Positions 1 through 64,000 of a DNA stretch of 64,000 nucleotides are shown here, piece by piece; the first letter of the stretch is position 1; every line of letters begins with the position of its first letter. The stretch is from the NCBI RefSeq assembly GCF_038024105.1, contig NZ_CP150661.1:1941001-2005000 (forward strand). The letters run 5' to 3'. This DNA comes from Polaribacter butkevichii (GTDB lineage: Bacteria; Bacteroidota; Bacteroidia; Flavobacteriales; Flavobacteriaceae). The position numbers and the translations under genes are program-made. The notes under the pieces were generated by a model. The model worked only from the letters and a program-made list of their open reading frames with translations. It did not search any database and was not told the DNA's origin.

Positions 1-2
1 GT

Positions 3-53
3 AAAACAGAATTACCTACCAAAGATGCTTCTGGCGATTTAGTAGCTATGTAA
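3..53 (+). CDS. 3' end of an unidentified gene (partial)
   Basis: An open frame enters from the left edge and ends KTELPTKDASGDLVAM-stop. It is followed 23 bases later by a strong terminator, which supports it being the true end of a gene. Sixteen residues are too few to name the protein. Confidence 0.55.
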   Translation, partial: KTELPTKDASGDLVAM

Positions 54-75
54 GAATCTAAAAATATATTTTATA

Positions 76-107
76 AAAAGGCATCAGTATTAACTGATGC
101 CTTTTTT
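76..107 (+). terminator. Rho-independent terminator of the leading partial gene
   Basis: A 13-bp perfect stem (AAAAGGCATCAGT with its complement) around a 4-base loop is followed by a T run. It closes the partial gene ending at 53. Confidence 0.85.
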
Positions 108-130
108 GTGTTTATAGAAACTATTTTTTT

Positions 131-256
131 AGGGCGTGCCCATTTTTAAAAAACACAATTTATAAACATTAAAATATCGCTTAAAAATGGTCAGGCTATC
201 CATTACAAGTCCTCGTTCGTACCTCACTGTGGGCTTTTCATTTCTATCCTTCACGC
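131..256 (-). repeat. Dispersed intergenic repeat, copy 1
   Basis: Read on the minus strand, this matches the element at 39931-40017: GCGT near the start, the core AAAAGCCCACAG, then CGAGGACTTGTAA, and a closing GGGCACGCCC. Copy 1 carries an extra AT-rich stretch near its 3' side, flanked by a small inverted repeat (ATTTTTAA/TTAAAAAT). No coding potential is visible. Confidence 0.7.
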
Positions 257-412
257 AAAAAAAGTTAACATAAAAAAACCTTCTACAAGATCCAAATTAT
301 CCTTATAAAAACAATTTACTTAACAAAACAATCATCAATTTAAATACTCACTAAAAAGCTTTTAAACAAAGCAATTAGTCCTAATTTTAAATAGCACAAA
401 AAAATAAAGACA

Positions 413-520
413 TAAAAAAAAGCGTCCCGTTTCAGGGAAGCTTTCCATTGGTTAACAAAACCACGACGCTTTTACTAAAGCGCCAAAACAACACAACTAA
501 TGCTGCCCTAACAAAAAGCA
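413..520 (-). ncRNA. Candidate structured small RNA with its own promoter and terminator
   Basis: A leftward transcript is predicted from a textbook promoter (526-555) to a T run at 420-414. The 3' half folds by eye into a closed multibranch: an outer 9-bp stem pairs 418-426 with 465-473 and encloses three small hairpins at about 427-436, 436-446 and 449-463. The 5' part has its own hairpin (501-506 with 517-522). The segment just 5' of the outer stem, around 474-483, can instead pair with the outer-stem strand at 465-473, giving an alternative fold. There is no open reading frame, and the next gene leftward lies on the other strand, so a trans-acting RNA is more likely than a riboswitch. I do not recognise it as SRP RNA, tmRNA, 6S or RNase P RNA. 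Confidence 0.6.
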
Positions 521-525
521 GCCGA

Positions 526-555
526 CAAATATACGATGTTTTTAAATATTCTCAA
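526..555 (-). promoter_or_regulatory. Promoter of the ncRNA candidate
   Basis: On the minus strand a -33 TTG (555-553) and a -7 TATATTTG (533-526) are separated by 19 bases. This is the same spacing and -7 sequence as at the tRNA-Val and tRNA-Glu promoters in this window. Confidence 0.75.
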
Positions 556-586
556 ATAAAGATGTTGTTTTTTATTTTATTCTCAA

Positions 587-616
587 TTGTCTATTAATTC
601 ATTTGATTGTATCTTT
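587..616 (+). promoter_or_regulatory. lysS promoter; decides the lysS start
   Basis: TTG at 587-589, 19 bases, then TATCTTTG at 609-616. The upstream in-frame TTG codon at 587 is the -33 element itself, so translation must begin further down, at the ATG at 653. Confidence 0.75.
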
Positions 617-652
617 GCAATCTTAAATAAACATCAGAAAACTAAACAGCAA

Positions 653-2347
653 ATGCAATTATCAGAACAAGAAGTTGTACGTAGAGAAAAGCTCGTAAAA
701 TTACGCGCTTTAGGCATCAATCCTTATCCTGCAGATTTATATCCTATAGATTCAAATTCGGCAAAGATAAAGCAAGAGTATGCTGAAGGAAAAAAGGTAA
801 TTATTGCTGGTAGACTAATGTCTATTAACATACAAGGAAAAGCTTCTTTTGCACAACTGCAAGATGGAGAAGGTAGAATACAAGTGTATTTTAACCGTGA
901 TGAAATTTGTATTGGTGAGGATAAAACGTTGTACAATGATGTTTTTAAAAAATTACTAGATTTAGGTGATTTTGTTGGTATAGAAGGGGAATTGTTTACT
1001 ACTAAAGTAGGCGAAAAAACAGTGCGTGTTAAGAACTTTACATTGTTAAGTAAGTCTTTAAAACCATTGCCTTTACCAAAAGTAAAAGACGGTGTTACTT
1101 ATGATGCTTTTACAGATCCTGAATTACGTTACAGACAACGTTATGCAGATTTAGTGGTAAACCCACACGTAAAGGAAGTATTTATAAAAAGAACTAAATT
1201 GTTTAACGCAATGCGTTCTTTCTTTAATGATGCTGGTTATTTTGAAGTTGAAACTCCGGTTTTACAACCAATTCCTGGAGGTGCAGCAGCAAGACCTTTT
1301 ATAACACATCATAACTCATTAGACATTCCATTATACATGAGAATTGCTAATGAATTGTATTTAAAAAGATTAATTGTTGGTGGTTTTGATGGTGTGTATG
1401 AATTTTCTAAAAACTTTAGAAATGAAGGAATGGACAGAACTCATAACCCTGAATTTACAGCCATGGAAATCTATGTATCTTACAAAGATTACAATTGGAT
1501 GATGGATTTTGCTGAGCAACTTTTAGAGCATTGTGCTATTGCTGTAAACGGAACTTCTGAAGCTACTTTTGGTGAACACAAAATAGACTTTAAAGCGCCT
1601 TATGCAAGAGTAACAATGGCAGATTCTATTAAACATTTTACTGGTTTTGATATTACAGGTAAAACAGAAGCTGAAATTAGAGAAGCTGCTAAAGGCATGA
1701 ATATTCCTGTGGATGAAACAATGGGAAAAGGAAAATTAATTGATGAGATTTTTGGTGAGAAATGTGAAGGAAACTACATTCAGCCAACTTTTATTACCGA
1801 TTATCCTAAAGAAATGTCTCCGCTTTGTAAAGAACATAGAGACAACCCAGAGTTAACAGAGCGTTTTGAGTTAATGGTTTGTGGTAAAGAAATTGCCAAT
1901 GCATATTCTGAATTAAATGACCCAATTGACCAACGTGAGCGTTTTGAGCATCAATTAAAATTAGCTCAAAAAGGAGATGATGAAGCAACTGAGTTTATTG
2001 ATGAAGATTTCTTAAGAGCTTTAGAATACGGTATGCCGCCAACGTCTGGAATGGGAATTGGAATGGACCGTTTAATTATGTTCTTAACAAACAACCAATC
2101 TATACAAGAAGTTCTTTTCTTCCCTCAAATGAGACCAGAGAAAAAAGCGGCTGCAGTAGAATTAAATAGCGATGAAAAAGCTGTTTTAGCGATTGTTACC
2201 AAAGCAGAAAAAATAGATCTAAACGACTTAAAAGTAAAGTCTGGTTTATCTAACAAAAAATGGGATAAAACCATTAAAGGTTTAACAAAACATAAAGTTG
2301 CAAAGGTGTCTAAAACAGATGAAGGTTTGTTTGTAGAGCTTGTGTAA
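653..2347 (+). CDS. lysS: Lysine--tRNA ligase, class II
   Basis: Charges tRNA-Lys with lysine in the cytoplasm. The 564-residue protein begins MQLSEQEVVRREKL. An N-terminal OB-fold anticodon domain covers about residues 40-160, followed by the class II catalytic core with motif 2 (FRNEGMDRTHNPEF) and the motif 3 region (GMGIGMDRLIM). After the usual end near FFPQMRPE there is a tail of about 60 residues resembling a small winged helix (KAVLAIVTKAEKIDLNDLKVKSGLS), which I recall from other Bacteroidetes LysS proteins. The start at 653 is chosen because the promoter covers the longer in-frame start. Confidence 0.96.
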   Translation: MQLSEQEVVRREKLVKLRALGINPYPADLYPIDSNSAKIKQEYAEGKKVIIAGRLMSINIQGKASFAQLQDGEGRIQVYFNRDEICIGEDKTLYNDVFKKLLDLGDFVGIEGELFTTKVGEKTVRVKNFTLLSKSLKPLPLPKVKDGVTYDAFTDPELRYRQRYADLVVNPHVKEVFIKRTKLFNAMRSFFNDAGYFEVETPVLQPIPGGAAARPFITHHNSLDIPLYMRIANELYLKRLIVGGFDGVYEFSKNFRNEGMDRTHNPEFTAMEIYVSYKDYNWMMDFAEQLLEHCAIAVNGTSEATFGEHKIDFKAPYARVTMADSIKHFTGFDITGKTEAEIREAAKGMNIPVDETMGKGKLIDEIFGEKCEGNYIQPTFITDYPKEMSPLCKEHRDNPELTERFELMVCGKEIANAYSELNDPIDQRERFEHQLKLAQKGDDEATEFIDEDFLRALEYGMPPTSGMGIGMDRLIMFLTNNQSIQEVLFFPQMRPEKKAAAVELNSDEKAVLAIVTKAEKIDLNDLKVKSGLSNKKWDKTIKGLTKHKVAKVSKTDEGLFVELV

Positions 2348-2365
2348 CAATATTATTTATTACTA

Positions 2366-2412
2366 AATGTCTTTCCGAAATGAGCCTTTTTAGGCGATTG
2401 AGGAATCTCATA
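2366..2412. repeat. Degenerate REP-like sequence
   Basis: TTTCCGAAATGAG followed by GAGGAATCTCAT resembles decayed copies of the imperfect palindromes common between Bacteroidetes genes (compare 52030-52198). GCCTTTTTAGGC forms a small hairpin inside it. Confidence 0.35.
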
Positions 2413-2418
2413 AATTAC

Positions 2419-2452
2419 AAAAGGAATTACAGCAATGTAGTTCCTTTTTTTT
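2419..2452 (+). terminator. Terminator downstream of lysS
   Basis: AAAAGGAATTAC pairs with GTAGTTCCTTTT (one G-U pair) around a short loop and is followed by a T run. Confidence 0.8.
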
Positions 2453-2468
2453 ATGATGTCTTTTTATG

Positions 2469-2499
2469 TTGTTTCTTACATAATTTTAGAATAGGTTTG
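2469..2499 (+). promoter_or_regulatory. Promoter of glsA
   Basis: TTG at 2469-2471, 20 bases, then TAGGTTTG at 2492-2499, about 25 bases before the start codon. Confidence 0.65.
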
Positions 2500-2523
2500 T
2501 GATTACTAAGAACATCAATAAGA

Positions 2524-3441
2524 ATGGAGAAGTATCAAAAAATAATTGAGGACGTTTATTTAGAAGTAAAAAATACACCTCATAGTGGTAAAGTAGCCAA
2601 TTATATTCCTGAATTAGCCTTTGTAGATCCTGAAAATTTTGGTGTAAATATTACAACTATTGATAAAGAATCTTTTGGTGTTGGCGATTTTAACAAAAAG
2701 TTTTCGGTACAAAGTATTACTAAAATCTTATCATTAACCTTAGCGTATAAATTTGAAGGCGGAAAATTATGGGACAGAGTAGATGTGGAACCTTCTGGAA
2801 ATCCGTTTAACTCCTTACTACAATTAGAAGCCGATTTAGGTAAACCTAGAAACCCTTTTATAAACGCTGGTGCAATTGTAATTTGCGATGTATTGGTAAG
2901 TCACCTTAAAAACCCAAAAGAAGACTTTTTAGACTTCTGTAAAGAAATTTCTAACATTTCTACTTTAAAATATAACGAGAAAGTAGCACTCTCAGAAAAA
3001 GGTTCTGGATATAGAAATGTGGCACTTTGTAATTTTATAAAATCTTTTGGCAACATTAAAAATGATGTAGAAGAGGTCTTAGATTTTTACTTTAATATGT
3101 GTTCTTTAGAAATGACTTGTAAAGAACTTTCTAAAACTGTACTTTTTTTAGCTGATGATCATTTTGTAACACATAAAGGAGAGCGCGTTCTTACGATGAG
3201 TCAAGCAAAAAGAATAAACGCTATTTTACTTACTTGTGGTTTTTATGATGAATCTGGCGAGTTTGCTTTTCGGGTTGGTTTACCAGGAAAAAGTGGTGTT
3301 GGTGGTGGTATTGTAGCCATTCATCCAGATCAATATTGTATTGCCGTTTGGAGTCCGAAGTTAAACATCAAAGGAAACTCTTATAAAGGAATGTTGTTTT
3401 TAGAGAAATTTACCTCTAAAACTACTTCTTCTATTTTTTAA
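2524..3441 (+). CDS. glsA: Glutaminase
   Basis: Hydrolyses L-glutamine to glutamate and ammonia. The 305-residue protein is full length for the serine-dependent beta-lactamase-fold glutaminases. The catalytic Ser-x-x-Lys is visible as FSVQSITK (Ser64, Lys67). Further family segments are NPFINAGAIV and, near the C-terminus, GLPGKSGVGGGIVAI. No signal peptide is present, so it is cytoplasmic. It has its own promoter and appears monocistronic. The family assignment is secure; a role in nitrogen supply or acid tolerance would be a guess. Confidence 0.94.
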   Translation: MEKYQKIIEDVYLEVKNTPHSGKVANYIPELAFVDPENFGVNITTIDKESFGVGDFNKKFSVQSITKILSLTLAYKFEGGKLWDRVDVEPSGNPFNSLLQLEADLGKPRNPFINAGAIVICDVLVSHLKNPKEDFLDFCKEISNISTLKYNEKVALSEKGSGYRNVALCNFIKSFGNIKNDVEEVLDFYFNMCSLEMTCKELSKTVLFLADDHFVTHKGERVLTMSQAKRINAILLTCGFYDESGEFAFRVGLPGKSGVGGGIVAIHPDQYCIAVWSPKLNIKGNSYKGMLFLEKFTSKTTSSIF

Positions 3442-3543
3442 ATAATACTTAAAAAGTTTAAAAATTCCTTTAAAATATTTATCCAGATTCTGTTGTAGGT
3501 TTCAAAAAAAAAGAGGAACTTTCTACTTTCAATCTTATATGAA

Positions 3544-5811
3544 ATGGAACAAGCTTCTATAAAATTTTCTTCTTTTGAAGAATACCCTACAACAGATAAA
3601 AGTCTTTGGTTAGACTACTCTAAAGAAAAAACTACTTTTAAAATTTGGTCTCCTAAAGCAACTGCTGTAAAACTAAATTTATATAAAACAGGTAATGATT
3701 CTGATGCTTTTGACACTGTAGATTTAATTGAGCAAGAAAATGGTATTTGGCTAAAAACTATAGACGGAGATTTAGACGGAACCTATTATACGTATCAAAC
3801 CTACATTGATGGATCTTGGTTAAATGAAACTCCCGGAATTTACGCTAAAGCAGTTGGTGTAAACGGAAACAGAGCCATGGTTTTAAATGCTGATAAAACG
3901 AACCCTAAAAATTGGGAGAAAGACAAATATGTGTTATTAGACGTGCCAAACCATGCGGTTATTTACGAACTTCATATCCGAAATATAACCATTCAAAAAG
4001 AAGCCAATTCATCCTACCCAGGTAAATATTTAGGTCTGATTGAAAAAGGCGTAAAAAGTACGCAAGATGTACCTACCGCTATAGATCATATAAAAAGATT
4101 AGGAATTACACATGTGCACTTATTACCTACTTTTGATCAATATTCTATTGATGAAACCCATTTAGAAACCCCACAATTTAATTGGGGCTACGATCCTCAA
4201 AATTACAATGTTCCAGAAGGTTCTTTTTCTACAGATCCTTTTAAAGCAGAAGTACGTATTAACGAATTTAAAACTATGGTACAGGCTTTTCATGAAGCAG
4301 GTATCGGAGTTGTTTTAGATGTTGTCTATAATCATACTGGTGTAAAAGAAACCTCTAATTTTAACTTAGAAAACCCAGGTTATTATTATCGATTTAATGA
4401 AGATGGTAGTTATTCTAACGCATCGGGTTGTGGTAATGAAACTGCCTCAGAAAGAAAAATGACTCAAAAATTTATGGTTGAGTCTGTAAAATATTGGACT
4501 GAGGAATATCATTTAGATGGTTTTCGTTTTGATTTAATGGCAATTCACGACATAGAAACTATGAATTTAATTGCCAATGAAGTAAAAAAAATAAACCCCA
4601 ATGCACTTATCTATGGTGAAGGTTGGGTTGGTGGTAGCTCTCCGCTACCAGAAGAAAAGCGTGCTTTAAAAAAACATATTTCGCAAATGCCACAAATTGC
4701 TGCTTTTTCTGATGATATTAGAGATGCTATAAAAGGAGCCGTTTTTGAAGATGAAAGTACAGGTTTTGTTAGTGGTGCAAAATTTACCGAAGAATCTATT
4801 AAATGCGGAATTGTAGGTGCCATAGAGCATCCACAAGTAAATTATGAATACGTAAATTATTCGAAAGCTCCCTGGGCTCAACAACCTTGGCAAGCAATTA
4901 ATTATGTTTCTTGTCATGATAATTTTACCTTATTCGATAAATTAAAAATATCTAGACCAGATGCTTCTGCAGAAGAAATTAAGGCAATGCATAAATTGTC
5001 TACCGCCATTGTAATGACTTCTCAGGGCACGCCTTTTTTACACGAGGGTTCAGAAATAATGAGCACTAAAAAAGGAGATCATAATTCATACAAATCTCCT
5101 GATGCTATTAATGAAATTGATTGGAATTTAAAGATTGTAAATGCTGATGTTTTATCTTACTACAAAAACCTTATTAAATTAAGAAAACTGCATCCTGCTT
5201 TTAGAATGCCAACAGCTAAGGAGGTTCAAGACAATTTAAAATTTAAAAAAATAGACGATGGTTTGGTTTCTTATCTGCTAAAAAACAATGCAAATAATGA
5301 CTCATGGTCTAAAATATTGGTAATTTTTAACGGACAAAATCGAGATATAAATTATGAGCTAAACCAATCTTATAAAGTTGCAGTAATTAAAGATTCTTTT
5401 GATTTTGAAGGTAAAGAAAGTGTTAGCGACACTGTAACTGTTCCTGCTATTTCTATGATGATTTTGTTTCAGAAAAAAATGAATGCCAAAGAAATATACT
5501 ATAAAGAAAAACTTTTAGGTTTGGTAGAAAAACTTTTTATTGAAACTGGTGATGCTAGAAGTAGGTTTATAAATTGCGAAGAAAGGTTAAAAGCTGCTTA
5601 TGCTGCTTCTAAAATTGAATCTAACTCTAATGATGTTATTGCTTTTTGGGATAATCTATGGAATGATTTAAACGAAAAAGAAGCACTTTATAATAATACC
5701 ATCGAACTTAAATCTTCTTTTTTAATGACCGTTCAATCTAAAGAAAATGATGCTTTAGAAAAATATTTGTTATTCTTTTTAAAAGAGGTATCAAGGTTAA
5801 TTTATTTCTAA
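3544..5811 (+). CDS. pulA: Type I pullulanase with an extra C-terminal domain
   Basis: Debranching enzyme cleaving alpha-1,6 links in pullulan or glycogen-type glucans. An N-terminal CBM48-like beta domain (about 1-140) precedes a GH13 barrel. Barrel motifs visible are DVVYNHT (about 259-265), DGFRFD with nucleophile Asp330, YGEGW with acid/base Glu359, and VSCHDN with Asp459. No signal peptide is present, so it probably acts on internal glucan or imported oligosaccharides. The usual C-terminal beta domain ends near residue 642; a further stretch of about 110 mostly helical residues, beginning MNAKEIYYKEKL, is not part of the standard enzyme and I do not recognise it. Confidence 0.93.
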   Translation: MEQASIKFSSFEEYPTTDKSLWLDYSKEKTTFKIWSPKATAVKLNLYKTGNDSDAFDTVDLIEQENGIWLKTIDGDLDGTYYTYQTYIDGSWLNETPGIYAKAVGVNGNRAMVLNADKTNPKNWEKDKYVLLDVPNHAVIYELHIRNITIQKEANSSYPGKYLGLIEKGVKSTQDVPTAIDHIKRLGITHVHLLPTFDQYSIDETHLETPQFNWGYDPQNYNVPEGSFSTDPFKAEVRINEFKTMVQAFHEAGIGVVLDVVYNHTGVKETSNFNLENPGYYYRFNEDGSYSNASGCGNETASERKMTQKFMVESVKYWTEEYHLDGFRFDLMAIHDIETMNLIANEVKKINPNALIYGEGWVGGSSPLPEEKRALKKHISQMPQIAAFSDDIRDAIKGAVFEDESTGFVSGAKFTEESIKCGIVGAIEHPQVNYEYVNYSKAPWAQQPWQAINYVSCHDNFTLFDKLKISRPDASAEEIKAMHKLSTAIVMTSQGTPFLHEGSEIMSTKKGDHNSYKSPDAINEIDWNLKIVNADVLSYYKNLIKLRKLHPAFRMPTAKEVQDNLKFKKIDDGLVSYLLKNNANNDSWSKILVIFNGQNRDINYELNQSYKVAVIKDSFDFEGKESVSDTVTVPAISMMILFQKKMNAKEIYYKEKLLGLVEKLFIETGDARSRFINCEERLKAAYAASKIESNSNDVIAFWDNLWNDLNEKEALYNNTIELKSSFLMTVQSKENDALEKYLLFFLKEVSRLIYF

Positions 5812-5866
5812 AGTAAAAATTTATCAATTAAAACAATTATACATCAACACAAAGCTCTAAAATAAT

Positions 5867-6565
5867 ATGATTCATTTGGACCTACCAGAAAATCAAATTC
5901 AGCAGGTTAGCAATTTTAAAGACCTTGCTTCTATTCCTTTTCAAGGACAAATAAATGCAATGTGTTGGAGCCGTAACTTAATGGGTGATTTTTCTGAAAT
6001 TGTTAAAAAAGCACCAATCTCAGAAAACATGGCAGAACTTACTCCAGAAGCACTTTTAGAACTTCAATTGAGTAAAGAAGGCCAATTGGCACGTACTATT
6101 CTTTTAAACGACTTTCAGTTGTTAAAAAGTCATGGTGCATCTCCTACAATTAATCTTATTAAATGCTATGAAAGAGATGATGCTTTTCCGTTTTTACCAA
6201 CCGATGTATATTCTTTTCATGTAGATCGATCACCAATACCAACCGATACTTTTTTATGCACGTATCATGGTGAAGCAAGTGATATTTTATCAAATGCACA
6301 AGCCACACAGAAAATACTGATTCCAGAAATAAGAACAGAACTCAAAAAATTATATGATGGAGATGATGCTGGTTTTGAATCTTTTTTAAGTGAATTTTTC
6401 TTTGATTTACATTATCAAGCAAAACCAGAGGCACAAATAATTAATTTAGGCATAGGTCATTTATGGAAACTAGCCATCGATCATCCAGAAAGCAAAGTAC
6501 TTCCTTGTCTTCATAGAGCTCCAAAGGAAAAAAAGGGAGAAACCCGGTTGATGTTAATTTGTTGA
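5867..6565 (+). CDS. DUF1826-like protein with HxD...Hx10R residues
   Basis: A 232-residue soluble protein of unknown function. The segments SFHVDRSPIPTDTFLCTYHG and LPCLHRAPKEKKGETRLML match what I remember of the DUF1826 family. His118-x-Asp120, His216 and Arg227 have the order and spacing (H-x-D, then H-x10-R) of Fe(II)/2-oxoglutarate oxygenases, so an iron-dependent oxygenase fold is possible. That is inference from motif geometry only. It follows pulA by 55 bases on the same strand and may share its transcript; an arsC fragment lies immediately downstream. Confidence 0.65.
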   Translation: MIHLDLPENQIQQVSNFKDLASIPFQGQINAMCWSRNLMGDFSEIVKKAPISENMAELTPEALLELQLSKEGQLARTILLNDFQLLKSHGASPTINLIKCYERDDAFPFLPTDVYSFHVDRSPIPTDTFLCTYHGEASDILSNAQATQKILIPEIRTELKKLYDGDDAGFESFLSEFFFDLHYQAKPEAQIINLGIGHLWKLAIDHPESKVLPCLHRAPKEKKGETRLMLIC

Positions 6566-6594
6566 TTAAAAATTCCAATTATTTACCATTGTAA

Positions 6595-6741
6595 GCCGTA
6601 AATAAAAAAATTATCATAAATAGAATGGTAGATGTAATGGTGCAATTTCCTAAATTAATAGAACGCCCAATTATTGTTAAAGGAGATAAAGCTGTTCTTA
6701 GAAGACCAATAGAAAATGTAATTAAATTACTCGCCAAATAA
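6595..6741 (+). pseudogene. Remnant of an ArsC/Spx-type arsenate reductase gene
   Basis: The frame reads INRMVDVMVQFPKLIERP, then IIVKGDKAVLRRPIENVIKLL and a stop. This is the C-terminal third of ArsC-family proteins, whose ends typically read NPKLIERPIVV...RPPENVLELL. The catalytic N-terminal part (CxxC/CxxS region) is missing: the frame is closed by a stop at 6592-6594 and DUF1826 coding lies just upstream. Only the segment needed for the C-terminal helices survives, so the gene is dead. Confidence 0.75.
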
Positions 6742-6787
6742 AGCAAACAACTTGTACTTAAAGCCAGCAGTATTAAATTTAAAAACA

Positions 6788-6818
6788 AAAAATCCTTCAC
6801 AAAATGTGAAGGATTTTT
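6788..6818 (-). terminator. Terminator downstream of tRNA-Val
   Basis: AAAAATCCTTCAC pairs with GTGAAGGATTTTT around a 5-base loop. The flanking A and T runs let it work in both directions. It sits 5 bases past the tRNA CCA end. Confidence 0.75.
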
Positions 6819-6822
6819 ACTT

Positions 6823-6900
6823 TGGTGGGCAATGAGGGATTCGAACCCCCGACCCTCTCGGTGTAAACGAGATGCTCTGAACCAACTGAGCTAATTGCCC
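6823..6900 (-). tRNA. tRNA-Val (anticodon TAC)
   Basis: Read on the minus strand: acceptor GGGCAAT/ATTGCCC, D stem GCTC/GAGC, anticodon stem TCTCG/CGAGA with loop TTTACAC, and T arm with TTCGAAT. Discriminator A and an encoded CCA follow. Confidence 0.96.
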
Positions 6901-6910
6901 TAAGCGGCTG

Positions 6911-6940
6911 CAAATATAACATACATTTTAGATATACCAA
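6911..6940 (-). promoter_or_regulatory. Promoter of tRNA-Val
   Basis: On the minus strand TTG (6940-6938), 19 bases, then TATATTTG (6918-6911), about 11 bases before the mature tRNA. Confidence 0.8.
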
Positions 6941-7046
6941 ACAAAAACATAAAATATTTTTTAATTTTTCTATTAATTAAACAACAAATCATTAAAGGAT
7001 CTATTTTATAAGTTAATCTATAAATGTATTTTGTTAATTTACCATT

Positions 7047-7703
7047 TCAAATAACTCTGCATTTTTTTTCAGTCATCATTCTATATTGATAAATATCTTC
7101 AATGGTAACAACCTTCATATTTTGTTTGTTTGCAAAATTACAAATTTCCGGAAGTCTAGACATTGTTCCGTCTTCATTGGTTAATTCACACAAAACAGCA
7201 ACATCTCTTAACCCTGCCATTTTCATTAAATCGATACTTCCTTCTGTATGACCTCTTCTTTTAAAAACACCTTCTTTTTGTGCCAATAAAGGAAATACAT
7301 GACCTGGATGTGATAAATCTTCTGGTTTTGCTTTTTCTGAAATAGCTGTTTTAATTGTTTGTAATCTGTCTTTTGCAGATACCCCTGTAGTAACCCCTTC
7401 TTTTGCTTCTATTGATACCGTAAATGCCGTTTGATTTTTACTGGTATTATCAATAACCATTGGTTTTAAATCTAGACTTTTACATTTATCTTCCGTTAAA
7501 CAAAGACACACTATACCACTACATTCTCGGATCATTAAAGCCATGTCCTTTTCCGTCATTTTATCTGCAGAAAAAATAATATCACCTTCATTTTCTCTGT
7601 TTTCATCATCTACAAGTAAAACTCCAAAACCTTTTTGTAATTTTTTAACAGCATTATTAACTCTTTCTACGCTGTTTTTTCCAAATGCATTTAAATTATT
7701 CAT
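7047..7703 (-). CDS. ribB: 3,4-dihydroxy-2-butanone 4-phosphate synthase
   Basis: Converts ribulose 5-phosphate to dihydroxybutanone phosphate and formate in riboflavin synthesis. The 218-residue protein is a stand-alone RibB, about the length of the E. coli enzyme, without a fused GTP cyclohydrolase II. Conserved segments are [12 protein letters not shown] (metal and substrate site), HPGHVFPL and [11 protein letters not shown]. It lies about 100 bases downstream of an FMN riboswitch on the same strand, so FMN feedback is expected. No other rib gene is in the window. Confidence 0.95.
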
Positions 7704-7807
7704 CTTTGCTACTTTTAAGTATTTATATTAATTCTTCTGAGCAAAGTGTACAACAATACAATACACAACTAATTTACATCAATTGTATAGTTAAGTAATA
7801 AACCTTT

Positions 7808-7918
7808 TCTTCTCTCATCCAGACTTTAACTGTCGGTTTTGGAGTTTCACCAAATCAGTCCTTTTTAAGGGAGTCGCGGACTTTTACCGCCGGTAGAGAA
7901 TTACACTCTGCCCTGAAG
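7808..7918 (-). promoter_or_regulatory. FMN riboswitch (RFN element) controlling ribB
   Basis: On the minus strand the conserved RFN blocks appear in order: TTCAGGGCAGAGTG, CTACCGGCGGTAAAAGTC, CGCGACTCCC, GATTTGGTGAAACTCC, CCGACAGT and GTCTGGATGAGAGAAGA. It precedes ribB. I see no clear terminator hairpin between the aptamer and the ATG, so the mode of control is undecided. Confidence 0.96.
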
Positions 7919-7928
7919 AAATTCACTA

Positions 7929-7936
7929 CAAATTTA
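7929..7936 (-). promoter_or_regulatory. -7 box for the FMN riboswitch-ribB transcript
   Basis: TAAATTTG on the minus strand, about 11 bases before the aptamer. No good -33 TTG is present at the expected distance. Confidence 0.5.
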
Positions 7937-7960
7937 ACCAATAATTTTCTATTTAGAGAA

Positions 7961-8310
7961 ACTCTTAAACCTTAAAAAACTTTTTTAACATTAAAGACAA
8001 ACACATAAAATAGTTATAAGTTAACCCATAAATCTATTTATAAATAGCAGCCAAACTACAAACAGAATCATCAAACAAAGACACTTTAGATAAATTATTA
8101 AAGAGGAATAAATATTTACGATATAAGACTAAAGCAAATAATGTCTTCAAAATAAATTTAATAGAACTAAAGCTCTACTTAAAATACATCTTAATACTAA
8201 AAGAAATACAAACTACATCAAAACAGAACTTAGAAAGGTTATTAACTATAGGAATGAGTTTTAACCAGACCGCTCTAACTTTGTTAGGTTTATTTAAATT
8301 TAAAGCAAAA
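7961..8310. other. AT-rich gap without recognised content
   Basis: About 350 bases between the ribB riboswitch promoter and the rpsT terminator. I found no convincing reading frame, tRNA, consensus promoter or repeat on either strand. Confidence 0.5.
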
Positions 8311-8339
8311 AAAAACTCTGAATATGAATTCAGAGTTTT
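8311..8339 (-). terminator. Terminator of rpsT
   Basis: AAAACTCTGAAT and ATTCAGAGTTTT form a 12-bp stem with a 4-base loop and T runs on both sides. Confidence 0.8.
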
Positions 8340-8360
8340 AAATTTTAAACTAATAAAATC

Positions 8361-8612
8361 TTACATTGCAGCAACGTGCTTTGTTAATTTAGATTTTAAA
8401 TTAGCCGCTTTATTTTTATGGATAATGTTATTTTTAGCTAACTTATCTAACATAGAAATAACTTTACCTAATTTAGTTTCTGCATCTTTTTTATCTTCTG
8501 CAGAACGTAAATCTCTAACAGCATTACGAGTAGTTTTATGCTGATATTTGTTACGCAACCTTTTAGCCTCGTTACTTCTAATTCTCTTTAATGCTGACTG
8601 ATGATTTGCCAT
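8361..8612 (-). CDS. rpsT: 30S ribosomal protein S20
   Basis: Primary 16S rRNA-binding protein. The 83 residues begin MANHQSALKRIRSNEAKRLR, the family signature, and the protein is rich in Lys/Arg and helical. It lies 39 bases downstream of tRNA-Glu on the same strand, with one strong promoter before the tRNA and a terminator after rpsT, so the two are probably cotranscribed. Confidence 0.97.
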   Translation of the reverse strand: MANHQSALKRIRSNEAKRLRNKYQHKTTRNAVRDLRSAEDKKDAETKLGKVISMLDKLAKNNIIHKNKAANLKSKLTKHVAAM

Positions 8613-8650
8613 AATTCTTAATTTATTTAGTTTTTTATATTAAAACTTTG

Positions 8651-8722
8651 TAGTCCGTACGGGAATCGAACCCGTGTTACATGGATGAAAACCATGCGTC
8701 CTAACCCCTAGACGAACGGACC
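8651..8722 (-). tRNA. tRNA-Glu (anticodon TTC)
   Basis: Minus strand: acceptor GGTCCGT/ACGGACT with a G-U first pair, anticodon region GCATGGTTTTCATCCATG, T arm ACGGG-TTCGATT-CCCGT and discriminator A. CCA is not encoded, unlike the tRNA-Val in this window. Confidence 0.95.
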
Positions 8723-8753
8723 ATAACAATTAAGCATAACTCAATTGCGGGTG

Positions 8754-8783
8754 CAAATATACAATGTTTTTTATATCTTGCAA
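8754..8783 (-). promoter_or_regulatory. Promoter of tRNA-Glu and rpsT
   Basis: Minus strand TTG (8783-8781), 19 bases, then TATATTTG (8761-8754). Confidence 0.8.
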
Positions 8784-8786
8784 TAG

Positions 8787-8818
8787 TTTTTGAAAAAAAA
8801 ATGTTTTTTTTTCAAAAA
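8787..8818 (-). terminator. Possible A/T hairpin terminator of proS
   Basis: TTTTTGAAAAAAAA is followed at once by its complement. The stem has a single G-C pair, so it is thermodynamically weak, but it sits directly after the proS stop codon. Confidence 0.4.
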
Positions 8819-10297
8819 TTAATACGCTTTTGCAAAAAGCACCCTTTTAGAAGACGGTTTTCCTGTTAAAACGCAAACACCTTTTTCTTCTTTAGCATCA
8901 TTAGGTATACATCTAATGGTAGCTTTTGTATATTCTTTTATTCTATCTTCAGTTTCTTCTGTACCATCCCAATGGGCAGAAACAAAACCACCTGTATTTT
9001 TTATTGCTTTTTTAAACTCGTCAAACGTATCAACCTCTGTTGTGTGTTCTTTTCTAAAATCGATTGCTTTTTTAAATAAGTTCTCTTGAATTTCTTCTAA
9101 AAGATTTTCAATATAAGAAACTGCATCATCTTGCGCAACGGTTTGCTTTTCTAAAGTATCTCTTCTTGCAATTTCTAAAGTTCCGTTTTCTAAATCTCTG
9201 TTACCAATAGCTATTCTAACAGGTACCCCTTTTAATTCATACTCTGCAAATTTTGCTCCAGGTCTATAAGTATCTCTAGTATCAAACTTTACAGAAATTC
9301 CTTTTAAACGCAATTCTTTTACAATTACATTCATTTTCTCTGAAATAGCCTCTAATTGATCTTCTCCTTTATAAATAGGAACAATTACTACTTGAATAGG
9401 CGCTAACTTAGGAGGTAAAACCAAACCTAAATCGTCTGAATGCGTCATAATTAAACCACCTATCAAACGAGTAGACACTCCCCAAGAAGTTGCCCAAACA
9501 TACTCTTGTTTCCCTTCTTTAGAGGTAAACTTTACATCAAAAGCTTTTGCGAAATTTTGTCCTAAAAAATGACTTGTTCCTGCTTGTAAAGCCTTACCAT
9601 CTTGCATTAAAGCCTCTATAGTATAAGTATCTTCTGCACCTGCAAAACGCTCGCTATCAGATTTTACTCCTTTAATTACTGGCATTGCCATAAAATTTTC
9701 TGTAAACGTAGCATAGACATCTTGCATTTGTCTAGATTCTTTTACTGCTTCTGCTTTTGTTGCATGCGCTGTATGCCCTTCTTGCCATAAAAATTCTGCT
9801 GTACGCAAAAATAAACGTGTACGCATTTCCCAACGTACAACATTTGCCCATTGGTTAATTAATAAAGGTAAATCTCTATAAGATTGAATCCATCCTTTAT
9901 AAGTATTCCAAATAATCGCTTCAGATGTTGGTCTTACCACCAATTCTTCTTCTAATTTAGCTTCTGGATCTACTCTTAATTTACCAGGATTGTCAGGATC
10001 GTTTTGCAAACGGTAATGTGTTACAACAGCACATTCTTTAGCAAAACCTTCGGCATTTTTTTCTTCCGCCTCAAACAAACTTTTAGGAACAAACAGTGGA
10101 AAATAAGCATTCTCGTGCCCTGTTTCCTTAAACATTCTATCTAGTTCTGCTTGCATTTTTTCCCAAATGGCAAAACCATAGGGTTTAATAACCATACAAC
10201 CCCTAACTGCAGAGTTTTCAGCTAAATCTGCTTTTACTACTAACTCGTTATACCACTTAGAATAATCGTCGGCTCTTTTCGTTAAATGTTTACTCAT
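8819..10297 (-). CDS. proS: Proline--tRNA ligase (eukaryote/archaeon-like, type 3)
   Basis: Charges tRNA-Pro. The 492-residue protein lacks the large editing insertion of E. coli-type ProS and has the extended C-terminal region of the archaeal/eukaryotic type. Motifs visible are RPTSEAIIW, the motif 2 region [15 protein letters not shown] and [16 protein letters not shown]. The ATG at 10297 ([16 protein letters not shown]) is chosen over a TTG two codons upstream. The gene reads toward tRNA-Glu and rpsT but has its own upstream region. Confidence 0.95.
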
Positions 10298-10452
10298 AAT
10301 CAAAAGTTTGGCACAAATATTGTTACCTTTATTGTGTAAATGTTCGTTAAAAATTAGTTATATTTTACAAAAACAGTACAAAACTACTATAATTAAAAGA
10401 GTTTTAACTACATTTAAGTAATAAAATAAGTATTCATCTAAATATATTCATC

Positions 10453-11721
10453 ATGAAACTACCATATATAAATCTCAGCCTAAGTCAACTATTAATTTTA
10501 CTAACCACAAGTTTAGTAATGGTTTCTTGCGGAACTTATCAAAGTACATTTAATGATGATGGTATCTATGGAGATGAAACGGTACATAGAGAATCTAAAA
10601 AAGTAATTGTTGTTGACCAAGATGGATATGATGACTACAATGATAATTATTTTTTAAACAAACTAAATAGTTTAGAGAACTCAGGTACAAATGATGTTTT
10701 TACAGATGTTGATGAATACAATTCTGTAGATACTATTTATATTGATGAAGATGATATTGATGAAACATTAAACTATAAGCAAAACCAACCTTGGGGACAA
10801 AATGACAACAATGACGTAGTTGTAAATGTTAATGTGATTGATAGTCCTTATTGGAATAATTACTACGGTTATAATACTTTTGATACTTGGGGATACAGAA
10901 ATTGGAACTACAGAGGTTACGCTTGGAATTACAATCCTTATTGGCACCCTTACCATAATTATTATGCTTGGAATGTAGGTTTTTATACACCATATTATTA
11001 TCAACCTTATTATTATGGCTATAGAAATGCTTACAGGTACAATAATAGATATGCCAATTATACTTACAGAAACAATAACTACGGAAGAAGAAATACAAGT
11101 AATAGTTCATATAGAAGAAACAGTACTATTAACTCAAGAAATAGAAGTACAACAAGTAGAAGAAGTAGTACAACAACTAATAGTAGAAGAAGTACAACTA
11201 CAAGCAAACAACCTACAAGTACATCTAGAAGGAGAAGCAGCACCACTACACCAAGTAGAAGCTCTACAACCACAAGAAGAAGCTCTAATACTACTAGAAG
11301 AAGTACCTACCCTACAAGAAGTACCAGAAATAGCTCTTCTACAAGAAGAAATAGCGCTAGTGTAAACAGCAATACAAGTACTAAAAACAACAGACAAGTT
11401 GTAGTAGTTAGAAGATCATCAACACCTTCTACTTCTAGAAGTGCTAATTCATCTACAAACAGAAGAAGCACCAACACTTCTACCAGAAGCACAAGTAGAC
11501 CAACAACAACGAGAAGTTCTAGTTCTACAAGAAGCACAACAAGAAGTACTTCTCCAAGAAGAAGCACGACCACTTCCTCTAGCAGAAACAGTACCTACAC
11601 ACCTTCATCAAGAAGTTCATCTTCTACAAGATCATCTTCTACAAGAAGTTCATCAACAAGAAGTACCCCTAGCAGAAGTAGTTCTAGAAGTTCTTCAACA
11701 TCATCTAGAAGAAGAGGTTAA
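10453..11721 (+). CDS. Secreted lipoprotein, Tyr-rich middle and Ser/Thr/Arg low-complexity tail
   Basis: A 422-residue envelope protein without a known enzymatic domain. A lipoprotein signal ends in the lipobox LVMVSC (Cys26). An acidic segment follows (about 35-115), then a Tyr/Asn/Trp-rich stretch (about 130-205), then about 200 residues made almost wholly of Ser, Thr, Arg and Asn. The tail arises from repeated AGA, AGT and ACA triplets, which keeps other frames open too. Such lipoproteins are widespread in Flavobacteriaceae; function is unknown. It is 44 bases upstream of an outer-membrane protein gene on the same strand. Confidence 0.8.
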   Translation: MKLPYINLSLSQLLILLTTSLVMVSCGTYQSTFNDDGIYGDETVHRESKKVIVVDQDGYDDYNDNYFLNKLNSLENSGTNDVFTDVDEYNSVDTIYIDEDDIDETLNYKQNQPWGQNDNNDVVVNVNVIDSPYWNNYYGYNTFDTWGYRNWNYRGYAWNYNPYWHPYHNYYAWNVGFYTPYYYQPYYYGYRNAYRYNNRYANYTYRNNNYGRRNTSNSSYRRNSTINSRNRSTTSRRSSTTTNSRRSTTTSKQPTSTSRRRSSTTTPSRSSTTTRRSSNTTRRSTYPTRSTRNSSSTRRNSASVNSNTSTKNNRQVVVVRRSSTPSTSRSANSSTNRRSTNTSTRSTSRPTTTRSSSSTRSTTRSTSPRRSTTTSSSRNSTYTPSSRSSSSTRSSSTRSSSTRSTPSRSSSRSSSTSSRRRG

Positions 11722-11765
11722 TAAAACACTTATTTCTCTTTAAAGAATTACAAACAAATAGTAGT

Positions 11766-13172
11766 ATGAAAAAAATCATAACAATAGCAACCTTATTTAT
11801 AGTCTCTATTACATCTTATGCCCAATCTTTAGGATACCAAGATTTAGGTGTTTTATTTTCTCAAAATGATGATAATGGATCTGCGCGTTTTACATCTATG
11901 AGTGGTGCCTTTGGTGCATTAGGTGGCGATGTATCTTCTATAAACATAAACCCTGCTGGTATAGCCGTTTTTCAAAACAGCACATTTTCTGGAACGTTTA
12001 ACTCTAGAAATACAAATATAAATACTAACTATTACGGAAATTCATTAAAAACAAAAGATCAATTTTTTAATCTTTCTCATGCGGGAGCCGTATTAGTTTT
12101 TGATAGTGCTTACAAATCTGATTGGAGTAAATTTGCCATTGGTTTTAACTACAGAATTACAAAAGATTTTGAAAACAGTTTTATAGCGCAAGGAAATAGT
12201 GGTACCGCTACATTTAGAGATTTTCCTTTAGATAACAACACACCTACCCTATCTTATGATATTGCTGATGAACAACGTTTTGCAAATAATTATGGTGGAG
12301 AAATATCCGAATTTAATGTTGCTTTTTCTTCTGTGCATCAAAATAGATTGTACCTAGGTTTAGGTTTAAATTTTTACGACCTAGATTTTAGTCAACAATC
12401 ACTATTAACAGAATTTAATAATGATGGCAACGGTAATGATTTAGACGCAAATTATTATCAAGAAAACAGAACAATAGGAACTGGTTTTTCTGCTAACGCA
12501 GGATTTATTTACAAAGTAAATTCAAATTTTAGATTTGGACTTGCCTACCAAACTCCTACTTGGTACTCAGAAATAATTGAAAGCACAAACATTACAGAAA
12601 ATGAGGGTAATAGAATAAATGAAATCCCCTTTTTTGGAGATACAGAAATAGCGGTTAGTAATAGTAATGACGTTTACGATAACACTTCTGGAGGATACTT
12701 TCCAACCCAAGAATTATTATACAAATTAAAAACACCAAGTAAATTAACCGCAAGTGCCGCTTTTATTTTTGGAAAAGATGGTTTAATCAGTTTAGATTAC
12801 ATTAATAGAAGCTATCAAAACATGAAATTGAAAGGTAGCAATTTTACTGATGAAAATCAATTTTTTGAAAATGATTTAAGAAACACACACTCTTTTAATT
12901 TAGGTACAGAATGGCGTTTTGATAGAGCTAGTGTTAGAGCTGGTTATAAATACGAGCAAGACCCAAGCAAATTCACTGAAGGTAAAAACAACCTAAAAGG
13001 TTATTCTTTAGGGGCTGGTTATAATTTTGGTGGCTTTAAATTAGATTTTGCTTTTAGTGATAACAATAGGACTAACTTATACAATTTCTACTCTGGATTT
13101 GACTCAGTAGACCCAGCATCATTAAAAATAGACAATAAAACAATTACAGCTACTGTTACTTTAAACTTGTAA
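11766..13172 (+). CDS. Outer-membrane transporter, FadL/OMPP1/TodX-like
   Basis: Predicted beta-barrel in the outer membrane for hydrophobic compounds. The 468-residue precursor has a signal peptide ending near SYAQ. The segment ARFTSMSGAFGALGGD followed by SININPAGIAVF is characteristic of Bacteroidetes FadL-like proteins. Many alternating aromatic strands follow, and the C-terminus ends ATVTLNL, suitable for barrel insertion. A strong terminator follows. The substrate cannot be told from sequence. Confidence 0.82.
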   Translation: MKKIITIATLFIVSITSYAQSLGYQDLGVLFSQNDDNGSARFTSMSGAFGALGGDVSSININPAGIAVFQNSTFSGTFNSRNTNINTNYYGNSLKTKDQFFNLSHAGAVLVFDSAYKSDWSKFAIGFNYRITKDFENSFIAQGNSGTATFRDFPLDNNTPTLSYDIADEQRFANNYGGEISEFNVAFSSVHQNRLYLGLGLNFYDLDFSQQSLLTEFNNDGNGNDLDANYYQENRTIGTGFSANAGFIYKVNSNFRFGLAYQTPTWYSEIIESTNITENEGNRINEIPFFGDTEIAVSNSNDVYDNTSGGYFPTQELLYKLKTPSKLTASAAFIFGKDGLISLDYINRSYQNMKLKGSNFTDENQFFENDLRNTHSFNLGTEWRFDRASVRAGYKYEQDPSKFTEGKNNLKGYSLGAGYNFGGFKLDFAFSDNNRTNLYNFYSGFDSVDPASLKIDNKTITATVTLNL

Positions 13173-13191
13173 GCTTTACCTATAAATTTTT

Positions 13192-13237
13192 ATTCCGTTA
13201 AAAGAGAAAAAACAACTCTTTTAGCGGAATTTTTATT
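13192..13237 (+). terminator. Terminator of the FadL-like gene
   Basis: ATTCCGTTAAAAGAG pairs over 15 positions with CTCTTTTAGCGGAAT (one G-U), then a T-rich run. Confidence 0.85.
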
Positions 13238-13275
13238 TATCATATCAAAACCAATTCTATTTCCCTTTTTTCCCT

Positions 13276-13283
13276 TAATTTTG
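13276..13283 (+). promoter_or_regulatory. -7 box before the Nfu gene
   Basis: TAATTTTG followed by C, 16 bases before the start codon. The -33 position is poor, reading TTC instead of TTG. Confidence 0.5.
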
Positions 13284-13299
13284 CAATTCAATTTTTAGT

Positions 13300-14208
13300 A
13301 TGACACAAGATATAAAAATTACCATTCAAGAAACTACAAACAATACCATTATAAAATTTAATACCAATCAAATTTTAATTAATGGAGGTAGTTACGAGTA
13401 TAACAACATAGACGACGCTAAAAACTCTCCTTTAGCACAACAATTATTTTATTTACCTTTTGTAAAGAAAATTTTTATTACCGCTAATTTTATTGCGATA
13501 CAACGTTACGATATTTTAGAGTGGATAGATGTTCAGGAAGAAGTAAAAGAACAAATAGAAGCTTATTTAAACGATAAAGGTGTTGTGGTAAATGAAGCAC
13601 CAACTTCTAAAAAAGAAGCAATTGAAGTGTATGCAGAGGTTACTCCAAATCCTTCAGTTATGAAATTTGGAAGTAATAAGTCTTTAACACAAACCGATGT
13701 TGAATATAAAAATATAGACGAAGCGAGCAAATCGTCTCCTTTAGCGCAAGCTATTTTTAACTTTCCTTTTGTAAAAGAAGTATTTATTTCTGATAACTAC
13801 ATTTCTGTTACCAAATATGATATGGTAGAATGGAATGAGGTTTTTACAGAAGTAAGAACTTTTATCCGGGAATATTTAGTTTCAGGAAAAACCATTATTA
13901 AAGAACTACCATCAGAAGAAAAACCAAGTTCAGAAAATAAAGTTGAAGTACCAGAAGTAAAACTAGAAGGTATCTCTGCACAAATTTCTGACATTTTAGA
14001 TGAATACATTAAGCCTGCTGTTGCTAGTGATGGAGGTAATATTGCTTTCCGTTCTTACGACGAAGAAAACAAGGTGGTACGTGTAGTTTTACAAGGAGCT
14101 TGCAGCGGTTGCCCATCATCTACAGCTACCTTAAAAAACGGAATAGAAAGTTTATTAAAAGAAATGTTACCAAATCAAATTAACGAAGTAGTAGCAATTA
14201 ACGGATAA
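13300..14208 (+). CDS. Nfu-type iron-sulfur scaffold with two N-terminal Nfu_N domains
   Basis: Carries and delivers Fe-S clusters. The 302-residue protein has two similar Nfu_N modules: residues about 3-85 ([18 protein letters not shown]) and about 108-190 ([18 protein letters not shown]). A linker leads to a C-terminal NifU-like domain with the cluster-binding CxxC as [12 protein letters not shown] (Cys268 and Cys271). menG follows by 5 bases and porT overlaps menG, so the three are likely one operon. Confidence 0.92.
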
Positions 14209-14213
14209 AAAAT

Positions 14214-14942
14214 ATGTCGAAAACAATCAAGCCTTATAAAAATTCAGCATTAGGAAAAAAAGAGCAAGTTGCTCAAATGTTTGATAATATTTCTGAAAAC
14301 TACGATGGTTTAAACAGAGTTATTTCTTTAGGGATTGATGTTAAATGGCGTAAAAAAGTAGTAAAAATTATTGGACAAAACAATCCAAAACAAATTTTAG
14401 ATATCGCTACAGGTACTGGAGATTTAGCAATTATGATGGCTGCTTTAAATCCAGACAGAATTGTAGGTTTAGATATTTCTGAAGGAATGCTAGAGGTTGG
14501 TAAACAAAAAATTGCAAAAGAAAATCTTTCTGATAAAATAGAAATGATTGTTGGCGATTCTGAAGAAATGCCGTTTGCAAACGACACTTTTGATGCGATT
14601 ACCGTTTCTTTTGGCGTTCGTAATTTTGCAAATCTAGAGAAAGGAATTAAAGAAATAGCTAGAGTTTTAAAACCAACAGGTGTTTTGGTTATTTTAGAAA
14701 CCTCTAACCCAACCAAGTTTCCTTTTAAACAGGGCTACAAATTATATACTAATTTATTTTTACCTGTTGTTGGTAAATTGTTTTCTAAAGATAAAGTTGC
14801 GTATTCATATTTATCAGAAACTGCAAATTCTTTTCCTTTTGGCGAAGCTTTCAACAATATTTTACAAAAAAATGGGTTTACACATACAGAAGATACACCA
14901 GTAACTTTTGGGGTAGCTACAATTTATACAGCAAGTAAATAA
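14214..14942 (+). CDS. menG: Demethylmenaquinone methyltransferase
   Basis: SAM-dependent C-methylation in the last step of menaquinone synthesis (UbiE/MenG family). The 242 residues contain [23 protein letters not shown] motif [23 protein letters not shown] and FGVRNF. It starts 5 bases after the Nfu gene and its stop codon overlaps the porT start by one base. Menaquinone is the likely substrate, as expected for a flavobacterium. Confidence 0.95.
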
Positions 14943-15658
14943 TGATGAGTAAGAAATTTATAATATTCGGTTTTTTCCTTTTAACTTCTATTGCTTTTTA
15001 TGCGCAAAGAGAAAAAGTTGAATACCTACCTACTTTTGATAAAAGAACATTGCATTATGGTTTTTATTTAGGCTTAAACCAAAATGATTTTAAATTTAGT
15101 TACAACAAAAATTCTGGAATACCCGATGCAGACATTACAATTGAAACTTCTGCTGGTTTTAATGTGGGGTTAATTGCCGATTTGCGTTTGCATAAAAATT
15201 TAAACTTACGTTTAGAACCAGGTTTAATGACCAATTCTAAGAAAATTTATTTTAATCATATAAAAAACTACAGCTCTGTGCCTTTAGATAGCGTTAGAGA
15301 CGTTAGCTCTACCTATTTACATGTACCTTTAATATTTAAATTTAGTACAGACAGGTATAAAAACATTAGACCTTATGTATTAGGAGGAGTTTCTTATAAC
15401 TATAATTTTTCTAGTAACGAAAATAACTCTGACGATAATGCCCAAGGACAATTTAGAATGAAGACTCATAACTTTATGTATGAGGTGGGCGTGGGAATAG
15501 ATATTTACTTATACTACTTTAAATTCTCTCCTTCAATAAGAGGTGTATTTGCACTACCAAGTGAATTAAAGTACGATAAAGATGTTAATAGCCCTTGGAC
15601 GGCACCCATAAATTATTTAGGAACTCGTGGTGTGTTTCTAACCCTTGCTTTTGAATAA
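14942..15658 (+). CDS. porT: PorT-family outer-membrane protein (type IX secretion)
   Basis: Required for type IX secretion in relatives. The 238-residue precursor has a signal peptide ending near FYAQ. The mature part begins with the PorT-like LHYGFYLGLNQNDFKF and continues as an 8-stranded barrel pattern (LRLEPGLM, YLHVPLIFKF, RPYVLGGVSY, GVGIDIYLYYFKFSPSI). The order menG-porT, with one-base overlap, is the common arrangement in Flavobacteriia. Either of two adjacent ATG codons (14942 or 14945) could be the start. Confidence 0.9.
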   Translation: MMSKKFIIFGFFLLTSIAFYAQREKVEYLPTFDKRTLHYGFYLGLNQNDFKFSYNKNSGIPDADITIETSAGFNVGLIADLRLHKNLNLRLEPGLMTNSKKIYFNHIKNYSSVPLDSVRDVSSTYLHVPLIFKFSTDRYKNIRPYVLGGVSYNYNFSSNENNSDDNAQGQFRMKTHNFMYEVGVGIDIYLYYFKFSPSIRGVFALPSELKYDKDVNSPWTAPINYLGTRGVFLTLAFE

Positions 15659-15724
15659 AAAAAATTGTACAATTTAAAAATAGTTACCAAGTTATTCAAC
15701 CTAAAATTATAGCATCCATAAATA

Positions 15725-16456
15725 CTATACTCCACGTTTAAACTCACTCAATAAAATTGCCGTTGCAGTAGCAACATTTAAACTTTCTGTTTCTTGAGTC
15801 TTACCAAATCTAGGAATAGATATTTTATGAGAAATTAAGGTTTTTATTTCTTCAGAAACACCGTTTGCTTCATTCCCCATAATTAAGATACCATCTTTTG
15901 GTAAATTTGCTTTATATACATTTTCCCCATCCATGTCCGCAATAAAAGTAGCTAAATTCGTTTCAGACAAATAGTCAGTTAAATGTACATAGCGAATAGA
16001 AACCCTTGTTAAAGACCCCATGCTTGCTTGCACTACTTTCTGATTGTAACAATCTACCGTATCTTTAGAGCAAATTAATTCATCAACTCCAAACCAATCG
16101 CACAAGCGAATAATAGTACCTAGATTTCCCGGATCATTAATAGCATCTAAAGCAACTATTAAACCATTGTTTGTAAAAGGTTTTTCATCAGGAATCTTAA
16201 AAATCCCTAAAACTTTATTAGGTGTTTTTAGATTACTAATTTTCTTTAAATCAGTTTCAGACACCTGTACTACCTCACCACCTGAAACATCAAAAGTAAA
16301 ATCATGAGTACAAAAAAGTGTTTCAAGGTCAAATGAAGAATTTAAGAGTTCTTGCACAACTTTTACCCCTTCAGCAATAAATAATTTATGCTTTAGTCTA
16401 TACTTTTTTTGAGATAAACTTGTTATTAACTTAAGTTGATTTTTAGATATAGTCAT
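15725..16456 (-). CDS. TrmH/SpoU-family RNA 2'-O-methyltransferase
   Basis: Methylates ribose in rRNA or tRNA using SAM. The 243 residues show an N-terminal substrate-binding region (KKYRLKHKLFIAEGVKVV) and the SPOUT knot motifs DAINDPGNLGTIIR, ILIMGNEANGVSEEI and SLNVATATAILL. RlmB-like activity on 23S rRNA is possible but not provable here. It is divergent from tamL, with only 69 bases between the two start codons. Confidence 0.92.
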   Translation of the reverse strand: MTISKNQLKLITSLSQKKYRLKHKLFIAEGVKVVQELLNSSFDLETLFCTHDFTFDVSGGEVVQVSETDLKKISNLKTPNKVLGIFKIPDEKPFTNNGLIVALDAINDPGNLGTIIRLCDWFGVDELICSKDTVDCYNQKVVQASMGSLTRVSIRYVHLTDYLSETNLATFIADMDGENVYKANLPKDGILIMGNEANGVSEEIKTLISHKISIPRFGKTQETESLNVATATAILLSEFKRGV

Positions 16457-16469
16457 TAATTGATTGTAA

Positions 16470-16502
16470 TTGGAAATAAACCGGCGAAAAATACTATTTT
16501 TG
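16470..16502 (+). promoter_or_regulatory. tamL promoter; decides the tamL start
   Basis: TTG at 16470-16472, 22 bases, then TATTTTTG at 16495-16502. An upstream in-frame TTG codon at 16460 lies before this promoter, so the ATG at 16526 is the start. Confidence 0.65.
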
Positions 16503-16525
16503 AAATTGATAGCACTGCTAAATTA

Positions 16526-19036
16526 ATGAAAAAACTTTCTTTATCATTTTTATTCTTACTCATTTTAGTTTCATGCAATTCTACAAAGCATGTAGCTGAA
16601 GATGAACACATGCTTACTCAAAATTATATTTATGTTGATAGCATTAGAAATAAAAGCAGCGATATTCAAAAATATATCCTTCAAAAACCGAATTCGAAGT
16701 TTCTAAATTTACCTGTAGGATTGTACTTTCATAATATAGGAAACCCGAATAAGCCAAAAACGCCCTCTGAATGGGGTGAAAAAAACCCTCGCTCTTATAA
16801 TTTTATTAAAAATGTTTTTTCAGAAAAACAAAGTATTGCATACGCAAAATCTTTTATCGGCTTAAATAAATGGTTTTTAAATTACCAGGGTCCCGCAATT
16901 ATTAGCGAGAGAAAAATAAAAAATACCGAAAATAATTTATTAACGTATTACAAAAATCAAGGTTATTTTAAATCTAAAGTTACCTCTAAAATAAATAAAG
17001 ATTCTCTTCACAAAAAAGCAACTGTAACCTATAATATAAAAAGAGGCAGACCTACTCTACTAGACAGTATAAACTTTAAAATAGAATCTCCTGTATTAGA
17101 TTCTATTTACACCAATTCTAGCACATCTTCTTTGTTAAAAACAGGCAACCAATACAATGACAAAATATTTAGAAACGAGGCTGGTAGAGTTTTAAAACTT
17201 TTTAGAAATAATGGTATTTATAATTTTACAGAATCTGCAATTGGTTTTTATGTAGACTCTACAAGGACAGATTATAAAACAAATGTAGATTTTTTAATAT
17301 CAGGCAATAGATTAAAAGAAATAGAAGGAGCCTATATTAACACTCCATATAAAGTACAAAAAGTAACAAAGGTAAATGTTTTTACAGATTATTCTTTTGT
17401 AAAAAAAGGAGAAACACCATCTAATACTATTAATTATAAAGGAATCAATTTTTCAGCATATCGTAAGCTAAAATACAATCCAAAATATTTAGCACAATCT
17501 ATTTTTTTAAAACCAGGCAGCATCTATAAAGATACATTAAGAAATTTAACAAGAAACCATTTAAAATCTCTTAAAAACTTTAAATCTACCAATATCAAGT
17601 TCAGCCAAATTTCAGGAACGGACAATGAATTAAAAATGGATATTTTTTTAACCCCTATAGAAAAATATACTTTAGGTTTCGAAACAGAAATAACACATTC
17701 TAATATTAGAAACATTGGTTCTTCTGCCAAGTTTTCTATAACCAATAGAAATGCCTTTAGAGGTGCCGAATTGTTAAAACTTTCTTTTTTAGGCTCTTAT
17801 TTTAATTCTAACAGTGGCCCAGGTTGGGAAGCCGGAGTAGATGCTTCTTTAGAAATACCAAGATTTATTGCTCCTTTTGGCTTAAATAAATTAGTCCCTA
17901 AGGAAATGTCTCCAAGAACCTTATTTTCAATTGGATCTAGCTTTCAAAAAAATATTGGTTTAGACCGACAAACATTTACGTTTTTAACCGATTACAAATG
18001 GCAATTTAACGCCAAAAAAACAATTCAATTAGAAATTTTTAACACACAGTACATTCAGAATTTAAACATTGGTAGTTATTTTGACATTTACAGTTCTGAG
18101 TTTACTAACCTTAACAAAGTAGCAGAAGCTTACGATATTGCTAATAACACTACAACAAATTACCCACTTTCGTCCGATTTAAGCAACCAAGTAACAGAGG
18201 CGCTTTCTTTTATGGGTAAAGTAGCCGACAACACAACAGGTTTTAAAACTACAAATCCAGACGAATACAATACTGCTTTAAATATCTTAAACAGATATAA
18301 TATTATAACATCAGATTTCTTAATACCTGTTCTTGCCTATTCCTATACATTTAACAGTCAAACAAACTTTAACGATAATAATTTTTCATTTTTTAAAATT
18401 AGGGTTGCAAATTCTGGAAATATATTAGGGCTACTATCAAAAAAAACAAACGCAAATAATAAAAAAACATTTGCAAATATCCCCTTGGCACAATACTTTA
18501 AAACAGACTTTGAGTACAAACAATTTTGGGACGTTGGTGACAACTCTGTTTTAGGTTTTAGAACATTTTTAGGAGCAATAATTCCTTACGACAATTCAGA
18601 TATTCCTTTTACAAAAAGCTACTTTGCAGGAGGCTCTAACGATATTAGAGCATGGCAAACATACGAATTAGGCCCAGGAAGCACCAACACGGGTTTAGAA
18701 TATAATGTAGGTAGTCTTAAATTCTTAACAAGTGCAGAATATAGGTTTGATGTAGTTAGCAAACTAAAAGGAGCCTTATTTATAGATGCAGGAAATATAT
18801 GGGACATAACCGGATCTGATTTTGTTGATGAAAAATCGAAATTCAATAATTCATCATCTTTAAAAGATATTGCCATTGGTTCTGGTTTTGGCGCAAGGTT
18901 AGACTTTAATTTTTTAATACTACGCTTAGATGTTGGTTTTAAAACATACGAACCTTATTTAACTGGAAATAAATGGTTTAAAAACTACAACTTTGCCAAC
19001 GCCGTTTACAATATTGGTATCAACTACCCCTTCTAA
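16526..19036 (+). CDS. tamL: TamL: BamA/TamA-type outer-membrane lipoprotein
   Basis: Omp85-superfamily assembly protein of the outer membrane. The 836-residue precursor has a lipoprotein signal with lipobox LVSC (Cys17). POTRA-like segments follow (about 100-400, for example NQGYFKSKVTSKI), then a 16-strand barrel with the Omp85 signature YFAGGSNDIRAW and a C-terminus ending NAVYNIGINYPF. Bacteroidetes carry TamL, a lipidated TamA that works with TamB; that name fits the lipobox. No tamB is next to it in this window. It is divergent from the RNA methyltransferase gene. Confidence 0.87.
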   Translation: MKKLSLSFLFLLILVSCNSTKHVAEDEHMLTQNYIYVDSIRNKSSDIQKYILQKPNSKFLNLPVGLYFHNIGNPNKPKTPSEWGEKNPRSYNFIKNVFSEKQSIAYAKSFIGLNKWFLNYQGPAIISERKIKNTENNLLTYYKNQGYFKSKVTSKINKDSLHKKATVTYNIKRGRPTLLDSINFKIESPVLDSIYTNSSTSSLLKTGNQYNDKIFRNEAGRVLKLFRNNGIYNFTESAIGFYVDSTRTDYKTNVDFLISGNRLKEIEGAYINTPYKVQKVTKVNVFTDYSFVKKGETPSNTINYKGINFSAYRKLKYNPKYLAQSIFLKPGSIYKDTLRNLTRNHLKSLKNFKSTNIKFSQISGTDNELKMDIFLTPIEKYTLGFETEITHSNIRNIGSSAKFSITNRNAFRGAELLKLSFLGSYFNSNSGPGWEAGVDASLEIPRFIAPFGLNKLVPKEMSPRTLFSIGSSFQKNIGLDRQTFTFLTDYKWQFNAKKTIQLEIFNTQYIQNLNIGSYFDIYSSEFTNLNKVAEAYDIANNTTTNYPLSSDLSNQVTEALSFMGKVADNTTGFKTTNPDEYNTALNILNRYNIITSDFLIPVLAYSYTFNSQTNFNDNNFSFFKIRVANSGNILGLLSKKTNANNKKTFANIPLAQYFKTDFEYKQFWDVGDNSVLGFRTFLGAIIPYDNSDIPFTKSYFAGGSNDIRAWQTYELGPGSTNTGLEYNVGSLKFLTSAEYRFDVVSKLKGALFIDAGNIWDITGSDFVDEKSKFNNSSSLKDIAIGSGFGARLDFNFLILRLDVGFKTYEPYLTGNKWFKNYNFANAVYNIGINYPF

Positions 19037-19098
19037 AATCTACTACAAAGCCTATAACGTTTTCGTTATTTTATGTTTATATTCACCTGTATTTTTAG

Positions 19099-19106
19099 TA
19101 CTTTTG
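19099..19106 (+). promoter_or_regulatory. -7 box of fbaA
   Basis: TACTTTTG, 32 bases before the fbaA start codon. The -33 region reads TTTA, so it is weak there. Confidence 0.5.
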
Positions 19107-19137
19107 ATGAGTAAATTAATGATAAAAAAAAATAACC

Positions 19138-20205
19138 ATGAGTCATAATATTAAACCTGGAGTAGCAACAGGAAAAGAAGTTCAAGAAATTTTTAAGCTA
19201 GCTAAAGAAAAAGGATTTGCATTACCAGCAGTAAATGTTATTGGTTCTGACACAATAAATGGTGTTTTAGAAACAGCAAGAGATTTAAATGCACCCGTAA
19301 TCATTCAGTTCTCAAATGGTGGAGCTCAATTTAATGCAGGTAAAGGATTGTCTAACGAAGGAGAAAAAGCAGCTATTGCAGGTGCTGTTGCCGGAGCCAA
19401 ACACATTCATGAATTAGCTGTAGCTTACGGAGTACCAGTAATTTTACACACAGACCACTGTGCGAAAAAATTATTACCTTGGATAGACGGTTTATTAGAT
19501 GCTTCGGAAAAACATTTTGAAGAAACAGGTAAACCTCTTTATAGTTCTCATATGATTGATTTATCTGAAGAACCAATCGAAGAAAATATTGCAATTTGTA
19601 AAACATATTTAGCTCGTATGAGTAAAATGGGTATGACTTTAGAAATTGAATTAGGTATTACAGGTGGTGAAGAAGATGGTGTAGACAACTCTGATGTAGA
19701 TGACTCTAAACTATACACACAACCAGAAGAAGTTGCTTTTGCTTACGAAGAATTATTAAAAGTTTCTCCTCAATTTACAATTGCAGCAGCATTTGGTAAT
19801 GTACATGGTGTATACAAACCAGGAAACGTAAAATTAACTCCAAAAATCTTAAAAAATTCTCAAGAATTTATTACAAAAAAATATGGTGTAGAAGAAAATC
19901 ATATCGATTTTGTATTTCACGGAGGATCTGGTTCTACTTTAGAAGAAATTAGAGAAGCAATTGGTTACGGTGTTGTTAAAATGAATATTGATACAGACTT
20001 ACAATTTGCATTTACAGAAGGTATTAGAGACTACATGCAAAGTAAAGCAGCTTATTTAGCAACTCAAATTGGTAATCCTGATGGAGCAGACCAACCAAAC
20101 AAAAAATACTACGACCCAAGAAAATGGTTACGTGAAGGTGAAGAAACTTTTAAAACACGTTTAAAACAAGCCTTTACAGACTTAAATAACATTGATACTT
20201 TATAA
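19138..20205 (+). CDS. fbaA: Fructose-bisphosphate aldolase, class II
   Basis: Zinc-dependent aldol cleavage or synthesis of fructose 1,6-bisphosphate. The 355 residues match the E. coli FbaA type: ALPAVNVIGSDTINGVLE, the metal-site HTDHCAKK, LEIELGITGGEEDGV, and FHGGSGSTLEEI with NIDTDLQFAFTEG. A strong terminator follows and it appears monocistronic. With fbp at 43.8 kb the window holds two consecutive gluconeogenic steps. Confidence 0.97.
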   Translation: MSHNIKPGVATGKEVQEIFKLAKEKGFALPAVNVIGSDTINGVLETARDLNAPVIIQFSNGGAQFNAGKGLSNEGEKAAIAGAVAGAKHIHELAVAYGVPVILHTDHCAKKLLPWIDGLLDASEKHFEETGKPLYSSHMIDLSEEPIEENIAICKTYLARMSKMGMTLEIELGITGGEEDGVDNSDVDDSKLYTQPEEVAFAYEELLKVSPQFTIAAAFGNVHGVYKPGNVKLTPKILKNSQEFITKKYGVEENHIDFVFHGGSGSTLEEIREAIGYGVVKMNIDTDLQFAFTEGIRDYMQSKAAYLATQIGNPDGADQPNKKYYDPRKWLREGEETFKTRLKQAFTDLNNIDTL

Positions 20206-20227
20206 AAAGTTATCATTTTAAATAGAA

Positions 20228-20265
20228 AAAAAGAGCACTTTGATACTATCAAAGTGCTTTTTTTT
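20228..20265 (+). terminator. Terminator of fbaA
   Basis: AGCACTTTGATA pairs with TATCAAAGTGCT across a single-base loop, followed by eight or more T residues. Confidence 0.9.
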
Positions 20266-20308
20266 ATGACTTTAGACATCAAAAAGGGTACTTTAAATAA
20301 AAAACTTT

Positions 20309-20316
20309 TACATTTG
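20309..20316 (+). promoter_or_regulatory. -7 box of accD
   Basis: TACATTTG followed by TGC, about 55 bases before the accD start. Confidence 0.45.
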
Positions 20317-20371
20317 TGCTTCCAATTTATTTTTTGATAAATTAGAAAGAACATAAAACAAAACAACTAGT

Positions 20372-21229
20372 ATGGCTTGGTTTAAAAGAACGGATAAAGG
20401 AATACAGACTTCAACAGAAGATAAAAAAGACACTCCAAAAGGGTTGTGGTATAAAACACCTAGCGGAAAAATAATAGATACAGAAGAATTAAAAAGAAAC
20501 TTGTATGTAAGTCCAGAAGATGGATACCATGTAAGAATTGGTAGTAAAGAATATTTCGAATTGTTTTTTGACGAAAACAAGTTTAAAGAATTAGATGCAA
20601 ACCTTACATCTAAAGACCCTTTAAAATTTGAAGACACCAAAAAATATCCAGACAGATTAAAAGCAGCCCAAGAAAAAACAAAATTAAAAGATGCCGTTAG
20701 AACTGCAGTAGGTTTATCCTTAGGAAAAGAGATTGTAATTGCAGCCATGGATTTTGCTTTTATTGGAGGATCAATGGGGTCTGTTGTTGGAGAAAAAATA
20801 GCAAGAGCTATCGATTATTCAATAAAAAATAAGATTCCTTTTTTAATGATTTCAAAATCAGGTGGAGCAAGAATGATGGAAGCTTCATTATCATTAATGC
20901 AATTAGTTAAAACATCTGCAAAATTAGCACAATTAGCAGAAGTTAACATCCCTTACATTTCATTATGCACAGACCCAACAACAGGAGGTACTACAGCATC
21001 TTATGCCATGTTAGGCGATATTAACATTGCAGAACCAAATGCATTAATTGCTTTTGCAGGACCAAGAGTAGTAAAAGACACCACAGGTAAAGATTTACCT
21101 GAAGGGTTTCAAAAATCAGAATTTGTTTTAGAACATGGGTTTCTAGATGCAATTTACGAACGTAAAAACTTAAAAAAACAAGTTAATTTGTATATCGATT
21201 TAATACAAAACATACCTGTTAGATCATAA
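20372..21229 (+). CDS. accD: Acetyl-CoA carboxylase carboxyltransferase beta subunit, zinc-finger cysteines lost
   Basis: With AccA it transfers the carboxyl group from biotin to acetyl-CoA in fatty-acid synthesis. The 285 residues carry the crotonase-fold core ([37 protein letters not shown]). The N-terminal zinc ribbon normally has two CPxC knuckles. Here the equivalents read TPSG (Thr29, Gly32) and SPED (Ser47, Asp50), so all four zinc ligands are absent although the surrounding sequence (GLWYK...NLYV...GYHVRIG) is kept. I recall this from other Flavobacteriia, so it is probably a working zinc-free form. Confidence 0.95.
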
Positions 21230-21232
21230 AAC

Positions 21233-21259
21233 AAAAAGCTAGCATTTGCTAGCTTTTTC
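21233..21259 (+). terminator. Terminator of accD
   Basis: AAAAAGCTAGCA pairs perfectly with TGCTAGCTTTTT around two bases. Confidence 0.85.
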
Positions 21260-21322
21260 TATTTTACAGCAAAACAATTAAAAGAACAACTTCGGTAGCA
21301 TTTCTATTTAAAAAAATAATTA

Positions 21323-21330
21323 TATATTTG
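21323..21330 (+). promoter_or_regulatory. rpsO -7 box; decides the rpsO start
   Basis: TATATTTG followed by C, with T-rich sequence about 20 bases upstream. Transcription would start near 21337, so an in-frame ATG at 21339 would leave no leader; the ATG at 21387 fits the S15 family start. Confidence 0.65.
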
Positions 21331-21386
21331 CAGCTTCAATGAAATCTATCATTGATATACATAATAATCATTTAAATAATATTGGA

Positions 21387-21656
21387 ATGTATTTAACTAA
21401 AGAAGTAAAAGAAAGCATCTTCGAAAAACACGGTAAAGGAAAAAACGATACTGGTTCTTCAGAAGGTCAAATTGCATTATTCACTTACAGAATTAACCAT
21501 TTAACAGAACACTTAAAAAACAATCGTAAAGATTATAATACAGAGCGTTCATTAGTAATGTTGGTTGGTAAACGTAGAAGTTTATTAGATTATCTAAAGA
21601 AAACTGATATTGTAAGATATCGTGAAATAATTAAAGAATTAGGAATTAGAAAATAA
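21387..21656 (+). CDS. rpsO: 30S ribosomal protein S15
   Basis: Binds 16S rRNA helix junctions. The 89 residues begin MYLTKEVKESIFEKHGKGKN, the usual S15 start in Bacteroidetes, and include NDTGSSEGQIALFTYRINHL and LVGKRRSLLDYL. A leader of about 50 bases precedes it; autoregulation by S15 is known in other bacteria but no recognised fold is apparent here. rpsO followed by pnp is a widely conserved order; here each has its own promoter and a terminator lies between them. Confidence 0.97.
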   Translation: MYLTKEVKESIFEKHGKGKNDTGSSEGQIALFTYRINHLTEHLKNNRKDYNTERSLVMLVGKRRSLLDYLKKTDIVRYREIIKELGIRK

Positions 21657-21663
21657 TTCTTAC

Positions 21664-21698
21664 AAAAAGAGGCTCTATAAACGTGCCTCTTTTTTTTT
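21664..21698 (+). terminator. Terminator between rpsO and pnp
   Basis: AAAAAGAGGC and GCCTCTTTTT with an 11-base loop and a long T run. Confidence 0.85.
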
Positions 21699-21709
21699 AC
21701 AATAAATCC

Positions 21710-21738
21710 TTGTAGCTTGCTACAAAATAGTAAATTTG
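21710..21738 (+). promoter_or_regulatory. pnp promoter
   Basis: TTG at 21710-21712, 18 bases, then TAAATTTG at 21731-21738. This leaves a 5' leader of about 200 bases before pnp. Confidence 0.65.
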
Positions 21739-21942
21739 TATTCCCTATTAAAAGGAATTAAAAAAATAATATATTCTGACTAACAAACAGAATTTATATA
21801 AAAAAGGTTAAATTTATTAACCACTATTTCTGTAAAAAGCAGAAAAAAAAATCAAAAATAGTAACAGCATTTTTGAATTTCCATTGTAACAACATACAAC
21901 AACACAACAACAAACAAATTAAAAAAATTAGAATTAAAATTT

Positions 21943-24177
21943 ATGATTCCAAAAGTATTTAGAGAGGTTATAGACCTTGGAGATGGAAGAACCATCTCGT
22001 TAGAAACCGGTAAATTAGCGAAACAAGCGCACGGTTCTGTTGTTGTTCAAATGGGAAAAGCAATGTTATTATGTACAGTTGTTTCTAATTACAAACAATC
22101 AGACGTTGATTTTTTACCACTTACAGTAGATTATAGAGAAAAGTTTGCTGCTGCAGGTAGATATCCTGGAGGTTTCTTTAAAAGAGAAGCAAGACCAAGT
22201 GATGGAGAAGTATTAACAATGCGTCTTGTAGACCGTGTTTTACGTCCATTATTTCCAAAGGATTACCACGCAGAAGTACAAGTTATGATTCAGTTAATGT
22301 CTCATGATGAAGATGTTATGCCAGATGCATTAGCAGGTTTAGCAGCTTCTGCAGCTATACAATTATCAGATTTCCCATTCGAATGCCCTATCTCTGAAGC
22401 AAGAGTTGGTCGTATTAACGGAGAATTTGTTATCAACCCTAACAGAGCGCAATTAGCAGAATCTGACATCGATATGATGATTGGAGCCTCTGCAGATTCT
22501 GTAATGATGGTGGAAGGTGAAATGGATGAAATTTCTGAAGAAGAAATGGCAGATGCAATTAAATTTGCCCATGAAGCTATTAAAGTACAATGTGCTGCTC
22601 AAATTAAATTAGCAGAAGCTTTTGGTAAAAAAGAAACAAGAGTATACCAAGGAGAAAGAGAAGATGAAGAATTAGCAGCTAAAATAAATGAACTTACTTA
22701 CGATAAGTGTTATGCAATTGCTAAAAAAGGAACTTCTAAAGTAGAGCGTACAAACGCATTTGCTGAAATAAAAGAAGAAGTAATAGCTTCTTTTACAGAA
22801 GAAGAATTAGAAGATTACGGAGATTTAGTGAGTAAATATTTTAATAAATCTCAAAAAGCAGCTGTTAGAGAATTAACTTTATCTGAAGGTTTACGTTTAG
22901 ACGGACGTAAAACAACAGACATTAGACCAATTTGGTGTGAAGTAGATTATTTACCATCTGTACATGGTTCATCAATCTTTACTCGTGGAGAAACGCAAGC
23001 ATTAGCAACCGTAACTTTAGGAACATCAAGAGATGCAATGAAAATAGATATGCCATCTTACGAAGGTGAAGAAAATTTCTATTTACACTATAACTTCCCT
23101 CCTTTTTGTACAGGTGAAGCAAGACCTTTAAGAGGAACATCTCGTAGAGAAGTTGGGCACGGTAACTTAGCACAACGTGGTTTAAAAGGAATGATTCCTG
23201 CAGATTGTCCTTATACAGTGAGAGTAGTTTCTGAAGTTTTAGAGTCTAACGGCTCTTCTTCTATGGCAACTGTTTGTGCAGGTACAATGGCATTAATGGA
23301 TGCTGGTGTAAAAATGATTAGACCTGTATCTGGTATTGCAATGGGATTAATTTCTGATGGAGACCGTTATGCAGTTTTATCTGATATTTTAGGCGATGAA
23401 GATCACTTAGGAGATATGGACTTTAAAGTAACTGGTACTACAGAAGGAATCACTGCTTGTCAAATGGACATTAAAGTAAAAGGTCTTTCTTACGAAATTT
23501 TAGTAAACGCACTAAAACAAGCAAGAGATGGACGTTTCCATATTTTAGGAAAAATTACTGATACTATTGCAACTGCAAACGGAGAAGTAAAAGATCATGC
23601 TCCGAAAATGATAAACAGACGTATCCCTAACGATATGATTGGTGCATTTATTGGACCATCTGGTAAACATATTCAAGAATTACAGAAAGAAACAGGAACT
23701 ACAATTGTTATAACTGAAGACGCTGTAACCGAAGAAGGAATTATTGAAATTTTAGGAACCGATCCAGCAGGAATAGAACAAGTAATTGCTCGTATAGAGT
23801 CAATGCTATTCAAACCACAAGTTGGTAGCGCTTATGAAGTTAAAGTAATTAAAATGTTAGACTTTGGTGCTGTAGTAGAATATGTTGAGGCTCCAGGAAA
23901 CGAAGTTTTATTACACGTAAGTGAATTAGCTTGGGAACGTACAGAAAACGTAACCGATGTAGTAAACATGGGTGATGTTTTTGATGTGAAGTACTTTGGA
24001 CTTGACCCAAGAACTCGTAAAGAAAAAGTTTCTAGAAAAGCATTGTTACCAAAACCAGAAGGTTATGTAGCAAGACCACCTAGAGATGACAAACGTTCTG
24101 GTGGACGTGATAACAGAAGCAGAGATAATCGCGGACGTGATGACAGAAAACCAAGAGCACCAAGAAAAGAAGAATAA
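21943..24177 (+). CDS. pnp: Polyribonucleotide nucleotidyltransferase (PNPase)
   Basis: 3'-to-5' phosphorolytic exoribonuclease in RNA turnover. The 744 residues comprise two RNase PH domains (the first opening [19 protein letters not shown]; the second with [13 protein letters not shown] and the catalytic-site [14 protein letters not shown]), a KH domain ([16 protein letters not shown]), an S1 domain ([20 protein letters not shown]) and an Arg/Asp/Gly-rich tail of about 40 residues. A leader of about 200 bases suggests post-transcriptional control, as known for pnp elsewhere. Confidence 0.97.
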
Positions 24178-24218
24178 ATATCATGCTGAACTAGTTTCAG
24201 TATCTTATTCATAATTTT

Positions 24219-24251
24219 AAAAATCGCCAATTAATTTTGGCGATTTTTTTT
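24219..24251 (+). terminator. Terminator of pnp
   Basis: AAAAATCGCCAA pairs with TTGGCGATTTTT around a 6-base loop, followed by more T residues. Confidence 0.85.
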
Positions 24252-24298
24252 GTTTATAGCTAATTATCTAAATGCTTTTATTTTCTTTGTATCGCTTT

Positions 24299-25423
24299 AT
24301 GAAAATACATCGAACAACATATTTATCTTTAGGAACAAACCAAGGTAATAAAATAGAAAACCTACAAAATGCTATTAATTTAATAGATGATGGCATTGGT
24401 GTAATTCAAAAAATATCATCAATATATAAAACGCCTTCTTGGGGCTTTGATGGAGATGATTTCTTTAATATTTGCATCAAAATTTCTACCAATCTACAAC
24501 CTGAAGCCTTAATGAGTTCTCTATTAAAAATAGAAAATGATTTAGGAAGACAGCGCTCTTCTAAAGAAGGATACCAAAATAGAAACATAGATATAGATAT
24601 CTTGTTATACGATAATGACATACTCTTTTCTAAAACACTAATCGTTCCACACTCTAAAATGTTGCAACGAAAATTTGTAATGATTCCATTAGCAGAAGTA
24701 GCTCCAACCGTTATTCATCCAACAGAAAAAAAACAAATTGATGACTGTTTACAAAATTGCAATGACACTTCAGACATCACAAAAATAAAAGACAAATTAC
24801 AAAGACCAATTCCTATTTCCGAAAAATACAATTATATAGCAATAGAAGGAAATATTGGAGCCGGTAAAACTTCTTTAGCAAAAATGATTTCTGAAGAATT
24901 TAATGCTAAAATGGTTTTAGAACGTTTTGCTGACAATCCTTTTTTGCCAAAATTTTACGAAGACAAAGAACGATATGCATTCCCTTTAGAGATGAGTTTT
25001 TTAGCCGACAGATATCAACAACTAACCGATGACTTAGCACAATTCGACTTATTTAAAAACTTCATTGTATCGGATTACTATATCTTTAAATCTTTAATTT
25101 TTGCGCAAGTTACATTACAAAAGGAAGAATACCTTTTATACCGTAAAATGTTCGATTTAATGTATAAAGAAATTACAAAACCAGATCTTTATATTTATCT
25201 ATATCAAAACACAGATCGACTATTAGAAAATATTAAAAAAAGAGGTAGAGATTATGAACAAAAAATAGAACCTAGCTATCTAAAACGAATACATAACGGT
25301 TATAAAAGTTTTATTAAAACTGAAAAAAGTCTAAATTTATTAGTTATAGATGTATCAGAAATGGATTTTGTAAATAATAAAGAAGACTATAGTAATATTG
25401 TTAACAAAATAAAGCATTTCTAA
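24299..25423 (+). CDS. folK: Fusion of HPPK (FolK) and a deoxynucleoside kinase
   Basis: A 374-residue two-domain protein. Residues 1 to about 150 are 6-hydroxymethyl-7,8-dihydropterin pyrophosphokinase of folate synthesis (TYLSLGTNQGNKIENL, LGRQRSSKEGYQNRNIDIDI, VPHSKMLQRKFVMIPLAE). Residues about 175-374 are a deoxynucleoside kinase of the dAK/dGK/TK2 group with P-loop EGNIGAGKTS, the lid region YEQKIEPSYLKRI and a FADNPFLPKFY substrate segment. The ATG at 24299 (MKIHRTTYLSLG) fits HPPK better than the upstream ATG at 24272. I recall the fusion in other Bacteroidetes; it joins pterin and nucleotide metabolism in one polypeptide. Confidence 0.9.
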   Translation: MKIHRTTYLSLGTNQGNKIENLQNAINLIDDGIGVIQKISSIYKTPSWGFDGDDFFNICIKISTNLQPEALMSSLLKIENDLGRQRSSKEGYQNRNIDIDILLYDNDILFSKTLIVPHSKMLQRKFVMIPLAEVAPTVIHPTEKKQIDDCLQNCNDTSDITKIKDKLQRPIPISEKYNYIAIEGNIGAGKTSLAKMISEEFNAKMVLERFADNPFLPKFYEDKERYAFPLEMSFLADRYQQLTDDLAQFDLFKNFIVSDYYIFKSLIFAQVTLQKEEYLLYRKMFDLMYKEITKPDLYIYLYQNTDRLLENIKKRGRDYEQKIEPSYLKRIHNGYKSFIKTEKSLNLLVIDVSEMDFVNNKEDYSNIVNKIKHF

Positions 25424-25436
25424 TAAAAAAAAATTA

Positions 25437-25444
25437 TATTTTTG
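25437..25444 (+). promoter_or_regulatory. -7 box of the OmpA-family gene
   Basis: TATTTTTG followed by CG, with TTTC about 17 bases upstream. It favours the ATG at 25491 over one at 25464. Confidence 0.5.
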
Positions 25445-25490
25445 CGGGAATCATTCCCCTGTATTGTTTAAAACAAAAAATCAAATTAAA

Positions 25491-27002
25491 ATGAGGAGAA
25501 TTTATTTATTTATTCTATTTAGTACTATTATTATTGCTCAATCTTTTGGTCAATCTAATGATGGCAAAATTATTCACAAAGATAGTACAGATGTAAAAGT
25601 TACAGATGTTATTAAAGAGAGTAACACATGGGCTATTGGAGGTGGATTTAGTAATTTTATTATGCATGGAGATTTACGCTCTATTGGTACCAGTGATGAT
25701 ACTAATTATTGGAATTTTGGAGGGTATGTTTATGTAGATAAAATGTTTAATCCAATATTAGGATTAGAATTTAAAGCTACCTACAACAAAATGTCTGGTG
25801 GAGCTCAATATTTTTCTAACACATACAGTCTTGCTTACGTACCAAATGGTGTTATTAGAGACAACATGAAATTTGAAGGGAGCGCTTATGGTGCAGAATT
25901 AAACTTAATTGTAAGTTTTTCTAACCTTTATAGAAGAGACACAAGAAATTGGAATATTTCTGGATACTTTGGTGTTGGATACCACCAATACGATTCTGCT
26001 TTATTTGATAGATTAGCAGATGGTTCTTACGTAAAAATCTCTGATGCAGATTTTGGATATAACCCAGCCAGAAATAGTGTAAGTGAAGCAAGTTCTATCT
26101 ATTTATCTACACAATTAGGTATTAAAAGAAGAATAAGCAGACGCTTAGATGTTGAGTTTAGAACAGGAATGTACTTTAATAATGAAGATCATTTAGACGC
26201 AGCAATTTCTGACAAACAAAACTGGGAAAACTTTTTTGTTACTAGTTTAGGGGTTGTTTTAAAATTAGGAAAGAAAAAAGAATACATCATTTGGGCTAAA
26301 GATCCAGTTCCTGGAGATCAATTTAAAATTATTGACACAGATAATGACGGTGTAATGGATCAATTAGATGTAGAACCAAACACACCTAAAGGTGCAATGG
26401 TATATGGTAATGGTCAAGCTGTAGATGCAGATAAAGACGGATTACCAGATTATAAAGATAAATGTCCTTTAGAGTATGGTCCTGTTTCAAATGAAGGTTG
26501 TCCTTTAAACGAAGATTCAGACGGAGATGGTGTAATGGATGCAAAAGATTTATGTCCAAATACTCCTGGTCCTGTAGAAAACAGAGGATGTCCTAAGCAA
26601 GAAGCCGTACCTCCAGTTAATATTACGCAACAAATTGGATTATTAGCAACTAGTATTTATTTTGATACCAATAGCGATAAAATTAAATTAATTTCTTACA
26701 GTACTATTGATCAAATTATTATGTTAATGAAAAAAATACCAGATGTTAAATTTGTTATTGAAGGTCATACTGATGATAGAAATAGTGATAAATACAACTT
26801 GTACTTATCTCAAAGAAGAGCAGAAAGTGTAAGAAAATACATGATTAAGCAAGGTATTGCTAATGACAGATTAACACCTAAAGGTTATGGTGAATCTAGA
26901 CCTAAATTCTCTAACGCTAATGCTGGCGGAAGACAATTAAACAGAAGGGTTGAAATTAAACCAATTGATGCAATTGGACCTGTAGAAAGAATTGATGAAT
27001 AA
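25491..27002 (+). CDS. OmpA-family protein with thrombospondin type-3 repeats
   Basis: Outer-membrane protein anchoring to peptidoglycan. The 503-residue precursor has a signal peptide ending near QSFGQS and an N-terminal 8-strand barrel (about 30-270). Acidic DxDxDG-type calcium-binding repeats follow (DTDNDGVMDQLD, DADKDGLPDYKDKCP, DSDGDGVMDAKDLCP), then an OmpA C-terminal domain with IYFDTNSDKIK, IEGHTDDRN and LSQRRAESVRKYM. It is monocistronic with a strong terminator, as expected of an abundant protein. Confidence 0.93.
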   Translation: MRRIYLFILFSTIIIAQSFGQSNDGKIIHKDSTDVKVTDVIKESNTWAIGGGFSNFIMHGDLRSIGTSDDTNYWNFGGYVYVDKMFNPILGLEFKATYNKMSGGAQYFSNTYSLAYVPNGVIRDNMKFEGSAYGAELNLIVSFSNLYRRDTRNWNISGYFGVGYHQYDSALFDRLADGSYVKISDADFGYNPARNSVSEASSIYLSTQLGIKRRISRRLDVEFRTGMYFNNEDHLDAAISDKQNWENFFVTSLGVVLKLGKKKEYIIWAKDPVPGDQFKIIDTDNDGVMDQLDVEPNTPKGAMVYGNGQAVDADKDGLPDYKDKCPLEYGPVSNEGCPLNEDSDGDGVMDAKDLCPNTPGPVENRGCPKQEAVPPVNITQQIGLLATSIYFDTNSDKIKLISYSTIDQIIMLMKKIPDVKFVIEGHTDDRNSDKYNLYLSQRRAESVRKYMIKQGIANDRLTPKGYGESRPKFSNANAGGRQLNRRVEIKPIDAIGPVERIDE

Positions 27003-27016
27003 TTAATTTATCTTAT

Positions 27017-27058
27017 AAAAAAGGGGAGACTACAATGTAGTCTCCCCTTTTTTTTTTT
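27017..27058 (+). terminator. Terminator of the OmpA-family gene
   Basis: AAAAGGGGAGACTAC pairs with GTAGTCTCCCCTTTT around a few bases, followed by a long T run. It is among the strongest hairpins in the window. Confidence 0.92.
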
Positions 27059-27103
27059 GATGAGATTTTAGTTTTTAAAAGATTAAATAAACTCTTGTAA
27101 GCA

Positions 27104-27145
27104 CAAAAAAATAAGGTTATTCAAATTAATTGAACAACCTTATTT
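27104..27145 (-). terminator. Terminator of the gldB-gldC operon
   Basis: AAATAAGGTTATTCAA and TTGAACAACCTTATTT form a long stem with one mismatch; the minus-strand T run lies at 27110-27105. Confidence 0.7.
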
Positions 27146-27164
27146 AATAAGAATAATATTTTAC

Positions 27165-27497
27165 TTATTTCAACTCTAATTTTTCTGCAAAGTAATCACA
27201 AAAATCTCTCATAGTTGCACTCATTTTTTGATCATCTGTTGCACGCTCAAAAGAATTTGCCATAGAAACTAATGTTTGATGATAAAATTGTTTCATCTCA
27301 TCTATAGGCATATCTTTTGTCCATAAATCCATACGTAAAGTATCTTTTTTCTTATGATCCCATACGGAAATCATAATAGCTTTTGATGCTTCATTATGTA
27401 TATCTCCATCTTTTGCTGTCCAAGAAATTTCTTCAGGAACTTTGTTTTCGTCTAAACCAATTTCGAAATTAATTTGTGAATTATGTTTTACTGACAT
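27165..27497 (-). CDS. gldC: Gliding motility protein GldC
   Basis: A 110-residue cytoplasmic protein that aids gliding in Flavobacterium johnsoniae. The sequence SQINFEIGLDENKVPEEISW and the later AIMISVWDHKKKDTLRMDLW are typical of GldC. Its first base overlaps the last base of gldB, so the two are translationally coupled. Its biochemical role is unknown. Confidence 0.92.
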   Translation of the reverse strand: MSVKHNSQINFEIGLDENKVPEEISWTAKDGDIHNEASKAIMISVWDHKKKDTLRMDLWTKDMPIDEMKQFYHQTLVSMANSFERATDDQKMSATMRDFCDYFAEKLELK

Positions 27498-28456
27498 TAT
27501 TTTTTAGGCTTGTATTTTGATTTTTTGAATAACTCTTCAGAATCAATTATTAATAATTCTTGCAAAGATACATCATTATTTTGCATATATGACCTCACTA
27601 TTTGCCATCCTAACCACACTCCTATTCTTCCTGGAGATTGCGTATCGTTCTGTAAGTAGAACTTAGAAAAAGGAGCATTCTCTAAAAATCTTTTATTTAA
27701 CTTTGTGTCTGTGCTAAATAACAATTTCTTTTCAATAAAATATTTCCAAATATCCGTTTCATTAGCAAGTACCCAATCCATTTTTTCTTTTGAATATCCT
27801 ATTTTTAATTTATCTGAAATAATTGGTAAATATAAATCTAATAGGTACATCTTTTTCCCTTCATAAATCATCTTATCCATAAAACTTCTTTTAGGTAAAG
27901 ACACTAATTGTTTTTTTATGATAGAATTTGCAACATCAACAATTATGTTTTCTTTAGTATTATTCTCTTTAATATACTTTGGATAATCTGAATAAAATTT
28001 ATGTGTTTTTCCTAAATAAACATCTAAAGAAATAAACAACAAACTATCTGCATAAATAACTCTATTAACATAGTCAATGTTAGAAATCATTGTAACTACC
28101 TTAGGTGCTTTAAAGTTGGTATTGTAATATTTAATATGCTTAAAAAGATCTAATAACTCTATTTTTAATTTAGAAACATCTTTATACAACTTTTGAGTTT
28201 CACTAAATAATTCCTGTTCATCTTTATTATTTAACTTAGCAATTGCCAAACTATCTGTAAATGCTTTTGGAAACAAATACGGATACTTTTTTTTAAGAAT
28301 TGGTAAATCATTTTCTGTTGAATTATAAAAATCAGCTTCGTATCTTTTTACCGAAAAATCAACATTTATAGTTGAAACATCAATTTGATTATTTTTTTTA
28401 TCAGAACATGAAAAAAACATACAGAAAACCATTAAATTCATAAAATAAAATCTCAT
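27497..28456 (-). CDS. gldB: Gliding motility lipoprotein GldB
   Basis: Envelope lipoprotein essential for gliding in F. johnsoniae. The 319-residue precursor has a lipobox ending FFSC (Cys17). Conserved GldB segments are VKRYEADFY, PYLFPKAFTDSL, the C-terminal GRIGVWLGWQIVRSYM and LLIIDSEELFKKSKYKPKK. It overlaps gldC by one base and is divergent from nadE, an arrangement I know from other Flavobacteriaceae. An internal Met6 could also serve as the start. Confidence 0.92.
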   Translation of the reverse strand: MRFYFMNLMVFCMFFSCSDKKNNQIDVSTINVDFSVKRYEADFYNSTENDLPILKKKYPYLFPKAFTDSLAIAKLNNKDEQELFSETQKLYKDVSKLKIELLDLFKHIKYYNTNFKAPKVVTMISNIDYVNRVIYADSLLFISLDVYLGKTHKFYSDYPKYIKENNTKENIIVDVANSIIKKQLVSLPKRSFMDKMIYEGKKMYLLDLYLPIISDKLKIGYSKEKMDWVLANETDIWKYFIEKKLLFSTDTKLNKRFLENAPFSKFYLQNDTQSPGRIGVWLGWQIVRSYMQNNDVSLQELLIIDSEELFKKSKYKPKK

Positions 28457-28515
28457 ATTCTTTGTATCTTAGTCTTTATATTTAAGAACGCTAAAAATAC
28501 TAAAATAGTTTATCA

Positions 28516-29304
28516 ATGAAGACGGAAAAGGTTGCCGAATATATCATAAAATGGTTAAAAGAATATGCTGAAAATGCAAAAGTAAAAGGATTTGTAATTG
28601 GAATTTCTGGCGGAATTGACTCTGCTTTAACATCTACCTTGTGCGCAAAAACTGGATTTCCTACTCTATGTGTAGAAATGCCCATTCACCAAGCACCTAG
28701 TCAGGTTACTAGAGCACAAGAACATATTACCCAGTTAAAAAGTAATTTTAAAAATGTATCTGATGTAAAAGTTGATTTAACATCTACTTTTGAAGATTTT
28801 AAAAACGTAATACCAAACGTAGCTCCTTCTGCAACGGTAGATTTATCACTTGCAAACACTAGAGCAAGACTTAGAATGACTACTTTATATTATTTAGCAG
28901 GTTTACACGGTTACTTAGTGGCTGGTACGGGTAATAAAGTAGAAGATTTTGGTGTTGGTTTTTACACAAAATATGGTGATGGAGGTGTAGATTTAAGTCC
29001 TATTGCAGATTTAATGAAATCTGAAGTTTATGAATTAGCTGCTTTTTTAGGAGTACCAAATTCTATACAAGAAGCACAACCAACAGATGGTTTATTTGGA
29101 GATAGTAGAACAGATGAAGATCAAATAGGAGCTTCTTACGATGAACTGGAGTGGGCTATGAATATGCAAGAGTTAGGGAAATCTGAAGAAAATTTTGAAG
29201 GAAGAAATCAAGAAGTCTTTAAAATTTACTCAAGATTAAATAGAATTAACCAACATAAAATGTTACCAATTCCTATTTGTGAAATACCAAAAGAAATAAA
29301 ATAA
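28516..29304 (+). CDS. nadE: NAD+ synthase, ammonia-dependent
   Basis: Amidates deamido-NAD+ to NAD+ using ATP and ammonia. The 262 residues contain the N-type ATP pyrophosphatase loop SGGIDSALTS (31-40), RARLRMTTLYYLA, GTGNKVEDFGVGFYTKYGDG and PIADLMKSEVYELA. There is no N-terminal glutaminase (nitrilase) domain, so it depends on free ammonia. It is divergent from gldB with 59 bases between start codons. Confidence 0.96.
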   Translation: MKTEKVAEYIIKWLKEYAENAKVKGFVIGISGGIDSALTSTLCAKTGFPTLCVEMPIHQAPSQVTRAQEHITQLKSNFKNVSDVKVDLTSTFEDFKNVIPNVAPSATVDLSLANTRARLRMTTLYYLAGLHGYLVAGTGNKVEDFGVGFYTKYGDGGVDLSPIADLMKSEVYELAAFLGVPNSIQEAQPTDGLFGDSRTDEDQIGASYDELEWAMNMQELGKSEENFEGRNQEVFKIYSRLNRINQHKMLPIPICEIPKEIK

Positions 29305-29315
29305 AATTCTTATAT

Positions 29316-29352
29316 AAAAAAACCTTAATTTGGTTAAATTAAGGTTTTTTTA
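29316..29352 (+). terminator. Terminator of nadE
   Basis: AAAAAAACCTTAATTT pairs with AAATTAAGGTTTTTTT around four bases. Confidence 0.85.
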
Positions 29353-29362
29353 AAGACTTTTG

Positions 29363-29494
29363 TTACAAAATATTTGCCGCAACCATCATTTTTTTAATCT
29401 TCATGTAAGCTCTTTTCTTAGAACCTTTCGAGATTTCAAATGGTAGCAATATGAATAACTGAATAATCTTTAGTAATTGTAATAGTGTTTTCAT
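29363..29494 (-). CDS. Small basic/amphipathic protein of 43 residues
   Basis: The minus strand encodes MKTLLQLLKIIQLFILLPFE, then ISKGSKKRAYMKIKKMMVAANIL and a stop. It pairs a hydrophobic N-terminal half with a strongly basic C-terminal half, plausible for a small membrane-associated protein. A promoter-like TTGTATATTGC lies about 30-40 bases upstream (29523-29533). It fills an otherwise empty gap between nadE and dnaG. I do not recognise a family, and the call rests on composition and context. Confidence 0.45.
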   Translation of the reverse strand: MKTLLQLLKIIQLFILLPFEISKGSKKRAYMKIKKMMVAANIL

Positions 29495-29597
29495 AGTAAT
29501 ATTGGCTTTTCTTTCTGCGGGTGCAATATACAATAATTCTATCTAATTATAAATTGCAACTACGGGGTTAAACACCCTATTTTACAATTTATTAATA

Positions 29598-31616
29598 TTA
29601 CACTACTCTGTTCAATTTTTCAAAAAGCCTCATTTTCAGACTTGTATAGTTTTTTATAACTTCTAAATCTATAGTAGCCCCTTGGTTTTTAACAGCGTCA
29701 TCCATCAACTCCTCTATCTTTTCACCAATTAACACTCTTCTTAAATTATAAACAACATCGTTTACATCTTTTGCTAAAACTTCTAAGGCAGATTTAACTT
29801 CTATGTTTTGACCTTCCCAATCACTTAACTGTCTATTTGGATTTTCTTTCTCCATTAAAATAGAAGTTACAATGGTAGAAATCTCAGAATTCTTATGATT
29901 AATTAAACCATCAATATCTAATTTTTCTAATTGGTTTAATTGATGAATTATCTCTGTATAAATTTCTTGAAAAAGCGGATTAGAAAATTCTATTTCATCT
30001 TCATGCAAATGCACATAAATTTCTGCTGAAACTGTATTTTCATATTTTCTTGTACCAATCTCTTCTCTTCCTTCTTCATCTACATGAATAACTTCTTCTA
30101 CAAACTCTACCTCTTCGTTACCGTATAAAAGTAAAATTTTAATAATTTCATTTTCTAAAATTGAAAGTTGATCAATTTTTTGAGAAGTAGCAGCTCCTCC
30201 TTTTACCAATCCCATTTTACCTTTACCTTGCTCCATAAAATATCCAGGAGGTGGCTGATTTGGGTCTTCTTGAGTATTATTTTGCTGTCTGCTAACTTTA
30301 CTTTTTTCTTGCGCTCCTTTTTTTAATAACTGTGCCAATTCACTAAACAAAACACGTTCAGAAATATCCATAATTCTAGAACATTCTTGCACATAAACTT
30401 CTCGTTGAATGCCATCTGGAATTTTAGAAATACTGGTTACAATGTCTCTAATAACGCCTGCCTTTTTAATAGGATCGTTGTTAGAATCTTTTAATAAAAG
30501 AGATACTTTAAAATTGATAAAATCTTGTGCTGAATCTTCTAAATATTTCTTTAATTCTGCATTTGAGTTTGCTTTAGCAAAACTATCTGGATCTTCGCCA
30601 TCAGGAAATTGAACTACTTTTACGTTCATTCCTTGCTCTAAAATTAAATCGATACCACGAATAGAAGCTCTAATACCTGCTGCATCTCCATCAAAAAGTA
30701 CCGTAATATTTTTGGTTAGTCTGTTTATCAATCTAATTTGATCTGGAGTTAAAGCGGTACCAGAAGAGGCCACCACATTTTCTACACCAGATTGATTAAA
30801 AGAAATTACATCTGTATATCCTTCTACCAAAAAGCAATTGTCTTGTTTGGCTATTTCTTTTTTTGCTTGGTATAATCCATATAAAATTTTACTCTTATGG
30901 TAAATATCACTTTCTGGTGAATTTAAATATTTGGCTGCTTTTTTATCCGCAGTTAAAATACGTCCTCCAAAACCTAAAACTCTACCAGACATAGAGTGAA
31001 TCGGAAACATTACACGTCCTTTAAAACGGTCGAACTGCTTGTTTTCTTTTACAATGGTTAATCCTGTTGATGCCAAAAACTTTAAGTCGTATCCTTTTGC
31101 TAAAGCTGCTTTTGTAAAATTATCCCATTCATCAATACAATACCCTAATTCGAACTTTTTAATAGTTTCATCCGTAAAACCACGCTCTTTAAAGTAAGAC
31201 AACCCTATTGCTTTTCCTTTATTGGTATTTAACATTACATTATTAAAATAATCTTTGGCAAAAGTAGAAACCAAGAACATGCTTTCGCGTTCATTCATAT
31301 GCTCCTTCTCTTCAGAAGTTTGCTCTGTTTCTTCTATTTCTATATTGTACTTTTTTGCCAACCACCTTAGAGCTTCTGGATACGTATAATGTTCATGTTC
31401 CATTAAAAAGGAAACAGAATTACCTCCTTTACCTGTAGAAAAATCTTTCCAAATTTGTTTTACGGGAGACACCATAAAAGAAGGCGATTTTTCATCTGTA
31501 AAGGGGCTTAACCCTTTAAAGTTACTTCCTGCTTTTTTAAGCTGAACAAATTCACCAATAACCTCTTCTACTCTTGCAGTTTCAAAAATGCGGTCTATGG
31601 TACTTCTTAATATCAT
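29598..31616 (-). CDS. dnaG: DNA primase, zinc-binding residues lost
   Basis: Synthesises RNA primers at the replication fork. The 672 residues comprise the N-terminal CHC2-type domain (1-100), RNA polymerase core (about 120-330) and Toprim segment (LVEGYTDVISF, LFDGDAAGIRA), then a helicase-binding C-terminal part longer than in E. coli. The CHC2 module keeps its fold-defining words (FKGL.PF..EKSPSFMVSP), but the four zinc ligands C-H-C-C are replaced by Ser37, Thr40, Asp58 and Thr61. I recall zinc-less DnaG in other flavobacteria. A minus-strand TATCTTTG (31650-31643) is the likely -7 box. Confidence 0.95.
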   Translation of the reverse strand: MILRSTIDRIFETARVEEVIGEFVQLKKAGSNFKGLSPFTDEKSPSFMVSPVKQIWKDFSTGKGGNSVSFLMEHEHYTYPEALRWLAKKYNIEIEETEQTSEEKEHMNERESMFLVSTFAKDYFNNVMLNTNKGKAIGLSYFKERGFTDETIKKFELGYCIDEWDNFTKAALAKGYDLKFLASTGLTIVKENKQFDRFKGRVMFPIHSMSGRVLGFGGRILTADKKAAKYLNSPESDIYHKSKILYGLYQAKKEIAKQDNCFLVEGYTDVISFNQSGVENVVASSGTALTPDQIRLINRLTKNITVLFDGDAAGIRASIRGIDLILEQGMNVKVVQFPDGEDPDSFAKANSNAELKKYLEDSAQDFINFKVSLLLKDSNNDPIKKAGVIRDIVTSISKIPDGIQREVYVQECSRIMDISERVLFSELAQLLKKGAQEKSKVSRQQNNTQEDPNQPPPGYFMEQGKGKMGLVKGGAATSQKIDQLSILENEIIKILLLYGNEEVEFVEEVIHVDEEGREEIGTRKYENTVSAEIYVHLHEDEIEFSNPLFQEIYTEIIHQLNQLEKLDIDGLINHKNSEISTIVTSILMEKENPNRQLSDWEGQNIEVKSALEVLAKDVNDVVYNLRRVLIGEKIEELMDDAVKNQGATIDLEVIKNYTSLKMRLFEKLNRVV

Positions 31617-31642
31617 GAATTTAATTTATTGGAAAGGGATTA

Positions 31643-31650
31643 CAAAGATA
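31643..31650 (-). promoter_or_regulatory. -7 box of dnaG
   Basis: TATCTTTG on the minus strand, 27 bases before the dnaG ATG. No clear -33 TTG is present. Confidence 0.5.
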
Positions 31651-31683
31651 AGAATTATCTTATTTCATATAATTTATAAAACT

Positions 31684-31712
31684 AAAAAACCTCACTAAAT
31701 TAATAGTGAGGC
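31684..31712 (-). terminator. Terminator of clpX
   Basis: CCTCACTA and TAGTGAGG form a perfect 8-bp stem; on the minus strand it is followed by six T residues (31689-31684). Confidence 0.8.
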
Positions 31713-31735
31713 TTTATCATTATTTTTCTTAAATT

Positions 31736-32974
31736 TTAAGAAGCTGCTTTTAACTTTTTTAAAGCTGAATTTGTCAATTTTGCTTCTGCATATTCTTTGG
31801 TTACATTAAATTCTTTTTCATTAGAACTTGGTAAATCAAACATAGCGTCTGTAAAAATTGCTTCACATAAAGAACGTAATCCTCTTGCTCCTAATTTATA
31901 TTCTACTGCTTTTTCTACAATATAATTTAAAGCTTCCTCTTCTATCGTAAAGGCAACATCATCCATTGTAAATAACTTAGAATATTGCTTAATAATAGCG
32001 TTTTTAGGCTCTGTTAAAATAGCTCTTAACGTTTTAGCATCTAAAGGATTCATGTAGCTTAAAACAGGTAAACGCCCAATAATTTCTGGAATTAAACCAA
32101 ATGCTTTTAAATCTGAGGGAATAATGTATTGCAACAAGTTTTCTTCATCTACCTTATCTTCATCTAAAGAGGCTCCAAAACCTACAGCCTGCATGTTTAA
32201 ACGCTTGCTTATAAATCTTTCGATTCCTGCAAATGCACCACCAGCAATAAATAAAATCTCTTTAGTATCTACTTCTATAAATTTTTGCTCAGGATGCTTT
32301 CTTCCACCTTTAGGTGCAACATTTACAACTGTACCTTCTAATAATTTTAATAAAGCTTGCTGTACTCCTTCTCCAGAAACATCTCTAGTTATTGATGGAT
32401 TATCACCTTTTCTGGCAATTTTATCTATTTCATCAATAAAGATAATCCCTCTTTGTGCTTTTTCTACATCGTAGTCTGCAGCTTGCAATAATTTACTTAA
32501 AATACTTTCTACATCTTCACCAACATAACCTGCTTGTGTTAAAACGGTTGCATCTACAATTGCAAAAGGAATGTTTAGCATTCTTGCAATTGTTTTTGCT
32601 ACTAAAGTTTTCCCTGTACCTGTTTCTCCAACTAAAACAATATTTGATTTTTCAATCTCTACATCATCTTCATCTTCTTTTTTCTGTAATAATCTTTTGT
32701 AATGATTATAAACAGCTACAGACATTGCTCTTTTGGTTTCTAACTGACCAATAATATATTGATCTAAGAATTCTTTTATTTCTTTTGGCTTTTTTAGCAT
32801 TAAATCTTTAGACAAATCGCTCGATTTTGCATCAGAAATTTCTTCTTGTACAATACCATGCGCTTGTTCTATACATTTATCGCAAATATGAGCATCCATT
32901 CCTGCAATTAGCAAGTCTGTTTCTGCTTTTTTTCGTCCGCAAAACGAACATTCTAAGTTTTCTTCTTTTGACAT
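31736..32974 (-). CDS. clpX: ATP-dependent Clp protease ATPase subunit ClpX
   Basis: AAA+ unfoldase feeding ClpP. The 412 residues begin with an intact C4 zinc-binding domain (Cys9, Cys12, Cys31, Cys34). Walker [14 protein letters not shown], Walker [12 protein letters not shown] and the ClpP-docking loop region IGRLPVL (IGF-equivalent loop nearby) follow. It lies downstream of tig and clpP on the same strand, the common order tig-clpP-clpX. A repeat-like stretch separates it from clpP. Confidence 0.97.
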
Positions 32975-32984
32975 TCTAAATGGC

Positions 32985-33046
32985 TTTAGGCTTTATGCCT
33001 TATGCCTTACGCAGCGCTTACTGCATAAAGCCTATTGCTTATTGCT
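32985..33046. repeat. Repeat-like sequence between clpP and clpX
   Basis: Near-repeats of GGCTTTA/GGCTTTATGCC/TTATGCC, an inverted CATAAAGCC and TATTGCTTATTGC occupy the clpP-clpX spacer. The composition is unlike the surrounding spacers and resembles decayed intergenic repeats. Confidence 0.45.
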
Positions 33047-33052
33047 AAATAA

Positions 33053-33715
33053 TTACTTCTTTCTTGCTAAAACTTCATCAATCATTCCGTAAGCTTTTGC
33101 TTCATCTGCTTTCATCCAATAATCTCTATCAGAATCGTTGTGTACTTTTTCTACAGATTGACCAGAGTGATTTGCAATAATATCATACAACTCTCCTTTT
33201 AACTTTATAATTTCTCTTGCAGTAATTTCGATATCTGAAGCTTGTCCTTGTGCACCTCCTAAAGGTTGGTGAATCATCACTCTAGAGTGTGGCAATGCAG
33301 AACGTTTACCTGCTGCTCCTGCACACATTAAAACGGCTCCCATAGAAGCTGCCATACCTGTACAAATTGTTGCTACATCTGGTTTTATAAACTGCATAGT
33401 ATCATAAATACCTAAACCTGCATAAACGCCTCCTCCTGGAGAATTAATATAAATTGAAATATCTTTGTTAGCATCTACACTTTCTAAAAACAATAACTGA
33501 GCCTGAATAATATTTGCTACTTGGTCATTAATCCCTGTTCCTAAAAAGATAATTCTATCCATCATTAAACGAGAAAAAACATCCATTTGCGTAATGTTCA
33601 TCTGGCGTTCTTCCATAATATATGGCGTTACACTACTTGTAATCTTACCGTAATAGTTGCTGTTAATTCCGTGATGTTTTGTTGCGTATTTTTCGAACTC
33701 TTTTCCGTAATCCAT
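33053..33715 (-). CDS. clpP: ATP-dependent Clp protease proteolytic subunit
   Basis: Serine protease forming the ClpXP chamber. The 220 residues contain the catalytic Ser in [14 protein letters not shown] and the catalytic His in [14 protein letters not shown], plus [20 protein letters not shown] and the Asp in the SDRDYWM segment. A short N-terminal extension (about 35 residues) may be processed. It lies between tig and clpX on the same strand. Confidence 0.97.
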
Positions 33716-33790
33716 TTTCGTGATGCTGTTTTAAGTTTAATACTGTAAATATAAGAACTATTTCTTACTATTTTGTTTGAGTTTGTCGCT

Positions 33791-33823
33791 AAAAAAACCT
33801 GAATCTAACAACTCAGGTTTTTT
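33791..33823 (-). terminator. Terminator-like hairpin of tig
   Basis: AAAAAACCTGA and TCAGGTTTTTT with a 10-base loop, flanked by A and T runs. It lies between tig and clpP, so clpP probably has its own promoter. Confidence 0.75.
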
Positions 33824-33844
33824 ATCTTTTATTATTTAAAAACC

Positions 33845-33868
33845 TCTCGACTGAGCTTGAGGTGACAT
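33845..33868. repeat. REP-like fragment after tig
   Basis: CTCGACTGAGCTTGAGGTGACAT resembles half of the CTCGA...TGACAT palindromes also seen at 57884-58002 and 58291-58322. Confidence 0.45.
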
Positions 33869-33882
33869 TAAAAAACAATGTC

Positions 33883-35205
33883 TTATTTATATACTTCTTT
33901 AATAAAGTCTTCGTAAGAAAGCTCTTTCGATTTAAAATTCATGTTCTCTTTATAAAAAGTTAATAATTTATTACTAATTAATTGAGATTGTAATTTTTGA
34001 GCTTCTTCTTGATTTTGTAAAATTCTACCGGCAATATCATCCAATTCTTTTTCTTCTGGATTCATGTTACCAAATTGAGCCATTTGCGTGCGGATAAATC
34101 CTTTTGCATAGTCTACCAATTCTGCATAATCGATTTTGATGTCATTATCTTTCATCACTTTTCCTTCGATTAATTGATAACGTAAACCTTTTTCTGATTT
34201 ATCATATTCTGCAGTAGCTTCTTCTTCTGTTAAAGGTTTTTCACCTGCTGTTCTTAACCATTTTTTTAAGAATTCAGAAGGTAAATCAAACTTTGTATTT
34301 TCTACTAAATGCTCTGTTACGGCGTTTAATAATTGTTGATCTCCTTGTTGTTGAAATTGCTTTTCTGCGTCTTCCTTAATTTTTTCTCTTAATTCAGTTA
34401 CAGAAGTTACACTTCCGTCTGCAAATAATTTATCAAACAACTCTTGGTCTAACTCTGCTGGTTCTGTTTTTGTAATTTCTTCTATCGTTAAAGTTACAGT
34501 TACATCTAAATCATGAATTACATCATGCTCTACACCTAAAATGTGTTGTAATTTATGATCGTCTTCAAATAACTTTTTAGTTTCTAACTCAATTACGTCA
34601 CCAACCTTAGCGCCAATTACTTTCTTTTCGTTCTTCTTTCCTTTAAGATCGTTTACTAAAAAAGTAGATTTTTTGTTAATTCCGTTTTCTTCATTAACAA
34701 AAGTTCCTGTTACATTAGATTGTTCAGTAGCTTCATCTATAGCAGTTACTTTACCGTAACGTATTTGAATGTTCTTAACTTCTTCGTCAAGTAATTCATC
34801 TGTTGCTATAATATTATATTGTGTTACTTTGTCTTTAGATTTTAAATCTACATCAAAAACAGGTGCTAAACCTAATTCAAATTCAAAAGAAAAAACATCA
34901 GCATCCCAATTAAAATCTTCAGTCATTCTAGGTAAAGGATTACCTAACATTTCTAATTTTTCTTCTGCTATAAATTTATTTAAAGATTCTTGTAAAAGCT
35001 TATTTACTTCATCTATCATAATAGATTTACCGTACTGCTTTTTAATCATCCCCATTGGTACATGTCCTTTTCTAAAACCAGGAACATCTGCCTTTTTACG
35101 ATAATCTTCTAATAAACCTGTTACTTTTGCTTGATAATCATCAGCAACAATATCTACTTTTACAACTGCGTTTAACGCATCAATGTTTTCTTTTGTAATA
35201 TTCAT
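33883..35205 (-). CDS. tig: Trigger factor
   Basis: Ribosome-associated chaperone. The 440 residues show the N-terminal ribosome-binding signature VPGFRKGHVPMGMIKKQYG, a central region in place of the FKBP-type PPIase that is poorly conserved, and a long helical C-terminal chaperone region. Divergence of the PPIase part is common in Bacteroidetes Tig. It heads the tig-clpP-clpX block and has a near-perfect promoter. Confidence 0.95.
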   Translation of the reverse strand: MNITKENIDALNAVVKVDIVADDYQAKVTGLLEDYRKKADVPGFRKGHVPMGMIKKQYGKSIMIDEVNKLLQESLNKFIAEEKLEMLGNPLPRMTEDFNWDADVFSFEFELGLAPVFDVDLKSKDKVTQYNIIATDELLDEEVKNIQIRYGKVTAIDEATEQSNVTGTFVNEENGINKKSTFLVNDLKGKKNEKKVIGAKVGDVIELETKKLFEDDHKLQHILGVEHDVIHDLDVTVTLTIEEITKTEPAELDQELFDKLFADGSVTSVTELREKIKEDAEKQFQQQGDQQLLNAVTEHLVENTKFDLPSEFLKKWLRTAGEKPLTEEEATAEYDKSEKGLRYQLIEGKVMKDNDIKIDYAELVDYAKGFIRTQMAQFGNMNPEEKELDDIAGRILQNQEEAQKLQSQLISNKLLTFYKENMNFKSKELSYEDFIKEVYK

Positions 35206-35236
35206 TTCTTGTCTTTTATCTTAAAAAAATCGAGTG

Positions 35237-35266
35237 CAAAATTAATCATTTTAATTGATTGCACAA
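35237..35266 (-). promoter_or_regulatory. tig promoter
   Basis: Minus strand TTG (35266-35264), 19 bases, then TAATTTTG (35244-35237), about 32 bases before the tig ATG. Confidence 0.75.
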
Positions 35267-35297
35267 ATGTTAAATACTTCTATTTCAGTAATGTTAT

Positions 35298-35657
35298 TTA
35301 GTTTTCTATTGATCTACGATCCTCTTTTAGTAATGAAAATAATGCTGATCTAAAAATAGATAGCAAAATACTGAATAATAAAGCAGTAAAGAATCCTGAT
35401 ACCGCAAAACCATCTACTAATTTATCTGCCAATAAAATTATACAGGCATTAATTACAAACAAGAATAAACCTAAAGTAACAATGGTTGCTGGTAACGTAA
35501 AAAAGACTAAAAGCGGACGCACAAACATATTTAATAACGAAATTACAATTGCTACAATAATTGCAGATGTATAGCCTGCCACAGAGATGCCTGGTAAAAT
35601 ATTAGCCAAAACAATAACTGCTACAGCGGTTAATAAAATTTTTAAAAATGTTTTCAT
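35298..35657 (-). CDS. YvlD/phage-holin family IV-like membrane protein
   Basis: A 119-residue integral membrane protein with four predicted helices (about 5-22, 30-52, 56-80, 88-110). The pattern LNMFVRPLLVFFTLPATIVTLGLF is typical of the family named after mycobacterial phage holins and B. subtilis YvlD. Despite the family name there is no phage context; function is unknown. It lies upstream of tig on the same strand but is separated by the tig promoter. Confidence 0.8.
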   Translation of the reverse strand: MKTFLKILLTAVAVIVLANILPGISVAGYTSAIIVAIVISLLNMFVRPLLVFFTLPATIVTLGLFLFVINACIILLADKLVDGFAVSGFFTALLFSILLSIFRSALFSLLKEDRRSIEN

Positions 35658-35814
35658 ACTCTTTTAATTTACAACATTAAATGCGAAAACTATACCAAAG
35701 GAAAAAGTCTGCATTTTTGTCATGCTTTGTAAATAATTGGTTTGTTTTTAAACTTAAAACAGATACCTTAGCTACACGTATTAAATTAAATTTATCAACT
35801 AAACGGTTAAAAAA

Positions 35815-36066
35815 ATGAACACAAACGATCCTTTAAAAAATCAGATATTTGAAATTATTGAAAATCAAATTAGAGAGAACAATCCAAAAGAAGCAAGCAT
35901 AACTTATAAGAGGTTAATGGATCTAGGTTACAATAAAACAGAGTCGAAACAATTTATGAGCCAATGTATGGCTATAGAATTATTAGATGTTTTAGAGCGT
36001 AAAAAACCGTTTAACGAAGTTAGATATATTAACAACTTAAAAGCATTGCCTAAGGAGCCTTTTTAA
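35815..36066 (+). CDS. Small conserved hypothetical protein
   Basis: An 83-residue soluble, helical protein beginning MNTNDPLKNQIFEIIENQIR and ending NNLKALPKEPF. I recall very similar short proteins in other Flavobacteriaceae, but no function. It has no signal peptide, and both neighbours have their own promoters. Confidence 0.7.
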   Translation: MNTNDPLKNQIFEIIENQIRENNPKEASITYKRLMDLGYNKTESKQFMSQCMAIELLDVLERKKPFNEVRYINNLKALPKEPF

Positions 36067-36329
36067 TAAAAACCTAATTCAAAAAGCTTTACTAGCCAGT
36101 AAACATAGTCAATTTTTATTAGTTTTACTTAAACTCTAAGTTTATCATACCATCTTATAAAAGATCAAAACACCTATTCTTTCTTCGGATGAATGCAATA
36201 CTTAAAACCAACAAGATTACCTTCAAATACAAGTGATAATTAAACGTTTTTAACAACTTAATTATCACAATTTCAGCTACATCTAAAAATGTAAAAATAA
36301 CCACTTCTCCTTATTAAACCCTATATAAT

Positions 36330-36360
36330 TTGACTGTGGCATATGATTTTTGTACCTTTG
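36330..36360 (+). promoter_or_regulatory. Promoter of the GNAT-proCBA operon
   Basis: TTG at 36330-36332, 20 bases, then TACCTTTG at 36353-36360, placing the start of transcription near 36367 and leaving a leader of about 190 bases. Confidence 0.75.
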
Positions 36361-36366
36361 CGTACT

Positions 36367-36555
36367 TCTAAGCAAGGATACAAAAACTGAATAATTTTAG
36401 AATATTCAATTTTTAGTAAGAAGTTTTTAGAAATCAGTCTAAAAACTTACACCTTCTTTTTTTAGTTAAACAAACAGTTCGTTTAACACCTTTTTACATA
36501 GCTTTTTCGGCTTTTCATTATTTATCGTTTTAGATAAATTAAATCAATACATATA
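36367..36555 (+). promoter_or_regulatory. Structured leader of the proline operon, possible attenuator
   Basis: The leader holds a strong hairpin (TTTTTAGA at 36424-36431 with TCTAAAAA at 36438-36445, extended by AAG/CTT or by GTAAG/CTTAC), then a T run at 36457-36463. A second hairpin follows (TTAAAC 36465-36470 with GTTTAA 36481-36486), then five T residues. An extra upstream copy of TTTTTAG (36410-36416) could compete for the same CTAAAAA strand. No leader peptide or known riboswitch is recognised. The rest of the gap from 36067 to 36330 shows nothing I can name. Confidence 0.45.
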
Positions 36556-36993
36556 ATGATTATCAAAACTTTTGACTCCTTTACAAGGATGTCATACTTA
36601 AATATCAATAAAATTTTAAAGTTTTTACACGAACATTTAGAAGGTTGTAAAAATGAAAAAAGTGCTATTCGAAAATCACTTTTATATGCTGCAAAAGAAA
36701 CTTCTAGTCTAGGTGGTTATGCTTTTATTATAGAAGAAAAAGACAAAATAATTGGCGCAATTATTATCAATAAAACAGGCATGAATGAGTATCAAGCAGA
36801 AAATCTGATAACTTATCTTGCTGTTCACAGAGATTTTAGAAAACAAAAAATTGCAACAAAATTAATAAAAAAAGCAACCAATTATTGCAACGGTAACTTA
36901 TCGCTAAACATACATAAGGATAATAATGCCATTGAATTATTTAAGAAAAACGGGTTTGAATCAAAAAAAATTCAAATGACATTGCACAAATAG
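36556..36993 (+). CDS. GNAT-family N-acetyltransferase heading the proline operon
   Basis: A 145-residue acetyltransferase of unknown substrate. The acetyl-CoA-binding region reads ITYLAVHRDFRKQKIATKLI, and the C-terminus NNAIELFKKNGFESKKIQM matches the GNAT end. In many Flavobacteriia the proC, proB and proA genes lie inside a larger arginine-proline cluster that also contains a GNAT gene. No arg gene is present here, so this may be a shortened cluster. Its position, 46 bases before proC, points to the same transcript. Confidence 0.75.
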   Translation: MIIKTFDSFTRMSYLNINKILKFLHEHLEGCKNEKSAIRKSLLYAAKETSSLGGYAFIIEEKDKIIGAIIINKTGMNEYQAENLITYLAVHRDFRKQKIATKLIKKATNYCNGNLSLNIHKDNNAIELFKKNGFESKKIQMTLHK

Positions 36994-37039
36994 TTTACAA
37001 AATAAAAAGCTAAAAATAGTAATACTTAAAATAAACAAA

Positions 37040-37846
37040 ATGAAAATATTAGTAATTGGAGCAGGTAATATGGGCTTAACATATGCCCAGGGAATGTCTA
37101 AATCTAGATTGTTAAAGAAAAAAAACATCATGGTTTTAGATAAATCTACAGAAAAGCTAGAAGAATTAAACAAAATATCTCACTTTGATGCCTTTAAGGA
37201 ACTAGAAGACTGTGTACCCAAAGCAGACATTATCTTTATTGCAGTAAAACCATATCATGCAGAAAATCTATTTAAAGCACTAAAACCATTTACAAAACCG
37301 GGTCAGGTTATTGTATCTATTATGGCGGGTGTTAACATAGAAAACATCAAAAAATATTCTGGACTAAACAAAATAGTAAGAGCAATGCCAAACCTACCAG
37401 CACAAATTGGTAAAGGTTTAACCTCTTATGTAACTTCTGCAGAAGTATCTAGAATAGAAAAATTAACTGTAGAAAGCCTATTAGATACCACAGGTAAATC
37501 TATGGAAGTAAGTAGTGAAAAATTGATTGATGCATCTACAGGGATTTCTGGTAGTGGGCCTGCTTATGTATTTTACTTTATGCAAAGTATGATGGAAGCC
37601 GCCTTAAAAATGGGGTTTTCTAAAAATGATTCTTCTGTATTGGTCAGTCAGACTTTTACAGGTGCTATAGAATTGTTTAACCAATCTAATTTATCGCCAA
37701 ATTCTTGGATGGAAAAAGTAGCTTCTAAAGGCGGTACAACACGTGCTGCGTTAGATTCTATGGAAGATAATAATGTAAACGAATTAATTAAAGACGCCGC
37801 TTTTGCCGCTTTTAATAGAGCTGTAGAAATGGGTAAAGAACATTAA
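37040..37846 (+). CDS. proC: Pyrroline-5-carboxylate reductase
   Basis: Last step of proline synthesis, reducing pyrroline-5-carboxylate with NAD(P)H. The 268 residues have the Rossmann start ILVIGAGNMGLTYAQGM and the family signature GISGSGPAYVFYFMQSMMEA, ending SKGGTTRAALDSME. Its stop precedes the proB ATG by one base, indicating an operon. Confidence 0.95.
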   Translation: MKILVIGAGNMGLTYAQGMSKSRLLKKKNIMVLDKSTEKLEELNKISHFDAFKELEDCVPKADIIFIAVKPYHAENLFKALKPFTKPGQVIVSIMAGVNIENIKKYSGLNKIVRAMPNLPAQIGKGLTSYVTSAEVSRIEKLTVESLLDTTGKSMEVSSEKLIDASTGISGSGPAYVFYFMQSMMEAALKMGFSKNDSSVLVSQTFTGAIELFNQSNLSPNSWMEKVASKGGTTRAALDSMEDNNVNELIKDAAFAAFNRAVEMGKEH

Positions 37847-37847
37847 A

Positions 37848-38618
37848 ATGTATAAAGAAAGAATCGTAATAAAAGTAGGTACCAACGTTATGACAAACAA
37901 GGATAACAGAATTGTTAGACCTGTTTTAAGACGCTTAGTAAAACAGGTTGCAGAATTATATGAACGTGGAATTATTTGTATCCTAGTTTCTTCTGGATCT
38001 GTAATTGCTGGTAAAGAAGTTTTAGGAGCTTCTAATATAGAAAACGAAACACAAAGAAGACAAGTATATTCTGCTATTGGACAACCAAGAATGATGCGTC
38101 ATTATTACAATATTTTTAATGATTACGGAATGAAATGTGCACAAGTTTTACCAACAAAGAGAGATTTTACTCCGGGTGTACACAGACAAAACATGATTAA
38201 TTGTTGTGAAGGTTTATTGGCCGAAGGAGTCATTCCCATCGCCAATGAAGATGACGCAGTCTCTGTTACCATGTCTATGTTTTCTGACAATGATGAGTTA
38301 GCGAGTTTAATTGCTCAGTTAATAAATGCTGATAAATTAATTATTCTAACAGATATTGACGGACTCTACACAGGACATCCAGAAGCAGAAAGTAGTAATT
38401 TAATTACCAATGTAAATCCGGATGAAGATTTAGATAGATATATAAAAGACAGTAATAAGAAACCCGGTGAAGGCAGAGGCGGAATGGGCTCTAAATTAGA
38501 TTATGCACAAGAAGCAGCCTCTAACAACATACCTACTTATATAGCAAATGGAAAAAGGGATAACACGATTATTGATATTATTGACGGAAAGTCTGTCGGT
38601 ACAAAAGTGGCACTTTAA
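37848..38618 (+). CDS. proB: Glutamate 5-kinase, short form without PUA domain
   Basis: Phosphorylates glutamate in the first step of proline synthesis. The 256 residues are an amino-acid kinase domain (RIVIKVGTNVMTN, ILVSSGSVIAGKEVL, FSDNDELASLIAQL, GRGGMGSKLDYAQ). The C-terminal PUA domain of E. coli ProB (367 residues) is missing, as in several other bacteria. It is one base after proC and ten bases before proA. ProB is normally feedback-inhibited by proline. Confidence 0.95.
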   Translation: MYKERIVIKVGTNVMTNKDNRIVRPVLRRLVKQVAELYERGIICILVSSGSVIAGKEVLGASNIENETQRRQVYSAIGQPRMMRHYYNIFNDYGMKCAQVLPTKRDFTPGVHRQNMINCCEGLLAEGVIPIANEDDAVSVTMSMFSDNDELASLIAQLINADKLIILTDIDGLYTGHPEAESSNLITNVNPDEDLDRYIKDSNKKPGEGRGGMGSKLDYAQEAASNNIPTYIANGKRDNTIIDIIDGKSVGTKVAL

Positions 38619-38628
38619 AACCTATAAG

Positions 38629-39828
38629 ATGAAATTATTACATACAACCATTAAAAATAACGTATTAAAAAGCATGACCAGAATTCTTGATGAAAATCGA
38701 GAAGCTTTGTTAAAAGCCAATAAAAGAGATTTAGACGCTTTTAACAAAGAAGATCAAGCAATGTTTGAACGTTTGATTTTAAATGATCAAAAAATTGATG
38801 GAATGATAAAAGCCATCAATGAAGTAAAAGCGCAAGAAGACCCAGTAAATCAAATTATTAGTCATAAAACCTTAGAAAACGGATTAAAAGTTACTAATAA
38901 AACGGCTCCGTTTGGCACCATTATGATTATTTACGAATCTAGACCCGATGTTACCGTAGAAGCTGCCGTTTTAGCTTTTAAATCTAATAATAGAATTTTA
39001 CTAAAAGGTGGTAAAGAAGCCATACATAGTAACAAGTTCTTAGTAGCTCTTTGGCACAAGGCATTAATCGAAAATAAGCTAAGTGAAGATTATATAAAGT
39101 TCTTACAAATGGACAGAACAGAAACACAAGCGTTTTTAAAAAACCCAACAGAACAATTAGATTTAATTGTACCTAGAGGTGGCGAACGCTTAATTAGTTT
39201 TGTAAAAGAACATGCAACTTGTGCAGTTTTAATTAGCGGTAGAGGAAATAACTTTATATATATTGATAAAAGTGCAGAATGGAACAAAACTTTAGCCGTT
39301 ATTATTAATGCAAAAACAGCTAAAATCTCTGCATGCAATGCTTTAGATAAAATCCTCATCAACAAAAACATAGAAGATTACACTAAAAAATTAAAAGAGT
39401 TGGAAGCTGTTTTAAAAGAAAAAAATGTAACTATTTTGGTTGATAAAAGCGTAAAAGAAATATTAAAAGACGAAGCTATTATTTCTGAAGAGAGTGTTTG
39501 GAAAGAAGAATTTTTAGCTTTAAAATGCTGTATTGGTGCTGTAGAAAATTTAGACGAAGCTACCGAAAAGATTAATAAATATTCCGGAGGACATTCTGCA
39601 GCCATAATGACCACAAATGATGAAAGTGCAGAAAGTTTTATGGAACAAGTAGATTGTGCTGCTGTGTATAAAAATTCATCTACAAGGTTTACAGATGGAG
39701 GTCAGTTAGGTGTTGGCGCAGAATTAGCTATTAGTACAGACAAGTTGCATCACAGAGGTCCGTTAGGGTTAAAAAAATTAGTGACCAATAAATATTATAT
39801 TATTGGAGATGGTAACGTACGTGTATAA
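38629..39828 (+). CDS. proA: Glutamate-5-semialdehyde dehydrogenase
   Basis: NADPH-dependent reduction of glutamyl 5-phosphate. The 399 residues carry PFGTIMIIYESRPDVTVEAA, IVPRGGERLI and the SSTRFTDGGQLGVGAE end. The active-site cysteine normally follows SACNALDK; that sequence is present. The ATG at 38629 (MKLLHTTIKNNV) is chosen because the longer in-frame start lies inside proB. It completes the proline pathway in one operon. Confidence 0.95.
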   Translation: MKLLHTTIKNNVLKSMTRILDENREALLKANKRDLDAFNKEDQAMFERLILNDQKIDGMIKAINEVKAQEDPVNQIISHKTLENGLKVTNKTAPFGTIMIIYESRPDVTVEAAVLAFKSNNRILLKGGKEAIHSNKFLVALWHKALIENKLSEDYIKFLQMDRTETQAFLKNPTEQLDLIVPRGGERLISFVKEHATCAVLISGRGNNFIYIDKSAEWNKTLAVIINAKTAKISACNALDKILINKNIEDYTKKLKELEAVLKEKNVTILVDKSVKEILKDEAIISEESVWKEEFLALKCCIGAVENLDEATEKINKYSGGHSAAIMTTNDESAESFMEQVDCAAVYKNSSTRFTDGGQLGVGAELAISTDKLHHRGPLGLKKLVTNKYYIIGDGNVRV

Positions 39829-39930
39829 GATATTTTATGAACTATGTTCGCTTTTGATTTCCCTATTTAATAAAAGGGAAATCAGAAGTTTATAAAAATA
39901 ATTAGAAAACTTATTTATATAAACAAGCTC

Positions 39931-40017
39931 GCGTTAGGGATTGCAGTGAAAAGCCCACAGGGAGGAACGACCGAGGACTTGTAACGTAAATCCCGCCACC
40001 TTTTGGGGAACGCCCAA
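39931..40017 (+). repeat. Dispersed intergenic repeat, copy 2
   Basis: GCGTTAGGGATTGCAGTG, AAAAGCCCACAG, CGAGGACTTGTAACG and a closing GGGGAACGCCC match copy 1 (131-256, opposite strand) over about 70 bases with scattered differences. It lies in the convergent gap between proA and the acyltransferase gene. Confidence 0.7.
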
Positions 40018-40033
40018 ATAAAAATTAGTTTTA

Positions 40034-41839
40034 TTACTTATTTTGCATTTCTGTAGCCTTACGCTCTAACTCTGCCTGAAATTCTTCCATCACAGGTTTT
40101 ACAGTGCTATCTGGTATGTCGGCCACTTTAATATACATTAGTCCATCTACTGCGTTATTAAATTTAGGGTCTACATTAAAGGCCACCAAGCGTGCATTTT
40201 GTTTTACGTATTTTTTAATTAACACCGGAATTCTTAATGCTCCTGGTTCTATTTCGTCGATAATTTTATCGAACTTTTGCATGTCTGCTTTTGTAGAATC
40301 GAACACAAAATCTTTATCGGCATCTTTTAATTTTACCTTAAATTCTTTCTTCGGATAAATATATTGGGCAATATATGGGTCGTAATAATGAGATTTCATA
40401 AACTCTATCATTAACGATTTAGAAAAATCTGAAAACTGGTTACTAATAGATACACCACCCATTAAAAATTTATATTCTGGATAACGCAATGTAACATGTA
40501 CAATTCCTTTCCATAATAAAAATAATGGCATTGGTTTCTGTTGATATTCGCCTATAATAAAAGCACGCCCCATTTCTATGGTGTTTTCCATCATCTGAAA
40601 AAGCTCTGGTTCTATTCTAAATAAGGTTTGAATATAGAAACCATTAATACCAAATTTCTTATAAATATCTTTACCAAGCCCCATTCTATAAGCACCAGCT
40701 AAACATTTTGCTTCTCTGTCCCATAATAATAAATGGTGATAATATTTATCGAATTTATCTAAATCTATTGCCTTGTTTGTTCCTTCGCCTACATCTCTAA
40801 AAGTAATTTCTCTTAACCTACCAATTTCATGTAATAAATTAGGAATTTCTTTTGCACTTGCAAAAAACACTTCGTAGTTTTTACTTTCTAACAGCCTACC
40901 CTCTCCTTCTCTTAAAGCAGCTACTTCTTTTACAAATAGATCTGTACTTTTTTGAGGTGTAATTTTTTTAGCTGATTTTTTTATTTTGATGTTTTGCGTA
41001 GAAATTAATTTACTAGCTTTCTCAAAAGGATTTGCCAACATGTAGGTTTTCTTTCTTAAAAACTCAGAGTAAGAAGAAATATCTTTATACTCTTCTTGGT
41101 CTTTTACAGAAATTGGTTTTCCTATTCTTACCTTAATAACTCTACCTCCTTGTGAGATAACTTCTGATGGTAATTTTGCGGTTCTTAACGTGTCTGATAT
41201 TTTTGACAAAAAGTAAAAAAGACGGCTGTTTTTTGCGTGAAAATAAATAGGAATTACAGGTACATTTGCATTTTTAATAAACTTTACAGCGCCCTCTTCC
41301 CAAGGTTTGTCTACATTTAACTTTCCGTCTTTATAGGTAGAAACTTCTCCTGCAGGAAAAATACCTAAAGGATTTCCTTCTCTTAAATGTAACAATGCAC
41401 TTTTAATCCCCGAAACACTAGACTTTACATCTTTTCTATTTTCAAAAGGGTTTACAGGCATTACATAAGGCTTTAAAGGCGCTACTCTATGCAATAAAAA
41501 GTTGGCTATTATTTTATAGTCATCTCTTTTTTCTATCAGTAATTTTAACAGTAAAACACCGTCTATACCACCCAAAGGGTGATTAGAGACGGTAATAAAA
41601 GGTCCTTCTTTAGGAATTCTTTTTAAATCTTCTTCAGGAATTTCAAAATTGATATTGCAATCATCTAAAATACCGTTTAAAAAATCTAAATCAGTCTTAT
41701 TTTTGTTTTTTTCGTATATTCTATTGATCGCAGAGATGCGGAGTATTCTTAACAGAACCCACCCAATAAAAGTTCCCAAAAACCCAAGTTTATGTAAACC
41801 AATTACTTGTGCAATTTCTTTAGATGTTACTAATGCCAT
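40034..41839 (-). CDS. olsF: Bifunctional acyltransferase, OlsF-type ornithine/amino-acid lipid synthase
   Basis: A 601-residue membrane-associated protein with two acyltransferase halves. Residues about 60-280 are PlsC-like (ITVSNHPLGGIDGVLLL, GIFPAGEVSTYKDG); here His and Asp of the first motif are separated by five residues rather than the canonical four. Residues about 320-520 resemble the GNAT-fold N-acyltransferase of aminolipid synthesis (REITFRDVGEGTNKAIDLD, YYHHLLLWDREAKCLAGAYR). OlsF of F. johnsoniae and Serratia has this N-terminal O-acylation, C-terminal N-acylation layout. The head group (ornithine or glycine) cannot be read from sequence. Confidence 0.8.
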   Translation of the reverse strand: MALVTSKEIAQVIGLHKLGFLGTFIGWVLLRILRISAINRIYEKNKNKTDLDFLNGILDDCNINFEIPEEDLKRIPKEGPFITVSNHPLGGIDGVLLLKLLIEKRDDYKIIANFLLHRVAPLKPYVMPVNPFENRKDVKSSVSGIKSALLHLREGNPLGIFPAGEVSTYKDGKLNVDKPWEEGAVKFIKNANVPVIPIYFHAKNSRLFYFLSKISDTLRTAKLPSEVISQGGRVIKVRIGKPISVKDQEEYKDISSYSEFLRKKTYMLANPFEKASKLISTQNIKIKKSAKKITPQKSTDLFVKEVAALREGEGRLLESKNYEVFFASAKEIPNLLHEIGRLREITFRDVGEGTNKAIDLDKFDKYYHHLLLWDREAKCLAGAYRMGLGKDIYKKFGINGFYIQTLFRIEPELFQMMENTIEMGRAFIIGEYQQKPMPLFLLWKGIVHVTLRYPEYKFLMGGVSISNQFSDFSKSLMIEFMKSHYYDPYIAQYIYPKKEFKVKLKDADKDFVFDSTKADMQKFDKIIDEIEPGALRIPVLIKKYVKQNARLVAFNVDPKFNNAVDGLMYIKVADIPDSTVKPVMEEFQAELERKATEMQNK

Positions 41840-41891
41840 AAATTATAATTAGACGGAACTGCAAACATACTAAAAAAGAATTATTACATTA

Positions 41892-43145
41892 TTAATTTGC
41901 AGCTAAAACAATTTGAATTGTTTCCTTATTCACTTGCGTCAATAAAGATACTCCTTTTTCTTCAATACTTGTAATTGCTTTATCATCAAAATGACGAACC
42001 GTAAATAAATCTACTCCTTTTTGAACATCAATTTTAAACTGAGTTTTTAACTCTTCATAAAAAGCATCGAACTTATTAAACTTATTATCGATACAAACAG
42101 AAAAACTAAGAGCCGAATTCTGAATTAAGTTTACTTTTAATTGATATTCGTGTAATTTCTTAAAAATATAACTAATATTATCTTCTACCATAAAAGAGAA
42201 ATCTACCGCAGAAATAGATACTAAAATTTGATCTTTCTTTACAATAAAACAGGGTATATATGGTACTAACCTAGTTCCTTTAGAAACTCTTGTTCCTTTT
42301 TCTTTTGGGTTGATAAAAGATCGAACCAACAACGGAATGTCTTTTCTTTCTAAGGGTTGTAAAGTTTTAGGATGAATTACAGAGGCTCCGTAAAATGCCA
42401 TTTCTATTGCTTCTTCATAAGATATCTGTTCTAATAAAGTAGTATCTGTAAATACTCTTGGATCTGCATTTAAAACTCCTGGAACGTCTTTCCATATAGT
42501 TACATTTTCTGCATCTAAACAGTAGGCAAAAATACCTGCAGTATAATCAGACCCTTCCCTACCCAAAGTGGTGGTGTTTTCTGTATCATTGGCAGCAATA
42601 AAACCTTGTGTTATATTTAATTTTTGCTTGTCTATTTTATTAGTAATAATATTTTGAGTTAAATCCCAATCTACTTTAGCATCTCTATAATTACTATCTG
42701 TTTTTATGTAATTTCTAACATCAAACCAGTTATTTTCTACACCAATTTTTGTTAAATAAGCACTTACTATTTTGGTTGATAAAAGCTCTCCAAAACAAAT
42801 AATTTGATCATATACATAATTATATCTTTGCGAAGTGTTTCTTGCTAAAAACCAACTTAACTCCCCTAAAAGGATATCTATTTCTTTATAAATTTCATCA
42901 TCTTTATCAAATAAATCATTCATTAAGTTTTTATGAAAATCTTCTACAATACCTAATTTTTCTGACAATAAATCTGTCTTATTATAGTAGGCATCTATTA
43001 CTTCTTCAAAAGCATTGGTTATTTTACCCATTGCAGAAATTACAACTAATGTACTTTCTGTTCCTTCACTTTGTAAAATTTCAGTTACGTTTTTTACACT
43101 AGCTGCATCTTTTACTGACGCTCCACCAAATTTAAAAATTTTCAT
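41892..43145 (-). CDS. Aspartate kinase
   Basis: First step of lysine, methionine and threonine synthesis. The 417-residue monofunctional enzyme has KFGGASVKDAASVKNV, GREGSDYTAGIFAYCL and WKDVPGVLNADPRV, then two ACT-like segments in the C-terminal third (QILVSISAVDFSFM and KGVSLLTQVNKETIQI) for feedback control. It starts one base after the GNAT gene upstream (same strand), so they form an operon. Which end product inhibits it is not visible. Confidence 0.93.
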   Translation of the reverse strand: MKIFKFGGASVKDAASVKNVTEILQSEGTESTLVVISAMGKITNAFEEVIDAYYNKTDLLSEKLGIVEDFHKNLMNDLFDKDDEIYKEIDILLGELSWFLARNTSQRYNYVYDQIICFGELLSTKIVSAYLTKIGVENNWFDVRNYIKTDSNYRDAKVDWDLTQNIITNKIDKQKLNITQGFIAANDTENTTTLGREGSDYTAGIFAYCLDAENVTIWKDVPGVLNADPRVFTDTTLLEQISYEEAIEMAFYGASVIHPKTLQPLERKDIPLLVRSFINPKEKGTRVSKGTRLVPYIPCFIVKKDQILVSISAVDFSFMVEDNISYIFKKLHEYQLKVNLIQNSALSFSVCIDNKFNKFDAFYEELKTQFKIDVQKGVDLFTVRHFDDKAITSIEEKGVSLLTQVNKETIQIVLAAN

Positions 43146-43146
43146 T

Positions 43147-43626
43147 TTAATTATTTTGAATAAATTTTGATAAGTTTTCTTTGTTCATTTGTACCACAGA
43201 CCAATCATTTAAGTAAGTGGCTCCTGTACTTTTATAAAATTCTACTGCATTGGTATTCCAATCGATAACTTCCCAAGCAACTCTATTAAAATTATTGTCG
43301 TACGCATATTTTAAAACAGCAGTATATAATGCTTTTCCTGCCCCTATTTTCTGCTTACTTTTTGTAACTATTAAATCTTCTAAATGAATAGATCTACCTT
43401 TCCATGTAGAATAACGTTCATAAAACAAAGCAATACCAATAATTTTATTTTCTTGTTCTGCAACAAAAATTTTAAACTTAGGATTCTCAGAAAAACCATC
43501 TTTTTTTAAATCTTCTACAGTTATTTCTACGGCATCCGGTTCTTTTTCAAAAACGGCTAATTCTGTAATTAAATCGAACACAGATTCCATGTCATTTTCT
43601 ACTCCTTTTCTTATAATAAAATCCAT
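43147..43626 (-). CDS. GNAT-family acetyltransferase, SSAT-like
   Basis: A 159-residue acetyltransferase resembling spermidine/thialysine acetyltransferases: IRKGVENDMESVFDLITELA, FERYSTWKGRSIHLEDLIV-like core (ALFYERYSTWKGRSIHLEDL), and the acetyl-CoA loop QKIGAGKALYTAV. The end VEFYKSTGATYLNDW is typical. It is upstream of and coupled to aspartate kinase and divergent from fbp. The substrate is probably a small amine; that is inference. Confidence 0.85.
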   Translation of the reverse strand: MDFIIRKGVENDMESVFDLITELAVFEKEPDAVEITVEDLKKDGFSENPKFKIFVAEQENKIIGIALFYERYSTWKGRSIHLEDLIVTKSKQKIGAGKALYTAVLKYAYDNNFNRVAWEVIDWNTNAVEFYKSTGATYLNDWSVVQMNKENLSKFIQNN

Positions 43627-43643
43627 TTTTTACAAATTTTAAT

Positions 43644-43651
43644 CAAAGATA
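43644..43651 (-). promoter_or_regulatory. -7 box of the GNAT-aspartate kinase operon
   Basis: TATCTTTG on the minus strand, 18 bases before the ATG at 43626. Confidence 0.5.
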
Positions 43652-43817
43652 GTTCTTTTCATATCCATTAAAAATATTTGAATATTTTATACAATATTTT
43701 TTGATTTGTTTAAAAATTTCAAAATAAATAGCAATTATTACCCAAAAACAGATACAAAAAGTCAGATAATAATTAAAAAAAATAGATATTTGTTAAAAAA
43801 ATAACATTTTAAGCAAC

Positions 43818-44828
43818 ATGGCAGTAAAAAAACAAACTTTAGGTGAATTTATTATTGAAAATCAACATGCTTTTAAATATAGCTCTGGAGAGCTTTCAAG
43901 TCTTTTAAATTCAATTAGATTAGCAGCAAAAGTGGTAAACCACGAAGTAAACAAAGCTGGTTTAGTAGATATTATTGGTGCAGCTGGAGATACAAATATT
44001 CAAGGTGAAGATCAACAGAAATTAGATGTGTATGCCAATGATAAATTTATTCAAACGCTAACCAGAAGAAACATTGTTTGTGGTATTGCTAGTGAAGAAG
44101 AAGACAGTTTTATTTCTATTAATAGTAACGATGAAAACCATCAAAACAAATATGTTGTTTTAATAGATCCTTTAGACGGTTCATCTAACATTGATGTAAA
44201 TGTTTCTGTAGGAACCATTTTTTCTATCTATAGACGTATTACTCCAACAGGAACTCCGGTTCAGTTAGAAGATTTTTTACAAAAAGGTAGTGAACAAGTT
44301 GCTGCAGGTTATGTTGTTTACGGAACCTCTACAATGATTGTTTATACCACCGGAGACGGTGTTAATGGCTTTACATTAAACCCTGCAATTGGTTCATTTT
44401 ATTTATCACACCCAAACATGGAGTTTCCAGAAGACGGTACGATGTATTCTGTAAATGAAGGAAACTATTTAGATTTTCCTTTAGGAGTAAAAAAATACAT
44501 AAAATATTGTCAGGAAGAAGAAGGAGACAGACCATATACAAGTAGATATATTGGCTCATTAGTTTCTGATTTTCATAGAAATATGATTAAAGGAGGAATT
44601 TACATGTACCCAAAAGGTTCTAGAAACCCAAATGGTAAATTACGTTTATTGTATGAATGTAACCCAATGGCGTTTATAGCAGAACAAGCAAACGGTAAAT
44701 CTTCTGACGGTTATACAAGAACTATGGATGTAGAACCTACTGAGTTACATCAAAGAGTCCCTTTTATTTGTGGAAGTAAAAACATGGTAAACCAACTAGA
44801 AGAATTTATGCAGATTCACGGAGAATAA
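43818..44828 (+). CDS. fbp: Fructose-1,6-bisphosphatase, class I
   Basis: Dephosphorylates fructose 1,6-bisphosphate in gluconeogenesis. The 336 residues show [19 protein letters not shown], the metal site [20 protein letters not shown] and substrate-site [19 protein letters not shown]. Length and motifs fit the class I enzymes. It is divergent from the GNAT-aspartate kinase pair. Confidence 0.96.
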
Positions 44829-44941
44829 ATCTTCTTTATACTGTAATAAATTATCACACCGTAATCTTCTTGTAAAACTATATTTTTATAGTTAATTTTA
44901 CGGTTCAATATAATATACTAACTTTTAAAAAATATAAAAAA

Positions 44942-45550
44942 ATGGCTTTTCAATTACCAGAATTAGGATATGCTTACGATGCTTTAGAACCTAATATAGA
45001 TGCAAGAACTATGGAAATTCACCATACAAAACATCATCAAGGATATACAAACAACTTAAACAATGCAATTGCAGGTACAGATTTAGAAGGAAAATCTATT
45101 GAAGATATTCTTGCTAATTTAGATATGAGCAATGGAGCTGTTAGAAATAATGGTGGTGGTTTTTACAATCATTCATTATTCTGGACAGTTTTAAACCCAA
45201 ATGATAGAGGATATTTATCTGGTGAATTAAAAGATGCTATTGAAGCGGCTTTTGGTACTAAAGATGATTTTATTGCCGCTTTTTCTAAAGCAGCAGCTAC
45301 TCAATTTGGTTCTGGTTGGGCTTGGTTATGTGTTTTACCTGGAGGTAAAGTAGAAGTTTGTTCTACTCCAAACCAAGACAATCCATTAATGCCAGGTGTA
45401 ACTTGTGAAGGAACTCCTATTTTAGGATTAGATGTATGGGAACATGCATACTACTTAAACTACCAAAACAGAAGACCAGATTATATTAATGCATTTTTTA
45501 ATGTAATTAACTGGAACGAAGTTGAAAAACGTTACGCAGCAGCAAAATAA
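44942..45550 (+). CDS. sodA: Superoxide dismutase, Mn-type
   Basis: Converts superoxide to oxygen and hydrogen peroxide. The 202 residues have [22 protein letters not shown] and the metal signature [19 protein letters not shown] (Gly-Gly before the second metal His pair) and the Gln in PNQDNPL are features of manganese rather than iron enzymes, though cambialistic forms exist. There is no signal peptide, so it is cytoplasmic. A strong terminator follows. Confidence 0.95.
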
Positions 45551-45620
45551 GCAACACAGTTGCTTTAAGCAATCATTAAATCTTAACGGATAAAGTGATT
45601 TTACTTAAATTTCATATAGT

Positions 45621-45653
45621 AAAAAGCATCCTTAATTTAGGATGCTTTTTTTA
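45621..45653 (+). terminator. Terminator of sodA
   Basis: AAAAAGCATCCT and AGGATGCTTTTT around six bases, then more T residues. Confidence 0.88.
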
Positions 45654-45976
45654 TTAAGAATATATGGTTACCAGATGATCTCTAAAAAACATCTTACTTA
45701 TTCTTCTTGATAAAACACCTTTAACAATTACTTTTAAAACACTATATTTAACTCTAATTAAAAAATATAGACCATAATCATACGTTATCAATTCATTAAA
45801 AAAAAACCGTTAAAAAACTTTTTTTTCATAATAAAATTTAATCTTTAAGCAAGGTTATTTTGACAAACTAAAGAACTGATTATACAATTTTGACTACTCT
45901 TTAAATTAAAAAAAACTATTCGTTTAGTAAGCAATTCAAACTTATTAAAAAAAACAAAAAAAAATTAAATAAAAAT
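45654..45976. other. AT-rich gap before the tRNA unit
   Basis: About 320 bases without a convincing gene or RNA. A chance-looking TTGACA-N17-TACAAT occurs at 45860-45888. Confidence 0.45.
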
Positions 45977-46006
45977 TTGCCAAAACAATAAAAGATATTA
46001 TATTTG
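45977..46006 (+). promoter_or_regulatory. Promoter of the tRNA-Gly/tRNA-Leu unit
   Basis: TTG at 45977-45979, 19 bases, then TATATTTG at 45999-46006 followed by CACC. The leader then has a small CTCTTA/TAAGAG hairpin. Confidence 0.8.
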
Positions 46007-46061
46007 CACCGCTCTTAGAAATAAGAGTAACAAAAAGAAAAGTTCTTTTAAAATAATGACT

Positions 46062-46133
46062 GCGAAAGTAGCTCAGGGGTAGAGCATCACCTTGCCAAGG
46101 TGGGGGTCGCGGGTTCAAATCCCGTCTTTCGCT
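46062..46133 (+). tRNA. tRNA-Gly (anticodon GCC)
   Basis: Acceptor GCGAAAG/CTTTCGC, D stem GCTC/GAGC, anticodon stem TCACC/GGTGG with loop TTGCCAA, and T arm with TTCAAAT. CCA is not encoded. Confidence 0.95.
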
Positions 46134-46148
46134 CTGTTCAATTTCCAT

Positions 46149-46234
46149 GCTGAAGTGGTGGAATTGGTAGACACGCTGGACTTAAAATCCAGTGGTCAGT
46201 AATGGCCGTGCGGGTTCAAGTCCCGCCTTCAGTA
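46149..46234 (+). tRNA. tRNA-Leu (anticodon TAA), copy 1
   Basis: Class II tRNA with a long variable arm (GGTCAGTAATGGCC), acceptor GCTGAAG/CTTCAGT, anticodon loop CTTAAAA and T arm with TTCAAGT. CCA is not encoded. Confidence 0.95.
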
Positions 46235-46238
46235 CAAT

Positions 46239-46275
46239 AACCGTTGTTAATCTTACGATTTTCAACGGTTTTTTG
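46239..46275 (+). terminator. Terminator of tRNA unit 1
   Basis: AACCGTTG and CAACGGTT with a 16-base loop and a T run. Confidence 0.8.
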
Positions 46276-46463
46276 CTTTTACAAACTTAAAACTTCCTTC
46301 TTTTTTTTAAAAATTCAATAATTTTAAGTTTTTATATTTTTTTTAAAAAAGTTAAACACATAGAAATAAACCAGTTACCACCTAAACAAAAATTACTTCT
46401 TAAAAAATAAAATAAAAAGTGTTTTTTTATCTTAAAAATCGTGATTTTATAATAAAAAGACAC

Positions 46464-46471
46464 TATATTTG
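46464..46471 (+). promoter_or_regulatory. Promoter of tRNA-Leu copy 2
   Basis: TATATTTG followed by CACC and a leader with CTCTTA...AAGAGTAA, nearly the same as unit 1. The -33 position is T-rich without a clear TTG. Confidence 0.65.
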
Positions 46472-46581
46472 CACCTCTCTTAAAAACAAGAGTAATAATA
46501 AAAGTTCTTAAAAAAATAAAGTAAAAAGTATATCATATTAAAAATGTATATTTTTTTTGCTTTACTACATAAAATACCAAT

Positions 46582-46667
46582 GCTGAAGTGGTGGAATTGG
46601 TAGACACGCTGGACTTAAAATCCAGTGGTCAGTAATGGCCGTGCGGGTTCAAGTCCCGCCTTCAGTA
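46582..46667 (+). tRNA. tRNA-Leu (anticodon TAA), copy 2
   Basis: Same sequence as the tRNA at 46149-46234. Confidence 0.95.
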
Positions 46668-46671
46668 CAAT

Positions 46672-46708
46672 AACCGTTGTTAATCTTACGATTTTCAACG
46701 GTTTTTTG
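46672..46708 (+). terminator. Terminator of tRNA unit 2
   Basis: Identical copy of the hairpin at 46239-46275. Confidence 0.8.
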
Positions 46709-46914
46709 CTTTTAGGAGCTTTCGGGCTAACCCTATTTAAAACTCACTATTTTCCATTGACGAGAACTAAGTGAGTTTAATTATTAAGTTGTTAATTCTA
46801 TTAGATTAAGAAAATCAAAAACATTAAATACCCCTAACAAGTTTTATATAAACTGAAAAAACTATCACTTTAAAGTAAGTTCATATAGATGATAAAACCA
46901 TCTTAAAATAAGAC

Positions 46915-46945
46915 AAAAAAAAAATCCAACTAAAAGCTGGATTTT
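46915..46945 (-). terminator. Terminator of the pseudouridine synthase gene
   Basis: AAAATCCA and TGGATTTT around nine bases, with a minus-strand T run at 46920-46915. Confidence 0.7.
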
Positions 46946-46953
46946 AAATGATT

Positions 46954-47808
46954 CTATTTCATTATCTGAAGATTAGAAACCTCTAAATTGGTTAACTCTC
47001 TCCATCTACCTCTTGGTAAGTTTCTTTTTGTTAATTCGGCAAAAATAACTCTATCTAGTTTGTTTACTTTATAACCTACATGTTCAAAAATCTTACGAAC
47101 AATTCTGTTTCTACCAGAATGTATTTCGATACCTATTTCTGATTTTGGCTGACCATCTACATAAGAAACAGCATCAATAAACACTTTTCTACCCTCAATA
47201 ATAACTTCTCCTCGTAATTTCTCTAAATCTCTTAACTCTAGTTTTCTATCTAAAGATGCGTGATATAATTTACGAACATTGTGTTTTGGATGCGTTAGTT
47301 TCTTAGCTAAATCACCATCATTTGTAAACAACAACAAACCTGTTGTATTTCTATCTAATCTACCTACAGGATAAATTCTTTCTTTAGATGCATTTGAAAT
47401 CAATTCCATTACGGTTTTTCTTCCTCTATCATCATCCATAGTGGTGATGTAATTTTTAGGCTTATTTAAAAGAATATACCTCTTTTGTTCTGGCGTAATA
47501 GAAGTTCCATCAAAACGAACAATATCATCTGGCTGAACTTTATACCCCATTTCTGTTACAAGCTTTCCGTTTACCTCAACACTACCATGCTCTATATAAG
47601 TATCTGCCTCTCTACGAGAACATACTCCTGAATTTGCAATGTATTTGTTTAAACGGATTCCTGATGTTTCATCAGATTTTGGAGTTTCTTTAATTTTGGT
47701 AAAAGTTTTTTTAGGACTCTTTCTAGCTAAAGGTTTACTTTTTCTACTTAGTGGAGTGCTTTTTTTACCTTCTTGTCGTCCTCTCGACGAGTTTTTATTT
47801 GAATTCAT
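46954..47808 (-). CDS. RsuA/RluB-family rRNA pseudouridine synthase
   Basis: Isomerises uridine in rRNA. The 284 residues begin with a basic, disordered extension of about 50 residues. An S4 RNA-binding domain follows (IRLNKYIANSGVCSRREAD), then the synthase domain with catalytic Asp in VGRLDRNTTGLLLFTNDG. RluB-like (23S helix 89-90 region) activity is likely but RsuA or RluE type is not excluded. The promoter overlaps the 3' end of the UbiA gene upstream on the same strand. Confidence 0.92.
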   Translation of the reverse strand: MNSNKNSSRGRQEGKKSTPLSRKSKPLARKSPKKTFTKIKETPKSDETSGIRLNKYIANSGVCSRREADTYIEHGSVEVNGKLVTEMGYKVQPDDIVRFDGTSITPEQKRYILLNKPKNYITTMDDDRGRKTVMELISNASKERIYPVGRLDRNTTGLLLFTNDGDLAKKLTHPKHNVRKLYHASLDRKLELRDLEKLRGEVIIEGRKVFIDAVSYVDGQPKSEIGIEIHSGRNRIVRKIFEHVGYKVNKLDRVIFAELTKRNLPRGRWRELTNLEVSNLQIMK

Positions 47809-47823
47809 TACTTAAAATTTTTG

Positions 47824-47853
47824 CAAAAATACGCATAAAAAATCTTAATTCAA
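47824..47853 (-). promoter_or_regulatory. Promoter of the pseudouridine synthase gene
   Basis: Minus strand TTG (47853-47851), 19 bases, then TATTTTTG (47831-47824). The -33 element lies inside the last codons of the UbiA gene. Confidence 0.75.
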
Positions 47854-48762
47854 TCTGTCTATTACTTTTTCTACAATTAGAGAGGTATCAATAAAAATTA
47901 AAGAAAAAACACCTATTAAAAGCAACACTTTCAAAACATTATGCATCATTCTATATTGTTTTGTTTCTGTAGATTTCCAAAGATAAAACCCTAAAAAAAC
48001 CAACACAATTAAAGCAAAATAAAAATAATATCTCATATAACTTAACGCAGGATAACTAAACAAAACAACTACAGGAAACAAAGTTAATAGCAATAAAAAT
48101 ATTGATAACTGTTTTGTTTTTACCTCTCCGTAAACTACCGGAAAAGTATCATAATCATTCACTATTGCCCCTTTCATGTTCTGTAAATCTTTTAGTAATT
48201 CCCTTACCATAATTACCAAAAACAAAAAAATTGCATGCACAAAAATTATTTTTGAGAAGTTTTGAAAGTACACAAATACAGCAAAAAAAGGAAGAATTGT
48301 AAGTATAGTGGCAGAAACCAACCCCGTAAAAGGATACTTTTTTAACTTATGCGAATAAAACCAAATAGCAAAAATATAGATGGCAAAGAATAAAGCTGCC
48401 CTACCAGAAATAAGAAGACCAAAAATAAATCCTAAAAAATTTAAAGTAAAATATAGTTTTAGTTTGGTAGACTGCTTTACATAATTATCAATGCCTGTTT
48501 TTAAAGGTCTATTAATTCTATCTACTTTTGCATCATAAAAATTATTGATAATATATCCTGCTGCAACCACACAGATACTTGCCAGAACGATGTATAATAA
48601 ATCTACATCAAAAACAACACTTCTAAGTGTGTTTTTAGGTGAAAAAATAAAAATAGCCGCTAAGTATTGTGCTAAAACTAAAACAAGAATATTATAGCCT
48701 CTTATAACTGAAACTAAACTAAAAAGTTTAAAAAGGAATCTTTTTGCTTTAAAACTGGGCAT
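47845..48762 (-). CDS. UbiA-family prenyltransferase
   Basis: Integral membrane prenyltransferase of 305 residues with about eight or nine helices. The first Asp-rich motif reads NNFYDAKVDRINRP (Asn73, Asp77, Asp81); the second region reads MVRELLKDLQNMKGAIVNDY. Flavobacterial relatives are often labelled geranylgeranylglycerol-phosphate geranylgeranyltransferase; the substrate is unproven. It follows mevalonate kinase by four bases on the same strand, linking it to isoprenoid supply. Confidence 0.85.
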   Translation of the reverse strand: MPSFKAKRFLFKLFSLVSVIRGYNILVLVLAQYLAAIFIFSPKNTLRSVVFDVDLLYIVLASICVVAAGYIINNFYDAKVDRINRPLKTGIDNYVKQSTKLKLYFTLNFLGFIFGLLISGRAALFFAIYIFAIWFYSHKLKKYPFTGLVSATILTILPFFAVFVYFQNFSKIIFVHAIFLFLVIMVRELLKDLQNMKGAIVNDYDTFPVVYGEVKTKQLSIFLLLLTLFPVVVLFSYPALSYMRYYFYFALIVLVFLGFYLWKSTETKQYRMMHNVLKVLLLIGVFSLIFIDTSLIVEKVIDRLN

Positions 48763-48766
48763 AAAA

Positions 48767-49693
48767 CTAGAATCTATAAACCAACTCTAACTTGTAATTT
48801 TTAAGACTTATTTGAGCTTTCTCATAATCTTCTGTAAAACCTAAAATATAACCACCACCTCCAGAACCACAAAGTTTCAGGTAATAATCGTTACTGATAA
48901 TTCCATTTTCCCAAACTTTATGAAAAGCATCAGGAATCATCGGTTTAAAGTTCTTTAAAACAATTTTAGACAATGATTTTACATTACCAAATAACGATTT
49001 TACATTTCCGCCTAAAAAATCTTCAATACAAGCGTCTGTTGTTGTTGCAAACTCCTCGCTAATCATTTTTCTAAACCCTTCATTTTTCATCTTATTCATA
49101 AAGATGTTTACCATTGGCTCGGTTTCTCCTATTTGTTCTGAATCTAACAAGAAAACGGCTCCTTTACCTTGTTTTTGAGAAGGAATACCTGCAGGCTCTA
49201 TATTGGTTTTAGAATTTATTAAAATAGGCAAACTTAAGTAACTATTTAAAGGATCTAAACCAGAACTCTTACCATGAAAAAAAGATTCCATTAAAGAAAA
49301 AACTTCTTTTAACTTTAACAACTTATCTCTTGTTAAGTTTTCTAATACCGTTATTTTATCAGCTGCATACTTATCATAAATAGATGCCACTAAAGCTCCA
49401 GAACTACCAACACCATAACCTTGTGGTATTGATGAATCGAAATACATACCGTTATCTATATCCTTTTTTAATTCTTTTAAATTAAAAGAAACTAAATCTG
49501 TTTTTAAAGAAGATAAGTGTTTATAAAAGCGTTCTAAATTTTGATTGGAAACTTTAGGCTCTCCAGATAAATTAGAATCAGTTTTTAAAACTCCTCGGTA
49601 GGCGTTAAACGGAATTGCTAAACCTTTAGAATCTTTGATGATTCCGTATTCTCCGAAGAGAAGGATTTTAGCATAAAATAATGGTCCTTTCAT
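48767..49693 (-). CDS. mvk: Mevalonate kinase-type GHMP kinase
   Basis: Phosphorylates mevalonate. The 308 residues show KILLFGEYGIIKDSKGLAIP, the GHMP loop QGYGVGSSGALVAS, FFHGKSSGLDPLNSYLSLP and the C-terminal glycine loop LKLCGSGGGGYILGF. The HGKSSGLD segment favours mevalonate kinase over the other GHMP enzymes in this window. It is directly followed by the UbiA gene. A minus-strand TATTTTTG (49721-49714) precedes it. Confidence 0.88.
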   Translation of the reverse strand: MKGPLFYAKILLFGEYGIIKDSKGLAIPFNAYRGVLKTDSNLSGEPKVSNQNLERFYKHLSSLKTDLVSFNLKELKKDIDNGMYFDSSIPQGYGVGSSGALVASIYDKYAADKITVLENLTRDKLLKLKEVFSLMESFFHGKSSGLDPLNSYLSLPILINSKTNIEPAGIPSQKQGKGAVFLLDSEQIGETEPMVNIFMNKMKNEGFRKMISEEFATTTDACIEDFLGGNVKSLFGNVKSLSKIVLKNFKPMIPDAFHKVWENGIISNDYYLKLCGSGGGGYILGFTEDYEKAQISLKNYKLELVYRF

Positions 49694-49713
49694 TTTTCTT
49701 TTTTATAGTACTG

Positions 49714-49721
49714 CAAAAATA
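49714..49721 (-). promoter_or_regulatory. -7 box of the mvk-UbiA operon
   Basis: TATTTTTG on the minus strand, 21 bases before the mvk ATG. Confidence 0.5.
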
Positions 49722-49747
49722 CAACATATTATGTTAAGGTGGTATTA

Positions 49748-50143
49748 TTAAAAATTCTTGTAAAAAGTTTTCCAAACTCCTACCTTTTCTCCTTTTACAT
49801 ATTTCCCTTTTTCTTTATTTTTTCCGTTTTTATAATAGGTTTTCCAAACACCTTCTTTTAATCCGTTTTCATATCTGCCAGAAGTTTTTAACTCACCAGA
49901 CTCATAAAATTCAGAAAAAGCCCCATCAAACACTCCTTTAGAATAGCCAATATTTCTAAAAATACTACTACTTTTGTAAAAAAAAGTTACTTCTTTATTA
50001 TTTGAAGAAATTACTTTATAGTAAACAGACTTTGCCTGATTAGTTTCTTTTAAATTAGCGTCTAACCAAGTGGTTTTCTGTGCCGCTACGGATATCGTAA
50101 AAAGAAAAACGAGCATTGGCATAAACTTTACAAAAGTTTTCAT
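49748..50143 (-). CDS. Exported MORN/YwqK-repeat protein
   Basis: A 131-residue precursor with a signal peptide ending near SVAAQ. The C-terminal half has repeats of the form G-x-x-x-G-x-W/F-x-x-x-Y (SKGVFDGAFSEFYESGELK, NGLKEGVWKTYYKNGK, KGEKVGVWKTFYKNF), the MORN-like or YwqK pattern. It lies 25 bases downstream of the decarboxylase gene on the same strand and could be cotranscribed. Function unknown. Confidence 0.75.
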   Translation of the reverse strand: MKTFVKFMPMLVFLFTISVAAQKTTWLDANLKETNQAKSVYYKVISSNNKEVTFFYKSSSIFRNIGYSKGVFDGAFSEFYESGELKTSGRYENGLKEGVWKTYYKNGKNKEKGKYVKGEKVGVWKTFYKNF

Positions 50144-50168
50144 TTAAGAGTGTTTTTTTATTATTTTT

Positions 50169-51248
50169 TTACATTTTTTTCGCTCCAAACCCCACAGAAT
50201 CATAAATATACTGATTTTTTTGACAGTATTTAGAAAGTTCTTTTTCTATAAATTGATTTACAGCTTCTTTTTCATTCTCCGGATACAAAACATGTACGTT
50301 TGCACCAGCATCTAACGTAAAACAAATATTGCTATTGTTTTCATTTCTGTATGCCCAAATACTATTGATAATCTCTAACGTGTTTGGTTTCATCAAAATA
50401 AAATACGGATTACTTGTCATCATCATTGCATGCAATGTTAAGGCTTCACTTTCTACCAAACCGATAAAAGCTTTTATATCTCCGTTTTTAAGAATCTCTG
50501 ATATTTTTGATAAATTATCATTAGCCTGTGTAAAACGACTTTCTGCATACGGATGCTCATGCATTAAATTATGACCAACAGTACTAGAAACTTGCTTTTC
50601 GCCTTTGTCTACTAAAAGAATAGCATCTTGATAATTCTCGAAAACCGAATGTACTTTGTAAGGAAATTTTACACCAAACAAATCTGAACTGCCTTCTATT
50701 TCTGGGTGATTTCCCCAAACAACCATTGGTCCTTCTATACTTCTACTTGCGCTTCCAGAACCTAGACGTGCTAAAAAAGAGGCTTTTTGGTTGATTTCTT
50801 TTGCTGATAAATCAGGATTTAAGGCAGACTCTAAACTCATTAAACACATAGCAATGGCACTTAATCCGCTTGCGGAAGAAGCAATACCACTAGAATGCGG
50901 AAAAGAATTCTCTGAATTAATGGTCATTTTATAATCAAAAATATACGGACAATATTCTTGTATTCTTGTAAAGAATTCTGCAATTTTTGGTTTAAAAGCA
51001 TCTTTCTGTTTTCCTTCAAAAAACAAATCGAAATCTACTTTTTCTGATGTTTCTTTTTTCTCAAAATCAATTGTAGTAATGGTATGACAATTGTTTAACG
51101 TAAAACTAATAGAAGCGTTTTTTGGTATTTGCGGATTGCTCTTTCCCCAATATTTTACCAACGCAATATTACTTGGTGTTTGCCACGTAAAGCTTGCTTT
51201 TTCTACCGAATTGTTATTTGATTTTGAAATAAATTGTGCTGTATCCAA
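50169..51248 (-). CDS. mvaD: Diphosphomevalonate decarboxylase
   Basis: ATP-dependent decarboxylation giving isopentenyl diphosphate. The 359 residues contain TPSNIALVKYWGKSNPQIPK near the start, SSGIASSASGLSAIAMCL as the GHMP loop, ARLGSGSASRSIEGPMVVWG, and the C-terminal ICFTLDAGANVHVLYP. These are decarboxylase-specific features. It starts 28 bases downstream of the LytTR regulator gene, and its own TATCTTTG box lies in that gap. Confidence 0.94.
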   Translation of the reverse strand: MDTAQFISKSNNNSVEKASFTWQTPSNIALVKYWGKSNPQIPKNASISFTLNNCHTITTIDFEKKETSEKVDFDLFFEGKQKDAFKPKIAEFFTRIQEYCPYIFDYKMTINSENSFPHSSGIASSASGLSAIAMCLMSLESALNPDLSAKEINQKASFLARLGSGSASRSIEGPMVVWGNHPEIEGSSDLFGVKFPYKVHSVFENYQDAILLVDKGEKQVSSTVGHNLMHEHPYAESRFTQANDNLSKISEILKNGDIKAFIGLVESEALTLHAMMMTSNPYFILMKPNTLEIINSIWAYRNENNSNICFTLDAGANVHVLYPENEKEAVNQFIEKELSKYCQKNQYIYDSVGFGAKKM

Positions 51249-51265
51249 ACTTCTAAAATTTGCCT

Positions 51266-51273
51266 CAAAGATA
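51266..51273 (-). promoter_or_regulatory. -7 box of mvaD
   Basis: TATCTTTG on the minus strand, 17 bases before the mvaD ATG, in the short gap behind the regulator gene. Confidence 0.5.
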
Positions 51274-51276
51274 AAA

Positions 51277-51999
51277 CTATTTCAAAGAATTTCCGTTTAA
51301 CTTTTTAAGTACATTTTCTTTGTACGTTCTACTTATAGGAATTGCATTTTTTTCAATTTCAATAAATTCATTCGTATAAGAATCAGCCTTACTTAAATTG
51401 ATAATATAAGATCTGTGGATTCTTAAAAATTGTTGAGAAGGCAATTTCATTTCCAAATTACTAATCGTTTCTCTAGTTACTAAAACGATGTCTTTTGTAT
51501 GAATTTTGATATAATCGGATAAACTCTCAACATATAGAATATCATCAAAATTAACCTTTACCATTTTACGTTCTGAACGCACAAAAATATAATCATTCTT
51601 AACTGGCACTTCCTCAACATCCACTTGTTTCACAATAACAGTTTGCGTTTCAAAAAACTTATTAACGGCTTGTAAAAAACGATCAAAAGCTATAGGTTTT
51701 AACAAATAATCTACCGCTTGCAAATCGAAACCATCAACAGCATATTCTCTGTAAGCAGTTGTAAAAATAATTTTAGACTTCTTGTTTATTGATTTAGCCA
51801 AAGACAAACCAGAAATGTCTGGCATATTAATATCTAAAAAGAATAAATCTATATTATTAGAATTTGCGATCTCGAAAGCTTCCATGGCGTTTTTGCAACT
51901 TTTTACTAAAGTTAAATTCGGAATTTTAGCCACAAAAGTTTCTATAATTTTTCTTGCGACTGGCTCGTCATCAACAATAACACAATTAATTATATTCAT
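51277..51999 (-). CDS. LytTR-type response regulator
   Basis: A 240-residue regulator: receiver domain with acidic pocket (CVIVDDEP), phospho-acceptor Asp56 in FLDINMPDISG and TAYREYAVDGFDLQAVDYLLKP, then a LytTR DNA-binding domain (FVRSERKMVKVNFDDILYVE, RIHRSYIINLSKAD). Its partner kinase is the next gene upstream on the same strand, separated by about 200 bases of repeat sequence. Target genes are unknown; the membrane protein gene divergent from the kinase is a candidate. Confidence 0.93.
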   Translation of the reverse strand: MNIINCVIVDDEPVARKIIETFVAKIPNLTLVKSCKNAMEAFEIANSNNIDLFFLDINMPDISGLSLAKSINKKSKIIFTTAYREYAVDGFDLQAVDYLLKPIAFDRFLQAVNKFFETQTVIVKQVDVEEVPVKNDYIFVRSERKMVKVNFDDILYVESLSDYIKIHTKDIVLVTRETISNLEMKLPSQQFLRIHRSYIINLSKADSYTNEFIEIEKNAIPISRTYKENVLKKLNGNSLK

Positions 52000-52029
52000 T
52001 TTTATACTGTATTTGATTAAATAAAATGA

Positions 52030-52198
52030 GATTTCTCATCATCCGTACCTCATTCTATCGAAATGACAAACCGGGTAAAAAAAACCTCCAAAACTTGTCT
52101 TGTCACTTCGAACAGCGTGAGAAGTCGCATAACAGTGATAACACAATGTTGAGTTACTTTATGTGATTTCTCCCAAAAGGTCGAAATGACAATCTCTA
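52030..52198. repeat. REP-like repeats between kinase and regulator genes
   Basis: Three related imperfect palindromic parts occur: GAGATTTCTCATC...ATCGAAATGACA, TGTCACTTCGAACAGCGTGA...GAAGTCGCAT, and ATGTGATTTCTCCC...GGTCGAAATGACA. They match the TCATTTCGA/TGTCACTTCGA class of intergenic palindromes seen widely in Bacteroidetes. Confidence 0.65.
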
Positions 52199-53248
52199 TT
52201 AAAATTCAATTTTTAAAGACACTTTAAATACATCCTTTTTATCAATTATTTCTAGTTGATGTTTCTTCGGATACAACATTTCTAGTCTTTTTTTAATATT
52301 CTCTAAACCAATTCCGCCATTTATATCTTCTTTTTCTTTGGATGAGTTTTCTATTTCAAAAAACAAATAATCAACATCAACTTTAAGTTGAATGTCTACT
52401 TTTAAAATTCCATCAATAATTACACCATGTTTAAAACTATTTTCTACAAACGGAATTAATAACATTGGCGGAATTTGAAGAGAATCATTTAGTTTCTCTT
52501 TTATAAAATTAACGTTTAAAGTATCATGAAAACGCATTTTTTCTAAAGAAATATAGTCTTCTAAATGATTTACTTCTTCTATTAAAAGTACTTTAGGTTT
52601 ATCAGCTTGATATAAAATATAATCTAACAAATTAGATAATTTTAAAATCATTTCTGGAGCTTCATCCGCTTTAGCGATTGCAAAACCATAAATAGTATTT
52701 AGAGAATTAAACAAAAAGTGCGGATGAATTTGCATCTTTAAAAACTTTAATTCTTGTTCTTTTAGTTGGAGTTGGGTTTCTAAAAACTTACTTTTTAAAT
52801 CGTCTGTTTTAACTTGTGCTAAATAATTGTATCCCACTAACCCAATAACAATAACAAATAGAATAACCATATAAACTCCAAAAATTATATTAGGTAAACT
52901 TTTAGTTAAAGGAATTACAGCCTCTTTATCTGGGTTTTCTAACAATACAAAGCCATATAAAACAGACAATATTAAAAAGCTTGTAGATATTATAAACGAA
53001 TAGATACTGTATATAACAAAAGAAACATATTTCTTTTTTTGAAGGTATTTAGGAATTAAATAATATAAAAAAAAGTAACAAACAACTATTGTACTAGGCA
53101 TTAAAAATCCAGAAAATGCATTTACATACTTTATATTATCACTGCCATAGCCTAAAAAATAGGTGTAAAAAAAATATACAATCACCCAAAAAAAAGTGTG
53201 CAAAACTATTTTTAAAATCAAGCGAACAAAAGGACTTACATTTTTCAT
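52199..53248 (-). CDS. LytS-type sensor histidine kinase
   Basis: A 349-residue membrane kinase with about four helices (11-33, 45-65, 77-102, 118-142). A short coiled segment precedes the His_kinase domain with phospho-acceptor His175 in QIHPHFLFNSLNTIYG. The ATPase region has PPMLLIPFVENSFKHG (N box) and NGGIGLENIKKRLEMLYP (G box). It pairs with the LytTR regulator downstream. No extracellular sensor domain is present, so the membrane segments probably sense the signal. Confidence 0.92.
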   Translation of the reverse strand: MKNVSPFVRLILKIVLHTFFWVIVYFFYTYFLGYGSDNIKYVNAFSGFLMPSTIVVCYFFLYYLIPKYLQKKKYVSFVIYSIYSFIISTSFLILSVLYGFVLLENPDKEAVIPLTKSLPNIIFGVYMVILFVIVIGLVGYNYLAQVKTDDLKSKFLETQLQLKEQELKFLKMQIHPHFLFNSLNTIYGFAIAKADEAPEMILKLSNLLDYILYQADKPKVLLIEEVNHLEDYISLEKMRFHDTLNVNFIKEKLNDSLQIPPMLLIPFVENSFKHGVIIDGILKVDIQLKVDVDYLFFEIENSSKEKEDINGGIGLENIKKRLEMLYPKKHQLEIIDKKDVFKVSLKIEF

Positions 53249-53462
53249 TAATGGGCAATATCTATATTTTATTAATACTTATGCTATTTTTGCGACGAAA
53301 CTCTAAAAATAAAGGTTCATTTACCAAATTAAGCCCTTTTTGTTAAAAACAGTAATTATTTGGTAGTTTACAGCGCTATGATCTAAAAACATCGTTTTTT
53401 AAAATATAGAAAGTTACTTTAAAATACTTTTGTTTTATATTAACACTAAAAAACAACTTATT

Positions 53463-53819
53463 ATGAAATTCTTAATTATCAATATTTTTAACGATGGTGG
53501 CCCATTATTTATGTATACAATTTTGGCTGCTCTTTTAATTTGTATCTCTTTAATACTTAAAGCGCTATTAAAGGGCGATGCAAATGGAAAAGCATTAAAA
53601 CTGATAAAATCTGTTAGTTTATTTGCCTTAGTTTGGGGCTTTTTAGGGATGATGATTGGTTTAATTGGTGCCTTTGATGCCATTTCTATAACCGATGGAA
53701 TTTCTCATGGAGTTTTAGCTGGTGGATTAAAAATAGCTTTGCTATCTCCTGCCTTTGGTATGGTAACTTTTTTAATTGCAAGACTTGGAATTATAGGACT
53801 TATTTTAAAAGAAAAATAA
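53463..53819 (+). CDS. Small MotA/TolQ/ExbB-like membrane protein
   Basis: A 118-residue membrane protein with three hydrophobic helices (about 13-33, 50-75, 88-115). The middle segment FALVWGFLGMMIGLIGAFDA and later GGLKIALLSPAFGMVTFLIA recall the channel helices of MotA/TolQ/ExbB proteins, but the protein is about half their size and has no partner gene beside it. The ATG at 53463 is chosen over a leftward TTG that overlaps a -7 box (TACTTTTG, 53425-53432). It is divergent from the LytS-type kinase, so it may be its target. Confidence 0.7.
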   Translation: MKFLIINIFNDGGPLFMYTILAALLICISLILKALLKGDANGKALKLIKSVSLFALVWGFLGMMIGLIGAFDAISITDGISHGVLAGGLKIALLSPAFGMVTFLIARLGIIGLILKEK

Positions 53820-53843
53820 ACTCACTTTTAAACGTTTATTATT

Positions 53844-53876
53844 ACCCATTTCATTAATTCTGAAATGGGTATTTTT
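53844..53876 (+). terminator. Terminator overlapping the next promoter
   Basis: ACCCATTTCA and TGAAATGGGT around seven bases, then ATTTTT. The T run is also part of the -7 box of the next gene (TATTTTTG at 53870-53877). Confidence 0.75.
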
Positions 53877-53877
53877 G
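53870..53877 (+). promoter_or_regulatory. -7 box of the thiamine pyrophosphokinase gene
   Basis: TATTTTTG followed by C, with its final G only 7 bases before the ATG at 53884. Transcription would start at or beside the start codon, giving a leaderless or nearly leaderless mRNA. Confidence 0.55.
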
Positions 53878-53883
53878 CATTCT

Positions 53884-54489
53884 ATGCATACAAAAAAAGT
53901 TTTTCTACTTCTAAACGGAGAACCTCCAAAAGCAATTCCTAATTTAGAGGAATATGAAATTATTTGCGCTACAGATGGCGCTTATCAATTTTTAGAAAAG
54001 AATAAAATGAAACCTAATTTTATTAGCGGCGATTTTGATTCTATAGAAAACCTACCAGAAAATATTGAAATAATTCATACTCCGAATCAAGATTTTACAG
54101 ATTTTGATAAAATGCTGAAAATCCTTTTCGATAAAGGTTTTAAAAACGTTGATGTTTTTGGTGCAAGCGGAAAAGAACAAGACCATTTTTTAGGAAACCT
54201 GCACACAGCAATTCAGTGGAAAAACAAATTAAAGCTTACTTTTTTCGATAATCATAGTCGTTATTTTTTAGCGGATAAAAGCACTTCTATTTCTAACTGT
54301 GTAAACAAAACAATTTCTTTAGTTCCTTTTCCTAAAGCAAAAAACATTAGCACTTTAGGATTGCAATATCCTTTAGATAAGGAAGATTTAACTTTCGGAG
54401 AAAGAATTGGCACAAGAAATAAAGCAATAACAAATAATATAAAAATCACTTTTGAAAGCGGAGAATTATTCATTTTCATCAACCATTAA
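53884..54489 (+). CDS. Thiamine pyrophosphokinase
   Basis: Makes thiamine diphosphate from thiamine and ATP. The 201 residues carry the catalytic-domain words ICATDGAYQFL, NFISGDFDSI, TPNQDFTDFDKML and FGASGKEQDHFLGNL, then the C-terminal beta domain (TLGLQYPLDKEDLTFGERIG followed by TRNKAI). The ATG at 53884 is used because the TTG at 53875 lies in the -7 box. The next gene follows by 11 bases. Confidence 0.9.
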   Translation: MHTKKVFLLLNGEPPKAIPNLEEYEIICATDGAYQFLEKNKMKPNFISGDFDSIENLPENIEIIHTPNQDFTDFDKMLKILFDKGFKNVDVFGASGKEQDHFLGNLHTAIQWKNKLKLTFFDNHSRYFLADKSTSISNCVNKTISLVPFPKAKNISTLGLQYPLDKEDLTFGERIGTRNKAITNNIKITFESGELFIFINH

Positions 54490-54500
54490 AAATAAAAAAA

Positions 54501-54734
54501 TTGAGTAGAAAAATAAAATTATTGTGGGATTTTAGAGGGCCTGATGCACAAGAAACCGCAAAACATCATACCATTCATTTAAAAGAATTTGCAGCTTTAG
54601 AAAACTTAACTTTTCATGAAATTGATATTGAAGAAAAGAACCCAATGTTGTTTGCTGCTTTTATTACTGTTGATGAAAAAGACATGAAAACCTATAGAGA
54701 TGCCTTAAAACCTCATCGAGGTGAAGTTGGTTAA
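54501..54734 (+). CDS. Small conserved hypothetical protein, TTG start
   Basis: A 77-residue soluble protein beginning (M)SRKIKLLWDFRGPDAQ and containing AKHHTIHLKEFA and a C-terminal LKPHRGEVG. I recall similar short proteins in Flavobacteriaceae, function unknown. No ATG is available upstream of the conserved WDFRGPD segment, so translation must start at the TTG at 54501. It follows the thiamine pyrophosphokinase gene by 11 bases and is probably coupled to it. Confidence 0.7.
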   Translation: MSRKIKLLWDFRGPDAQETAKHHTIHLKEFAALENLTFHEIDIEEKNPMLFAAFITVDEKDMKTYRDALKPHRGEVG

Positions 54735-54760
54735 TCCGGTTACATTTTACAATAGACCAA

Positions 54761-54856
54761 CAACCTCGCCCCAAGGGTACGAGGTATGCTTCCGAAACAT
54801 GTTTTTTCATTTCGAGGCAAACCTCGGGGAATTAAACCCTTGGCTATCGCCCTGCG
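54761..54856. repeat. Palindromic intergenic repeat
   Basis: Contains CCTCGCCCCAAGGGTACGAGG and CGAGGCAAACCTCG, each self-complementary at the ends, and CCTCGGGG with AAACCCTTGG that can pair with the first part. G+C is higher than in neighbouring spacers. It carries no open frame. Confidence 0.6.
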
Positions 54857-54910
54857 ATTAAATATTTTATAACAAATACACTTTTTAATTTATTCTGTTG
54901 TAAAAAAAAC

Positions 54911-54918
54911 TAAATTTG
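54911..54918 (+). promoter_or_regulatory. -7 box of the exported small protein gene
   Basis: TAAATTTG followed by C, with T-rich sequence about 19 bases upstream. It overlaps an in-frame TTG codon at 54916, so the ATG at 54949 is the start. Confidence 0.55.
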
Positions 54919-54948
54919 CAGTGTCGTAATTTGTATGACAAAGAAATA

Positions 54949-55323
54949 ATGAAGAAAAAGCATCAGATATTTAAAGTAATTCTACTCATTGCAATTTATT
55001 GCTCTGGAATATATCTATCTGCAAATACACTTCCTTATTTAGGTACGCATAACGTTTCTACCAATACAGAAAAAGCAACGTTTTCTACCACTGCTTCTAA
55101 AGTTTTTTATACACATACACAGCAATCAGAAAACTCAATTTCTGAGCTTGTAGAATTTTCATTACCTAATTTCGAATTGTCTTCAGACGATTTTATCGCA
55201 ATTTCTTATGCGAATAAATTAGACTTTAATTCTAAATTTAAACAGTATAAAAACTACTTAGACAATACTTTAATCAGACATAGAAAGTCTGACCTTATTT
55301 TTCCTTTCCATAATTTTTGGTAA
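54949..55323 (+). CDS. Small exported hypothetical protein
   Basis: A 124-residue precursor with a clear signal peptide (MKKKHQIFKVILLIAIYCSG, cleavage near LSANT). The mature part is acidic in the middle (SELVEFSLPNFELSSDDFI), and the C-terminal half is basic, ending FPFHNFW. I know no family. It precedes another small membrane protein gene on the same strand by about 110 bases. Confidence 0.6.
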   Translation: MKKKHQIFKVILLIAIYCSGIYLSANTLPYLGTHNVSTNTEKATFSTTASKVFYTHTQQSENSISELVEFSLPNFELSSDDFIAISYANKLDFNSKFKQYKNYLDNTLIRHRKSDLIFPFHNFW

Positions 55324-55436
55324 TACTTCTTTTTTATTAGAACTATCATTTGCATAGTTACATTAAAACACTGCTATGTTGCGAATTATCGTCTCATACA
55401 AAAATTAGTATCTCAAAAAAATTAAAAATAAATAAC

Positions 55437-55934
55437 ATGGATTTAGGAACAGCTATTATAGGATTAATATGTATTGCCGTATGTGCATTACCATTTGTAT
55501 TAACAAACAACAATAAAAAGAAAAAACAAAAAGAATTATTAAACACGCTTAAAGACTTTGCTAAAAAAAATGGCTCTGAAATAACACAACATGAAATAGG
55601 AGAAAATTATGCCATTGGTGTAGACACCTCTAAAAACACGGTTTCATTTTTACAAAAAACAAAAGAAAAAGTAAGCCTTCAGTTTGTAAACCTTACAACT
55701 ATTAAAAATTGTGAGATAAACAACATTAGTAAGTCTTTAGGAAAGAACGAAACAACACTTGATAAATTAATACTTAAGTTAAGTGCCATCGACAAAAAAA
55801 AACCAAGCATTGTGCTAGAATTTTACAATTCTGACATTAGTTTTCAGCCAGGTAACGAGTTCGATTCTATAGAAAAATGGAATAAAACAATTAATAGTCT
55901 GCTAATTAGCAAACAACAAAGTAAAGCAGCATAG
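55437..55934 (+). CDS. Small membrane-anchored hypothetical protein
   Basis: A 165-residue protein with one N-terminal membrane helix (MDLGTAIIGLICIAVCALPF) followed by a Lys-rich segment and a soluble alpha/beta domain (about 35-160). The topology and GEN-YAIGVD / KEKVSLQFVNL pattern suggest a cytoplasmic domain of unknown function. An in-frame TTG at 55350 is possible but would put 29 unrelated residues before the helix. A strong terminator follows. Confidence 0.65.
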   Translation: MDLGTAIIGLICIAVCALPFVLTNNNKKKKQKELLNTLKDFAKKNGSEITQHEIGENYAIGVDTSKNTVSFLQKTKEKVSLQFVNLTTIKNCEINNISKSLGKNETTLDKLILKLSAIDKKKPSIVLEFYNSDISFQPGNEFDSIEKWNKTINSLLISKQQSKAA

Positions 55935-55942
55935 TCTGCATA

Positions 55943-55998
55943 AAAAACGAATCTTACTTACCTAAAAAATGGCCTGTAAGATTCGTTTTTATTTTTTT
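55943..55998 (+). terminator. Terminator after the 55.4-55.9 kb gene
   Basis: AAAACGAATCTTAC pairs with GTAAGATTCGTTTT around an 18-base loop, then T runs. Confidence 0.8.
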
Positions 55999-56011
55999 AT
56001 AATACATAAAA

Positions 56012-56566
56012 CTATTTCCACTTAATACCACACCCCATACTTGGTTTTTGGTTTTCTAAAGCAGGTTTGTTTTCTAATAAATTATCCAAAGAAGTTCTTA
56101 AATCGATACCTGTAACTGGTTTTCCGTTTCCTGGTCTAGAAGCATCTAATTGTCCGTGATAAACCGCTTTTAAATCAGCATCAAACACATAAAAATCTGG
56201 CGTACAAGCAGCATCATAGGCTTTTGCTACTTCCTGAGTTTCATCATACAAATACGGAAAAGGATAGTTTTCTTCTTCAGCCAATTGCTTCATCAATTCA
56301 GGCGAATCTTGCGGATAATTATCAACATCATTAGAGCTTATTGCAATAAACGCAATTCCTTTTTGCTGATAGTCATTTGCCATTTTCACCAACTCACTAT
56401 TTACATGAATTACAAACGGACAATGATTACAAATAAACATAATTACAGTTCCTTTTTCTCCTTTAGCTTCGTTTAAAGAAACAAAAGAATCATCAACTGT
56501 ATTTAATAAAGTAAAATCAGGTGCTTTTGTTCCGTTTTTAAACTCGTTAGATTCTGTTCTTGCCAT
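56012..56566 (-). CDS. Thioredoxin-fold redoxin
   Basis: A 184-residue cytoplasmic redoxin of the AhpC/TSA-Redoxin group. The motif MFICNHCPFVIH holds the reactive CxxC (Cys46, Cys49). FIAISSNDVDNYPQDSPE, CTPDFYVFDADLKAVYHGQL and the final PSMGCGIKW are typical of a family common in Bacteroidetes. The ATG at 56566 (MARTESNEF) is used because the in-frame ATG at 56590 lies inside the palindromic repeat at 56585-56650. Confidence 0.87.
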   Translation of the reverse strand: MARTESNEFKNGTKAPDFTLLNTVDDSFVSLNEAKGEKGTVIMFICNHCPFVIHVNSELVKMANDYQQKGIAFIAISSNDVDNYPQDSPELMKQLAEEENYPFPYLYDETQEVAKAYDAACTPDFYVFDADLKAVYHGQLDASRPGNGKPVTGIDLRTSLDNLLENKPALENQKPSMGCGIKWK

Positions 56567-56584
56567 AATAATTATCTTTTGATT

Positions 56585-56650
56585 TGTCATTGCGAGGAAC
56601 GAAGCAATCTCTCTTTTAAACAGTAGATTGCTTCGTTCCTCGCAATGACA
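56585..56650. repeat. Perfect 26-bp inverted repeat
   Basis: The arms 56585-56610 and 56625-56650 are exact complements around a 14-base loop. The core GCGAGGAACGAAGCAATCT is a mobile palindrome found between genes in many Bacteroidetes. It separates the redoxin gene from the flavoprotein gene upstream and could also act as a transcription or RNA-decay barrier. Confidence 0.85.
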
Positions 56651-56661
56651 TTTTTAATATT

Positions 56662-57873
56662 TTAATCCTCTGCCAAAGCATTTGCACAGATAAAACCACC
56701 TGTCCACGCATTCTGAAAGTTGAAGCCTCCAGTAACGGCATCAATATTTAAAACTTCACCTACAAAAAAGAGGTTTTTATGTTTTCTACTTTCAAAACGT
56801 TTAAAATTAATTTCTTTTAAATCTACTCCACCAGCAGTAACAAATTCATCTTTAAAAGTAGTTCTTCCGTTTGCATTAAAAACTCCTTTTGTTAACTGAT
56901 TTGCTAAACCTTCTAACTGCGCATTCTTTAAATCTGCCCAATTCTGAGTTGCTTTAATTCCTGCTGCAATTACAAAACGTTCCCACAATCTTTTAGAAAC
57001 CTCAGCAAATGGCGATTTTAAAATAGCTGTTTTTCTAGGTTCTTTCTTTTTTAAATTTAAAAGCACATTTAAAACTTTATCTGTTGGTCTAGACAACCAA
57101 TTTACTGCTACGTTGTATTGATAATTTTTATCCGCTAAAATTCTTGCGCCAAAGGCGGATAATTTTAAAACTGCTGGTCCACTCATTCCCCAATGCGTAA
57201 TTAACAAAGGTCCGGATGCTTCTAATTTTGTTCCAGCGATCGTTACGGTAGCGTTTGGTACTGAAGTTCCCAATAAATCTACCAAACGTTTATCATTGAT
57301 ATTAAAGGTAAATAAAGACGGAACAGGTTCTATAACATCATGGTCTAAAGTTTCGCACAATTCCCACACTTTTTTAGAGCTCCCTGCTGCAATTACTAAT
57401 TTATCTGCTTCAAAAACTTGTTCTTTTGTGTTAATAACCCATTTGTTATCTTGTTGAGAAACTGAATTTACACCACAGTTTGTGAACACTTTAATACCTA
57501 AGTTATCAACAGCATTCTGAAAACAATCTATAATTACCTGACTCTTATTTGCTTCTGGAAAAACACGATTATCATCTTCAATTTTTAAAGGAACGCCTCT
57601 ATTTTCGAACCACTCAAAAGTATCACCTGTCATAAATTGATGAAAAGGTCCTAGCAATTCTTTTTCTCCTCTTGGATAAAATTTCACCAATTCTTTAGGT
57701 TCAAAACAAGCATGTGTTACATTACATCTTCCACCTCCAGAAATTTTTACTTTCTGTAAAACGTCTTTCCCTTTTTCGAGAATCGTAATATCTAATTCAG
57801 GATTATTTTCTTTTGCGTTTATCGCTGTAAAATATCCTGCTGCTCCACCTCCAATAATTATTACTTTTTTCAT
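56662..57873 (-). CDS. BaiN/HI0933-family flavoprotein
   Basis: FAD-dependent oxidoreductase of unknown substrate. The 403 residues have the dinucleotide fold IIIGGGAAGYFTAINAKENN, KISGGGRCNVTHACFEP and the C-terminal FAD contact GEVLNIDAVTGGFNFQNAW. The ATG at 57873 begins directly at the Rossmann strand; an in-frame ATG at 57915 would add 14 residues encoded by repeat DNA. Upstream lies an intergenic repeat. Confidence 0.92.
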   Translation of the reverse strand: MKKVIIIGGGAAGYFTAINAKENNPELDITILEKGKDVLQKVKISGGGRCNVTHACFEPKELVKFYPRGEKELLGPFHQFMTGDTFEWFENRGVPLKIEDDNRVFPEANKSQVIIDCFQNAVDNLGIKVFTNCGVNSVSQQDNKWVINTKEQVFEADKLVIAAGSSKKVWELCETLDHDVIEPVPSLFTFNINDKRLVDLLGTSVPNATVTIAGTKLEASGPLLITHWGMSGPAVLKLSAFGARILADKNYQYNVAVNWLSRPTDKVLNVLLNLKKKEPRKTAILKSPFAEVSKRLWERFVIAAGIKATQNWADLKNAQLEGLANQLTKGVFNANGRTTFKDEFVTAGGVDLKEINFKRFESRKHKNLFFVGEVLNIDAVTGGFNFQNAWTGGFICANALAED

Positions 57874-57883
57874 TTTTTCTATG

Positions 57884-58002
57884 TTGTCAGTTCGAGTGAT
57901 TTTGATTTTTTTCAAAATTGTATCGAGAACCTTATATTAAATCATCTTCATCTCGATACAAATTTATTTCATTCTTCAATAAATTCACTCGATGTGACAT
58001 TA
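57884..58002. repeat. Nested REP-like palindrome
   Basis: GTCAGTTCGAGTGATTTTG at one end and CACTCGATGTGACA at the other are inverted; inside them ATTGTATCGAGA and TCTCGATACAAAT form a second inverted pair. The TCGAG words are the same class as at 33845 and 58291. Confidence 0.65.
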
Positions 58003-58004
58003 TG

Positions 58005-58946
58005 TTATAAAACCATTTCTTGATACCTAAGAATGGTTGTAAATCCTTTATTTTTAAAATACGTTGGCGTATCAGCATTTCCTGTTACTAGCACAAAATC
58101 TCCTCCCCAAGCGCCTAAACTTTTTATGGCTCCAAAATAATCTGGAAATAATTTTTCTTTTACCGGTTTCAATTTGATAATCGAACTAATAATTTGCTCA
58201 TGTTCTACAATTAACGCCTCAAACTTTTCTAAGGATTCAACTTTTAAAAAGGCATCAGAAATCTCTGAAATTCTTTTTATTTTTCCTTGAACGTCATGTC
58301 GAGCGCAGTCGAGATGTTCTCTAAATTTTGCAATTCCTTCTTTAGAATCTTGTTTCTGATTTAGATGCACAAAAAACAAATTCTCTTTAAAAATAGGGTT
58401 AAATTCAACAGGTGCTACAACAGGTTTTTTATTTTCTATTTGATAAAAAACTGGTGTATCATTCTGAGCACAAGCAATATCATAACCACTTCCTTTAAAA
58501 GAATTCCAAAGTAATTTAAAAGCATCTACTTTTGCCCAAGCAGCAATAGAGTTTATTAAAGTTGATGATGTACCTAAACCCCAATTTCTTGGAAATGTAA
58601 GGTTTGTTTTTACCATAAACCCATTTTCTGACTTTAAAAAATCTGGATTTAAGTTTTTTGCTTCTACCAAAATACTTAACAACGTTTCTGCTATTACATC
58701 AGCATTTCCTTCTTTATCAGCATTAAATGTACAATTTACTAAACGTAGTTTTTGTAAATCGAAAACAGCTTCGAACCAACATGCTCCTGTATGCGTAAAA
58801 CTTCCCCAAATAATTTGAGGTTCTTTTATTTTTTCAACACTTAAATCTTGTCCAAATTTAGTTGGAATTGCTAAAGATTTAGCTCCATCTAAAACTAGAT
58901 ATTCTCCTGTTAGTAAAAGTTTTCCGTTGGAATAATAGTTCTTCAT
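58005..58946 (-). CDS. GYDIA-type GHMP kinase, possible phosphomevalonate kinase; contains a translated REP-like insert
   Basis: A 313-residue GHMP-superfamily kinase. It has NGKLLLTGEYLVLDGAKSLA, the loop NWGLGTSSTLINSIAAWA and GSGYDIACAQ, which gives the family its informal GYDIA name, plus KSLGAWGGDFVLVTG as the C-terminal glycine loop. Its neighbour in the HMG-CoA reductase cluster and the lack of another candidate suggest phosphomevalonate kinase; that is inference. Around residues 208-219 the words EHLDCARHDVQG come from a REP-like element (58291-58322) read in frame, inserting unusual residues between two helices. Confidence 0.82.
   Translation of the reverse strand: MKNYYSNGKLLLTGEYLVLDGAKSLAIPTKFGQDLSVEKIKEPQIIWGSFTHTGACWFEAVFDLQKLRLVNCTFNADKEGNADVIAETLLSILVEAKNLNPDFLKSENGFMVKTNLTFPRNWGLGTSSTLINSIAAWAKVDAFKLLWNSFKGSGYDIACAQNDTPVFYQIENKKPVVAPVEFNPIFKENLFFVHLNQKQDSKEGIAKFREHLDCARHDVQGKIKRISEISDAFLKVESLEKFEALIVEHEQIISSIIKLKPVKEKLFPDYFGAIKSLGAWGGDFVLVTGNADTPTYFKNKGFTTILRYQEMVL
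58291..58322. repeat. REP-like element inside the GHMP kinase gene
   Basis: GTCATGTCGAGCGCAGTC followed by GAGATGTTCTC is the intergenic Bacteroidetes palindrome of the TGTCGAGCGCAGTCGAGA type. Here it lies within an open frame and does not interrupt it. Confidence 0.7.
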
Positions 58947-58959
58947 TATTATTTAATTT

Positions 58960-58979
58960 CAATAGATTTCAACCTATTG
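58960..58979. repeat. Diverged outer REP palindrome
   Basis: CAATAG and CTATTG enclose ATTTCAAC; a variant of the CAATGGGTTGAAACCCATTG palindromes around the transposase. Confidence 0.5.
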
Positions 58980-59016
58980 ATTTTTATAAATTTATTAATT
59001 ACAATCTTCTGCTGAA

Positions 59017-59160
59017 TTGCATCCAGCTTTAGCTGGATGACAAAATAAATTACATACAAATTGGCTTTAGCCAAATTAAACATTCTAATTAAAATATTTT
59101 GGCTCAAGTCTATTATTTGTAAATTAAATTTTACAATGGGTTGAAACCCATTGCAATTCA
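59017..59160 (+). repeat. REP array, left direct repeat of the RAYT unit
   Basis: Four palindromic parts in order: CATCCAGCTTTAGCTGGATG (59020-59039), TTGGCTTTAGCCAA (59061-59074), a decayed TTTTGGCTCAAG (59097-59108) and CAATGGGTTGAAACCCATTG (59134-59153). The spacers (ATTACATACAAAT, CTATTATTTGTAAATTAA) are also shared with the right copy at 59731-59878, in the same orientation. A further variant (CAATCGCTGGAACCCATTG) follows at 59165-59183. Confidence 0.85.
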
Positions 59161-59193
59161 AAAACAATCGCTGGAACCCATTGTATTTTATTA

Positions 59194-59631
59194 TTAATCA
59201 TCAAATCTCTTAAAATTATATTTTTTAATAAACTCTTCATACTCTTCTTGAAAAGTTTTTTTACTGTGATGTTCTTCTTGATTTTTAATATAGGTTCTAA
59301 CTTTGTCAAGTATAGATTCAGAAACTGAAACTGCAAAATATTCACTTTGCCATTGAAATTTTTCTACAGTTAACTTTTCTTTATTGATCCAAAAAGAAGA
59401 TTCTCCTTTTATTAATTGCATCACTTTTTCTATTGTTTGATTAGAACCTAGAGAAACTAAACAGTGGCAATGATCTGTATACCCGTTTATAAAATCTATA
59501 AAAATTCCTTTTTCTTTTGCATTCTCCTTAATATGTGCCCAAACTTTTTGTCTAATTTCTTTTGTAGCCAAAAACGGAATTCTGTTTTTGGTACTCCAAA
59601 CAAAATGTATGTAGACTTTTACAAAAGGCAT
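59194..59631 (-). CDS. REP-associated tyrosine transposase (RAYT, IS200/IS605 TnpA-like)
   Basis: A 145-residue Y1 transposase. The HUH metal motif is TDHCHCLVSL (His54, His56) and the catalytic tyrosine lies in VRTYIKNQEEHH (Tyr114, with Gln118 in the Y-x3-Q arrangement). Catalytic residues are complete, so it may be active. It is bracketed by arrays of REP-like palindromes arranged as long direct repeats, the layout of a RAYT/REP unit rather than a plain insertion sequence. RAYTs are thought to be immobile host-adapted enzymes that move REP palindromes. It lies between HMG-CoA reductase and the GHMP kinase. Confidence 0.9.
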   Translation of the reverse strand: MPFVKVYIHFVWSTKNRIPFLATKEIRQKVWAHIKENAKEKGIFIDFINGYTDHCHCLVSLGSNQTIEKVMQLIKGESSFWINKEKLTVEKFQWQSEYFAVSVSESILDKVRTYIKNQEEHHSKKTFQEEYEEFIKKYNFKRFDD

Positions 59632-59653
59632 AATTTTAATTTCATATTAGAAT

Positions 59654-59709
59654 TTGGCTAAAGCCAATCATCAATTTTATTATTTATTACAATGGGTTGA
59701 AACCCATTG
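59654..59709 (+). repeat. Two REP palindromes directly upstream of the RAYT
   Basis: TTGGCTAAAGCCAA (59654-59667) and CAATGGGTTGAAACCCATTG (59690-59709), the second identical to the one at 59134-59153. They precede the right direct repeat. Confidence 0.8.
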
Positions 59710-59730
59710 CTATTTAATTTAAAAACTTGA

Positions 59731-59878
59731 ATTACATCCAGCTTTAGCTGGATGACATAAACAAATTACATACAAATGGCTTTAGCCAAACTACACATTC
59801 TCATTATAAATATTTTGGTTAAAGCCTATTATTTGTAAATTAATATGTATCAATGGGCTATAGCCCATTGCAATTCAA
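59731..59878 (+). repeat. REP array, right direct repeat of the RAYT unit
   Basis: Order: CATCCAGCTTTAGCTGGATG (59735-59754), TGGCTTTAGCCA (59777-59788), TTTTGGTTAAAGCC (59813-59826) and CAATGGGCTATAGCCCATTG (59851-59870). It matches 59017-59160 in order and spacing and in most intervening bases. Confidence 0.85.
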
Positions 59879-59902
59879 ATTCAATTAATGCAAAGAAAAC
59901 AT

Positions 59903-61630
59903 TTAAACCAATCCGAATTGTTTAAAATGGTGTGTAAAATGTTTTACATGAAATTTTTGCCAATAAGCATAATCTAATTCACCAAAAAAAGGATGATTTT
60001 CAGCTTTCGCTGTTTCAAAATGAATTTTAAAATCATCAATTTGAATAAATAAATCATTGATTGCTTCACCTACAGAATTAAATTTTAAATCATTTGGTTC
60101 TTCAGACAACAAAGGCGCTTTAAAACCAACTTGTAATTCACCTTCTGTATTTAAAAAAGGTTTTCTTCTTGCCGATTTTTCATCAGAAACATAATAATCG
60201 GCAGCTACTTTTCCGTTAGAAATCTGAAGTAAAAAACTTAAATGTTCTATCATTTGTTGCCCATTCATTTTTCCAAAAATAGGTTTTGAATTTTTATCAA
60301 TCATAGATAATTTAGACCTCACTAAATTTTTATCAGAAAAATCAACCCAATTAATGGTTGGTTTTCTTAAGGCATCTATTTTATCTACTACAGCGGAATG
60401 CGTAACAGTTCTTTTATCAAAAAAAGCAGTAATTATTTCTTTTTCTTCTTCGGTTGCATTAAACTGATTTAAGATATTCTGCAAGTGCATTTTCATGTGT
60501 CCATGCTGAATACCCTTAGTTGTTAACGCTCTTAAAGCTGCAAAATTCTGAGCCAAACCTGCTGCAGCCATTACTTGCATTAATGTTCTTGCAGATGGTT
60601 TTTGCAACATCTCTAAAGACAGTTTTGCCATTGGATGTAAAGCTGTTAAGCCTCCAACAGTACCTAAAGCTAAAGGAATTTCTATCCAAAATTTAAAAAC
60701 GCCATCATCAATAGAACAATGAGATAAACTTCTATATTGTCCAGATTTTGCTGCATAGGCATGCGCACCAGCTTCTACTGCTCTAAAATCATTACCAGTT
60801 GCTAAAACAACGGCATCAATTCCATTCATAATTCCCTTATTATGCGTTACCGCTCTGTAAGGTTCTATTTCTGCAATTTTTACTGCTTGGTAAAATTTCT
60901 CTGCAAATTTCTGCGGATTCTCTCCTCCTAATTCTTCTATTTTACAACTCACTTCTGCCCTAACCACACATTCTGGAACGTAATTAGACAAAATACTCAT
61001 TACAATTTCTATATCGTCTTTTTCAAACTTTTTAGCAATTGCTTCTAAACAAGAATTTATAAAATTTGCACCCATTGAATCTTTCGTTTCAAAGGTTGCG
61101 TGTAGTTGGTAATAGTTTTCTAATTGATCAGTTTTATCAACTAATTTAATATCTAAAATTCCGCCGCCACGTTTTTCCATATTTTTGGTAATGGAAGCCG
61201 TAGCTGCAAATAATTCTGTTTTATTTTTATTGAAATAGGTTTCAATTTCAGTTTTATCGCCAGCATACATAAAATGGACTTGCCCAATTTTTGTTGTACC
61301 AATAACCGTTGTTTTAAAACCACCTCTTGTACTCCAAAATTTCCCCACCAAAGAAGCTGCTGCAACCACAGAGCTTTCTTCTACCACCATCGGAATTACG
61401 TAAGTTCTATCATTAATTACAAAATTTGGTGCAATACCAAAAGGCATGTAAAAGTTAGAAATTGTATTTTCTATAAAATCATCATGCAGTTGTTGTAAAT
61501 CTTTATTGTTGTTCCAATACTGCTTAATAATAGCTTTAGTTTCTGATTGATTATGGAAATAATTCTTGGTTAACCAGGTAATCTTTTCATCTTTAGTTAA
61601 CTTAGAAAAACCTGAAATAAGTTTGTTCAT
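59903..61630 (-). CDS. HMG-CoA reductase (class II-like) fused to a DinB/DUF1569-like domain
   Basis: Residues 1 to about 430 are HMG-CoA reductase: VVEESSVVAAASLVGKFW, HNKGIMNGIDAVVLATGND, LALGTVGGLTALHP and LAQNFAALRALTTKG followed by the HGHMKMH histidine region. This is the class II or degradative-like type that many Bacteroidetes use for mevalonate synthesis. Residues about 440-575 are a second domain (KMNGQQMIEHLSFLL, HPFFGELDYAYWQKFHVKHF followed by THHFKQFG), whose His pattern matches DinB/DUF1569 metal-binding helical bundles. Class II enzymes are normally near 430 residues, so the fusion is the notable point. A -7 box TATCTTTG lies at 61664-61657. Confidence 0.92.
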   Translation of the reverse strand: MNKLISGFSKLTKDEKITWLTKNYFHNQSETKAIIKQYWNNNKDLQQLHDDFIENTISNFYMPFGIAPNFVINDRTYVIPMVVEESSVVAAASLVGKFWSTRGGFKTTVIGTTKIGQVHFMYAGDKTEIETYFNKNKTELFAATASITKNMEKRGGGILDIKLVDKTDQLENYYQLHATFETKDSMGANFINSCLEAIAKKFEKDDIEIVMSILSNYVPECVVRAEVSCKIEELGGENPQKFAEKFYQAVKIAEIEPYRAVTHNKGIMNGIDAVVLATGNDFRAVEAGAHAYAAKSGQYRSLSHCSIDDGVFKFWIEIPLALGTVGGLTALHPMAKLSLEMLQKPSARTLMQVMAAAGLAQNFAALRALTTKGIQHGHMKMHLQNILNQFNATEEEKEIITAFFDKRTVTHSAVVDKIDALRKPTINWVDFSDKNLVRSKLSMIDKNSKPIFGKMNGQQMIEHLSFLLQISNGKVAADYYVSDEKSARRKPFLNTEGELQVGFKAPLLSEEPNDLKFNSVGEAINDLFIQIDDFKIHFETAKAENHPFFGELDYAYWQKFHVKHFTHHFKQFGLV

Positions 61631-61656
61631 TCAATTGGGTATAAAAGTATCAAGAA

Positions 61657-61664
61657 CAAAGATA
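61657..61664 (-). promoter_or_regulatory. -7 box of the HMG-CoA reductase gene
   Basis: TATCTTTG on the minus strand, 27 bases before the ATG. Confidence 0.5.
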
Positions 61665-61775
61665 AGTCAAACTGTTAAAACATTAAGGGATATTCAAGTT
61701 TTCTGATTTTTTAAGATATTTTTTATGGATTTTTCCGTAAACTTGGCAAAGTTTTATCAAATCTCAAGGTCTACA

Positions 61776-63968
61776 ATGAAAAAAAGAATCTTTTTTGTAA
61801 CTATTCTATTATTAACAAGTTACATATCCACAGCACAAACAACACCAAAACAAACATCAAATTTAAAAGAAATTACGCTAGAAGAAATCTGGAACGGAAC
61901 GTTTTCTGCGGAAAGAATGAATTCTTTAAACTCTATGAATGGCGATTTTTATGCTGTTTTAGACTATAATAGACAAACTAGATCGGTATCTGTAGACAAA
62001 TACAGCTACAAAACGCTAGAAAAAGTAGAAACAATTGTTAATAGTGCCAATTTAAATGGCTTAAATAGCTTTTCTTCTTACAGTTTTAATAATGATGAAA
62101 CGAAACTAATTCTAGGTACTAACTTCAAGAAAATATATAGACATTCTTTTAAAGGAACTTTTTATGCGTATGATATTGCTTCAAAAAGTTTAACATTAAT
62201 TGAAGAAAATATTCAAGAACCTGTTTTTTCTCCGGATAATAAAAATATTGCCTATGCAAAAGACAACAATATTTTTATTAAAAACCTAGCCTCAAATAAC
62301 ATTACTCAAGTTACAAACGATGGTAAAATAAATGAAGTAATTAATGGTATTACAGATTGGGTTTATGAAGAAGAATTTGCCTTTGTAAGAGCTTTTGAAT
62401 GGAACAAGACAGGAACTCACTTAGCTTTTTTACGTTTTGATGAAACAAATGTTCCTACGTTTTCTATGGATATTGTTGGTACTGAATTATACCCAACACA
62501 ACAAGTTTTTAAATACCCAAAAGCCGGAGAAAAAAATGCAGATGTAACGTTACACATGTACACATTATCAACAGCAAGTACAAAGAAAATTTCTTTAGGC
62601 GATTACGAATACATCCCTAGAATTAAATGGTCTAATGATGCAGATGTTTTGGTAGCAACTACTTTAAACCGTCATCAAAATAATTTAAAATTACACAAAG
62701 TAAATCCTGTAAAAGCAACAACAGTTTTATTATTAAATGAAACTGACAAAGCATATATTGATATTACAGACAACCTTACTTTTTTAGCTGATAACAGTTT
62801 TATTTGGACGAGCGAAAAGGATGGTTACAACCATATTTATCATTATGATTTTAACGGAAAACTCATCAACCAAATTACAAAAGGGAACTGGGAAGTAACT
62901 AATTACTATGGTTTTAACGAAAAAAAGAAAACCATTTACTATCAATCTATAGAAAATGGCTCTATCAATAGAGGTGTTTATGCTATCAATTTAAAAGGAA
63001 AGCATAAAGAATTGTTAAGTAATGTAAACGGACAAAACACGGCTGCATTTAGTAAAAATTTAAACTTCTTTATCAACACACATTCCTCAGCAAACACTCC
63101 TCCTGTTTATTCTTTATATACAGCTAAAGGAAAAATGTTAAAGGTGATAAAAGATAATGTTGCTTTAAAAGAACGATTATCAGCATATAAAATGAGTCCG
63201 AAGGAGTTTTCTACCATTAACATTAATGGAAACGACTTAAATATGTGGATGGTAAAACCTTTAGATTTTGATGAGACAAAGAAATATCCACTTTTAATGT
63301 TTCAATATTCTGGTCCTGGTTCTCAACAAGTTGGAAATACTTGGAACGGGAGCAATGATTACTGGCATAATATGTTGGCACAAAAAGGAATTATTGTAGT
63401 TTGTATTGATGGACGCGGAACAGGTTATAAAGGTGCCGATTTTAAAAAGGTTACTCAGAAAGAATTGGGTAAATACGAAGTTGAAGATCAAATTGCAGCT
63501 GCTAAAAAATTAGTAGAACGTTCTTATATCGACAAAAATAATGTTGGTATTTGGGGATGGTCTTTTGGTGGATTTATGAGTACCAATTGTATTTTAAAAG
63601 GAAATGATGTTTTTACAACAGCAATTGCCGTTGCGCCGGTTACTTCTTGGCGTTTTTACGATTCTGTGTACACAGAACGTTATATGCAAACTCCACAAGA
63701 AAATGCAAGTGGTTATGATGATAATTCGCCCATTAATTATGCCGATAAATTAAAAGGAAACTACTTATTGGTTCATGGAACTGGTGATGATAATGTACAC
63801 GTACAAAACTCTTATAGAATGATAAATTCTTTAATTGAAGCGAATAAACAATTTGATATGTTTATTGTTCCAGACAGAACACACGGAATTTATAAAGGAA
63901 GAAATACGCGTTTAAATTTGTTCACAAAAATGACTAACTTTATCGATGCGAATTTAAATAACAAATAA
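61776..63968 (+). CDS. Dipeptidyl peptidase IV-type serine peptidase (S9B)
   Basis: Removes X-Pro or X-Ala dipeptides from peptide N-termini. The 730-residue precursor has a signal peptide (MKKRIFFVTILLLTSYISTA, cleavage near TAQ), a beta-propeller (about 50-480) with the DWVYEEEF glutamate motif of DPP IV, and an alpha/beta hydrolase domain. The catalytic triad is Ser596 (GWSFGG), Asp671 (HGTGDDN) and His703 (DRTHGIYKG), spaced as in human DPP4. The ATG at 61776 is the one that places the signal peptide at the N-terminus. It is probably periplasmic. Confidence 0.95.
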   Translation: MKKRIFFVTILLLTSYISTAQTTPKQTSNLKEITLEEIWNGTFSAERMNSLNSMNGDFYAVLDYNRQTRSVSVDKYSYKTLEKVETIVNSANLNGLNSFSSYSFNNDETKLILGTNFKKIYRHSFKGTFYAYDIASKSLTLIEENIQEPVFSPDNKNIAYAKDNNIFIKNLASNNITQVTNDGKINEVINGITDWVYEEEFAFVRAFEWNKTGTHLAFLRFDETNVPTFSMDIVGTELYPTQQVFKYPKAGEKNADVTLHMYTLSTASTKKISLGDYEYIPRIKWSNDADVLVATTLNRHQNNLKLHKVNPVKATTVLLLNETDKAYIDITDNLTFLADNSFIWTSEKDGYNHIYHYDFNGKLINQITKGNWEVTNYYGFNEKKKTIYYQSIENGSINRGVYAINLKGKHKELLSNVNGQNTAAFSKNLNFFINTHSSANTPPVYSLYTAKGKMLKVIKDNVALKERLSAYKMSPKEFSTININGNDLNMWMVKPLDFDETKKYPLLMFQYSGPGSQQVGNTWNGSNDYWHNMLAQKGIIVVCIDGRGTGYKGADFKKVTQKELGKYEVEDQIAAAKKLVERSYIDKNNVGIWGWSFGGFMSTNCILKGNDVFTTAIAVAPVTSWRFYDSVYTERYMQTPQENASGYDDNSPINYADKLKGNYLLVHGTGDDNVHVQNSYRMINSLIEANKQFDMFIVPDRTHGIYKGRNTRLNLFTKMTNFIDANLNNK

Positions 63969-63990
63969 AACAAATAAAAAGAATAAATAT

Positions 63991-64000
63991 ATGAGCAATA
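63991..64000 (+). CDS. First codons of a gene running off the window
   Basis: ATG-AGC-AAT begins 22 bases after the peptidase stop on the same strand. A peptide transporter would fit the context, but three codons cannot show it. Confidence 0.35.

Follow-up and report, generated by a model that had tools for sequence, protein, structure and literature searches.

The 3'ETS-leuZ RNA of E. coli is a small RNA derived from a tRNA trailer that acts as a sponge of other small RNAs in a host with Hfq, and joint control of purine genes is known from the PurR repressor and from purine riboswitches. Rfp18 of Flavobacterium psychrophilum is linked to metalloproteases via its third stem-loop in the text of PMC9723704. 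We analyzed by computation a window of 64,000 nucleotides from Polaribacter butkevichii (the whole stretch of DNA under study) and describe an RNA gene beside lysS that in many relatives lies just 3' of a tRNA, and whose conserved seed is complementary to the leaders of purine genes.

Results

Promoter, Predicted Transcript, and Parts of the RNA Gene

The locus lies on the minus strand, divergent from lysS, and comprises the following features:

653-2347, plus strand: lysS, lysine--tRNA ligase, the neighboring gene (open reading frame; its protein recovers the neighbor genes of relatives)
610-617, plus strand: TATCTTTG, putative promoter box of the divergent lysS, outside the RNA (sequence; conserved in the alignment)
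553-556, minus strand: promoter element TTTG (-33), 19 nt from TATATTTG (sequence)
526-533, minus strand: promoter element TATATTTG (-7, TAnnTTTG), with 0-1 changes among 33 genus copies
414-521, minus strand: predicted small RNA transcript (promoter position and terminator; +1 placed at about 521)
502-522, minus strand: hairpin 1 (GCUGC/GCAGC), a 5' extension of the lysS-side copies (two-sided changes)
489-497, minus strand: single-stranded seed GUUGUGUUG, invariant in 31 sequences, unpaired, at the complementarity peak
465-484, minus strand: hairpin 2 (two-sided changes at 8/8 pairs in alignment A5)
450-462, minus strand: hairpin 3 (GGUU/AACC; alignments A2 and A5, low variation)
435-451, minus strand: conserved block CCAAUGGAAAGCUUCCC, overlapping hairpin 3 and the terminator 5' arm (conservation)
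414-444, minus strand: intrinsic terminator, AAAGC..CCC/GGG..GCUUU plus U-run (sequence, model pairs)

The initial annotation had read a promoter of the form TTG-N19-TATATTTG, and the two elements are indeed present on the minus strand (TTTG at 556-553, box at 533-526) with the 19-nt spacing of a Bacteroidota-type promoter. Because PMC9723704 places the TAnnTTTG box at -12 to -5, transcription would start at about 521 and run leftward for about 108 nt to the T-run that closes the gene on the minus strand (421-414). The roughly 108 noncoding bases and the intrinsic terminator of that annotation are likewise borne out: no open reading frame of 60 aa or more lies within the RNA stretch on the minus strand, and the gene to the left is convergent, leaving no same-strand gene downstream. 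Sequence evidence thus gives the locus the parts of a stand-alone noncoding transcription unit with a terminator, and we take it to be a conserved small-RNA gene with its own promoter.

No known family could be assigned, as had been stated from the letters: an Rfam 15 covariance-model scan of the window returned no family at its gathering score at the RNA locus, and a permissive scan of 380-660 gave as its best match RAGATH-25, on the plus strand, at 22.0 bits (E 0.0026; gathering score 49). 6S-Flavo (RF01685) has no match at the locus and matches elsewhere in the genome at 76.4 bits, below its 85-bit cut-off; the bacterial small SRP RNA (RF00169) likewise has no match here, its gene lying elsewhere with 50.8 bits, over the cut-off. 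At other places in the window, the Rfam scan gave matches above the gathering score to an FMN riboswitch (7803-7924, minus strand) and to the S15-Flavobacteria ribosomal protein leader (21323-21389, plus strand), as well as two tRNA-Leu(taa) genes of equal score (46149-46235 and 46582-46668) that are separated by about 430 bases and perhaps arose by duplication. A search for Hfq (PF17209) found no match in the window's genome, and 5 of 14 control genomes matched, so that the RNA is not classed as an Hfq-dependent sRNA.

Local Hairpins Covary and Leave the Seed Largely Unpaired

The stretch 530-413 folds better than its shuffles (z -3.79; 1 of 200 shuffles as good). A fold begun at 530 pairs the seed; in a fold begun at 522, nearer the predicted +1, a four-hairpin structure wins. 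Over 522-413, four separate hairpins reach -38.1 kcal/mol vs. -31.0 for the best fold containing a 465-473/418-426 stem, so that the multibranch fold originally drawn, with the terminator stem enclosing further hairpins, is not confirmed.

Across relatives the local hairpins covary strongly at the sequence level. In alignment A2 (30 distinct rows, structure-fitted), 99.3% of hairpin cells pair and 11 of 28 pairs show two-sided changes (shuffled mean 5.1). Such changes occur at all 6 modeled pairs of hairpin 1 and at 5 of its pairs in an independent MAFFT alignment, which misaligns hairpin 2. Alignment A5 (64 distinct rows, from 65 copies at 58 chosen loci, excluding copies whose 5' part was misaligned by covariance model R1) was fitted to the model and therefore favors the structure; in it 97.4% of cells pair vs. 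75.2% in shuffles, falling to 59.5-62.6% when partners are slid by one column, and 21 of 28 pairs have two-sided changes (389 cells vs. 104 shuffled). Hairpin 3 offers little covariation evidence because it varies little, and the 10 modeled terminator pairs are invariant within the genus. Alignment A1 was made without L026, which is cut by a contig end, and without L028, and a weak minus-strand match in L038 was ignored.

The 465-473/418-426 stem can form in the window's sequence, and its percentage paired and its covariation score were each matched by only 1 of 500 shuffles. In relatives, however, 89.4% of its cells pair vs. 99.3% for the hairpins, 15 of the 30 distinct sequences cannot form one of the nine pairs, and two-sided changes are confined to one pair (5 cells), a count reached by 443 of 500 shuffles. 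Neither the long enclosing fold nor the switch between two folds that had been suggested draws support from folding or from the stem changes in relatives. The seed has a median unpaired probability of 0.85 over 33 genus copies and 0.98 over 167 copies not adjoining lysS; in the window's own RNA the mean is 0.58.

The RNA Is Widespread in the Flavobacteriaceae and Often Follows tRNA-Asp

A DNA search of 59 genomes found the RNA region beside lysS in 32 of the 35 genomes of the same genus; those that lack a match are 53, 57, and 71% complete. The promoter box, GUUGUGUUG, and GGUUUUGUUAACCAAUGGAAAGCUUCCC are near-fixed within the genus, and hairpins 1 and 2 vary with compensation. At E <= 0.01 and under stricter filters, model R1 matches 149 of the 397 genomes of the family, the weakest of these including chance matches. 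L087 and L088, which lack the seed and match R1 by chance near E 0.001-0.01, were rejected as true copies, as was L175, a chance exact-pattern match in other sequence with no terminator. A core covariance model, R2, built from 65 copies, has matches in 59 of the 346 genomes sampled from the order and in 37 of the 345 sampled from the phylum, two samples that overlap; all matches are in Flavobacteriaceae, and at least three same-family genomes of the order sample and at least one of the phylum sample have no match. The match is single in 56 of the 59 carrier genomes of the order sample. The RNA is therefore no orphan, as it had been called, being present in most genomes of the genus and spread across the family.

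A motif count gave 226 nonredundant copies in loci that had been collected by similarity, by covariance model, or by exact pattern; the sample is nonrandom, and motif conservation within it is partly built in. On the same strand and within 260 nt 3' of a tRNA, always tRNA-Asp, lie 120 of these copies; 17 follow a 3' fragment of tRNA-Asp, 59 are divergent from lysS, and the remaining 30 lie in other settings. A TAnnTT(T/C)G box at most 45 nt upstream of the seed is absent from all 137 tRNA-Asp or half-tRNA copies and present in 71 of the 89 others (57/59 lysS copies and 14/30 of those elsewhere). Because this box is missing, we infer cotranscription with tRNA-Asp for the tRNA-linked copies. Fourteen promoter-bearing copies adjoin neither a tRNA nor lysS; in all of them 4 nt separate the box from the seed, which would place +1 on the first G of the seed, so that the RNA would begin with GUUGUGUUG.

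Copies of Tenacibaculum, Polaribacter, and Lutibacter have their own promoter and lie next to lysS, those of Tenacibaculum carrying an extra hairpin in front of the seed; the lysS-like neighbor in one relative (L042) scores as lysine--tRNA ligase. No tRNA linkage was seen in the window or in the genus loci scanned. The initial description named the RNA "antiparallel to lysS", but lysS adjoins it in some genera only; its "tRNA-class promoter" is apt in an unexpected way, many relatives carrying the RNA behind tRNA-Asp.

A further hairpin with a T-run lies between tRNA and RNA in 91 of the 120 tRNA-linked copies (e.g., L054, L062, and L119), in several cases inside a longer stem. It is possibly an attenuator between the two and could then set the tRNA:sRNA ratio.

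Some tRNA-linked copies follow a DUF58 gene, which is preceded by a thioredoxin gene in L060 and L063. At six loci (L066, L067, L069, L070, L072, and L132), only the 3' part of tRNA-Asp precedes the sRNA, and in L066 and L072 the same stretch also holds an intact tRNA-Asp with its sRNA. Half-tRNA copies are what islands typically leave behind on integration into a tRNA gene, and the sRNA would thereby have been duplicated or carried.

The RNA also lies behind tRNA-Asp in genomes of g147, which we take to be Flavobacterium because the g147 copies equal or closely match the copies from ten named contigs of that genus. Further copies come from metagenome bins (L159, L179, L197, and L206) that bear the names Nitrotoga, Saprospiraceae, Rhizobium, and Chryseobacterium gleum. 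In L159, L197, and L206 it follows tRNA-Asp and resembles the copies of Flavobacterium, which makes mislabeled or mixed bins likely; true presence outside the Flavobacteriaceae is possible.

The Seed Matches Leaders of Purine Genes

The invariant, unpaired GUUGUGUUG is complementary to CAACACAAC, which occurs at 55 places in the window's genome, one being the sRNA gene itself. We read all 54 other sites together with their flanks, and ten of them fall at the starts of nine genes, either at most 60 nt ahead of the start or within the first codons (about 2 expected by chance, a rough estimate): purA, purD, a purM-like gene, purH, guaA, prs, rpe, pnp, and a thioredoxin gene. We identified purA, purH, purD, guaA, prs, rpe, and pnp by NCBIfam from partial proteins; the purM-like gene has an AIR synthase domain (Pfam) and matches NCBIfam purM at E 1e-18, below the cut-off. 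Counting prs, which also has a part in other pathways, six of the nine genes belong to purine synthesis. The guaA site covers codons 3-5, and the predicted seed-site duplexes range from -15.2 to -21.1 kcal/mol. The other 44 sites are not at gene starts and count against reading the purine genes as targets.

We examined the leaders of purD, purM-like, purH, and prs, chosen from the sites in the window's genome that were the source of the purine idea, in 20 further family genomes and in 10 genomes of other families (36 leaders, since no leader was recovered with one of the purD queries and three of the purM queries). The exact site occurs in 20 of 84 family leaders, including the window genome's four (purD 5, purM 4, purH 7, and prs 4, of 21 each). 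Outside the genus it is present in 13 of 72 purine leaders vs. 0 of 36 in families lacking the sRNA (Fisher p 0.004) and 0 of 702 other family leaders (p 1e-14), p-values that are optimistic because related leaders are not independent. The 702 background leaders precede open reading frames of at least 180 aa starting with ATG, leaving out L252-L327 (fetched by CAACACAAC), nonfamily loci, L064, L065, L096, and four oddly titled contigs.

CAACACAAC is unchanged when its letters are reversed, which voids the built-in control of the pattern search, and we used permutations instead. CAACACAAC ranks first among 126 same-letter permutations, the next four reaching 7, 7, 6, and 4 outside the genus, all of them similar runs that can overlap CAACACAAC. 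Seed-leader duplexes have a median energy of -8.6 for the purine leaders of the family, compared with -5.65 for those of other families and -5.5 for the background. None of 60 shuffled seeds reached the mean energy difference of the true seed (-3.5); shuffled seeds show some excess as well (mean -1.1), because these purine leaders are rich in A and C. When an 11-nt segment is moved along the sRNA, against 400 background leaders that may have included purine leaders, the complementarity excess has its maximum at 497-487 (-3.2 kcal/mol) and does not exceed 0.8 in segments outside the seed. The conserved, unpaired seed is hence complementary to mRNA leaders above controls.

The exact site follows a -7 box in 19 of 20 leaders, and 17 of the 20 sites begin 9-21 nt before the ATG. 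Sites farther upstream include prs in one genome (38 nt), pnp (43 nt), and the thioredoxin gene (55 nt). The exact site is lacking from 64 of 84 family purine leaders, and the gene that bears it differs between genomes; shorter seed matches are frequent in purine leaders.

Discussion

We propose, with a probability of about 0.78, that the locus encodes a trans-acting sRNA of the Flavobacteriaceae whose seed would pair with the leaders or translation starts of purine genes, and the earlier proposal of a stand-alone structured RNA, with action in trans as its best explanation, agrees with this. GUUGUGUUG would be held single-stranded between hairpins in the window's copy or, in certain other genera, judging from where the promoter lies, would form the extreme 5' end of the RNA. 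In either place it could base-pair with sites of the CAACACAAC type, located ahead of or slightly within the starts of purine-pathway mRNAs, the candidate targets being prs, purD, purM-like, purH, purA, and guaA, together with rpe, pnp, and thioredoxin. Pairing would most likely hinder translation initiation. In many genera the promoterless RNA would be cut out of a tRNA-Asp precursor, and the signal is perhaps growth rate, acting through the tRNA promoter: the position behind tRNA-Asp suggests coupling to it. Purine synthesis uses aspartate as a substrate, a possible but not a necessary reason for the partnership with tRNA-Asp. Two observations count against the purine reading besides the sites away from gene starts and the family purine leaders that lack an exact site: the conserved 3' block CCAAUGRRARGCUU stays outside its account, and the seed of the window's own RNA is only partly unpaired and is paired in the fold begun at 530.

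The sRNA probably represses its targets at translation initiation, a direction we chose because most exact sites sit a short way upstream of the ATG and that of guaA falls within its first codons, where pairing should block ribosomes. The main rival, that the RNA pairs with the same leaders and activates them, opening or stabilizing the mRNA so as to match purine supply to tRNA and rRNA synthesis, would fit a tRNA-Asp linkage that raises the sRNA when stable-RNA synthesis is high, as well as the sites farther upstream in prs, pnp, and the thioredoxin gene; set against the ribosome block to be expected from sites at 9-21 nt and in guaA, activation appears unlikely to us. A doubt of another kind concerns the sites themselves. 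Were CAACACAAC a DNA operator for a transcription factor, its complement being merely resembled by the sRNA, the proximity of the sites to promoters (0-60 nt after the -7 box where a box is seen) would be natural, but they occur in the sense orientation only (21 vs. 0 antisense), one lies within the codons of guaA, the peak of complementarity coincides with the invariant stretch of the sRNA, and the exact site is missing from all 36 leaders where the sRNA is absent; we regard an operator as improbable.

Readings that dispense with the purine genes fare worse still. That the RNA is a housekeeping RNA missed by Rfam, such as a divergent 6S or SRP RNA, would accord with its spread in the family and its single match in most carrier genomes, yet 6S-Flavo and SRP RNA match other loci of the same genome and no Rfam family reaches its gathering score at this one, which makes the idea very improbable. 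Almost no weight can be given to a cis-acting lysS element, an antisense or leader RNA controlling lysS: 59 of the examined copies, including those of Tenacibaculum, Polaribacter, and Lutibacter, are divergent from lysS, but the two promoter boxes predict starts at about 521 (RNA) and 622 (lysS) and hence transcripts that run apart with no overlap, and 167 of the 226 do not adjoin lysS. We reject a lysS-specific role because most examined copies sit elsewhere.

Returning to the proposed trans-acting sRNA, we lean slightly toward a family-wide regulon in which one Hfq-free sRNA, often cotranscribed with tRNA-Asp, would control purine synthesis from PRPP to AMP and GMP at translation starts, coupling the use of purines (and aspartate) to stable-RNA transcription in the role of PurR or purine riboswitches, with tRNA-Asp islands carrying or duplicating it. 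If true, this would provide a conserved Bacteroidota sRNA in a genome without detected Hfq, with an exact site of 9 nt and a regulon that can be tested, and would tie purine synthesis to a tRNA gene across a large family. To our knowledge, translation starts of these bacteria lack Shine-Dalgarno sequences, and the RNA would be a clean system for sRNA action at such starts.

A narrow literature search matched no paper to the RNA, and we do not claim that it is absent from print. Rfp18 and the other Rfp sRNAs are, like the present RNA, structured, noncoding, and conserved in Flavobacterium (PMC9723704), and one of them may be identical to it; the main text of that paper does not contain the words purine, purD, or guaA. 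6S-Flavo RNA is also flavobacterial, structured, and about 110 nt long; it differs in that its best match in the window's genome is another locus. With 3'ETS-leuZ our RNA shares its place behind a tRNA, and it departs from that RNA in having a conserved seed that matches mRNA leaders, in promoter-bearing copies away from tRNA, and in a host genome where no Hfq was found. Finally, whereas PurR and purine riboswitches exert control by a protein or by RNA in cis, the Flavobacteriaceae RNA is proposed to act in trans.
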